Below, one piece after another: positions 1 to 35,618 of a stretch of 35,618 bases of DNA. This DNA comes from a virus: positions 1 to 35,618 of the IMG/VR virus record IMGVR_UViG_3300009103_000091; one strand, 5' to 3'. A program made the position numbers and the translations under genes. Position 1 is the stretch's first letter. Each line of letters starts with the position of its first letter. The notes beneath the pieces are model-generated. The model was not told the origin of the DNA and did no database searches. It was given only the letters and a program-made list of their open reading frames with translations.

Positions 1-119
1 GGTAATGTAACAATAGATGGTTCTAATGGGTCTAATGGTATAGATTTATTAAGACCCACTGATAGTGCGATTATGCAAGCAATATCAGCACCAGATAGTA
101 GTACTTTAAAAATAGGTGG
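1..119. repeat. 119-bp terminal direct repeat (left copy), circular overlap
   Basis: The first 119 bases are identical to 35500-35618, and base 120 continues the sequence the right end leaves off. The repeat lies inside the tail-fibre reading frame and both copies are in the same frame. The length equals a common de Bruijn k-mer size, so I read it as an assembly overlap of a circular or circularly permuted genome, not a true terminal repeat. Confidence 0.93.
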
Positions 120-3100
120 TGGCAATCAATCTTATGTTAAAATATATGCACATACTACAGAAGTTGTAGAATTTAATAATTCTGGTAATGCAACTTTTGC
201 AGGAAGTGTAACAACAACTTCAGTTATTACACCTTTAGTAACAACAGCAACCAATACTAGTTTATTTTTAAAACCAAATGGATCAGGACATGTATATTTA
301 GGTGATTCAAGTAATGGGACAAATCTTTACCATTATAGTACGGGTAATGATGGTAAATACACAACTTATGATTGGAGTGGCAGTTATTATAGAATTGCAA
401 CAACGGCTAACAGTGGTATTAAAATTGATGATCATCTTTCTGTTTCTGGTGGAAAAATTACTATAACTGAATCGGGGACTAATAATGAACTTCTTATTAT
501 GAATGCATCATCTGATGTTTATGCAGATCAAGTTTGGGCAGACAGTGGCGGTTCTATAAGATTAAGAAGCCATAATGGTGCATTTAAAATATATACTGGT
601 GGGGATGCAAATAGTTTATCAGCAAATGGTTCGACACAGGGTTTTACATTAGATTCTTCACAAGACGCAACTTTTGTTGGTACAATATCAGCTAATAAAA
701 GAGTTTTAGTTACAACTGATGGAACTTATGCTTATGGAATCAATGTTAGTTCTAGTGACCAATCCCACGCTAGAATAAGAATCACTAATACAGGTTCAGG
801 TGGCGAAACCTATTCAATGATGGTTGGAACACATGGCTCTAATAATACTGGGTTTGCAATTAGAAATGAAACAGATTCAACTACACCTTTACAATTTGAT
901 ACAAGCGATAATGCAACTTTTGCAGGAGAAATAACAACTACTGGTAGTAGTATAACAATAGACCCGCCATCTGGTGATGCTGTTTTAAATTTAACTTCTT
1001 CATCACAATCATTAAGAATAGATCAAAATAGTATTAGAACTAGCACAAGCACTAATTTAGCATTTTTAACTAATAGCGTATTAGCACTTACTTTAGATAC
1101 ATCACAAAATGCAACTTTTACAGGGGATGTAAAATTAGAAAGTGGAACTAGTGGTACTACTGATAAAATAATATTTAAAACTACAGATAATTCTGATGTA
1201 AGTAAATTTATAAGAACCAATGCTTACTGGAATGAGTATGGCGCTCATAGAAATGAAGGTCATAAATTTATAGATAGTAATGGTAATGTATTACTTCAGT
1301 TAAATGGTGATAATAGTTCAAGTGGAAATGGCGCATTAAGTGCAACTTTTGCTGGTACAATATCAATGCCAGATAAAATAATGCATACTGGCGATACTGA
1401 TACTTATATGGCATTTGGTACTGACACTATTGTATTAACAACTGCTGGAACAGATAGATTAACTATTAATAATACTTCTGCAACTTTTGCAGGGAATATA
1501 TATATTCCTGTTGCTAAAAAATTATATTTTGGTGGAGGAAGCCATACTTATATTGGCGAAGATATAGACGATAGATTAAGATTCTTTACTGGTGGTGTTG
1601 AGTTTATGAGGTTTACAGAAGACACTACTGATACTATACATTTATTCACAAAAACTTATATTGAAGACAACCTTGATGTAGATGGTGGTGATGTGAATAT
1701 TCAAGCAGGGGCTTTATCTATAACCGCAGACGGCAATAATAAAGTAACTTTTGTGGAAAGTGGTGCTGGAAAAATGACAATAGACGCTAATGACGACATA
1801 GTGTTAGATGCAGGTAGCGACATAGTGTTAGACGCTGGAGGTGATGATGTTAGATTAAAAGTAGGTGGTACTACTTATGGTAAATTTAATAATGCTAGTA
1901 GCAATGTTAATATTTATTCAGAAATACAAGATAAGGATATTATATTTTGGGGTAATGATGGTGGCTCGGCTATAACAGCTTTATCATTAGATATGTCAAA
2001 TGGTGGATCAGCAACCTTTAGAGATGACATTGATTTTGGTGGTAAAATTACACAAACAGGAACAGGTGATAATAAATTTATTGGTAATGTTGGAGTTGGA
2101 GGCGCTCCAACTAATCAATTTTCAATAGTTAGCGGAACGAATGTTAATTTTGAAATGGGTTCTAATTCTGATTCTGTTTTTCTACAATCGTATAATAGAA
2201 GTTCGAGTTCATGGGGACATATAGCTTTTCTTACTAAAAGCGAAACAATGAGATTAACAACTGATGGATATTTGGGGATCGGGGTTACTAGCCCTAGTGC
2301 AACATTGGATGTTCAAGGATCAAGTGCTTTATTTATGACAAGAACTTCAAGTGGTTTAGCAACATATATAGAAAATGATGGGGGTTATGCTGCTCAGTAT
2401 ATGTATCAAATTGGTGGAGGACAAAAAATAAAATTACACACAAATGGTGTTTCATTTTTTAATGGCGGTAATGTTGGAATCGGGACGACTGCTCCTTCAC
2501 AATTACTTCACGTTAATAGTACTACATCAAACGCTACTGGAATTGGGTTGCAAAATAGTCAAAGATATTATGCAGTTCGTTCAAATAATTATTCATTAGT
2601 TTTTAGTGATGAAACTGTTGGTTCAGAAAGAATGCGTATTGACAGTTCTGGCAACTTGGGAATCGGAACTTCTTCGCCTGAAACTAAACTACATGTGGAT
2701 GGAACTACATTAGTAAAAGATAGTGATGGTGTAGGTGATTTATATTTAGGAAATAACGCATCTCATAATTACTTTAGATTCCATACAAATAATTCCAATA
2801 CTTATTTTGACATGAATTGTGGCGACATATATTGGAGGCAAGGAGCATCAACTAGATATTATTTTTATGCTTCAACAGCCAATATGACTATTAATGGTAC
2901 GCTTACCCAAAATTCTGACAGTAGAGTTAAAGAAAACATAGTTGAAATAGGTGATTGTGTGAGTAAGGTTCAAGCTATGCGTGGTGTTTATTACAACAGA
3001 ACTGATTTCAACACCGAAGTTACTAAAGTAGGTGTTATAGCACAAGAGGTTGAAGCTGTTTTACCAGAACTTATATTAGAGTCACCAGAAGATGGACTTA

Positions 3101-3207
3101 AATCCGTGGCTTACGCAGAATTATCAGCGGTATTAATAAATGCAATAAAAGAACAACAAGAGCAAATAGAGAGTTTAAAAACAAGAATACAACAATTAGA
3201 AAACTAA
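1..3207 (+). CDS. Giant tail fibre, C-terminal part with S74 intramolecular chaperone
   Basis: This is the downstream part of the fibre gene that starts at 30025 and crosses the circle join; the ATG at 73 is only an internal methionine. Joined, the protein is about 2,893 residues. The shaft is built from short beta-rich repeats with recurring ATFAG and (V/L)GIGTxSP..LHV motifs. The last ~97 residues are a chaperone of endosialidase (peptidase S74) domain: SDSRVKENI begins at 2914, followed by GVIAQEVEAVLPE and a terminal coiled coil (KEQQEQIESLKTRIQQLE). In this family the domain trimerises the fibre and cuts itself off before the Ser, using a Ser-Lys pair; both residues are present. The fibre probably recognises the host surface. 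The 119 nt at the start duplicate the right end. Confidence 0.93.
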   Translation, partial: GNVTIDGSNGSNGIDLLRPTDSAIMQAISAPDSSTLKIGGGNQSYVKIYAHTTEVVEFNNSGNATFAGSVTTTSVITPLVTTATNTSLFLKPNGSGHVYLGDSSNGTNLYHYSTGNDGKYTTYDWSGSYYRIATTANSGIKIDDHLSVSGGKITITESGTNNELLIMNASSDVYADQVWADSGGSIRLRSHNGAFKIYTGGDANSLSANGSTQGFTLDSSQDATFVGTISANKRVLVTTDGTYAYGINVSSSDQSHARIRITNTGSGGETYSMMVGTHGSNNTGFAIRNETDSTTPLQFDTSDNATFAGEITTTGSSITIDPPSGDAVLNLTSSSQSLRIDQNSIRTSTSTNLAFLTNSVLALTLDTSQNATFTGDVKLESGTSGTTDKIIFKTTDNSDVSKFIRTNAYWNEYGAHRNEGHKFIDSNGNVLLQLNGDNSSSGNGALSATFAGTISMPDKIMHTGDTDTYMAFGTDTIVLTTAGTDRLTINNTSATFAGNIYIPVAKKLYFGGGSHTYIGEDIDDRLRFFTGGVEFMRFTEDTTDTIHLFTKTYIEDNLDVDGGDVNIQAGALSITADGNNKVTFVESGAGKMTIDANDDIVLDAGSDIVLDAGGDDVRLKVGGTTYGKFNNASSNVNIYSEIQDKDIIFWGNDGGSAITALSLDMSNGGSATFRDDIDFGGKITQTGTGDNKFIGNVGVGGAPTNQFSIVSGTNVNFEMGSNSDSVFLQSYNRSSSSWGHIAFLTKSETMRLTTDGYLGIGVTSPSATLDVQGSSALFMTRTSSGLATYIENDGGYAAQYMYQIGGGQKIKLHTNGVSFFNGGNVGIGTTAPSQLLHVNSTTSNATGIGLQNSQRYYAVRSNNYSLVFSDETVGSERMRIDSSGNLGIGTSSPETKLHVDGTTLVKDSDGVGDLYLGNNASHNYFRFHTNNSNTYFDMNCGDIYWRQGASTRYYFYASTANMTINGTLTQNSDSRVKENIVEIGDCVSKVQAMRGVYYNRTDFNTEVTKVGVIAQEVEAVLPELILESPEDGLKSVAYAELSAVLINAIKEQQEQIESLKTRIQQLEN

Positions 3208-3216
3208 TTTTATTTG

Positions 3217-3224
3217 TATATTTG
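3217..3224 (+). promoter_or_regulatory. Bacteroidota-type -7 element TATATTTG
   Basis: TATATTTG followed by TAAAAAA lies 16 bases before the ATG at 3240, in the gap after the fibre gene. It fits the TAnnTTTG consensus for the Bacteroidota primary sigma factor. No convincing -33 TTTG is seen at the expected spacing. Confidence 0.5.
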
Positions 3225-3239
3225 TAAAAAATAAATATT

Positions 3240-3563
3240 ATGGCAAATACATACACATGGGACATTCCAGCTGTGGATTGCAGACCAACAGAAGGTGATT
3301 TATCAACTGTTGTTTATAATGTACATTGGCGTTATAATGGCGTTGATAGTAGTGAAAATACAGGTACAGTTATAGGCACACAAACAGTGGGCGCACCAGA
3401 TCCTGACGATTTTACGCCATTCGATGATTTAACAAAAGATATTGTAGTATCTTGGATTGAACCAGAAATGGATATGGTAGAATTAAAGGCGAATGTGGAT
3501 GCACAAATAAGCGAAAAGGAAAATCCAACTACGGAAACCTTACCACTACCTAGTGAAGAATAA
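3240..3563 (+). CDS. Small conserved phage protein next to the tail fibre
   Basis: A 107-residue protein with no signal peptide or membrane segment. Its first half contains VVYNVHWRYNG and its end reads ANVDAQISEKENPTT followed by a Pro/Glu-rich tail. That pattern recalls a family of small proteins found beside tail-fibre genes in marine phages (I believe the DUF7936 type), from memory rather than a search. It follows the fibre gene after a 32-base gap with its own promoter-like element and precedes the tail tube genes. A fibre-associated or assembly role is a guess from position; the biochemical function is unknown. Confidence 0.7.
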   Translation: MANTYTWDIPAVDCRPTEGDLSTVVYNVHWRYNGVDSSENTGTVIGTQTVGAPDPDDFTPFDDLTKDIVVSWIEPEMDMVELKANVDAQISEKENPTTETLPLPSEE

Positions 3564-3601
3564 TTAATAATTAATAATTAATAATTTAAAAGCAAATAAA
3601 A

Positions 3602-3844
3602 ATGGGAAACTTAACTGAAGAAGAATTTGAATCATTAAAACAACAGGAAAATCACAGAAATGCAATACATCATGATCTTGGTGCTATGTCAACACAAACT
3701 AAAAGATTGCATAAAGCATTTTTAAAATTAGAAGAAGATGCTGAAAAATTTAGGCAAAAATTAGTTGAAAAATATGGCAAAATAAATGTTAATTTAAAAG
3801 ATGGTTCATTTGAAGTCGTAAAAGAAGAAGAAAATAAAGAGTAA
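3602..3844 (+). CDS. Small coiled-coil protein of unknown function
   Basis: An 80-residue, highly charged protein. Residues ~5-60 are rich in Glu, Lys and Leu and look like a long helix or coiled coil; then comes EKYGKINVNLKDGSF, which looks like a short beta hairpin, and an acidic-basic tail. Proteins with the same helix plus KYG.(I/V)N..(D/S)G.(F/Y) plan occur in many marine phages without assigned function. The stop overlaps the next start by one base (taATG), suggesting coupled translation with the tail tube gene. It may help tail assembly, but the sequence gives no direct evidence. Confidence 0.7.
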   Translation: MGNLTEEEFESLKQQENHRNAIHHDLGAMSTQTKRLHKAFLKLEEDAEKFRQKLVEKYGKINVNLKDGSFEVVKEEENKE

Positions 3845-4314
3845 TGGCACTTATTAATGGGACATCTTTTGGGCTGTTTCATAATGGTAATATTCTGGGA
3901 CATTCTACACAAACTAAATTTACATTAAATGTAGATTTACCTGATGCAACAACAAAAGATTCCGCTGGTTTTAAACAGGTAATTGCTGGTATTAGATCAG
4001 GCACAATTTCAGTAGCTGGTCTAGTAGATTATAGTGATACAGTTAATTTTGAACAATTAGCTGATTTCGTACTCACTAAAACATTAAATGAGTGGGTTTT
4101 CACACAAGAAGCATTTGACGGGTTGACATTAACAGGCACAGGATATGTTACGAATGTTGAGGAAACCGCAGACATGGAAGGTGCTGTTGCCTATGATGTT
4201 GAAATTCAACTATCGGAAATATTTGCTGTACAAGATGATTCTGGTGGTAATCGTTATTGGAATACTACCGATGTTTTTTGGAATAATGCCAACTTTGATT
4301 GGAACTTGGCATAA
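3844..4314 (+). CDS. Tail tube protein, copy 1, with Trp/Asn-rich C-terminal extension
   Basis: 156 residues matching the TP901-1-like major tail protein pattern: an N-terminal GTxxGLFHNGNILGH strand pair, the block DLPDATTKDSAGF..VIAG, then GTISVAGLVDYSD and a late ADMEGAVAYDVEIQL strand pair. Proteins of this family form stacked hexameric rings around the tape measure in non-contractile tails. The neighbouring gene at 4369 is a clear paralogue sharing the same blocks. This copy alone has a C-terminal extension of ~25 residues with four Trp-containing Asn-rich turns (YWN, FWNN, FDWN). The extension could decorate the tube surface or a specialised ring; that is inference. Confidence 0.85.
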   Translation: MALINGTSFGLFHNGNILGHSTQTKFTLNVDLPDATTKDSAGFKQVIAGIRSGTISVAGLVDYSDTVNFEQLADFVLTKTLNEWVFTQEAFDGLTLTGTGYVTNVEETADMEGAVAYDVEIQLSEIFAVQDDSGGNRYWNTTDVFWNNANFDWNLA

Positions 4315-4326
4315 TAAAAAAAATTG

Positions 4327-4334
4327 TATATTTG
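4327..4334 (+). promoter_or_regulatory. Bacteroidota-type -7 element TATATTTG between the two tail tube genes
   Basis: TATATTTG plus TAA sits in the 54-base gap between the paralogous tail tube genes, 35 bases before the ATG at 4369. If active, it would let the second copy be made in larger amounts than the first. Confidence 0.5.
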
Positions 4335-4368
4335 TAACAATATTTAATCATTTAAAAAAAAATAACAA

Positions 4369-4776
4369 ATGGCTACAACATCAGTATTTAATGGGACAAA
4401 TCTACTTTTAAAGATTGAAACTGTTACACTAGGACACACTACAAGTTGTTCATTAACACTATCTAATGATTTACCAGAAGCAACTACTAAAAATTCTAGT
4501 GGTTTTCAGGAAGTTATTGCTGGTGTTATAAGCGGTGAGATATCTTTCGAAGGATTAGTTGATTATAGTGATAGTAGTAATGCGATTGAAATGGCTGATT
4601 TTCTTATAGCTAGAACATCTTTAACTTGCGTATTTGGTACTGCCGAAACTGGCGATGCTGTCTATACTGCTGAAGGGTATTTATCTAGTATAGAGCAATC
4701 AGCGGAAATGGAATCACCTGTAAGTTATTCAGGGTCTATTACATTGACAGGCACTATTACAAAATCCACTAATTAA
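4369..4776 (+). CDS. Tail tube protein, copy 2
   Basis: 135 residues, paralogous to the gene just upstream. Shared blocks include FNGTNLLLKIETVTLGHTT, DLPEATTKNSSGF..VIAGVISG, ISFEGLVDYSD and EMESPVSYSGSITLTG. It lacks the Trp-rich tail of copy 1 and ends in a plain TGTITKSTN. The compact form and its own promoter-like element make it the better candidate for the abundant tube subunit, with copy 1 a minor or decorated variant. That split is inference; the fold assignment is firm from the repeated family pattern and the position just ahead of the chaperone and tape measure genes. Confidence 0.87.
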   Translation: MATTSVFNGTNLLLKIETVTLGHTTSCSLTLSNDLPEATTKNSSGFQEVIAGVISGEISFEGLVDYSDSSNAIEMADFLIARTSLTCVFGTAETGDAVYTAEGYLSSIEQSAEMESPVSYSGSITLTGTITKSTN

Positions 4777-4792
4777 TAATTAATTAAAATTT

Positions 4793-5179
4793 ATGGCAAA
4801 TAGAAAAAGGGGTTATTACTCAATTAAAATGGGTGGTAAAAATCGTACAATGCATTTTTCAATGAATTTTTGGGCGAATTTTACCGATGAATTAAATGTA
4901 CCAATAGAACAAATTGGTGATATATTTCAAAAAGGAATATCATTATCTAGTATAAGAGCGTTGATATATTCAGCGCTTTTAGCTTTTGATCAAGAACAAG
5001 GCAATGATCCTGACTACACTATTTATAAAGTAGGTAGTTGGTTGGATGAATTACCAGCTGAAAAAATAGAAGATATTGTAAATGTTATGATGGAATCTAA
5101 AATTCTTGGCAATGAATTAAATGTTGGTATAAAAAGAAATGTTGAAAAATCTACTAAAAAATCTAGCAAGGGAAAGTAG
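4793..5179 (+). CDS. Tail assembly chaperone, short (G-like) form
   Basis: 128 residues placed between the tail tube genes and the tape measure, where tailed phages encode the G/GT-type chaperones. The body has MNFWANFTDELNVPIEQIGD and a helical region ending in a Lys/Ser-rich tail. The last sense codons read GGA AAG before TAG and overlap the slippery heptamer GGGAAAG. Most ribosomes should stop here and make the short form. In lambda and relatives, the short and long forms coat the tape measure protein and bring tube subunits to it. Function is inferred from position and the frameshift architecture. Confidence 0.85.
   Translation: MANRKRGYYSIKMGGKNRTMHFSMNFWANFTDELNVPIEQIGDIFQKGISLSSIRALIYSALLAFDQEQGNDPDYTIYKVGSWLDELPAEKIEDIVNVMMESKILGNELNVGIKRNVEKSTKKSSKGK
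5170..5176 (+). promoter_or_regulatory. Programmed -1 frameshift site GGGAAAG
   Basis: The heptamer GGGAAAG fits X XXY YYZ in the zero frame (g gga aag) and is followed at once by the TAG stop of the short chaperone form. Slipping back one base gives ggg aaa gta gat and enters an open frame running to 5508. It is the same heptamer used by phage lambda G/T. The -1 frame has a TAG at 5164-5166, so the shift must happen in the short window after that, where this site lies. Confidence 0.88.
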
Positions 5180-5508
5180 ATGCGATCAACTGGGATGATA
5201 TATTAGATTATTATATAGGTCAAATCGGAATTTCGCCTGATAACTTTTGGTCGCAAACTTGGAAAGAAAATCAACTATTAGGCGAAGCACACACAATCAA
5301 ACAAAACTTGCATTGGGAACGCACACGCTATTTAGCGATGATGTTATTTAACACTAATGTAGATAAACGTGCTAACATGATAACGCCTGACAAATTATTT
5401 CCATTACCACAAGACGTGTATTTAGAACGTGGCAAACCAAAAAGTACCAAAGAACAATACGAAAAATTTAAAGCAAAAATAGATAGCATTTCTAAAAAAA
5501 AGAAATAG
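5176..5508 (+). CDS. Tail assembly chaperone, frameshift extension (GT-like form)
   Basis: This frame has no good ATG start of its own near the beginning; an internal TTG at 5308 would cut it in half. Read through the -1 shift, it adds 110 residues to the 128-residue short form, giving a protein of about 238 residues. The extension has INWDDILDYYIGQIGISP, then DNFWSQTWKENQLL and HWERTRYLAMMLFN, and ends in a Lys-rich tail. The FW..T..E and W...R.LA pattern resembles T-domain-like tail assembly chaperones. In lambda the minor fusion product links the chaperone to tube subunits. Translation as a fusion is inferred from the slippery site and the absence of a start. Confidence 0.85.
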   Translation, partial: VDAINWDDILDYYIGQIGISPDNFWSQTWKENQLLGEAHTIKQNLHWERTRYLAMMLFNTNVDKRANMITPDKLFPLPQDVYLERGKPKSTKEQYEKFKAKIDSISKKKK

Positions 5509-5519
5509 TTGTTTTTTTG

Positions 5520-5527
5520 TATTTTTG
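5520..5527 (+). promoter_or_regulatory. Bacteroidota-type -7 element TATTTTTG before the tape measure gene
   Basis: TATTTTTG followed by C lies in the 36-base gap after the tail chaperone, 18 bases before the ATG at 5545. It fits TAnnTTTG. No matching -33 element is clear. Confidence 0.45.
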
Positions 5528-5544
5528 CTTAATATATATTTCCT

Positions 5545-8046
5545 ATGGCACAACAAAGGTTACAATTAAATTTAACAGCAAACACTTCAGGATTTACAGG
5601 TGCGTTGAATACTGCATCTAGTAAACTTCAAAAATTTGGTGGCAAACTAAAATCTATCGGTTCATCTATGCAAAAATTTGCATTACCACTAGCATTGGCT
5701 GGTGGCGCTAGTGTTAAAATGGCATTGGACTTTGACAAATCAATGACTAAAATAAAAGCATTGGTTGGTATTGCTGGTGGCACTGTTGATGAAATGGGTC
5801 AAAAGGTAAAGCAATTTGCTATTGACACAGGCACATCTTCACGTGAAGCCGCAGATGCATTATACTTTATTACATCAGCTGGTTTGCGCACTAAACTTGC
5901 TTTAGACACTTTAGAAATTTCATTACAAGCAGCAGCAGCTGGACTTGGCGATACAGTTACTATTGCACGATTAAATACTGCTGCTATGGCAGCATATGGT
6001 AAAGAAAACTTAACCACTGCTGCTGCCACTGATGTTTTAGTAGCTGCTGTAAAAGAAGGTCGTTTAGATTCTACACAATTAGGACAAGCAATGGAACAAG
6101 TCGTGCCTATTGCGTCTGAAATGGGAATTGAATTTAATGAATTAGGTGCTGCTTTCGCTGCTGTATCAAGAACTAATTCAAATGCTTCAATAGCTGCTAC
6201 TGGTTTAAGAAGTGTATTAGTATCATTATTAAGCCCTAGCACACAGGCACGTGAGGCGTTAGAGGGTATGGGGTTAGGCGCTGATTTTATAAGACAAAAC
6301 ATAAAAGATAATGGTTTATTAAACACACTACAATTATTGGCAGAAAGGTTTGATGGCAATGCTGATGCCACCACCGCTGTATTTGGCAATGTAAGGGCGT
6401 TATTACCTGTGATGAGTTTAACAGGCAAAAATGCAAAAGAAGTTGAAGGTATTTTTGCAAGAATGGAAAACACGCTTGGCATGACAGCTGGAGCGTTTAA
6501 AATCACAGAACAATCTGCAAGTCATAAATTCAAAAAGTCATTAAATGCCGCAAAAGAAACTTTACAAAGTTTAGGGCAACAATTATTAGTTGCAGTAGTG
6601 CCAGCTGTTCAAAAATTAGTTGGGTTTATACAAAATTTATGGAAACGATTTAAAGAATTAAACCCTATGACACAAAAACTTGTGTTAGCACTAGGTGGTG
6701 TTGCTATTGCATTGCCAACTATAATAACATTAGTGGGTTCATTAGTTGGTTTGTTGGGTACATTACTATCACCTATTGGGTTAGTAGTTGCTGGACTTGC
6801 TGCTGTTGCTTATGTAATTTATAAGAATTGGGGCGAAGTTTTACCAGTTGTTGTTGGTTTATATAATAGATTTGTAGATTTATATAATTCATCCAAATTT
6901 GTTAGGGTTGCTATTGCTGGAATAGGTTCAGTTTTTAAAGGTGTGTTTACAAAAGTAAAAGCACAAATAAGTCAAGTTGTTAATGCGTTTTCTACAATGT
7001 GGAAATTAATAAAAGAATTTTCAGATGAAGGTATTGATGGTGCATTTGGTGATATATTAAAAGAAGGATTTGATAATGCAAAAACTATTGCTTCTGATGC
7101 TGCTAAAGAGGTTGCTAAAGATTTTTCTGATAGTTATTCAAAAGCATTAAGTAATACATTAGAATATAAAACTGCTGAACAAGTTCAAGGAAGTTTAGAT
7201 AATTTAAAAGAGAAATTTAAAGGATGGGGAACAAATATATTGGGCGGTATCTTTTCTGGTGGTGTTGGTAGCACTTCTACTGATGGTGATGGTACTGATG
7301 GTGATGGTACAATAATACCTAGTGGTGGTGATGGTGACGATCCAGTGACTGGGGCTATTGAAGAAAAAATTGGGTTATTAGAAAAATTAGGTTGGACAGC
7401 TGAAGATACTGCAATGTCTATTCAAAATAGTTTTAGTCAATTAGGTATGTCAATAGTTGAGAGTATGGGACTGGCTGGAACTGCATTAGGTGACTTTTTA
7501 AACAACTTTATGAATATGGTATCAGAATATCTAGCTGGTCAATTACAAATGATGTTGGCTGATAATCAAAGAGCCACAACCAAAACATCTACAGATGCAA
7601 TGGCAATGGCTTCTGATTCTGCTTTGACCGCTGTTTTAGGCGCAAATGCAGCAGCGAAAATAGCTGCTTCTACTGGCGCATCTGTTGGTCATGCAGTTGA
7701 AGGCGCTGGGCAAACCGCAAAATCTTTCGGACCACTTGCGGCTTTTGTACTACCAGCACTTATTGCCGCAGGTATTGCAGCAGTAATGAGTGGATTGAAA
7801 AAAGGTAAAACTAAAAAGTTTGCAAAGGGTGGTATTATTAGTACGCCTACAATGGGGCTTATGGGCGAATATCCTGGAGCTAGAAGTAACCCAGAGGTTG
7901 TTGCGCCATTAGATAGATTAAAAGGGCTTATAGGGGCTAATAATAGACCACAACAAGTAAATGTTGGGGGCGCATTTGAATTACGTGGTCAAGATTTAAT
8001 TGTCGCATTAGAGAGGGCAAATACCACAAGGGATAGAATATTGTAA
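5545..8046 (+). CDS. Tail tape measure protein (TP901 family)
   Basis: 833 residues. The N-terminal ~330 residues match the TP901-type core: LDFDKSMTKIKALVGI, TSSREAADALYFITSAGL, EMGIEFNELGAAFAAVS and SIAATGLRSVLVSLLSPS. Residues ~378-430 are strongly hydrophobic with Gly-rich helices, as in tape measures that reach the membrane on DNA entry. An Asp/Gly-rich linker follows (repeats of DGDGT) near residues 575-605. The C-terminus carries AKGGIISTPTMGLMGE and NPEVVAPLDRL, common at tape measure ends. By the family rule of about 1.5 angstrom per residue the tail would be roughly 125 nm. It follows the chaperone pair and precedes the tail tip gene, as in other siphoviruses. Confidence 0.95.
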   Translation: MAQQRLQLNLTANTSGFTGALNTASSKLQKFGGKLKSIGSSMQKFALPLALAGGASVKMALDFDKSMTKIKALVGIAGGTVDEMGQKVKQFAIDTGTSSREAADALYFITSAGLRTKLALDTLEISLQAAAAGLGDTVTIARLNTAAMAAYGKENLTTAAATDVLVAAVKEGRLDSTQLGQAMEQVVPIASEMGIEFNELGAAFAAVSRTNSNASIAATGLRSVLVSLLSPSTQAREALEGMGLGADFIRQNIKDNGLLNTLQLLAERFDGNADATTAVFGNVRALLPVMSLTGKNAKEVEGIFARMENTLGMTAGAFKITEQSASHKFKKSLNAAKETLQSLGQQLLVAVVPAVQKLVGFIQNLWKRFKELNPMTQKLVLALGGVAIALPTIITLVGSLVGLLGTLLSPIGLVVAGLAAVAYVIYKNWGEVLPVVVGLYNRFVDLYNSSKFVRVAIAGIGSVFKGVFTKVKAQISQVVNAFSTMWKLIKEFSDEGIDGAFGDILKEGFDNAKTIASDAAKEVAKDFSDSYSKALSNTLEYKTAEQVQGSLDNLKEKFKGWGTNILGGIFSGGVGSTSTDGDGTDGDGTIIPSGGDGDDPVTGAIEEKIGLLEKLGWTAEDTAMSIQNSFSQLGMSIVESMGLAGTALGDFLNNFMNMVSEYLAGQLQMMLADNQRATTKTSTDAMAMASDSALTAVLGANAAAKIAASTGASVGHAVEGAGQTAKSFGPLAAFVLPALIAAGIAAVMSGLKKGKTKKFAKGGIISTPTMGLMGEYPGARSNPEVVAPLDRLKGLIGANNRPQQVNVGGAFELRGQDLIVALERANTTRDRIL

Positions 8047-8048
8047 TT

Positions 8049-10067
8049 ATGGCATATGGTGTTAAATATGAAATGGAATTTGAAGATATTCTAGGGTATG
8101 GTAAAAAATTACAAATACTTAAAGATGGATATTCAGGATCTGATGAAAAAATAGTTGGTCAAAAATCGCCTGTTGTTGTTAAATGGAAAAGCCAAAATGA
8201 TTTCTATAAACCTATAATTGGTTCAATATGTACCTTAAATTTATTTATTACCGATGATGTTACCTATGATGAATTTTACAAATTTGACGAAAGGGAATAT
8301 CAAGTTAAAATTTACTACAAAGATAGTTCAAGTGCATGGCAACTCTATTGGATAGGGTTTTTGGTTGTTGATAATTATAAAGAGGGGTTTAAGTCATTAC
8401 CAACCGCTATTAAATTAAATGCATATGATAATTTAGGGACATTAAAAAATTATGATGCACCATTAGATAGTTCAGCTTCTTATGCAAATAGATCACGTAT
8501 TGCCGATATTTTAGCCAATACTGGTTTGTCATTAGATATATGGTGTCAAGCTGATATTAGATGGGCTGTATCTTCATTGCCCAGCCCTGATAGTTACCCA
8601 ACTGAAAAGGCGGTAATGAAAAATCAATTAATTAGAAGTGAAATTTATGGACATTGTGACGATTTAACTAAAGGTTATGATGTGCCTAATGCAAAAACTC
8701 AATTAGAAACTATTTTAAAAAATTATAATTGTAGGATATTTCAATCCTATGGTAAATGGTTTATTGTAGAAAATTCTAATGTATTTGATTCAAATGTAAA
8801 AAGTTCAATATGGACTACTGTAAGTGGTGGTGGCACTGCTAGTGGTATCAGATCATCAATTAAAACACAATTAGTTAGTGCAAGTGCCGAAACTATACAA
8901 ACCGATAAATACAATAGTAGTGGTACAGCAACAACATCCGCAAACGAATCAATTTTAAGAATTTGCCCAACTACAATTAAAAATATAGGCGGTGATTTGG
9001 TGCGTGAATATATACCGCCATTTGCAAAAGCCAAATATAATTTTGAATCTAAACAAATAAATATCTATAATTATACAGATAATGTTGGTTTTGAATATGG
9101 CTCAACAGGGTGGACTTTAAGTGGGTATGCTAGTATTGTTACTAACGACAATGTAAAACAAGGCAATGCATCGCTTAAATTAAGTGATAGCGCACCAACG
9201 AGTGGCGCAACTGAAATGTTTTCAAATATTTTAGCTAACTCACAGGGGTGGCATTATTATATGAGTGCATCTGCAATTATGTCGGTGTTTATAGAACTTA
9301 ATAATGCAGAATCTGGCGGTACGCCTGATGTAGATGTTAATTTTCAAATTATAGCATATAAAAATCCTAATACCTATTATTGGGATGATGAAAATAGCAC
9401 ATGGACATCAACCGCAACAACAATAACTAGAACTTTTGATGTGCCTAATAACTGGCACGACATTAGTATTGGAATAAATGATACTGGAATACCTACAAAT
9501 TTAGGTAGTTTTAGTGTAGGTCTTAAAGTGTTTAATTGCGTGTACACTTCTAGTTATATAGATTATATATATTTTGATAATGTTGGTATAAGAACAAGTG
9601 CAAATAAGCCAGAATATAGCGCTGCACAACAAGAAACTAGAAAATTGCCTAGTAATTATATAGAAATAGCAGAAAACAATGTCTCGGGTGATGTGTTTAG
9701 TGATGATTATGAAATGAAAGGCACTTATTATTTTAATGGCACACCGCCTAGTGATTTTAGTTTTTCACGTACTAGAGATTATCATACCAGGCGACCCATG
9801 TTTACAAGAAATCTACAAAATATAATGAATGATCACAGGGATTTTGTAGTTAGATATGAAGGTACATTTAGAAATGAAGTTGAAGAACCATTATCTTTAC
9901 ATAATAGAATATGGTTTAATTTTGGCGCATCAGTATTTCAAGACGATCAAAGTTGTTATATAGATGCATTAGAATATGATTTAAGGTTAGCAACAGCAAA
10001 AGTGGTGGCACATTTACCAAATGACGATGATGATATAAGTTGTAATTTTAGAATTACATCGGAATAA
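8049..10067 (+). CDS. Tail tip / distal tail protein with a carbohydrate-binding-like insert
   Basis: 672 residues directly behind the tape measure (2-base gap), where siphoviruses place distal tail or baseplate hub genes. The first ~110 residues look like a beta-rich tail-tip domain, with GSICTLNLFITDD and YYKDSSSAWQLYWIGFLVVD. Residues ~340-515 form a separate beta-sandwich-like unit beginning GFEYGSTGWTLSGYASIV, with QGNASLKLSD and YIYFDNVGI at the end; this resembles jelly-roll carbohydrate-binding modules. The rest carries ARG-rich strands such as RDYHTRRPMFTRNLQNIMN. I infer a hub protein that also touches host surface glycans. No lysozyme or peptidase motif is visible. A terminator follows. 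Confidence 0.75.
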   Translation: MAYGVKYEMEFEDILGYGKKLQILKDGYSGSDEKIVGQKSPVVVKWKSQNDFYKPIIGSICTLNLFITDDVTYDEFYKFDEREYQVKIYYKDSSSAWQLYWIGFLVVDNYKEGFKSLPTAIKLNAYDNLGTLKNYDAPLDSSASYANRSRIADILANTGLSLDIWCQADIRWAVSSLPSPDSYPTEKAVMKNQLIRSEIYGHCDDLTKGYDVPNAKTQLETILKNYNCRIFQSYGKWFIVENSNVFDSNVKSSIWTTVSGGGTASGIRSSIKTQLVSASAETIQTDKYNSSGTATTSANESILRICPTTIKNIGGDLVREYIPPFAKAKYNFESKQINIYNYTDNVGFEYGSTGWTLSGYASIVTNDNVKQGNASLKLSDSAPTSGATEMFSNILANSQGWHYYMSASAIMSVFIELNNAESGGTPDVDVNFQIIAYKNPNTYYWDDENSTWTSTATTITRTFDVPNNWHDISIGINDTGIPTNLGSFSVGLKVFNCVYTSSYIDYIYFDNVGIRTSANKPEYSAAQQETRKLPSNYIEIAENNVSGDVFSDDYEMKGTYYFNGTPPSDFSFSRTRDYHTRRPMFTRNLQNIMNDHRDFVVRYEGTFRNEVEEPLSLHNRIWFNFGASVFQDDQSCYIDALEYDLRLATAKVVAHLPNDDDDISCNFRITSE

Positions 10068-10097
10068 TACATTCAGATGCTCCCTTTTCTGTTTGCG

Positions 10098-10137
10098 AAA
10101 AGCGTAAGAATTTTTATAATTTTTGCGCTTTTTTTTA
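10098..10137 (+). terminator. Rho-independent terminator after the tail operon
   Basis: AAAAGCG pairs with CGCTTTT across a mainly A/T inner stem (taagaa with tttttg, including wobbles), and a run of T follows. It lies 31 bases after the stop of the tail tip gene and closes the tail transcription unit. Confidence 0.75.
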
Positions 10138-10190
10138 TTAAATTTTGAAAATATTCTTTTAATATGTTTTTTTTATTGAAAGTTTTTTTT

Positions 10191-10198
10191 TAAATTTG
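10191..10198 (+). promoter_or_regulatory. Bacteroidota-type -7 element TAAATTTG before the DNA metabolism genes
   Basis: TAAATTTG followed by CA sits 24 bases before the ATG at 10222, just after the tail-operon terminator. It is the best candidate for the promoter of the early or replication operon. A TTG lies upstream at 10176, but closer than the usual -33 spacing. Confidence 0.55.
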
Positions 10199-10221
10199 CA
10201 TTTAATGATAAAATTAAAGAT

Positions 10222-10413
10222 ATGTTTGAAAGAGAATTTATTGGCGAATTAAAACGCCTAAACTTAAAGCGTTATGATGTGTGTTATATTCTACAATGCA
10301 CTATGCCAACGCTAAAATCAAGATTAAAAAATCCAGGCACTTTTACGTTAAACGAAATCAACAATCTTAAAGAATGTGGATTTGAATTAAATTATATATA
10401 TGAAAGCAATTAA
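10222..10413 (+). CDS. Small helix-turn-helix-like regulator
   Basis: 63 residues, the first gene of the replication/recombination operon. Residues ~17-45 (RYDVCYILQCTMPTLKSRL and FTLNEINNL) follow the spacing of a Cro/CI-type helix-turn-helix: a short recognition element, then a target-reading helix with TLKSRL. Small regulators in this position are common in Bacteroidota phages and may control the early promoter at 10191. It could instead be a replication accessory protein. The next gene starts inside its last codons (overlap of 14 bases), which suggests translational coupling. Confidence 0.6.
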   Translation: MFEREFIGELKRLNLKRYDVCYILQCTMPTLKSRLKNPGTFTLNEINNLKECGFELNYIYESN

Positions 10414-10876
10414 AATTAAAGGTAAAGATTATATTGAGGTTAATGAAAGGATTAAACATTTTAGAAAAAAATATCCTGATTATTCATTAACGTCTGAAGT
10501 AATTGAAAAAACGCCAGATTCTATAATGATAATGGCGACCATTTCAAATGAAAGCGGTGTTGTTTTAGCCACTGGATTGGCTGAAGAAACCAAAGGAACA
10601 ACATATATAAATGAAACTTCATATGTTGAAAATTGTGAAACCAGTGCGTGGGGTCGTGCATTAGGTAATTTTGGTATTGGAATAGATACTAGTATTGCTA
10701 GTGCCGATGAGGTTATTAATGCTGTTAATAACCAAAAAACACAACAATGGCTAACACAAACACAATATGTTAATACATTAAAAGGCACTAAAAAACAAGC
10801 CCTAAATGTATTGGAAAAATATAAAATGAAAAAAGAATATAAAAACGAAATATTAACCAAATTTAAAATTAAATAA
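10400..10876 (+). CDS. Probable single-strand annealing protein (recombinase)
   Basis: 158 residues. The N-terminal part reads YIEVNERIKHFRKKYPDYS, the middle ATGLAEE, then the distinctive INETSYVENCETSAWGRALG and FGIGIDTSIASADEV. The ENxETSAxGRALA block is shared by phage proteins annotated as ERF/Rad52-like annealing proteins. These coat single strands and pair them with homologous DNA in phage recombination. The C-terminus is Lys-rich and may bind DNA. Its neighbours support the role: an SSB-like gene directly downstream and a RecE-like exonuclease two genes on, together a complete single-strand annealing module. Family assignment is from remembered patterns. Confidence 0.65.
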   Translation: MKAIKIKGKDYIEVNERIKHFRKKYPDYSLTSEVIEKTPDSIMIMATISNESGVVLATGLAEETKGTTYINETSYVENCETSAWGRALGNFGIGIDTSIASADEVINAVNNQKTQQWLTQTQYVNTLKGTKKQALNVLEKYKMKKEYKNEILTKFKIK

Positions 10877-10877
10877 A

Positions 10878-11162
10878 ATGGCAGAAACTAAAACAAAGTA
10901 TGTAGGTGGAATAAGATTTTTTCCTACACCTGAAAACGCACCAGAAAATCTATGTGCTAATGGTGTTTTAACACCTAGTGAATTGGGCGTTAGCTTAAAA
11001 CAAGAAGGCATTGAAGATGCTAAAGGCGAATACAAGGGTAATGTGCAATATAAAATCACATTATGGAAACGTGATGATGGTTCATACAACTTGGTGTTTA
11101 ATACATTCAAACCAGAGCAAAAAGGTGGCGATGCAAAGGGAGGCGATGACCTACCTTTTTAG
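10878..11162 (+). CDS. SSB-like single-stranded DNA binding protein
   Basis: 94 residues. The core has beta-strand-like stretches (YVGGIRFFPTPENAPENL, VQYKITLWKRDDGSYNLVF) compatible with a small OB-like fold. The C-terminus is Gly/Lys-rich and ends in GGDDLPF, matching the acidic-hydrophobic tip (DDxPF) by which SSB proteins recruit partners. It is shorter than bacterial SSB (about 150-180 residues) and I cannot show an OB fold directly. The gene lies one base after the annealing protein gene and is followed by a strong hairpin terminator, so these early genes may be made in larger amounts than those downstream. Confidence 0.65.
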   Translation: MAETKTKYVGGIRFFPTPENAPENLCANGVLTPSELGVSLKQEGIEDAKGEYKGNVQYKITLWKRDDGSYNLVFNTFKPEQKGGDAKGGDDLPF

Positions 11163-11168
11163 TTAATT

Positions 11169-11197
11169 AAGGCGCTCTATTTAGGGCGCTTTTTTTA
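11169..11197 (+). terminator. Rho-independent terminator after the SSB-like gene
   Basis: A stem of about ten pairs (AAGGCGCTCT with AGGGCGCTTT, two G-U wobbles) closes a four-base loop, followed by a T tract. It lies in a 52-base gap inside the early cluster and probably only attenuates transcription. Confidence 0.8.
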
Positions 11198-11214
11198 ATT
11201 TCTTTTTTAAAAAA

Positions 11215-11454
11215 ATGCAAGAAAAAACAGAAAAGGGCGTAGTATTAGTGCTAATAGTGGCAATGTTATGTTATTTAACATACTATTATGGCGCTAATAA
11301 ACCACCCACTATAATTACTAAAATTGAATATATTGACGATAAGTGTATATGTATAAAATGTGGTAAACGATTCAATTTTAGTGAGGTTAGTTATTTAATA
11401 GAAAAATTAGAAAACAACGATTTAATAGAAAAATTAGAAAACAATGATAAGTAA
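11215..11454 (+). CDS. Small membrane protein with CxxC and a tandem nonapeptide repeat
   Basis: 79 residues. Residues ~9-27 (VVLVLIVAMLCYLTYYYG) form one membrane segment near the N-terminus; a positive MQEKTEK start suggests the N-terminus stays inside or acts as an uncleaved anchor. A soluble part follows with CICIKCGKRF, a possible metal-binding or disulfide site. The C-terminus has LIEKLENND twice in a row, encoded by a 27-base tandem repeat with one silent difference. It overlaps the RecE-like gene by 11 bases. Function unknown; the location among recombination genes does not explain a membrane protein. Confidence 0.65.
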   Translation: MQEKTEKGVVLVLIVAMLCYLTYYYGANKPPTIITKIEYIDDKCICIKCGKRFNFSEVSYLIEKLENNDLIEKLENNDK

Positions 11455-12199
11455 AAATGATAGTAATGAAGATTATCATGCTTCACCAGGAATAAGTGCA
11501 TCAGGGCTTAAAACAATATATTTAAAATCAATGTTCCATTATTTGAATCAAAAACCCTTTGAATCAAAAGCAATGGCGTTTGGATCTGCGGTGCATACTG
11601 CACTACTAGAACCTGATGATTTTGATAATGAATATTACATAATGCCTAAATTAGATAGGCGCACAAAAATAGGTCAAACCATATATAATAATCATTTGAA
11701 ATTAACAAAAGATAAAAAATTATTAACTAAAGAAGAAGGTGATAAAATAAATTATATAATAAAAAATTTTAGAAAAAATACATTAGCAAAAGAATATTCG
11801 CAAGGACAAATAGAAATATCACATTATGGTAAATATAATGATATTGATGTTAGAATACGCCCTGATGTTTTAAATAGAGAAAGGGACTTTATAAGTGATG
11901 TAAAAACTTGTCAAGACAATTCACCTATGGCGTTTAAACGTGATATATATAAGTATGCCTATCACTTACAAGCTGCGTTTTATATAGATCAATTAGGTAT
12001 TAATAATTTTAAATTCATCGCTGTTCAAAATGTATATCCATTTACAGTAGAGGTTTATACATTAAGTAATGAATTATTAGAACGTGGTCGTAATGCATGG
12101 AAACAAGCGTTTAAAGATTATGAAATTTATTTAGAAACTGGAATAATTACTAGCTATAACTGGCAAACTTATTCAGATGATGGATCATATATATTATGA
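11444..12199 (+). CDS. RecE-like exonuclease (PD-(D/E)XK, exodeoxyribonuclease VIII type)
   Basis: 251 residues. The start has YHASPGISASGLK, then AMAFGSAVHTALLEPDDF near residues 44-58, the pattern that opens the RecE/PDDEXK nuclease domain. The catalytic signature is visible as RPDVL (around residue 139) and SDVKT (around 150), with YKYAYHLQAAFYIDQL following, as in this family. Such enzymes degrade one strand of duplex ends and work with a single-strand annealing protein, which lies three genes upstream. The length fits phage RecE-type nuclease domains rather than the much longer E. coli RecE. It overlaps its upstream neighbour by 11 bases and its downstream neighbour by 4. Confidence 0.85.
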   Translation: MISKNDSNEDYHASPGISASGLKTIYLKSMFHYLNQKPFESKAMAFGSAVHTALLEPDDFDNEYYIMPKLDRRTKIGQTIYNNHLKLTKDKKLLTKEEGDKINYIIKNFRKNTLAKEYSQGQIEISHYGKYNDIDVRIRPDVLNRERDFISDVKTCQDNSPMAFKRDIYKYAYHLQAAFYIDQLGINNFKFIAVQNVYPFTVEVYTLSNELLERGRNAWKQAFKDYEIYLETGIITSYNWQTYSDDGSYIL

Positions 12200-12579
12200 A
12201 AAAAATAAGAAATGTAATTGAAAAATTTTATAAACTAGATATTTCAACAAAAACACGAAAATTAAAATATGTATATGCTAGGGCTATATATTTTGAATTA
12301 TGTTATAATTACACAAAACATACCTATTCGCAAATAGCCAAAACATTAAACATGAATCATTCAACTGTATTGCATTCTATAAAAACATTTCCATATATGT
12401 TAAAGCATGATAAACAATTAAATTCCGAATACTATCTTATTAGGCAGTTGTTAAATTTTTCATTAAAAAAACCTAGAATTAATGCTAATGTATTAGTAAA
12501 AAAATATAATTCTTTGTTATTAAAATTTGATGTTTTACAAACGATGTATAATAATTTAAAGAACAAAAACCAAAATTGA
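12196..12579 (+). CDS. Stand-alone DnaA domain IV-like DNA-binding protein
   Basis: 127 residues. Residues ~20-66 resemble the DNA-binding domain IV of DnaA: a basic lead (RKLKYVYARAIYFEL) and then YSQIAKTLNMNHSTVLHSIK, which lines up with the DnaA signature IGxxFGxRDHTTVxHAxxK. There is no ATPase domain. The rest is a Lys/Leu-rich helical tail (VKKYNSLLLKFDVL). Possible roles are binding DnaA boxes at a phage origin, competing with host DnaA, or regulating transcription. It follows the RecE-like gene with a 4-base overlap and precedes nuclease and initiator genes. The homology call is by motif only. Confidence 0.75.
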   Translation: MKKIRNVIEKFYKLDISTKTRKLKYVYARAIYFELCYNYTKHTYSQIAKTLNMNHSTVLHSIKTFPYMLKHDKQLNSEYYLIRQLLNFSLKKPRINANVLVKKYNSLLLKFDVLQTMYNNLKNKNQN

Positions 12580-12591
12580 TAAATTATTTTC

Positions 12592-12599
12592 TAACTTTG
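12592..12599 (+). promoter_or_regulatory. Bacteroidota-type -7 element TAACTTTG
   Basis: TAACTTTG followed by TA lies 12 bases before the ATG at 12612, in the 32-base gap after the DnaA-like gene. A TTG occurs at 12576, closer than the usual -33 spacing. Confidence 0.45.
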
Positions 12600-12611
12600 T
12601 AGAAAAGATAA

Positions 12612-12986
12612 ATGAAATCAAACCCATTTAATAAATATCTAACTAAAGAAGATAAACTTCAACATCAAATTGTCACTTATTTAAAATTTCAACATCCAAG
12701 CGTATTATTTACCCACGTACCAAATGAAGGTAAACGATCAACATTTGAACGATATAAATTTAAGTATTTAGGCGCAAGGGCTGGTGTGCCAGATCTGTTG
12801 ATATTTCATGCAAACAAAACACATAATGGGTTGGCAATAGAATTAAAAGTAGGTTATAACAAACCAACAGAACATCAATTAAAATGGTTATTAGAATTGC
12901 AAAATGCTGGTTGGGCTGCATATTGTATTAATGATTTTGATAAATGTGTTGATATTATTAATTCGTATATAAAAAATGAAATATAG
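12612..12986 (+). CDS. VRR-NUC domain nuclease
   Basis: 124 residues, nearly all one VRR-NUC domain. The pattern is complete: an early Q in LQHQIVTYLKFQHP, HVPNEGKRS near 35-43, then GARAGVPDLLIF (Asp 61), GLAIELKVG (Glu 77, Lys 79) and PTEHQLKWL (Gln 89). These are the metal-binding and catalytic residues of this PD-(D/E)XK branch. Phage members are common in replication clusters and are thought to cut branched DNA intermediates; the specific substrate here is not known. The next gene overlaps its end by 11 bases. Confidence 0.9.
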   Translation: MKSNPFNKYLTKEDKLQHQIVTYLKFQHPSVLFTHVPNEGKRSTFERYKFKYLGARAGVPDLLIFHANKTHNGLAIELKVGYNKPTEHQLKWLLELQNAGWAAYCINDFDKCVDIINSYIKNEI

Positions 12987-13215
12987 CAAGGTGTATTTTG
13001 ACGAAAACAATCAAAAAGTGAGATGGACACAAAACATAACCGAAGATATAGACATATCATATGACTATGTAGGTAAAATGACAAGGGTAGAATTTGATTT
13101 ATTAATAGAGGTTTTATGGGAAATTTTTGAAGAAAAGGATATTCCATTAAAAGATTTTATGAAGCATTACAAAGAAATAAGAAGTTTTTGCGATAGATTA
13201 AAAACTATGATTTAA
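12976..13215 (+). CDS. Hypothetical protein
   Basis: 79 residues, acidic and mostly helical by composition, with no signal peptide or membrane segment. It reads as two halves: a beta-like start (YSKVYFDENNQKVRW) and a helical part (RVEFDLLIEVLWEIFEEKD) with a basic tail (HYKEIRSFCDRLKTM). I do not recognise it. It overlaps the VRR-NUC gene by 11 bases and sits 8 bases before the replication initiator gene, so it is probably cotranslated and part of the replication module. Confidence 0.6.
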   Translation: MKYSKVYFDENNQKVRWTQNITEDIDISYDYVGKMTRVEFDLLIEVLWEIFEEKDIPLKDFMKHYKEIRSFCDRLKTMI

Positions 13216-13223
13216 ACAATAAA

Positions 13224-14105
13224 ATGAAAATAAATAAAATAATTAAACCAAAGCGTTTTTCACGTTTTGTTATAGTTCCTACTGCTATATTTAGATATGA
13301 AAATATTTCTGCTGGTGCTACTGGTTTATATTGTTGGCTATTTTCACATAATGAAAACCAGGAAATAACATTTACTTTTATTTTAAATCATTTTAAAGAA
13401 GGGCGCGATGCCTTGAAAAATAAAATGAAAGAACTTGAAAGCATAGGTTTTCTATTGCGTGAACAAATTAAAATAGATGGAAAATTTAAAGGTTATAATT
13501 ACATACTAAATGATGTACCGCTAACTGGAAAACCGCTAACTGGAAAACCACTGCCTGGAAATCAACAACAAAGTAATAATAGTATTAATACTAAGTATAA
13601 TATTAATACTATAAAAAGTAATAATATACCAAACACTGAAAAATTTGACCCATTAGTGAATTCAGCGTTTGGTTATTTTATTGAATTATTTCCTGAAAAA
13701 AATCGCCCCAAGACAAAAGCAGCAATAAATAAATGGATGGATATATTAGATAAAGTACAACGCCTGGATAAATATGATCTACGTGAAGTGTATATTAGAT
13801 GTAAAGAATTAAGAAATGATCCCTTTTGGGAAACTAATTTTTTAAGTTTAGTTAAATTAAGAAATTATAATAGGGATGGCGTTAGATATATTGACGCATT
13901 TATGTATAAACAAAAAAATAATATTAATAGCATTAAAAGAAAAATACCTAGCGCCATTAAGTTCTATAAATATAATGATCCATTGGGCAATATATCTATT
14001 GGGCTAAAAACAATTAATGGAGATATTGATTTTGAAATGTTAAAAACAATGCTATCTAAAAACGACATTGATACATTGTTAAATAAAATAAATGATATTA
14101 AATGA
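13224..14105 (+). CDS. Replication initiator / replisome organiser (winged helix)
   Basis: 293 residues. Residues ~10-95 resemble the N-terminal winged helix of phage initiators: IVPTAIF, AGATGLYCWLFSH, GRDALKNKMKELESIGFLLRE and GYNYILND. A linker rich in Asn, Ser and Thr follows, holding PLTGK PLTGK PLPGN. The C-terminal part (~140-235) is helical, with FGYFIELFPEKNRPK and DPFWETNFLSLVKLRNY, as in DnaD- or replisome-organiser-type loaders. Such proteins bind the phage origin and bring in the helicase. The linker's DNA consists of 15-base repeats followed by an A/T-only-like stretch, as expected of an origin inside the initiator gene. It overlaps the next gene by 4 bases (ATGA). Confidence 0.78.
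   Translation: MKINKIIKPKRFSRFVIVPTAIFRYENISAGATGLYCWLFSHNENQEITFTFILNHFKEGRDALKNKMKELESIGFLLREQIKIDGKFKGYNYILNDVPLTGKPLTGKPLPGNQQQSNNSINTKYNINTIKSNNIPNTEKFDPLVNSAFGYFIELFPEKNRPKTKAAINKWMDILDKVQRLDKYDLREVYIRCKELRNDPFWETNFLSLVKLRNYNRDGVRYIDAFMYKQKNNINSIKRKIPSAIKFYKYNDPLGNISIGLKTINGDIDFEMLKTMLSKNDIDTLLNKINDIK
13518..13562 (+). repeat. Three 15-bp iteron-like repeats inside the initiator gene
   Basis: Two perfect copies of CCGCTAACTGGAAAA (13518-13532 and 13533-13547) are followed by a diverged third copy (13548-13562). Each encodes one pentapeptide of the PLTGK type. Tandem repeats in this part of an initiator gene are a typical origin feature in lambdoid and lactococcal phages. Use as initiator binding sites is inference. 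Confidence 0.85.
13565..13635. other. AT-rich palindromic stretch, candidate origin unwinding element
   Basis: Just downstream of the 15-bp repeats lies a stretch with almost no G or C. It contains the perfect palindrome AGTATTAATACT (13581-13592) and a second TATTAATACT at 13601-13610. This pairing of iterons with an adjacent easily melted region, inside the initiator gene, is how several phage origins are built. Confidence 0.5.
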
Positions 14106-14602
14106 AAAAAGGTCAAGTTTTTACATTAGACAAAATAGAAAAAATGATTGTTGAATTGGTAGCAAATGAAAGACAAAAAAATAAAGAAAACACAGGTTGG
14201 AATGGTTATGGTACTGTTGCTGATAAACAAGATGCCGAATTAAATGTTGTTGGTTTTGGCGCTGAACTTATATTTTGTAGAGAATTTAATATTCACCCTG
14301 ATTTTAAAATTCATAATACTAGTAAAATAAAAGGTACTGATAATTATGATTGTATGTATAAAAATAAAACCATAGATGTTAAAGTAAATAGGAATCCAAA
14401 AAACCCATTAATGATACCAGAATATGCTAAGAGTTGTTGTCATTTGTTTGCATTGTTTAGTTGTAAATACCCTAAATATAGATTTGAAGGATTTGCTACT
14501 AATGAAATGATCTTTAAAAAATCTAATTTAAGAATGACTAAAGTAGAAGCATATGTGCTTAATAAAACAAAATTATTAGAATTTAATGAGTTAAATATTT
14601 GA
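14102..14602 (+). CDS. Putative PD-(D/E)XK-like nuclease
   Basis: 166 residues. FGAELIFCREFNI near residues 57-69 gives the early helix with a conserved Glu. KGTDNYDCMYKNKTIDVKVNR (around 80-105) has the Asp and then a DVKV strand, fitting the E...D...(D/E)xK core of restriction-endonuclease-like folds. Similar small proteins lie in replication modules of marine phages with no assigned role. A resolvase or end-processing role would fit the cluster but cannot be read from the sequence. It starts inside the stop of the initiator gene and is followed by a promoter-like element. It could be a non-catalytic relative. Confidence 0.55.
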   Translation: MKKGQVFTLDKIEKMIVELVANERQKNKENTGWNGYGTVADKQDAELNVVGFGAELIFCREFNIHPDFKIHNTSKIKGTDNYDCMYKNKTIDVKVNRNPKNPLMIPEYAKSCCHLFALFSCKYPKYRFEGFATNEMIFKKSNLRMTKVEAYVLNKTKLLEFNELNI

Positions 14603-14615
14603 AATATAAAATAAG

Positions 14616-14623
14616 TATATTTG
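14616..14623 (+). promoter_or_regulatory. Bacteroidota-type -7 element TATATTTG before the primase-helicase gene
   Basis: TATATTTG followed by CTATAAC lies 23 bases before the ATG at 14646. A TTTG at 14598-14601 is upstream but closer (14 bases) than the standard -33 spacing. The A-rich tract with repeated ACAATAA after it replaces a Shine-Dalgarno sequence. Confidence 0.55.
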
Positions 14624-14645
14624 CTATAACAATAAACAATAAACA

Positions 14646-16331
14646 ATGAGTAATTTAGGTGAACTACGCAATTTAGGTATTGCATTAAAAAAAAGAAATG
14701 GTCAATTCAAAACAAAATGCCCAAAATGTTCTCAATCAAGAAAAAACAAAAGACAAGAATGTTTATCTGTTGATGTGGACAAAGGACTATATAATTGCCA
14801 CAACTGTGGATGGGCTGGGAGCGTTTCAAAATTTTCAACCAGAATTGATTATGCCATACCACCCAAAGAATCCACAGGCATAAATGATCGTGTATTAAAA
14901 TGGTTCGACACTAGATGCATTAGTGAAAGCACATTACTGCATTGGAAAATAGGCGAATCATTAGAATATATGCCACAAGTCAACAAAAAAAGACGTGTAA
15001 TTAATTTCAATTATTATCGTGATAATAAATTAGTGAATGTAAAGTATAGGGATTCGCAAAAAAACTTTAAAATGGTTTCAGGTGCGGAAATGATATTTTA
15101 TGGACTTGATAATATAGAAAAATTAGATATTGTATATATTACTGAAGGTGAAATAGATGCATTGAGTATGCATGAAGCTGGTATGTACAGCGTTTGTAGT
15201 GTGCCTAATGGTGCATCAAAAGGCAATCAAAAATTAGAATACCTAGATAATTGTTATAAGTATTTTTTAAATAAGAAAATCATTGTATTATGTACCGATA
15301 ATGACGAAGCTGGGTTGTTATTAAGAAATGAACTTGCAAGGCGTTTTGGTTTTTATAAATGTAAATACGTTGATTTTGGTGATTATAAAGATGCAAATGA
15401 AACCCTTGTTAAAGAAGGTAAAGAAGTATTAAGAGATTTAATCAAAAAAGCAAAAAACTTTCCATTGGAAGGGGTTTTAAATATTGATAATATTTGGAAA
15501 AATGTATTAAACTTTAATGAAAAGGGAATAAAAAATTATTCTATTAAAATGGGTAATTCAGATAATTTCTTCAAATTAGCATTGGGTGAATGGAGCGTGG
15601 TAACGGGCATTCCGAATAGTGGAAAATCTGATATTGTTGATCAAATATGCTGCAATCTTGCAACTCATTATGGTTTTAGGTGTGCAATGTTTTCACCTGA
15701 ATCATTTCCATATGAAGGACATATAAAAAGAATAGCCAATAAATTAAATGAAAAAAATTGTACTAATGATGACTTAAATAACACTAAAGATTTTATTCAG
15801 GATCACTTTAATTGGATTAAAATTGATTTGGAAAATCTAACCCTAAAAGGCATTTTAAAAGCATTTAGGGAATTAGTATTTCAAAAAGGTATTAATATTT
15901 GTGTAATTGATCCCTATAATATGTTAGATCATTCTGCACAACGTGATTATTCCTATGTAGGTAGAATATTATCACAAATAACACAATTCTGTCAACAAAC
16001 AAAAACACATCTTTTTTTAGTGGCGCACCCTAGAAAAATTGAATCAATCGAGGGTACATATAAAAAACCAACATTGTATGATATTTCTGGTAGTGCTGAT
16101 TTTTTTAATAAAGCATATAATGGTTTAATCGTATATAGATGCATTGGACAAAAATCAAAATACAAAAGCGATGTTATTAAAATATATATTGAAAAGGTTA
16201 AACGAAAAGAAAATGGGCAATTAGGTAATTTTGAAATTGCACCTGATTTCTATAATGGTGGTGTTTATAAAGCATTAGGGGTTGAAAATAAAAAACTAGA
16301 AGTAATAAAAGATACTAATATACCCTTCTAA
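14646..16331 (+). CDS. Primase-helicase (T7 gp4 / Twinkle type)
   Basis: 561 residues with the full domain order of bifunctional primase-helicases. An N-terminal zinc ribbon has CPKC (25-28) and CHNC (51-54). A TOPRIM domain has ITEGEIDALS (~165) with TDNDEAG (~217). A RecA-like helicase has Walker A GIPNSGKS (~321) and Walker B ICVIDPYNM (~418), and a later FLVAHPRK motif. It should unwind the replication fork and lay down primers on the lagging strand. The C-terminus ends DTNIPF, similar to the acidic-hydrophobic tips used for partner binding. A short in-frame reading frame follows its TAA immediately. No DNA polymerase gene is seen, so host polymerase is probably used. Confidence 0.93.
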   Translation: MSNLGELRNLGIALKKRNGQFKTKCPKCSQSRKNKRQECLSVDVDKGLYNCHNCGWAGSVSKFSTRIDYAIPPKESTGINDRVLKWFDTRCISESTLLHWKIGESLEYMPQVNKKRRVINFNYYRDNKLVNVKYRDSQKNFKMVSGAEMIFYGLDNIEKLDIVYITEGEIDALSMHEAGMYSVCSVPNGASKGNQKLEYLDNCYKYFLNKKIIVLCTDNDEAGLLLRNELARRFGFYKCKYVDFGDYKDANETLVKEGKEVLRDLIKKAKNFPLEGVLNIDNIWKNVLNFNEKGIKNYSIKMGNSDNFFKLALGEWSVVTGIPNSGKSDIVDQICCNLATHYGFRCAMFSPESFPYEGHIKRIANKLNEKNCTNDDLNNTKDFIQDHFNWIKIDLENLTLKGILKAFRELVFQKGINICVIDPYNMLDHSAQRDYSYVGRILSQITQFCQQTKTHLFLVAHPRKIESIEGTYKKPTLYDISGSADFFNKAYNGLIVYRCIGQKSKYKSDVIKIYIEKVKRKENGQLGNFEIAPDFYNGGVYKALGVENKKLEVIKDTNIPF

Positions 16332-16559
16332 TTGCCAAAACAACCACCAAAAATATCATTAACTAGCGAACACTATAAAGCCATCCAATGGTGCATTAAC
16401 AATGACATATACGTTAGTGCATTACCCACAAAGCGTGGTACAAAAATTGAAATAGTCAATAAAAATAAACGAAAAGTATCACCAAAGACATATAAAAAGG
16501 TTGATCTGCATAAAAAAATTTGGGAATTATATTTGTATCTTTACAAAAAATATAGTTAA
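16332..16559 (+). CDS. Small basic protein of unknown function, TTG start
   Basis: 75 residues, strongly basic, with KISLTSEHYKAIQWCINND, IYVSALPTKRGTKIEIV and a helical KVDLHKKIWELYLYLYKKYS. The frame opens directly behind the primase-helicase TAA, in the same frame, and offers no in-frame ATG before the end, so translation would start at the TTG at 16332 or by readthrough of the stop. I do not recognise it. It precedes the terminase genes; its promoter-like elements lie inside its own 3' end and serve the next gene. Confidence 0.55.
   Translation: MPKQPPKISLTSEHYKAIQWCINNDIYVSALPTKRGTKIEIVNKNKRKVSPKTYKKVDLHKKIWELYLYLYKKYS
16528..16543 (+). promoter_or_regulatory. Tandem -7-like elements before the terminase/structural operon
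   Basis: TATATTTG (16528-16535) and TATCTTTA (16536-16543) abut, 20-28 bases before the ATG of the small terminase at 16563. The first fits TAnnTTTG exactly, and the second has A in the last place like several other gaps in this genome. TTTGTA and TACAAA also form an inverted repeat here. This is the likely start of packaging and head transcription. Confidence 0.5.
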
Positions 16560-16562
16560 AAT

Positions 16563-16943
16563 ATGGGAAGAAAACGACAAAATCCTACACTTAAAAAAGC
16601 AATGATTAAAGCCCTTGAAAAAACAATGGGGGTTGTATCATCAGCTGCTATTATGGTTGGTATTTGCAGATCTACTCATTATGAATGGTTAAAAACCGAT
16701 AGTGAATACAAACAAAAGGTTGAAGATTTGGAAAATGTAATGTTAGATTTTGCTGAAACCAATTTGCATCAACAAATAATGGAAGGCAATACAACAGCAA
16801 CTATATTTCTATTAAAAACAAGAGGGCGCAAAAGGGGATATATAGAACGTCAAAACATACAGGTAGATGCAGATATAAGCACAACTAAACTATCACCTGA
16901 AGCCCAAAAGAAAATTGACGAAATACTAAATGGCGAATATTAG
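16563..16943 (+). CDS. terS: Terminase small subunit
   Basis: 126 residues. The N-terminal half is a helix-turn-helix of the small-terminase type, with SSAAIMVGICRSTHYEWLKTD, which would recognise the packaging site on phage DNA. A helical oligomerisation part follows (VMLDFAETNLHQQIMEGN), with TATIFLLKTRGRKRGYIER, a block widely shared among small terminases. The C-terminus (LSPEAQKKIDEIL) is probably the contact with the large subunit. It lies directly before the large subunit gene and overlaps it by 14 bases, which supports the call. No cos or pac site is recognisable. Confidence 0.88.
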   Translation: MGRKRQNPTLKKAMIKALEKTMGVVSSAAIMVGICRSTHYEWLKTDSEYKQKVEDLENVMLDFAETNLHQQIMEGNTTATIFLLKTRGRKRGYIERQNIQVDADISTTKLSPEAQKKIDEILNGEY

Positions 16944-18288
16944 CGGCATTATTAAAGAGAAATGCGAGGATTCTCTTTTATTTTTCACCAGATATATATT
17001 TAAAGAGAGTTTTGGTGTTAAATTTGAGGTGGCTCAATTTCATGAAACGCTATCCAATGTATTAGAGAAGGTACATAAAGGCGAAATAAAGCGCTTAATT
17101 ATTAATATACCACCTAGATATGGCAAGACAGAATTAGCTGTTAAAATGTATATATCCTGGTGTTTAGCAAAGAATCCTAAAGCTAGATTTATTCATTTAT
17201 CTTATAGTGATGCATTAGCCCTTGATAATAGTTCTCAAACTAGAGAATATATTCAAAGCGATTCCTACCAAAGGTTATGGAATATGCAATTAAAAAAAGA
17301 TAGTCAAAGCCAAAAGAAATGGTACACTATTCAAGGGGGTGGTGTGTATGCTACTGCTAGTGGTGGCGCTATAACTGGATTTGGTGCTGGTAATGGGGGT
17401 GCTATAATTATTGATGATCCATTAAAGCCAGATGATGCTGTTAGTGATGTTAGAAGAAAATTTATTAACAATAGATACAACACTACTATTCGATCTAGGG
17501 TTAATGATAGAAGTGTGCCTATTATAGTTATAATGCAACGACTTCATGAAGATGATTTGAGTGGGTTTTTATTAGATGGCAATAGCGGTGAACAATGGTA
17601 TCATTTAAAACTACCAGCAATAGATAAAAACAACAAACCATTATGGTCTAGTAAGCATTCATTTAAAGAGTTAGAGAATATAAGACAAGCAGATAGGTTT
17701 ACATTTAGTGGTCAATATATGCAAGAACCAGCGCCTGAAGAAGGCGGTGAATGGCGTAAAGATTGGTTTAATATTATTAATAAAGCCGAATTACCTAGCG
17801 ATGTGCAATGGGAAATGTATGTTGATGGTGCATACACAAAAGACACTAGAAACGATCCAACTGGAATACAAATTAGCGGCAAATCAAATGATAATCTATA
17901 TGTGCTTAAAAGCATTGATAAGTATTTAGAAATGCCAGAATTAAAAACATTTATTACAAATTTTATTAAAGGATGTGGTGTTGATATTAAATTAATATTA
18001 GTAGAACCAAAAGCATCAGGCAAATCTTTGGTTCAATTATTGAGGCGTGAAACTAACTATAATGTAAGTGAAATAAAAACAGATTTTGTTAGATATTCTA
18101 AAATAGAACGTGCTAGAGCATCGTCACCATTCATTGAAGGGGGTCGTGTTTACCTTGTTAAAGACCATTGGAATGATGCATATTTACAACAAGTGGGTAC
18201 GTTTCCTAATGCAAAACACGATGAACATATTGATGTAACTAGTTATGCAATAGAGCGAAATTTGTTGAAAAATTTCTTTGTAGTTTAA
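16930..18288 (+). CDS. terL: Terminase large subunit
   Basis: 452 residues. The ATPase has Walker A PPRYGKT (~61-67), Walker B AIIIDDP (~158-164) and the coupling motif IVIMQRLHEDDLSG near 200. The C-terminal nuclease has YVDGAYTKDTRNDPTG with the first catalytic Asp near residue 299, LVEPKASGKSLV near 358, and HDEHIDVTSYAI near 428-438 for the last acidic residue. The protein drives DNA into the prohead at the portal and cuts it to length. The start at 16930 lies within the small subunit gene. It belongs to the common siphovirus terminase group with portal next to it. Whether it packages by cos or headful cannot be told here. Confidence 0.95.
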   Translation: MANISGIIKEKCEDSLLFFTRYIFKESFGVKFEVAQFHETLSNVLEKVHKGEIKRLIINIPPRYGKTELAVKMYISWCLAKNPKARFIHLSYSDALALDNSSQTREYIQSDSYQRLWNMQLKKDSQSQKKWYTIQGGGVYATASGGAITGFGAGNGGAIIIDDPLKPDDAVSDVRRKFINNRYNTTIRSRVNDRSVPIIVIMQRLHEDDLSGFLLDGNSGEQWYHLKLPAIDKNNKPLWSSKHSFKELENIRQADRFTFSGQYMQEPAPEEGGEWRKDWFNIINKAELPSDVQWEMYVDGAYTKDTRNDPTGIQISGKSNDNLYVLKSIDKYLEMPELKTFITNFIKGCGVDIKLILVEPKASGKSLVQLLRRETNYNVSEIKTDFVRYSKIERARASSPFIEGGRVYLVKDHWNDAYLQQVGTFPNAKHDEHIDVTSYAIERNLLKNFFVV

Positions 18289-18304
18289 TTACTTTAAAAT
18301 TTTG

Positions 18305-18312
18305 TATTTTTA
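18305..18312 (+). promoter_or_regulatory. -7-like element TATTTTTA before the portal gene
   Basis: TTTTGTATTTTTACAAAA forms a 7-bp inverted repeat around a TAnnTTTA box, 28 bases before the portal ATG. It looks like the other promoter-like gaps of this genome. The hairpin has no T tract after it, so it is not a good terminator. Confidence 0.35.
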
Positions 18313-18339
18313 CAAAAAAATTATTATAGGAATATTACT

Positions 18340-19932
18340 ATGGCATCAATCTTTGACCGACTGAAATCCTTATTATCAAAAAACGATCAAAAAACGTCAC
18401 TAGAATACAACAAAGCTATTTATAATTGGCTAGGTGAAAGTGTTGTGTGGAATACTGACAATGACGATTCATATATTAATGAAGGATATAGAAAAAACGC
18501 AACGATCTATTCGTTAATTAACATTATAACCAAAGCTGCAACTACAATACCATTTCAAGTTTATGAAATAGATAACAAAGCTGATTACAAACGATATAAG
18601 GCATTAACTAGTGGTGTTTATGATTATGGCGTTATTCAAAAATCCAACATATTACGTAAACGCTCATTGTCAGAAATAGAAGATACTGAATTACACAAAT
18701 TATTAGATAGACCAAATCCAGCACAATCATGGAATACGTTTATTAGTGAGTTAATAGCATTTGGTAAATTAACTGGCAATAGATATATTTATGGAATAGC
18801 GCCTGAAACTGGCAGAAATGTAGGTAAATACAAAGAAATGTATGTGATGCCTTCACAAATAATGGAAATAATAAGCGGTGGTATTATGCAACCAGTAGAA
18901 AAATATAAAATACAATACAATGGTAATTTCGATATACCAGCTGAACAAATATGTCACATTAAAGATTTTAACCCCTATTACGATGGAACTGGCACACACT
19001 TGTATGGGCAATCACCACTACGTGCTGGGCTGCGATCTCTAACTACCAACAACGAAGCAGTTCAAACAGGCGTAAAATATCTGCAAAATCAAACAGCACG
19101 TGGTGTGTTGATGTCTGAAGAAGGCGATTTGAATGAAGTACAAGCGCAACAATTAAAAGACAAATTCAGATCTGCACATCAAGGTTCTAACAATGCTGGT
19201 GATATAATTATAACACCAAAAAAATTATCATGGGTTAATTTTGGTTTAAGCGCTAGTGATTTATCATTAATAGAACAATACAATACATCTATTAAAGATT
19301 TATGTAACATATATAATGTGCCTGTACAACTACTAAACAACACTGATTCAAGCACTTACAACAACATGAAGGAAGCAAAAAAAGCATTGTATCAAAATGC
19401 TGTTATTCCTGAATTATGTAAAATACGTGATGAATTAAATAGGTGGTTGACACCAAAGTATGGCGACAAGTTATGTATTGATTTTGATTTTAGTGTAATA
19501 CCAGAACTTCAAGAAGAAACCGACAAGGTAGTTGAACAAATGTCAAAGTCGTGGTGGCTAACACCAAATGAAAAACGTATGGCAATGAGTTATGGTGAAG
19601 TTGAAGATGACGAAGCAATGAATGATTATTATATTCCAGCTAATTTACTACCAATTAATGGTGTTGAAAATGATTTTGAAGATGTTATTAATGAGCCAGT
19701 AGATATTGATGTATCTAAATTTTTAGTAAAAGAAGCAGAAGAAATAAAAGCACCAAAAAAAGAAAAGAAGAAAAAAGAATTGGTAGATATAGAAGCTAAA
19801 AAGGATTTATTTAAAACAAAAAAATTAGCTGAAGCACGTGCCATAGAACTGGGTGGTGAAGGCAGTCATAAAATAGCTGGATATTATATGCCTTTTAAAA
19901 CACACCAGGAATATGTTAAAGCAAAGAGATAA
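18340..19932 (+). CDS. Portal protein (HK97 family) with a C-terminal mini-domain
   Basis: 530 residues. The body matches HK97-type portals: NATIYSLINIITKAATTIPF near the start, LLDRPNPAQSWNTFISELI, GNRYIYGIAPETG, HIKDFNPYYDGTGTHLYGQSPL and VPVQLLNNTDSSTYNNMKEA. It forms the dodecameric DNA gate of the capsid. After residue ~465 a Lys-rich linker leads to a short extra module (LFKTKKLAEARAIELGGEGSH and YYMPFKTHQEY), which recalls a small Cys/His-type domain fused to head proteins in other Bacteroidota phages, though the usual cysteines are absent here. The next gene begins 20 bases before the stop. Confidence 0.93.
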   Translation: MASIFDRLKSLLSKNDQKTSLEYNKAIYNWLGESVVWNTDNDDSYINEGYRKNATIYSLINIITKAATTIPFQVYEIDNKADYKRYKALTSGVYDYGVIQKSNILRKRSLSEIEDTELHKLLDRPNPAQSWNTFISELIAFGKLTGNRYIYGIAPETGRNVGKYKEMYVMPSQIMEIISGGIMQPVEKYKIQYNGNFDIPAEQICHIKDFNPYYDGTGTHLYGQSPLRAGLRSLTTNNEAVQTGVKYLQNQTARGVLMSEEGDLNEVQAQQLKDKFRSAHQGSNNAGDIIITPKKLSWVNFGLSASDLSLIEQYNTSIKDLCNIYNVPVQLLNNTDSSTYNNMKEAKKALYQNAVIPELCKIRDELNRWLTPKYGDKLCIDFDFSVIPELQEETDKVVEQMSKSWWLTPNEKRMAMSYGEVEDDEAMNDYYIPANLLPINGVENDFEDVINEPVDIDVSKFLVKEAEEIKAPKKEKKKKELVDIEAKKDLFKTKKLAEARAIELGGEGSHKIAGYYMPFKTHQEYVKAKR

Positions 19933-20743
19933 TTGGCAAAGGGCGTTTGAAAAACAAATGCATATTGCAGAACGCCAAAACATTGTTATAGTAAAGAGAT
20001 TCTACAAAAAACAATACAACATTGCTATTGATTTATTTTTAAGAAATAGACAAACACAACCAAGTTTTATATTTAAAATGACAGATTTCATTGGATTATA
20101 TAAGCAATTATATAAGAATGTTGGAATGCGTTTTGCTAAATGGTATGTTAGAAACTACAAAAAATACATAAAAAAAACACTATCTATAACTGATTATGAG
20201 GTGTTTTGGGAAGAACGATTTTTTAATTATGGCGGTCAAGTCGGTGCTGCTAGGGCAATCATGGTTTCAAATACTGCAAGGAAAACATTTATGCGAATTG
20301 TTGAAACTTTTTTAACAGATCCAGAATTTATGATGTTAGGTGTGCCACAACAAGCGGTAATATTAAGAAGGAAGTTTAATCATTACGCACAATTTCAAGC
20401 CGAAAGAGTAGTTAGAACCGAAGCCACTAATGCTGCTAACTTTGGCACAATGCAAAGCGCATTAACTGTATTTCCTGGTGATGAAATGAAAAAAGAATGG
20501 ATAGCATCTTTTGATGATAGAACTAGAGATACACACGCTGAAGCTGATGGACAAGTTGTTAACTATAATGACCCATTTTTTGTAGGGGGTTATCAAATAC
20601 AATATCCTGGTGAACCAGGCGCACCAGCTAATGAAGTTATAAATTGTAGATGTAGTGTAGCACCATTTCCAGTTGAATCTGCATCTGCCATTGATGACTT
20701 TGAAAGTATTGGTTTTGGCATGAGTGGATCACCACTAATATAA
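19913..20743 (+). CDS. Minor head protein (Mu F / SPP1 gp7-like)
   Basis: 276 residues. The N-terminal half is helical and basic. The C-terminal part carries the family signature: AERVVRTEATNAANFGTM, KKEWIASFDDRTRDTHAEADGQ, and the ending VINCRCSVAPFP, with a Cys-x-Cys typical of the Mu F domain. Proteins of this family sit inside or at the base of the head near the portal and may travel with the DNA. The start at 19913 lies in the portal reading frame's last codons; no closer in-frame ATG without loss of the N-terminal helix is apparent. Gene order portal, Mu F, protease, capsid is standard. Confidence 0.9.
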   Translation: MLKQRDNWQRAFEKQMHIAERQNIVIVKRFYKKQYNIAIDLFLRNRQTQPSFIFKMTDFIGLYKQLYKNVGMRFAKWYVRNYKKYIKKTLSITDYEVFWEERFFNYGGQVGAARAIMVSNTARKTFMRIVETFLTDPEFMMLGVPQQAVILRRKFNHYAQFQAERVVRTEATNAANFGTMQSALTVFPGDEMKKEWIASFDDRTRDTHAEADGQVVNYNDPFFVGGYQIQYPGEPGAPANEVINCRCSVAPFPVESASAIDDFESIGFGMSGSPLI

Positions 20744-20757
20744 AGTTAAATATTTCG

Positions 20758-20765
20758 TATATTTA
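20758..20765 (+). promoter_or_regulatory. -7-like element TATATTTA before the protease gene
   Basis: TATATTTA lies in the 37-base gap after the minor head gene, 16 bases before the ATG at 20781. It matches the weaker TAnnTTTA form seen at several other gaps here. Confidence 0.35.
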
Positions 20766-20780
20766 TAAAAATTTTTTATT

Positions 20781-21473
20781 ATGAATACTATTATATATAA
20801 GTCAACACCAATAGGTGAATTATTGGATGCTGACGAATACGCTGGAATCATTAAAGGTTATGGTTCTTTTTTCGGAAATAAAGATTCCGATAATGATATA
20901 ATTATGAAAGGATCTTACACAAAAACCATTAAAGAAAATGGTGAGCGTGTAAAATATTTATATCAACATGACATGAATCAACCTATTGGTAAAATGCGTG
21001 AGTTGTACGAAGATGAAAAGGGATTGGTGTTTGTAGCTGAAATCGCTAAAACACAACTAGGTAAAGATGTTGTTGAACTAATGAAAGGTGGTATTTTAAC
21101 AGAAAATAGTGTTGGTATTATGCCAATACAAAAAGAAAACAAAGGCGAATATCGTGAAATAAGTGAAGTTAAACTATATGAAGTTAGCGCTGTTACATTA
21201 GCTGCAAATGATCAAGCTAAAATCTTGGATGTTAAAGGCAATGTAGATGTTGAAAAATTATCAAAGCGTTACGACAATCTATGCAAAATAATTCGCAAAG
21301 GTAATATATCTGATGAACTTGGATATGCTATTGAGGGCGAAATTTTGAAATTAAAATCTCTATTTATAGAGTTCACAAAGCCGACTGAAGAAGTCACTTT
21401 GCCGAATGTAGAAAGTAAAAAAGACGATTTTGAAGTATATAAATATTTTATTAATTCCTTAAAAAAATCGTAA
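20781..21473 (+). CDS. Prohead maturation protease (HK97 family, S78/U35)
   Basis: 230 residues. The core has GIIKGYGSFFGNKDSDNDII, then YLYQHDMNQPIGK with the catalytic His (near residue 57) and LTENSVGIMP with the catalytic Ser (near 114), followed by the strand ISEVKLYEVSAVTLAAND. This is the HK97-type protease that trims scaffold sequence from the capsid precursor during head maturation. The C-terminal ~70 residues are helical and charged and may be self-cleaved. The gene sits three bases before the major capsid gene, as expected. Confidence 0.93.
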   Translation: MNTIIYKSTPIGELLDADEYAGIIKGYGSFFGNKDSDNDIIMKGSYTKTIKENGERVKYLYQHDMNQPIGKMRELYEDEKGLVFVAEIAKTQLGKDVVELMKGGILTENSVGIMPIQKENKGEYREISEVKLYEVSAVTLAANDQAKILDVKGNVDVEKLSKRYDNLCKIIRKGNISDELGYAIEGEILKLKSLFIEFTKPTEEVTLPNVESKKDDFEVYKYFINSLKKS

Positions 21474-21476
21474 AAA

Positions 21477-22682
21477 ATGGAAGAAAATGTAAAAAAACAG
21501 CTTGATCAATTAGGCAATATAATTGACGAAAAAATTGATAAAGCTAGTGAACAGGTACAGACACGTGCCGATGGGAAGATTGAAGAAACCCTAAAGGGTG
21601 AAATAAACAATCTTACTCAAAAATTCAATGAGAGAATGGATGAAATGGAAGTTTCTAATAAGAAATCTATTGAATCATTAAATACTCAAAGAGAAAATAA
21701 GTCATTTAAAAGTAGGTTAATCAAAGCCATCAATGATGGTGCGCTTGATTCATTAAGAAAAGGTAATTCAAGAGCAGCAAGTTTTGAAGTGAAAGCTGAC
21801 ATGACTGTTGCAGCTGATTTTACTGGTGAGGTTATTCCAGCACAACGTGTGCCTGGTTACTACCATGACCCAAATAGACCACAAAACATTAGACAAATGT
21901 TGCCAGTTGGTTCAACTAACTCTGATGTAGTTAGGTATGTCGAGGAATCTGGTTATTCAAATGGTGCAGCAGCAACAGCTGAAGGTGCTACATTTGGGCA
22001 AACTGATTTCGATATGACAGCGACTAGTGTTAATATTGAGAAAATCGGTACTTATTTAAGAATAAGTGAAGAAATGTTAGCCGATACACCACAATTATCT
22101 AGTTATATATCTAATAGAGTACCAGCTAAATTAATGGAAGTCGAAGATGACCAATTATTAGGTGGTTCTGGTTCTGCACCAAATCTAAAAGGTTTATTAA
22201 ATTCATCTAGTGACTTTGATGAAAGTAGTAATGGTAAATTTTATCAAGCTGTTACTGCGCCAAATGAGTTTGACGTTTTAGTTGCCACTATTAATCAGCT
22301 GGCATTAAACAATTATAGACCAAATTATATTCTTTTAAATCCAACTGATTTTCACAAAATCTTGTTAACAAAAGACACTACTAATAACTATATTAAAGAC
22401 CAAGTTTATCAAGGTCTTTCGCCTAGTTTTATGGGTGTACCTGTTGTACAGAATGTGAATATGACTGCTGGGAAATTCCTAGTAGGTGATTTCGCTAATT
22501 CGTGTCAAGTTTGGGTTAGAGATAATGTATCTATTGAGTTCTTTAGCCAAGATGGAACAAATGTGAGGGATGGTTTCGTAACTGTTAGAGCAGTTGAAAG
22601 AGTTGCACTTGCAACTTATTTACCTAATGGTATCGTTAATGGTACATTTAGTTCTGCAATTACAGCACTAACTGCATCATAA
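21477..22682 (+). CDS. Major capsid protein (HK97 fold) with N-terminal scaffold domain
   Basis: 401 residues. The first ~95 are a charged coiled coil (MEENVKKQLDQLGNIIDEKI, MDEMEVSNKKSIESLN) of the delta/scaffold type, probably removed by the upstream protease. The mature part starts near DMTVAADFTGEVIPAQRVPG. HK97-fold blocks follow: IRQMLPVGSTNSDVVRYVEE, VNIEKIGTYLRISEEMLADT, LNPTDFHKILLTKD and FLVGDFANSCQVWVRDNVSI, ending FVTVRAVERVALATYLPNGI. It forms the icosahedral shell. A strong terminator follows within 20 bases, marking the end of the head transcription unit. Confidence 0.95.
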   Translation: MEENVKKQLDQLGNIIDEKIDKASEQVQTRADGKIEETLKGEINNLTQKFNERMDEMEVSNKKSIESLNTQRENKSFKSRLIKAINDGALDSLRKGNSRAASFEVKADMTVAADFTGEVIPAQRVPGYYHDPNRPQNIRQMLPVGSTNSDVVRYVEESGYSNGAAATAEGATFGQTDFDMTATSVNIEKIGTYLRISEEMLADTPQLSSYISNRVPAKLMEVEDDQLLGGSGSAPNLKGLLNSSSDFDESSNGKFYQAVTAPNEFDVLVATINQLALNNYRPNYILLNPTDFHKILLTKDTTNNYIKDQVYQGLSPSFMGVPVVQNVNMTAGKFLVGDFANSCQVWVRDNVSIEFFSQDGTNVRDGFVTVRAVERVALATYLPNGIVNGTFSSAITALTAS

Positions 22683-22700
22683 TTGTAGTTTTTCTATATA

Positions 22701-22729
22701 AAAAGGGCGCTATTTAGCGCCTTTTTTTA
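22701..22729 (+). terminator. Rho-independent terminator after the capsid gene
   Basis: AAAGGGCGCTA pairs with TAGCGCCTTTT (seven Watson-Crick pairs in GGCGCTA/TAGCGCC plus A-T pairs), followed by seven T. It lies 18 bases past the capsid stop. Confidence 0.88.
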
Positions 22730-22805
22730 TACTCTATCTTATCCGTTGGCAAAAAATAATTGAAAATTTTTTTTAAATTATAGTATAAAATAGAAAATAT
22801 TTTAT

Positions 22806-22813
22806 TACTTTTG
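22806..22813 (+). promoter_or_regulatory. Bacteroidota-type -7 element TACTTTTG before the small-gene block
   Basis: TACTTTTG lies 26 bases before the ATG at 22840 in a 157-base gene-free gap that also holds the capsid terminator. It fits TAnnTTTG. The gap is very A/T-rich between the two and holds nothing else I can identify. Confidence 0.45.
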
Positions 22814-22839
22814 ATGTATAATAACTAAAAACAAACAAA

Positions 22840-23022
22840 ATGAAAATAGAACTAACAAAACAAGAATTAGCATTAATTCATTACGCTTGTGATTTGGCTT
22901 TATGTGATATGAGTGAAAGACATCAAAAAAACCTTTCGAATGTAATGAGGAAAGTAAGTAACCAACAATGCGAAAAAACTAGAAAAGAAATCAGAATATC
23001 AAATGGGTGTTCTGGAATATAA
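22840..23022 (+). CDS. Hypothetical small protein
   Basis: 60 residues. It reads as one helix (KQELALIHYACDLALCDMS) then a basic stretch with a second Cys pair region (QQCEKTRKEIRISNGCSG). No signal peptide or membrane segment. I do not recognise it. It opens the block of small genes between the capsid terminator and the connector genes and uses an ACAAACAAA-type leader instead of a Shine-Dalgarno sequence. Its position after a terminator and a promoter-like element suggests expression independent of the head genes, possibly early. Confidence 0.5.
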   Translation: MKIELTKQELALIHYACDLALCDMSERHQKNLSNVMRKVSNQQCEKTRKEIRISNGCSGI

Positions 23023-23035
23023 ATAAATAATAACT

Positions 23036-23066
23036 AAAAACAATAAAATGAAAATTAAATATCCTT
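23036..23066 (+). repeat. 31-bp direct repeat across two start codons (copy 1)
   Basis: The A-rich leader, ATG and first codons (MKIKYP) of the gene at 23048 are identical over 31 bases to 23349-23379, which starts the gene at 23361. The shared codons and leader suggest a duplicated gene start. The encoded proteins differ beyond the sixth residue. Confidence 0.85.
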
Positions 23067-23242
23067 ACTGGGAATCTAGCGACAATACTCAATTAAAAGA
23101 TTTAAAAGCGACATTAAGTAGATGCGATAATTATGTATCAATGTTAAAGTCAAAAGGCGCAACAAGGGAAAATTCTAGTTTGCTAAAAGAGTATGAAGAT
23201 ACAGCAATGGAATTAAGATCAATAATTAATAATATAAAATAA
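23048..23242 (+). CDS. Hypothetical small protein
   Basis: 64 residues, soluble by composition. After MKIKYPYWES it is mainly helical: TQLKDLKATLSRCDNYVSML and SSLLKEYEDTAMELRSIINN. Unknown function. Its start region (leader plus six codons) is identical to that of the gene at 23361, so the two share a translation-initiation region by duplication. Two or three helices of this kind can bind other proteins, but nothing in the sequence points to a partner. Confidence 0.5.
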   Translation: MKIKYPYWESSDNTQLKDLKATLSRCDNYVSMLKSKGATRENSSLLKEYEDTAMELRSIINNIK

Positions 23243-23267
23243 AAATATAGGGGGGTCATTAACAGCA

Positions 23268-23342
23268 ATGTCGAGAACTCTTAAAAGAAATAGGACAGGA
23301 ATTTATTTCAAAACGCTCTACGAAACCCTAAAAAATAATTAA
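23268..23342 (+). CDS. Possible micro-ORF of 24 residues (or structured RNA)
   Basis: In the 118-base gap between two small genes there is an ATG-started frame of 24 residues, basic (MSRTLKRNRTG, then IYFKTLYETLKNN). It is preceded by a run of six G (23250-23255), very unusual in this A/T-rich genome. TAGGG near 23248 and CCCTA near 23335 could pair across the frame, so a structured RNA is an alternative. I see no tRNA arms. Evidence for translation is weak. Confidence 0.3.
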   Translation: MSRTLKRNRTGIYFKTLYETLKNN

Positions 23343-23348
23343 TAATTA

Positions 23349-23379
23349 AAAAACAATAAAATGAAAATTAAATATCCTT
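23349..23379 (+). repeat. 31-bp direct repeat across two start codons (copy 2)
   Basis: Identical to 23036-23066; spans the leader and first codons of the gene at 23361. Confidence 0.85.
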
Positions 23380-23681
23380 TAAAAGTAACTATAAGAAAAA
23401 ATAGTTATTCACAACAATGGGTGGGTAGAATACAATATGCACCTAAAGAATCAATACAAGCTAACTACTCTTTAATGAATGCTTATTGTATATACTTTTA
23501 TGCAAAAACAAAAAAAGAAGTACAGGAATGGGTTAGACAATATAAAAAAGAAAAACGATATATAAAAGATCGTAAGAACTGGTTATCTCGTGAAAAACAC
23601 TACACAAAAAAAGAAGTACAACAAAAAGCTATAAACAGACATAATAAAATGTCAAGAGTTTTTAGTAATATGGGATATTAG
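23361..23681 (+). CDS. Hypothetical basic protein
   Basis: 106 residues, very basic (many Lys, Arg), with several Trp and Tyr. The first third looks like beta strands (LKVTIRKNSYSQQWVGRIQY); the rest is helical and positively charged (KTKKEVQEWVRQYKKEKRYI, TKKEVQQKAINRHNKM), which would suit nucleic acid binding. The family is not recognised. Its start is duplicated from the gene at 23048. It lies mid-block between terminators and is probably cotranscribed with its small neighbours. Confidence 0.55.
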   Translation: MKIKYPLKVTIRKNSYSQQWVGRIQYAPKESIQANYSLMNAYCIYFYAKTKKEVQEWVRQYKKEKRYIKDRKNWLSREKHYTKKEVQQKAINRHNKMSRVFSNMGY

Positions 23682-23696
23682 TAAAATAATTAATAA

Positions 23697-23894
23697 ATGG
23701 AATCAAAGAAACTTTTAAAAATAGTAATAGATTTAGATTATGGTGAAGCATCTATGAAAGAGAGCAAAAGATTTAAAAAATTAAATCCACTTCTTAAAGC
23801 TGATGTCCTTAGGGATTTAAAAGGCGATTTTGATATGGCGTATGATAAAGCGTGTGTTGAACTTGAAAATTACTTTAAATCAATAATAACTTAA
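23697..23894 (+). CDS. Hypothetical small protein
   Basis: 65 residues with a mix of charges: KKLLKIVIDLDYGEASMKES, then KKLNPLLKADVLRDLKGDFD and a short helix with one Cys (YDKACVELENYF). It looks like a compact helical protein without membrane segment or signal peptide. Not recognised. It belongs to the run of small genes after the capsid gene, separated by 15 bases from the gene before and 10 from the gene after. Confidence 0.5.
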   Translation: MESKKLLKIVIDLDYGEASMKESKRFKKLNPLLKADVLRDLKGDFDMAYDKACVELENYFKSIIT

Positions 23895-23904
23895 AACAAA
23901 TAAA

Positions 23905-24150
23905 ATGGAAAATCACATACCACTAATGTTAGATAATATCGCTAAAAAAAGATATAACGAAAAACCTTTTAGGTATCTAACTCACAAACAAAAAAACGAT
24001 TGTATAATTTATTATAATCAATTAGTTAAAATAGAAAAGGATAAAAAAGAAATGGCATTGGCAAAAGCCCATGTATTAAAAACATTACAATGGGCGGTAA
24101 TATTTTTACTGGCAATGACAGTTGTAATGTTAGCATTTTTTAATAGATGA
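23905..24150 (+). CDS. Small tail-anchored membrane protein
   Basis: 81 residues. Residues 1-55 are soluble and basic (KKRYNEKPFRYLTHKQKNDC, KIEKDKKEMALAKAHVL), and residues ~60-78 (LQWAVIFLLAMTVVMLAFF) form one C-terminal membrane segment. The bulk should lie in the cytoplasm with the tail in the inner membrane. Its stop overlaps the next start (ATGA), and that next gene is also a small membrane protein, so the two may act together. Membrane-anchored small proteins in such a block could act in superinfection exclusion or host takeover, which is inference. Confidence 0.55.
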   Translation: MENHIPLMLDNIAKKRYNEKPFRYLTHKQKNDCIIYYNQLVKIEKDKKEMALAKAHVLKTLQWAVIFLLAMTVVMLAFFNR

Positions 24151-24293
24151 ACAATAATAAAATAAAAATATTTTTAAGTATTGCTTTTTTGTTATTCTCA
24201 TTACGCCAATTATATTTATTTAAAGACGTATTAGGATTTGTATTTCTATTTATAATCTTTATGAGTTTACTAATGGCAAATGAAAAACAATAA
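24147..24293 (+). CDS. 48-residue membrane protein, translationally coupled
   Basis: A short gene that starts inside the previous stop (ATGA overlap) and ends with TAA at 24291. The peptide begins MNNNKIKIFLSIAFLLFS, has a short basic/polar turn (LRQLYLFKD) and a second hydrophobic stretch (VLGFVFLFIIFMSLLM), ending ANEKQ. Two membrane hairpin segments fit the length. Unknown function. The overlap with the single-pass membrane protein upstream suggests cotranslation of a pair. Confidence 0.6.
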   Translation: MNNNKIKIFLSIAFLLFSLRQLYLFKDVLGFVFLFIIFMSLLMANEKQ

Positions 24294-24324
24294 GTAGTTT
24301 TTTTAGTTTATTTTTTAGTCCATG

Positions 24325-24355
24325 AAAGCCACGTAAATAATTTGCGTGGTTTTTT
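24325..24355 (+). terminator. Rho-independent terminator after the small-gene block
   Basis: AAGCCACG pairs with CGTGGTTT, extended inward by taaa/tttg with a wobble, followed by T. The T tract runs straight into the next promoter-like element. Confidence 0.82.
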
Positions 24356-24356
24356 G

Positions 24357-24364
24357 TATCTTTA
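24357..24364 (+). promoter_or_regulatory. -7-like element TATCTTTA four bases before a GTG start
   Basis: TTTTGTATCTTTAAGC matches the flavobacterial -7 form TATCTTT(G/A). The GTG start of the nuclease gene is at 24368, so transcription from here would give a leaderless or nearly leaderless mRNA. Confidence 0.45.
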
Positions 24365-24367
24365 AGC

Positions 24368-24739
24368 GTGAATGGTAATTTACTAGGATGTACAGCTGAA
24401 TATAGATTTGCTGTTATGGCAATGAAAAATAATCTTCGTGTATCAATGCCACTATTAGATGCATCACCCTACGATTGTATTTTAGAATTACCAAATGGCG
24501 ATCTAAAAAAAATTCAAATCAAATCAACTGCAAAACCAGTTGTTCCACGTGGTATTCATGTAACCCTTCACACTACAAATAGATATTATAAATTAAATGA
24601 GGTTGATTACTTTGCAATTTGGGTACAAGTTTTCAATGGATTCTTTATTATAAAAAACACTGGTAGCAATAGTGCTTTTAAATTTACACGTAATGGTAAA
24701 TATTCAAAAAATTTTAATAACTTTGCAGTTATTGTTTAA
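24368..24739 (+). CDS. Homing-endonuclease-like / PD-(D/E)XK nuclease, GTG start
   Basis: 123 residues. The pattern fits the small PD-(D/E)XK nucleases related to the group I intron endonuclease I-Ssp6803I: GCTAEYRFAVMAMKNNLRVS (Glu in the first helix), PLLDASPYDCILEL (Asp), then LKKIQIKSTA as the (Q/E)xK strand. A beta-rich rest (VDYFAIWVQVFNGFFII) follows. It has its own promoter-like element and strong terminators on both sides, like a selfish insertion. No intron or intein is visible nearby. It may be a free-standing homing enzyme or a resolvase-like protein. The only upstream start is GTG; the next Met would delete the catalytic Glu. Confidence 0.65.
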   Translation: MNGNLLGCTAEYRFAVMAMKNNLRVSMPLLDASPYDCILELPNGDLKKIQIKSTAKPVVPRGIHVTLHTTNRYYKLNEVDYFAIWVQVFNGFFIIKNTGSNSAFKFTRNGKYSKNFNNFAVIV

Positions 24740-24759
24740 TTTTATTGTTTTCATTAATT

Positions 24760-24793
24760 AAAAGTGTCGCAAAATATTGTGACACTTTTTTTT
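24760..24793 (+). terminator. Rho-independent terminator after the nuclease gene
   Basis: AAAGTGTC pairs with GACACTTT, with gcaa/ttgt pairs extending inward, followed by a run of T. It overlaps the next -7-like element by no more than a few bases. Confidence 0.88.
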
Positions 24794-24801
24794 TATCTTT
24801 A
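24794..24801 (+). promoter_or_regulatory. -7-like element TATCTTTA before the connector operon
   Basis: TATCTTTACAAAAAATAAT lies 14 bases before the ATG at 24816, just after the terminator. It is the same TATCTTTACAAAAA seen before the small terminase, and would start the connector and lysis transcription unit. Confidence 0.5.
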
Positions 24802-24815
24802 CAAAAAATAATATT

Positions 24816-25010
24816 ATGAAATTAAAAGTATTAGTGCCTTTGACAAACAAGGGAAAAAATTATGAAGCTGGTGACGATATAAACGTGCCAGACGAAAAGG
24901 TTCAAGTTTTTTTAAATAAAGGTTGGGCTTCAAAAGAAGCAAAGCTAAAAAGAGAAACTAAAGAATTAAAAAAAAAATCAGTAGAAACTAAAGACGATGC
25001 GACAAGTTAA
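24816..25010 (+). CDS. Small conserved head-region protein
   Basis: 64 residues. The first 40 form a small beta-rich unit (KLKVLVPLTNKGKNYEAGDD and VPDEKVQVFLNKGWA), like the short proteins often encoded just before the HK97 gp6-type connector. A Lys/Glu-rich helix follows (KLKRETKELKKKSVETKDD). Its precise role is not known; being next to the connectors, it may be a head or connector accessory. It overlaps the connector gene by 14 bases. Confidence 0.6.
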   Translation: MKLKVLVPLTNKGKNYEAGDDINVPDEKVQVFLNKGWASKEAKLKRETKELKKKSVETKDDATS

Positions 25011-25518
25011 GATTAATTCAACAACAGGATCTGAAATTGTTACCACAGCTGACGTTAAATTGTATGCTAGAATTGATACTTCAGCGGATGATGCGTTAAT
25101 TGTTAGAATGATAACACAAGCACGTATATGGTGTGAGAACTATATAAGTCGTGATATTGTTGCTAAAAATAGAACGTATTATTTGGATTCAACTAATGGT
25201 GTTTTCGATTTACCCTTTGCGCCTGTATCTAGTATTAGTAGTGTTACACTTGACGGAACAGCTAGTACCGATTATACAATGCTAGGGTTAGATAATGAAA
25301 CCATAGAATTGGATGGGGGCGCATCAGAAAAGGTTAAAGTAACATATGTTACTAGTGGGTTAGATGATAGTTTATTAATACAAGCTATATTGCAATTAAC
25401 AGCAACTTATTATGACAATAGAAGCGATGTGTTTGAAGGGGGTTCAAGATTTGGGCAAGTCGAAATACCTACATCTGTTAAAAACATATTAAGTTCGTAT
25501 AGATCAATGTATATATAA
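24997..25518 (+). CDS. Head-tail connector (HK97 gp6-like)
   Basis: 173 residues. VTTADVKLYARIDTSADDAL and IVRMITQARIWCENYISRDI give the paired helices of gp6-type connectors, followed by the strands RTYYLDSTNGVFDLPFAPV and a late helix LLIQAILQLTATYYDNRSDV. It would form the ring docked to the portal after packaging. It starts in the end of the small gene before it and its stop shares a base with the next ATG (taATG), as is usual for coupled connector genes. Confidence 0.88.
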   Translation: MRQVKINSTTGSEIVTTADVKLYARIDTSADDALIVRMITQARIWCENYISRDIVAKNRTYYLDSTNGVFDLPFAPVSSISSVTLDGTASTDYTMLGLDNETIELDGGASEKVKVTYVTSGLDDSLLIQAILQLTATYYDNRSDVFEGGSRFGQVEIPTSVKNILSSYRSMYI

Positions 25519-25844
25519 TGAATCCTGGAAAACTAAAAAATCGTATTACATTAAAACGATTAACTAGGGTGAGTGATAACTATGGTGGTTATAATTCAAC
25601 ACTAGCTGACGTAAAAACACTATGGTGTGATTTAAAAGAAGTTTCTGGTGATATTAAAATGGAAAATGGGATGCGTGAACATAGGGTTTATGTTGAAATG
25701 ATTATAAGAAAAAAGACCGCTGACGATATTCAAGTTGGCGATATATTTATTAGAGAGGGTGAGAGCGAACAATATAGAATCAATGAAATGTATCAATCTG
25801 AATTAAATTATTATGTTCAACTTAAAGCAACTAAAATAGATTAA
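25518..25844 (+). CDS. Head closure / head-tail adaptor (Phage_H_T_join)
   Basis: 108 residues. The start MNPGKLKNRITLKRLTRVSD followed by NYGGYNSTLADVKTLWCDLK and the end YRINEMYQSELNYYVQLKAT are the standard pattern of the SPP1 gp16-like / HK97 head-tail joining family: a small beta barrel that closes the channel and presents a surface to the tail. It follows the connector with a one-base overlap and precedes the gp10-like gene by one base. Confidence 0.9.
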   Translation: MNPGKLKNRITLKRLTRVSDNYGGYNSTLADVKTLWCDLKEVSGDIKMENGMREHRVYVEMIIRKKTADDIQVGDIFIREGESEQYRINEMYQSELNYYVQLKATKID

Positions 25845-25845
25845 T

Positions 25846-26361
25846 ATGCCAAGAGCATCAAAAATACCAGGTAATCATCCAGTAATGGTCGCAATGAAAA
25901 TTAATCAAAGCGACTATAATAAATTGCAAACAAAACTTAAAAGGTTAAAGGCATTTGATAGGCGTGGATTGGCTACAGAAATAGGCAGAACTGGACTTGA
26001 AATTGTAAGGATAGCAAAACGATCAGCACCTGTTAGAAAAGGAAAAAATAAAAAAGATAAAAAAGGTAGGCATGGCGGAAGTTTAAGACAATCAATTAGT
26101 GCTAGTGCTAGAGGTAAACAAGTTCAAGTGGTTGCCGATAAAATCTACGCACCCTATGTAGAATTTGGCACTGGTGGTATGGTTAAATTAGATGATATGT
26201 TAGAACTTGGCATACCACCATCATATGCAATGCAATTTAAAGGCAAAGGAATACGTGAAGTGAATTTACCAGCACGACCATTCTTTTTTAGTAGTGCTAG
26301 AATTGGGTTTAAAAATCTTTATGATAGGGTTAATCGTAGATTAAATAAAATTATAAAATAA
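25846..26361 (+). CDS. HK97 gp10-like neck / tail completion protein
   Basis: 171 residues. Blocks seen are a helix LATEIGRTGLEIVRIAKRSA, APVRKGKNKKDKKGRHGGSL with RQSISASARG, then IYAPYVEFGTGGM, and RPFFFSSARIGFKNLYDRVN at the end. The YAPYVEFGT signature is typical of the HK97 gp10 family found between connector and tail terminator in siphoviruses; it helps join head and tail. A basic, Gly/Lys-rich stretch near residues 65-80 is unusually strong here. Confidence 0.9.
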   Translation: MPRASKIPGNHPVMVAMKINQSDYNKLQTKLKRLKAFDRRGLATEIGRTGLEIVRIAKRSAPVRKGKNKKDKKGRHGGSLRQSISASARGKQVQVVADKIYAPYVEFGTGGMVKLDDMLELGIPPSYAMQFKGKGIREVNLPARPFFFSSARIGFKNLYDRVNRRLNKIIK

Positions 26362-26798
26362 TGTTAGAAGCTATTCAATATGTACGCAAAGCAATAATCG
26401 GCAAATTAAATAGCAACATTACTATTGATTCATCTAACGTGCCTGTATATGGGCGTGTACCTACCAATGCAACCTACCCACACATTAGGATTTATTCAGT
26501 TTCAAACAATGAGGTTGACCAAAATCAAACACAATATAACATGGAAACGATCACTAGAATTGAGTGTATCGCTAGGTATGTATCTGATGATGGTGGCGAA
26601 TTAGATGTTAATTCTATGGTATCACAATGTTTAGCATTATTACGCACTAGACCAGCAAATTATATTGATTTATCTTCTGATGGATTTACTGTTTACACTA
26701 GCGAAAACGCTGGTGTTACATATTTAGAAGATGATTTTACAGATCATACATATTATAGAGGAATTATTGAATTATCAAATCGCATAACACAAAATTAA
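26361..26798 (+). CDS. Tail terminator / tail completion protein
   Basis: 145 residues. MLEAIQYVRKAIIGKLNSNI and GRVPTNATYPHIRIYSVSNN, with MVSQCLALLRTRPANYIDLS, match the DUF3168/gp17-like proteins that cap the tail tube and attach it to the head. The helix near the start, then TYPHIRIY and the late VTYLEDDFTDHTYYRGII strand fit. It starts one base into the previous stop and ends one base before the membrane protein gene. The usual next gene, the tail tube, is displaced to 3844 by the lysis cassette and fibre. Confidence 0.8.
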   Translation: MLEAIQYVRKAIIGKLNSNITIDSSNVPVYGRVPTNATYPHIRIYSVSNNEVDQNQTQYNMETITRIECIARYVSDDGGELDVNSMVSQCLALLRTRPANYIDLSSDGFTVYTSENAGVTYLEDDFTDHTYYRGIIELSNRITQN

Positions 26799-26799
26799 A

Positions 26800-27108
26800 A
26801 TGAGTGAATTAAACCCAGATAGTAAATTTAGTTTAAGTATTAGAGAAATTATATCAGCAGCCATTGGAATGAGCGCCTTACTAGGTATATATTTTACCAT
26901 GCAAGGTAGCATTGCAAGTGCCACAGAAAAAATAGAAAACCTAGAAACCAATGCAGTACAAAAAGTAGAGTTTAGTTTCAAAGACGAAATGATTCGTGGA
27001 TCATTAGAAAAAACACAATTACAAATTGATAATATTGAATCTAGTGTTGAAGAAATAAAGGAAAGTGTAAAAAAATTAGACGAGAGAATTTATGAACTAA
27101 CAAAATAA
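26800..27108 (+). CDS. Membrane-anchored coiled-coil protein
   Basis: 102 residues. Residues ~15-35 (IISAAIGMSALLGIYFTMQG) form one membrane segment; residues 40-100 are a charged coiled coil (IENLETNAVQKVEFSFKDEM, LEKTQLQIDNIESSVEEIKE). The plan suits a u-spanin-like or holin-associated protein, but it could as well be a host membrane modifier. No lipobox is seen, so it is not an Rz1-type lipoprotein. It opens the envelope-directed gene group between tail terminator and endolysin. Confidence 0.55.
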   Translation: MSELNPDSKFSLSIREIISAAIGMSALLGIYFTMQGSIASATEKIENLETNAVQKVEFSFKDEMIRGSLEKTQLQIDNIESSVEEIKESVKKLDERIYELTK

Positions 27109-27110
27109 TT

Positions 27111-27449
27111 ATGAAATGGTTTGTATTAATTATGTTTATATATACATCAACTGCGTTATCGCAAGTTAAAAAAGATGGTATTAGCGTAGTACAATTTTCA
27201 GCAGAGTTTGTAAAAAGTTCAGAAATATCATTAAGTGTTTTTAAAGATTGTAATACACAAACATTGTATTTATCTAAAAATCAAAAGATATTTCAAAAGG
27301 AAAAAATTACATCATTGCCAACCATTAAATTGTTTAGCGATGGTGTAGAAATAATAAAAATTGAAGGTGGAATAAGTTTAAAATTACCAGAAAATTGTTT
27401 AGACACATTACAAGAACATATAAATGTTTTATTGGAGCAGCGCTTCTAA
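27111..27449 (+). CDS. Secreted thioredoxin-fold protein with degenerate active site
   Basis: 112 residues. Residues 1-17 are a signal peptide (MKWFVLIMFIYTSTALS) with cleavage likely before Gln 18. The rest follows thioredoxin: strand ISVVQFSAEF, then VKSS where thioredoxins have CGPC, and later ITSLPTIKLFSDGVEIIKIEG with the conserved cis-Pro (Pro 70) and the Phe-x-x-Gly turn. Since both cysteines of the active site are replaced, no redox chemistry is expected there; Cys 47 and Cys 96 remain elsewhere. A periplasmic binding or chaperone-like role is possible. It lies between a membrane coiled-coil gene and a YfiM-like gene. Confidence 0.7.
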   Translation: MKWFVLIMFIYTSTALSQVKKDGISVVQFSAEFVKSSEISLSVFKDCNTQTLYLSKNQKIFQKEKITSLPTIKLFSDGVEIIKIEGGISLKLPENCLDTLQEHINVLLEQRF

Positions 27450-27805
27450 CTTGTAATATTTATGGACAATTATTGCCAACTGACAAACAAAGTCATATAC
27501 TGGGCGGTACATTTGGCGGAACAATAGGTTATGAACTTATATATGAAAAAACAAAGAATAAAAATAAAGCGTTTTTAGGCGCTATTGCTGGTGCGTTAAT
27601 AGTAGGCACATTAAAAGAAAGTTATGACAGCACACGCTCTAATAACAAGTTTGATAAGAATGATTTAGTCGCTACATTGAGTGGTGGCATCATTATAGGT
27701 TTAACAATTAATTTAATAAAGAAAAAAAATGAAAAAATTATTACTAATATTATTACTAGTTACAAGCGTAAGCGCAAACGCTCAATTCTTAAAAGAAATT
27801 TTTAA
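27395..27805 (+). CDS. YfiM-like (DUF2279-type) exported protein
   Basis: 136 residues if translation starts at the TTG at 27395. The only ATG nearby (27424) is in another frame. The first ~25 residues (CFIGAALLTCNIYG) look like a signal sequence, with LTCN resembling a lipobox. Then come PTDKQSHILGGTFGGTIGYE, AFLGAIAGALIVGTLKESYD and FDKNDLVATLSGGIIIGLTI, the D..(S/Q)H / GxxKExxD / D..a...G pattern of YfiM-type proteins. The basic tail overlaps the next gene by 77 bases. The function of the family is unknown. It overlaps the thioredoxin-like gene by 55 bases. Confidence 0.6.
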   Translation: MFRHITRTYKCFIGAALLTCNIYGQLLPTDKQSHILGGTFGGTIGYELIYEKTKNKNKAFLGAIAGALIVGTLKESYDSTRSNNKFDKNDLVATLSGGIIIGLTINLIKKKNEKIITNIITSYKRKRKRSILKRNF

Positions 27806-28802
27806 GTATTCAACATTTTATGGCGCATATACACAAACAGATCCTATTAGTTCAACGCCTACATTTTATGTAACGCAAGACAATGAGTTAATAGAAACGA
27901 CTGAAAAAAACCCAGCTGATTTTATGATCACTTATGGTTGGCGTAAAATTGCATTTTTTCAATATGAAAATAGAGAAAAATTTGTAACACAAACCAACAA
28001 TGTAGGTACTAAAAGCAACATTGGGAATATAAATAAAGGGTTGGAATATCTTTTTGAAGTACAAAAAGGTCGTAGAACTGGCGATGAATTTGAAAATCAC
28101 CAGGCATTTATTAGATATTTAGGTAAACATTATTTAGTGAAAGCTGAATACATGAAAAATGAAATTCAGGATTTGAATTATATAAGTGGTGAAGCTAGAG
28201 CAAGATTTCCAATAGGAAATAAATTATCAATAAGCGTAGGTGCTATTTATAGAACCTATGAAAAGGCATATGGGTTTTCGCCCATTGGCACATTTTTAGA
28301 ATCTAATAATTGGTGGGATCTGGCATATCAATATCACACTGATCAATTATATGAAATGACTGATCCTTATACTGGGCAATCATTAGGTTATGATTATCAA
28401 TGGTTTGATCAAGATGGCAATTTAATTTCTAATAGTGATGCTGATTATAGAGCAAATCATTTTGGTGCTATTGTTAATCAATACAATGAAGAACAACTAG
28501 ATATGATTGGTGGATTTGCTGATGTATCAGCAGTGTTGGGAATAGATTTCTACCATCAACGCCCAAAATTCTGGGCGCACTTGTATGGGAATATATTACC
28601 AGTACATAAATTAGTTGAAGGTGATGAACAATATAGTTATGGCACGTATTATGGTGGCGATGATTGGATTGACTACCAATATGGTGGTGTTATTGGATTT
28701 AAAATCACAAAAAATATTGGATTATTTACAGAGGTGCAAGTGCAAAAGTTTTGGGATAGAAAACTTGAAGCAATAAAAGCTGGTATAAATATAAAAATAT
28801 AA
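27729..28802 (+). CDS. Secreted beta-barrel-like protein (outer-membrane type)
   Basis: 357 residues with a clear signal peptide (MKKLLLILLLVTSVSANA, then QFLKEI). The mature part is rich in Tyr, Phe, Trp and Gly with alternating hydrophobic strands: ADFMITYGWRKIAFFQYENR, FIRYLGKHYLVKAEYMKN, GEARARFPIGNKLSISVGAI and KFWAHLYGNILPV, ending IGLFTEVQVQKFWD and a final AGINIKI strand. That composition suits an outer membrane beta barrel or an exported beta protein. A phage gene of this kind next to lysis genes might alter the host surface, block reinfection or help release. Unlike a virion protein it has an N-terminal signal. No family match I can name. Confidence 0.65.
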   Translation: MKKLLLILLLVTSVSANAQFLKEIFKYSTFYGAYTQTDPISSTPTFYVTQDNELIETTEKNPADFMITYGWRKIAFFQYENREKFVTQTNNVGTKSNIGNINKGLEYLFEVQKGRRTGDEFENHQAFIRYLGKHYLVKAEYMKNEIQDLNYISGEARARFPIGNKLSISVGAIYRTYEKAYGFSPIGTFLESNNWWDLAYQYHTDQLYEMTDPYTGQSLGYDYQWFDQDGNLISNSDADYRANHFGAIVNQYNEEQLDMIGGFADVSAVLGIDFYHQRPKFWAHLYGNILPVHKLVEGDEQYSYGTYYGGDDWIDYQYGGVIGFKITKNIGLFTEVQVQKFWDRKLEAIKAGINIKI

Positions 28803-28805
28803 TAA

Positions 28806-29288
28806 ATGGAAAATATAAGTAAGCATATTACTTACAATGAAGCAATACATTCAAGCACAGCAAAAAGATTAGGCATAGATAATGTGCCTGATGCAAAGCA
28901 ACTAGAAAATATGAAGGCATTGGCAGAAAATATTTTTGAACCACTTCGATTATGGGTGGGTGGTGCAATAAAAGTAAATAGCTTTTTCAGGTCTGAAAAA
29001 TTAAACAAAGCTATTGGTGGCGCATCATCATCACAACATATATGTTTAATGGGTGCTAGTGCAATTGATATTGACGATGTATATGGTTATCGCTCTAATA
29101 AAGAAATGTATGAATGGATAAAATTGAATTGTAATTTCGACCAACTTATTTGGGAATTTGGTGAGCCATACCCTAATGGCAACCCATCTTGGGTTCACGT
29201 AAGTTATATTGATGGTAAAAAAAATAGAAATAGATGTTTAGTTGCTGAAAAGGAATTTGGCAAAACAGTATATAAAATTGTAAATTAA
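28806..29288 (+). CDS. Endolysin: peptidase M15 (D-Ala-D-Ala / L-Ala-D-Glu type)
   Basis: 160 residues, one M15-type peptidase domain. The zinc site is visible: SSSQH (His 78) with ASAIDIDD (Asp 88 or Asp 90), and WVHVSY with His 131. The region VNSFFRSEKLNKAIGGASSS precedes it as in other phage M15A proteins. Between His 78 and the Asp there are more residues (ICLMG) than in the usual HxxGxAxD, so local geometry may differ. It should cut peptidoglycan peptides during lysis. There is no signal peptide, so export would need the holin downstream. Confidence 0.85.
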   Translation: MENISKHITYNEAIHSSTAKRLGIDNVPDAKQLENMKALAENIFEPLRLWVGGAIKVNSFFRSEKLNKAIGGASSSQHICLMGASAIDIDDVYGYRSNKEMYEWIKLNCNFDQLIWEFGEPYPNGNPSWVHVSYIDGKKNRNRCLVAEKEFGKTVYKIVN

Positions 29289-29293
29289 AAATT

Positions 29294-29407
29294 ATGAAAA
29301 ATAAAAAAAGTAAATGTACTTGCATAAATTGTGTTTGTTGCAATGTATGGGAATGGATAAAATCCAAAGTAAAAAAATGTGTTGACGTTTTAAAATCTTA
29401 TTGGTAA
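29294..29407 (+). CDS. Cys-rich mini-protein of 37 residues
   Basis: A short frame between endolysin and holin. It begins MKNKKSKCTCINCVCCNVWE, with five cysteines in nine residues, then WIKSKVKKCVDVLKSYW. It starts five bases after the endolysin stop and its TAA shares a base with the holin ATG (taATG), as real genes in this genome do. The dense cysteines suggest zinc or iron-sulfur binding or a disulfide-knotted peptide; without a signal peptide the reducing cytoplasm favours metal. It is basic overall. Function unknown. Confidence 0.6.
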   Translation: MKNKKSKCTCINCVCCNVWEWIKSKVKKCVDVLKSYW

Positions 29408-29865
29408 TGGGAAAAAAGCGTTTTAAAGACACTAAAGTTGGTCAGGTATTATTAGGTGCTGCAACCATGATTAATCCTACATTAGGTAGTATTTTAAATG
29501 GTGTGACATCGCCAAAAGAAGCATTATCTGAAATTACAAAATCTAATATTTCTGTTGATGATAAAATCAAATTACAACAAATGATTTATGACCAACAAAA
29601 TAAAGAAATGGAAGAAGTTAGTGAAAGATGGAAAGCGGACATGTCACCAAATTCAAGTTGGTTAACTAAAAATGTACGCCCATTAGTATTAGTGTGGTGC
29701 ATTGTAATATTTTCATTTGCTGGTATATTAGATAGCGTAGATAGTATAGGTTTTCATATAAATGAAACTTGGAATGACACCTTTGAAAAGGTCATGATGT
29801 CTGTAATTCTGGCATATTTCGGTGGGCGTAGTTATGAAAAGGGCAAATCAATAAGTAATGCGTAA
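29407..29865 (+). CDS. Holin (3TM-type)
   Basis: 152 residues from the ATG at 29407 (an in-frame TTG at 29401 is less likely). After a helical N-terminus, ERWKADMSPNSSWLTKNVRP leads into LVLVWCIVIFSFAGIL and a second segment near the end, KVMMSVILAYFGGRSYEKG. The W..DM.SDSWLsK..RP and AYFGgRs.EK pattern is shared by 3TM-type holins and related phage proteins. It would open the inner membrane to let the endolysin reach the wall. It sits right after endolysin and the Cys-rich peptide, and overlaps the small basic gene by 8 bases. Confidence 0.83.
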   Translation: MGKKRFKDTKVGQVLLGAATMINPTLGSILNGVTSPKEALSEITKSNISVDDKIKLQQMIYDQQNKEMEEVSERWKADMSPNSSWLTKNVRPLVLVWCIVIFSFAGILDSVDSIGFHINETWNDTFEKVMMSVILAYFGGRSYEKGKSISNA

Positions 29866-29989
29866 ACGTAGCAAGGCAATAAACCCTATTGAATTTAGAC
29901 GACCCCCTAAAAAAAGACCAGGACGACATTCAAAGAATGAATCGCTTTCACAACGCAAAAAAAAGTATAGGGGTCAAGGTAAAATTTGA
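29858..29989 (+). CDS. Small basic protein of 43 residues
   Basis: A short gene that starts 8 bases before the holin stop. The peptide is extremely basic: MRKRSKAINPIEFRRPPKKR, then PGRHSKNESLSQRKKKYRGQ. I recall similar tiny proteins (with the NPIEFRRPPKKRPGRH pattern) after holins in flavobacterial phages, but no function. It could be a DNA- or membrane-binding peptide. The frame ends in a hairpin that could stop transcription before the fibre gene. Confidence 0.6.
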   Translation: MRKRSKAINPIEFRRPPKKRPGRHSKNESLSQRKKKYRGQGKI

Positions 29990-30002
29990 CCTTTTATTTT
30001 TT
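29971..30002 (+). terminator. Probable terminator before the tail fibre gene
   Basis: GGTCAA pairs with TTGACC across an eight-base loop (an alternative AAGGT/ACCTT pairing overlaps), followed by a T-rich tail. The hairpin overlaps the last codons of the small basic gene. Confidence 0.6.
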
Positions 30003-30003
30003 G

Positions 30004-30011
30004 TAAATTTG
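30004..30011 (+). promoter_or_regulatory. Bacteroidota-type -7 element TAAATTTG before the tail fibre gene
   Basis: TTTTGTAAATTTGTAAAAAA matches TAnnTTTG and lies 14 bases before the ATG at 30025, after the probable terminator. It should start a fibre/tail transcription unit of about 15 kb. Confidence 0.55.
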
Positions 30012-30024
30012 TAAAAAATCTAGT

Positions 30025-33000
30025 ATGTCAACTCTATATGGAACTAAAATAAAAGACACTTATGATGGCTTATTAAAAGTAAGTGATAACGTAGGTATAA
30101 CATCAACTAAAAAAATCATTACTGATGGACTTGGCAATGATTCTAGTGTGTATATTTCAGATGAAGATTTTCAAATTTCTACATTCTTTTATGTTGATAT
30201 AAATTCTGGTGATCCTAGCGCTTCTAAAATTGGGTTAGCTACATCAAGCCCTTCATATACACTTCACGTAAATGGTACAGTTGGAATTGTTGGCAACACC
30301 TATGTAACTGCTGGATGGTTAGCGGTACATAGTGGTCAACGAATTTATTTAGAAGGCGCAGCTGGTAAAACTTACATTACTGGTACTGATACAGAAATGT
30401 CTTTATATTCCGCTGGTGGTGAACGCATTCATATTAATGCAACAGGCACAGGGTTAGGCACGTCATCACCATCACAAGTGTTGCACGTAGCTGGTAATGC
30501 TAGAGTTACTGGAAAATATTATGATTCTGGTAATTCAGCTGGTACATCAAATCAAATATTAAGCGCCACTGGTAGTGGTACTGATTGGGTTACTTTAAGC
30601 GAAATTGGTGGTGTTGATGGCAGCGGTACTGCTAACTATATAGCTAAATGGACTGATAGCGATACTATTGGCGATAGTATAATGTCATCTAGTGGCACTA
30701 ACGTAACAATAGCAGGGGATATTACTGTAACAGGAAAACAAGTTTTAGGTTCAGGCGGTACAGCAAATCTATATTTAGGAAATGAAATTGCTGCGGATTC
30801 TTCTGATAAAGGAGCAAGATTTCATTCAAATAATAATGACTTCTACTTTGATTTTCAAGGTGACGCTACTCAAACTTGGACATTAAGAGATTATGATGGT
30901 TCTGGTGGAACACACAACAGATTTATCTTTGATTTTATTGATGGTAATTTTACAGCAAGTGGTGATCTTATTGCCCAAGCAGATTTAGATGTTGGTGGGG
31001 TTGCAACTTTCACAGGTCAAGTGACTATTCCTGAAACGCCAACAGCTGATACTCATGCAGCATCCAAAGGATATGTAGATTCTGAAATTGAAGCCATACC
31101 TAGTGGTCTAAATTTTCAAGGAAATTGGAATGCATCCACTAATAGTCCAACATTAGCAAGTGGCACAGGTACTATTGGATACTTCTATAATGTATCGGTA
31201 GAAGGCACAACAAATTTAGATGGTATTACAGATTGGAAAGTTGGCGATTGGGCGGTGTTTGTTGAAGCTGGTGGTACTGATACATGGAAAAAAATTGACA
31301 ATACTAGTGTGTTATCTGGTGTTGGTTCTACAAATAAATTAGCGTTTTGGTCTAATGATTCTACATTAACATATGACACAGATTTTTATGTTGATGGCGA
31401 TACTATATTTACAACAAATTTAGAAGCTAGTGGTGATATTGTTACAGGTGGATATTTGAGCGGACCGACAGCTGGGCTATCGTTAAGAGTTGGTAGTACA
31501 GAAATAGCAGATTTTAGAACCACAGAAATAAATGTGCCTAGTGTAAAATTAGTTTTAAATAGTTCAATAGATGTTTATAATGGTGGTAGTTATTGGTCAC
31601 AATCTACAAATAGTAGTGGCAAATATGTTTTCAAACAAGGTTCAACACAAAGAGGAATTTGGTCAAGTGGTGAATTAGAATTAACTAATGATTTAATTGT
31701 TGGTGGCACTATTGCAAGTGGGGATATAACGATATCAGATGTCAACCCTAACTTAACATTATCAGATACATCAACCACTAACCTAATACACGAAATAAAA
31801 TCTTCTTCTGATAAATTACAAATATCAGCAGATACAAATAATGTAGTTGGTTCTACAAAAATAGAGTTTTTGATAGATGGTACAGAAGTATTAGATTTAA
31901 GTAGTTCAGTAGCAACTTTTACTGGTATTATTAAACCATCAGGAAATGGCGCAAAAGATTTGGGTGGTTCTAGCAATAGATGGGCTACTGTTTATACTAG
32001 TAATATAAATACTAATACATCATCTACTTTTGGTGGTGATATAGTTTTAGACGATCATGTTGATTCATCCCCTAATTTATATTTTTATAATCAAGAAAAC
32101 AATTATGCTAGATTAACTTTTGATACATCTGAACAATTATTATTTAAAATAGGGACTTCTACTGAATTAACATTAACAGGCACATCTGCAACTTTTTCAG
32201 GAAAAATTTTAGCTGGTAGTGGTGCTACAGCTGCTGCAACTATTAACGCATTTTCAACAGAAGTATCTTCTAATTTATTTTCAGCTTTAAGAATAATATC
32301 ACAACCCGCTGCTTCAAATTATTGGGATATTGGTGCTACTGGCGGGTCATCAACTCTTTTAAATTTTTATCATAATGCTACAACAACACCAAAAATATCA
32401 TTTACCCATCTTGGTGGCGCAACTTTTGCTGGTACTACTCAAGCAACTACTTATTTAGTAAATAGAACTACAGCTGCTGGGATTAATCCTGGAAATACAG
32501 GTATTGCTGATGAAAATAGTGCTGAATTAGGATCAGGATATCTAAATTTATCAAGAAGTGGCACTTCTCAAACACATCAAATAGTATTTGGTAAAAATGG
32601 TGATGAACATAGTTCTATATCCACATCTAGTACTGGTATGATTATTACCGCTGATAGGTTCACAGTGAATACCGATATTTATACTAATAGTGTAACAATA
32701 GATGGTTCGTTATATATAAATGATAATAAAATATCCCATTCTGGTGGGGATATTACTTTAGATGCTGGTGGTGATATTATATTAGATGCTACCAGCAACA
32801 CTGGTATCGGCACTACTTCGCCTGGTTACAAATTAGATGTTTATGATGATAGTACAAATGGTGTTGTGTGTGTAAGAAACGCAGCAAATGGTAGAGATAC
32901 TTTAAGGTCAGAAAATGCAGCTGGAACTAGAACTTTAAATTTTGGTAATGATGGTAGTGGTCATGGTATTTTATTAATTAGAAATAGTTCAGGCACTGTT

Positions 33001-35618
33001 ACTAATTATATAGCTGGAAGTGGTGATTCTTATTTTAATGGTGGTTCGGTGGGAATAGGAACTACTTCGCCTGGTAGTAAATTAGATGTAAATGGCGCTA
33101 CTTATGTAAGAAATGTTATCTATGGGTATGCGGGAGCAGGCAACCAATATGGTGGTTTAAGTTGGGGCGGTACTGATGAAGGGTTTTTATTTTTGAAAGA
33201 TAGTAATGTAACTAAAGTTAATATTAATTCTAATGGAAATTCATATCTCAATGGTGGAAATGTCGGAATAAATACTACTTCGCCACCTACCTTATTATCA
33301 AACACATCAACTAGAATAGCCAATGCAGATGGTTTATCAGTACATCTATCAGGGTTAAACTGGGAAGTTGATAATCAAGGATATATTGCTGCGTTTTCTA
33401 ACACTCAAAGTGCTGGAAGCAATCACAATGCTGGTTTATTAGTTGAATTAGCCAGTACAGATGCAACAGATAAAATACTTGATTTAGAAAGTGGTGGAGT
33501 AAATAGATTCCGTATGCTAGGTACTGGTAATGCAACTTTTGGTGGTAATGTAGATTTAAAAGCTGACAATGTAAATTTAGATTGGCAACACGCAGATGGT
33601 GACCAAGTTTTAAGAATTGAAATTGATAGTGGCAATGATGCTTATTTTTCTGTAACTGGTAATAATGATTTTTATTTTAGAACAAACAGCACAACAGCAT
33701 TAACAATAAATGGTTCACAAAATGCAACTTTTGCTGGTACTGTAACTGGTACAACATTTATTGGTGCGCTAACAGGCACAGCTTCTAATGCTGCATTATT
33801 AGATAACATTGATAGTAACCAATTTGCTAACTTTTACAATTTAACATTTGTAGATTCTTCTGAAATGACTATTAGAAGTACATCATACCCAACACCTGGT
33901 AGATCAACCAACCCTGATCCTGAAGATTATGGCAGAATATTCCATACAGAATTTAAACAAAGATCTTCAATAGGTAGCCCATTAGGTGGCAGTTGCTATT
34001 GGACTGGTCTTATTAGTATTGCGCCTTATTCTGGTAGTTGGTACACTACGCAAATTTGTTTGGGTGCTGATGGTACAGATGACGATTTATATATTAGACG
34101 TGGCACAGGTACTACGTGGGGTGATTGGACACAAATCATTACAGCTGCATCTGCCACATTTACAAGTGATATAACTTTAGATGCTACCAGCAACATTGGC
34201 ATAGGCACTACTTCGCCTAATGACAAATTAGAAGTAGCTGATTCGTCAGCACCAAATATTAGAATGTACAGAAGTGGCACAGGTCAAGTGTGGCAACACA
34301 CAATAGATTCTAGTGGGCGTTATATGTTGCGAGAAGCAGCTAGTTCAGGTGGAACATTATATACAAGATTTCAAGTTGACGATACAGGTGAAGTTGCGTT
34401 ACCTTCTTATGGTTCTGGTACATTTACAGGCACTGCCACCCAACGATTAGCTGTTGATTCTAGTGGTAATATTATAGAACTAGCAATAGGTAGTGGTGCT
34501 GTTGATGGTAGTGGTACTGCTAACTATATAACTAAATGGATTGATGGCGAAACTATTGGTGATAGCCAAATATATGATGATGCAACTAATGTTTATATCA
34601 ATCAAGGTAGTTCAGATTATTTTGGTGCAGCAACAACTGTACAAATATCTTCTGGTGCTAGTGATAAAGATTTTGGCGTTAGAGCAAGAAATATGTATTT
34701 GTATAGTTATGCAAATGGCAGTAGTGCTAATTTAATTTTTGGTGATGGTAGTGCAAATTTTGGATTATTTGCTGATGATACTAATTTTGACATATATAAT
34801 TATGGGCTTTCTAGTAATGCAATTACAATATTAAAAAGTAATTCTAATGTAGGTATTGGAACTACTTCGCCAGGTGCTAAACTTCATGTTGTACAAGCTA
34901 GTTATCCAGCATTCAAAGCTGAAAGAAAAGGCGGTTCTGCCGCAACAGAAGGTTGGACACAAATAGGACATAGTCAGTTAGGTTATTCTGGTAGTACAGG
35001 TGCAGATTCTTATATTATTTCTCAACATGGTTTTGGATTTGCAGTTAATGAAGGCACTAACGCAATGACCATTACCGATACTGGTGATGTCGGGATCGGG
35101 ACGGCTTCACCTACACAGAAACTACATTCATATATTGCAACAGGTGATATTTATAATTTAATAGAAACGGGTAGTAATGTAAGTACAACGGGTTCAAGAT
35201 ATAAATCTTCAGCACAAGAATATTTTGCAGGTTTACAATATAGTGTTAATGCTGCTTACCAAATTTATGATATTACTAATGCCGCTGCAAGAATGACTAT
35301 AGACAGTTCTGGCTACGTCGGGATCGGGACAACCACTCCTGGTCAAAAATTAGAAGTTCAAGGAACAATACTTGTTAACAATGAGATTCAGTTTACTGAT
35401 AGTAATATGCGTATTTATCGAAGCTCAAATGATATGATTTTCCGAACAGGAGGCACTAATAGAGTAACTATTGCTAGTGGTGGTGATGCAACTTTTGCTG
35501 GTAATGTAACAATAGATGGTTCTAATGGGTCTAATGGTATAGATTTATTAAGACCCACTGATAGTGCGATTATGCAAGCAATATCAGCACCAGATAGTAG
35601 TACTTTAAAAATAGGTGG
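30025..35618 (+). CDS. Giant tail fibre, N-terminal part (continues at 1-3207 across the circle)
   Basis: The frame from ATG at 30025 is open to the end of the window (1,864 codons including the 119-base overlap) and continues in the same frame at the left end, giving about 2,893 residues. The start (MSTLYGTKIKDTYDGLLKVS) is likely the attachment region to the tail. Then come repeats with ATF(A/S)G and VGIGTTSPG.KL.V units, an ADTHAASKGYVD motif near residue 350, a block FQGNWNA with WKVGDWAVF, and two copies of GVDGSGTANYIxKW-type units (near 30613 and 34503). The repeats resemble fibre shafts in other marine phages. The frame has its own promoter-like element. Confidence 0.93.
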   Translation, partial: MSTLYGTKIKDTYDGLLKVSDNVGITSTKKIITDGLGNDSSVYISDEDFQISTFFYVDINSGDPSASKIGLATSSPSYTLHVNGTVGIVGNTYVTAGWLAVHSGQRIYLEGAAGKTYITGTDTEMSLYSAGGERIHINATGTGLGTSSPSQVLHVAGNARVTGKYYDSGNSAGTSNQILSATGSGTDWVTLSEIGGVDGSGTANYIAKWTDSDTIGDSIMSSSGTNVTIAGDITVTGKQVLGSGGTANLYLGNEIAADSSDKGARFHSNNNDFYFDFQGDATQTWTLRDYDGSGGTHNRFIFDFIDGNFTASGDLIAQADLDVGGVATFTGQVTIPETPTADTHAASKGYVDSEIEAIPSGLNFQGNWNASTNSPTLASGTGTIGYFYNVSVEGTTNLDGITDWKVGDWAVFVEAGGTDTWKKIDNTSVLSGVGSTNKLAFWSNDSTLTYDTDFYVDGDTIFTTNLEASGDIVTGGYLSGPTAGLSLRVGSTEIADFRTTEINVPSVKLVLNSSIDVYNGGSYWSQSTNSSGKYVFKQGSTQRGIWSSGELELTNDLIVGGTIASGDITISDVNPNLTLSDTSTTNLIHEIKSSSDKLQISADTNNVVGSTKIEFLIDGTEVLDLSSSVATFTGIIKPSGNGAKDLGGSSNRWATVYTSNINTNTSSTFGGDIVLDDHVDSSPNLYFYNQENNYARLTFDTSEQLLFKIGTSTELTLTGTSATFSGKILAGSGATAAATINAFSTEVSSNLFSALRIISQPAASNYWDIGATGGSSTLLNFYHNATTTPKISFTHLGGATFAGTTQATTYLVNRTTAAGINPGNTGIADENSAELGSGYLNLSRSGTSQTHQIVFGKNGDEHSSISTSSTGMIITADRFTVNTDIYTNSVTIDGSLYINDNKISHSGGDITLDAGGDIILDATSNTGIGTTSPGYKLDVYDDSTNGVVCVRNAANGRDTLRSENAAGTRTLNFGNDGSGHGILLIRNSSGTVTNYIAGSGDSYFNGGSVGIGTTSPGSKLDVNGATYVRNVIYGYAGAGNQYGGLSWGGTDEGFLFLKDSNVTKVNINSNGNSYLNGGNVGINTTSPPTLLSNTSTRIANADGLSVHLSGLNWEVDNQGYIAAFSNTQSAGSNHNAGLLVELASTDATDKILDLESGGVNRFRMLGTGNATFGGNVDLKADNVNLDWQHADGDQVLRIEIDSGNDAYFSVTGNNDFYFRTNSTTALTINGSQNATFAGTVTGTTFIGALTGTASNAALLDNIDSNQFANFYNLTFVDSSEMTIRSTSYPTPGRSTNPDPEDYGRIFHTEFKQRSSIGSPLGGSCYWTGLISIAPYSGSWYTTQICLGADGTDDDLYIRRGTGTTWGDWTQIITAASATFTSDITLDATSNIGIGTTSPNDKLEVADSSAPNIRMYRSGTGQVWQHTIDSSGRYMLREAASSGGTLYTRFQVDDTGEVALPSYGSGTFTGTATQRLAVDSSGNIIELAIGSGAVDGSGTANYITKWIDGETIGDSQIYDDATNVYINQGSSDYFGAATTVQISSGASDKDFGVRARNMYLYSYANGSSANLIFGDGSANFGLFADDTNFDIYNYGLSSNAITILKSNSNVGIGTTSPGAKLHVVQASYPAFKAERKGGSAATEGWTQIGHSQLGYSGSTGADSYIISQHGFGFAVNEGTNAMTITDTGDVGIGTASPTQKLHSYIATGDIYNLIETGSNVSTTGSRYKSSAQEYFAGLQYSVNAAYQIYDITNAAARMTIDSSGYVGIGTTTPGQKLEVQGTILVNNEIQFTDSNMRIYRSSNDMIFRTGGTNRVTIASGGDATFAGNVTIDGSNGSNGIDLLRPTDSAIMQAISAPDSSTLKIG
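35500..35618. repeat. 119-bp terminal direct repeat (right copy)
   Basis: Identical to 1-119, in the same reading frame of the fibre gene. Removing one copy gives a circle of 35,499 bp. Confidence 0.93.

Follow-up and report, generated by a model that had tools for sequence, protein, structure and literature searches.

A probable programmed -1 ribosomal frameshift, followed by a covarying stem, at the putative tail assembly chaperone gene of a marine phage and its environmental relatives

The window, i.e. the whole stretch of DNA analysed here, is a marine phage record of 35,618 bases with 32% GC. It is probably a complete genome since a 119-base terminal direct repeat is found at its ends. 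A large ORF (30025-35616, at least 1864 codons) runs past the end of the record. The overlapping pair of ORFs considered here, named G and T after their lambda counterparts, lies among the tail genes:

3844-4314, + strand: first tail tube paralogue (PF06199, E 7.4e-10; phrog_1407, E 3.8e-17)
4369-4776, + strand: second tail tube paralogue, directly upstream of G (PF06199, E 6.7e-10; phrog_1407, E 1.4e-21)
4793-5179, + strand: ORF1, putative G-like tail assembly chaperone (128 aa, 14.6 kDa; phrog_2115 match)
5170-5176, + strand: slippery heptamer G_GGA_AAG, its X_XXY_YYZ phase read directly
5177-5179, + strand: 0-frame stop codon TAG, adjoining the 3' end of the heptamer
5176-5508, + strand: putative T-like domain in the -1 frame, beginning GTA GAT GCG (alignment of 34 relatives; phrog_16333; weak Phage_TAC_6)
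5545-8046, + strand: tape measure protein, immediately following the T frame (phrog_1533, E 2.5e-66; PF10145, E 2.3e-26)

The overlapping G and T ORFs thus sit between the tail tube genes and the tape measure gene, which is the V-G-T-H order of phage lambda. The two tail tube paralogues stand in tandem and are 45% identical, and both copies are found in unchanged order in most relatives checked. This suggests that two related subunits make up the tube or cap it.

The last codons of ORF1 are AAG (5168-5170), GGA and AAG, followed at once by the TAG. A first-pass annotation, made from the letters of the window, had noted the GGGAAAG heptamer in the correct phase, the stop directly behind it and an open -1 frame lacking a good start, and all of these are borne out. 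The -1 frame is devoid of stops from 5167 to 5508 (113 codons, the closing stop ending at 5508); none of ATG, GTG and TTG occurs in it before 5308, 131 nt past the ORF1 stop. Initiation at 5308 would fall downstream of the W-D...DYYIGQ block that is conserved in the alignment of 34 relatives. Within the 35.6-kb window, the heptamer is found at this one place on the + strand and nowhere on the - strand. The predicted G-T fusion is 238 residues long, exactly the size that had been put at about 238, and has a mass of 27.6 kDa versus 14.6 kDa for G.

Relatives of the junction were gathered by scans of IMG/VR, which yielded 95 distinct junctions from this gene family: a first set of 70 (53 with GGGAAAG and 17 with A-runs) and 25 from later scans (23 and 2, respectively). 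A comparison of the heptamer among related phages had been proposed in the first-pass annotation. Its outcome is uniform, since each of the 95 junctions combines a T in the -1 frame with a slippery heptamer in phase, namely GGGAAAG in 76 and an A-run in 19. In all 53 GGGAAAG junctions of the first set, which share kinship so that their count overstates the number of independent events, the base preceding GGA is G, the Gly codon is GGA and the slip Lys codon is AAG. That G closes seven different codons (AAG, GCG, GTG, GAG, TCG, CAG and ACG) for seven amino acids, against a background of 16% G at ORF1 third positions; AAG makes up 18% of the Lys codons of these ORFs. The constancy of G before GGA across seven codons, together with the invariant AAG, therefore argues for selection on the bases and not on the residues. 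It is mainly this conservation in relatives that excludes a chance occurrence of the heptamer. A sequencing error or a decayed gene was considered as well and rejected, the same arrangement being found in dozens of contigs.

The first-pass annotation had named as contrary evidence a second part that relatives encode as a gene of its own, whose start is conserved and which lacks a slippery site. Such a case was sought in the window's family and none was found: no start for T is conserved in the window or in any of the family relatives checked, and the first start codons of the T frame are scattered, mostly within the conserved T domain. It is thus very improbable that T is a separate gene using a non-standard start, or one reached by reinitiation after the TAG, with the overlap and heptamer being incidental. 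An ATG (5180-5182) does directly follow the TAG, but it lies in the ORF1 frame and would yield a peptide of only 8 codons. Rare start codons are compatible with the sequence taken alone, and the T frame of the Cellulophaga phages phi10:1 and phi12:1 has ATGs within the overlap. Against this, the heptamer is held at the level of bases while the codons flanking it vary.

Judging from anatomy, synteny and relatives, the locus is very probably a tail assembly chaperone gene that carries a cassette for programmed -1 ribosomal frameshifting, which agrees with the lambda-type frameshift and GT-like product proposed initially. The majority of ribosomes would translate ORF1 and halt at the TAG after GGGAAAG, giving the 128-residue G-like protein. 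In a minority, the Gly and Lys tRNAs would shift from GGA-AAG to GGG-AAA by re-pairing one base back, and these slipped ribosomes would continue through GTA GAT GCG to make the 238-residue GT-like protein. With respect to possible upstream stimulators, inspection by eye of the 24-mers preceding the heptamer revealed no common GGAGG-type, Shine-Dalgarno-like motif.

The chaperone identity of G and T is deduced mainly from synteny and the predicted frameshift, with weak support from the fold. G matches phrog_2115 ('tail protein') in 34 of the 34 members and retains 33 invariant columns across them. T belongs to phrog_16333, which is common to the T parts of Flavobacterium phage 11b and Cellulophaga phi12:1; the T of 11b also matches phrog_441 (tail assembly chaperone) at positions 123-174 (E 2e-4). 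Phage_TAC_6 gives weak matches in 13 of the 34 members, the best with E 0.033. The model of G (pLDDT 79) ranks the HK97 tail assembly chaperone 2OB9 first among 704 solved chains aligned, but the score (Z 3.2 over 78 residues, 8% identity) is suggestive only and too weak to stand alone. No matches were obtained for G or T in PDB sequence profile searches or NCBIfam, and Foldseek returned none that was significant; hhalign of the window profiles against single 11b proteins gave low probability. A tblastn search of named phage records was negative for T and for the tail tube protein and found a single faint match for G, in Cellulophaga phi10:1.

Likeness to lambda lies in the arrangement. The heptamer is the G_GGA_AAG of lambda G/GT in identical phase, the site is placed between the tail tube and tape measure genes, and a short G is accompanied by a longer GT. 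In contrast, a sequence relationship between the window G/T and those of lambda is undetectable: no link was seen by sequence or profile, and the window proteins belong to different PHROGs. In lambda, G and GT are made at a ratio of 30:1 that is crucial for tail assembly; G attaches to the tape measure, and T to the tail shaft subunit (PMC5009743). By analogy, we infer a lambda-like chaperone role for the window's pair, in which G, free or fused in GT, would coat the tape measure protein while the T part would recruit the tail tube subunit.

The stop adjoins the heptamer in 44 of the 53 GGGAAAG junctions and lies 4 or 9 codons later in the remaining ones; in more distant relatives it is found 1 or 5 codons downstream. 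Between heptamer and stop, lambda has five sense codons and the window none. The immediate TAG had been singled out as notable. It is common in this group but not fixed, and it has precedents in Rous sarcoma virus gag-pol and barley yellow dwarf virus, where the heptamer is likewise followed at once by a stop (PMC4373837), although these are eukaryotic RNA viruses and retroviruses with unrelated genes and stimulators. In a tree from which the junction sequence had been left out, the distance to the stop changed about six times. Because of these changes, and of the 1- or 5-codon distances in distant relatives, the immediate stop is notable but neither unique nor required.

It is possible, though doubtful, that the adjacent stop is itself regulatory, release factor competing with slippage while the stop occupies the A site, so that the G:GT ratio would be sensitive to release factor. 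This would be a refinement of programmed frameshifting and is compatible with it. The prevalence of the adjacent stop is in keeping with such a role; moreover, a stop so placed reduces -1 slippage at the HIV site in E. coli, in an RF2-responsive manner (PMC4373837). The repeated changes of distance speak against it, and an early 0-frame stop is expected anyway as soon as frame 0 is no longer needed.

Downstream of the heptamer the analysis adds an element that had no place in the first-pass annotation, namely a stem:

5181-5189, + strand: 5' arm of the stem, TGCGATCAA, 4 nt after the heptamer (type II covariation; synonymous-shuffle p 0.003)
5247-5255, + strand: 3' arm of the stem, TTGGTCGCA (helix enumeration, covariation, synonymous shuffle)

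Segments of 70 nt that begin 6 nt behind the heptamer are more stably folded than their shuffles (mean z -2.12, sd 1.01, n=28), whereas control segments have a mean z of -0.11. The window's own downstream stretch is modestly better than shuffles (z -1.64). The stem was found by helix enumeration, and it occurs in three registers, in each of which the 5' arm begins 4-6 nt after the heptamer. The folds considered were nested ones; some known cassettes also have a pseudoknot that joins the loop to sequence further down. Known -1 stimulators have a spacer of roughly this length of 4-6 nt. Most members pair an arm that starts at +7 from the heptamer with one ending at +56, the +7 arms reading GCCAACTT, CCCGACTT, CCCGGCT, CCCAGCT and CCCAACT. 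A second group pairs an arm at +6 with one at +59 (GCCGACT/AGTCGGC, GCCAGCT/AGCTGGC, GCCAACC/GGTTGGC, ACCGACT/AGTCGGT and GCCGATT/AATCGGC). In the window's clade, the arm at +5 to +7 has its partner further downstream, ending at +79 to +82: TGCGATCAA/TTGGTCGCA in the window, GCGACCA/TGGTCGC in L030 and GCGTCCA/TGGACGC in L093.

In the type I register, 94.9% of the cells are paired and the covariation score is 0.372 versus 0.200 +/- 0.022 in shuffled alignments, a value reached in 0 of 500. The +6/+59 register is 98.8% paired, with changes on both sides in 5 of its 7 pairs. The type II register, to which the window belongs, is 91.8% paired and scores 0.354 versus 0.164 shuffled, over seven distinct rows in some of which two of its pairs fail. 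When the partner is slid by 1-3 columns, the pairing is lost in all three registers. RNAalifold found no helix in the mixed-register alignment because the registers differ among members, and no Rfam family matched at the junction.

The 3' arms lie within conserved coding sequence (the GQVGI and FW motifs), and the z of the window itself is modest, so that the stem might be looked upon as a by-product, devoid of function, of protein coding and AT-rich codon usage. We consider this unlikely. When codons are shuffled synonymously with the T protein kept, the mean best-stem score is 11.6 versus 19.6 observed, with p<0.05 in 44 of 51 sequences (the stem of L083, L089 and L091 is not significant in this test); compensatory changes couple unrelated residues, for example GAC/GTC to AGC/GCT; and in each register the 5' arm begins at the same short distance of 4-6 nt from the heptamer. 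Covariation and the synonymous controls support the stem as a conserved structure. Its likely action in the proposed frameshift is to stall the ribosome, which would raise or set the slip rate.

A broader picture, towards which we lean slightly, is that a three-part cassette of heptamer, 4-6 nt spacer and stem sets tail-chaperone frameshifting in a widespread group of marine phages. The 5' arm would keep its position, whereas its pairing partner would have moved between at least two downstream locations, near +56/+59 and near +79/+82; the slip sequence would vary as well, as would the place of the stop. Frameshift output would then be preserved even as each component of its signal is exchanged, in hosts believed to rely little on Shine-Dalgarno-type stimulators.

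Turnover of the slip site itself is seen in the window's family, where it alternates between GGGAAAG and A-runs, with at least two changes on the tree mentioned above. Most distant relatives (L215-L258 and L263-L341, the Flavobacterium 11b-like and phi10:1-like loci) carry a nearly invariant A9 run (A_AAA_AAA) as slip site; downstream structure is present in the phi10:1-like loci (z -1.47) and absent from the 11b-like ones (z +0.25). Flavobacterium phage 11b and its IMG/VR relatives have a homologous T (phrog_16333), the same tail-gene order and the -1 frame, but differ from the window by their A9 slip site, by a stop several codons later and by the missing structure, and the stem is therefore not universal. 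The junctions L203-L211 carry A_AAA_AAC followed by an in-phase C_CCA_AAG, i.e. two candidate slip heptamers in tandem.

In Cellulophaga phi10:1 and phi12:1, T is in the +1/-2 frame. Among L259-L262 the run is A9 in phi12:1 and phi18:1, A10 in the near-identical phi17:1 and A8 in phi10:1. T is in the +1/-2 frame in phi12:1 and phi18:1, whereas the extra A of phi17:1 puts it in -1; hence run length decides the frame of T in these phages. The difference in the run is either a homopolymer sequencing error or a true variation in run length.

Runs of 8 or more A, as in the A-run relatives, are typical of polymerase slippage, and a single A of run length separates near-identical Cellulophaga phages. 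These observations bring to mind a fusion mRNA arising by transcriptional rather than ribosomal slippage, an explanation we hold to be extremely improbable for the window. Its GGGAAAG has runs of three only, its neighbours retain the tRNA re-pairing pattern GGA AAG and not a homopolymer, and both the phase and the downstream stem match ribosomal -1 slippage.

The first-pass annotation took the heptamer to show conservation of the exact site across very distant hosts. That very distant hosts share it holds true, GGGAAAG being used by lambda and also, as G_GGA_AAG, at the G-T tail chaperone gene of HCTV-5, a haloarchaeal virus whose host belongs to another, very distant domain; its spread across distant hosts was thereby already on record (PMC5009743). 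The shared heptamer does not amount to evidence for an exact site retained since the split from lambda, given the swaps of slip site and its use in HCTV-5. Because the slip site turns over within the window's family, our reading is that the exact match with lambda reflects repeated choice of a good slip site and not common inheritance.

Tail-chaperone frameshifting, a well known mechanism, and the GGGAAAG site were described before. What is new is the covarying stem that a large environmental phage group carries behind GGGAAAG; for comparison, lambda was examined by a single fold only. A literature search, from which subscription papers were mostly excluded, found no report on the window's phage group. 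These siphoviruses, which are probably Bacteroidota-infecting, would add a large environmental group to the phages with -1-frameshift tail chaperones. As slip site, stop position and stem register vary naturally among them, the determinants of frameshift rate become directly testable in these hosts.

A Bacteroidota host, as assumed from the start, is likely, although not proved, and is well supported by matches of Cellulophaga and Flavobacterium type for portal and primase. All of the eight best portal matches are Cellulophaga phages. The best primase matches are a Riemerella-named phage and an unassigned faecal phage, followed by Cellulophaga and Flavobacterium phages. Among GTDB genome contigs there was one match, a phage-like 35.8-kb contig (L158, PBPJ01000031.1) of the window's phage group in a MAG labelled Candidatus Woesearchaeota. 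This contig is probably mis-binned and was set aside as host evidence.

The cassette also gives gene callers a reason to join ORF pairs that are misannotated or missed. In Cellulophaga phi10:1 (L159, about 2986-3360) the G gene is absent from the annotation, and in Flavobacterium 11b (L161:12200-12526) T is annotated from an internal start.
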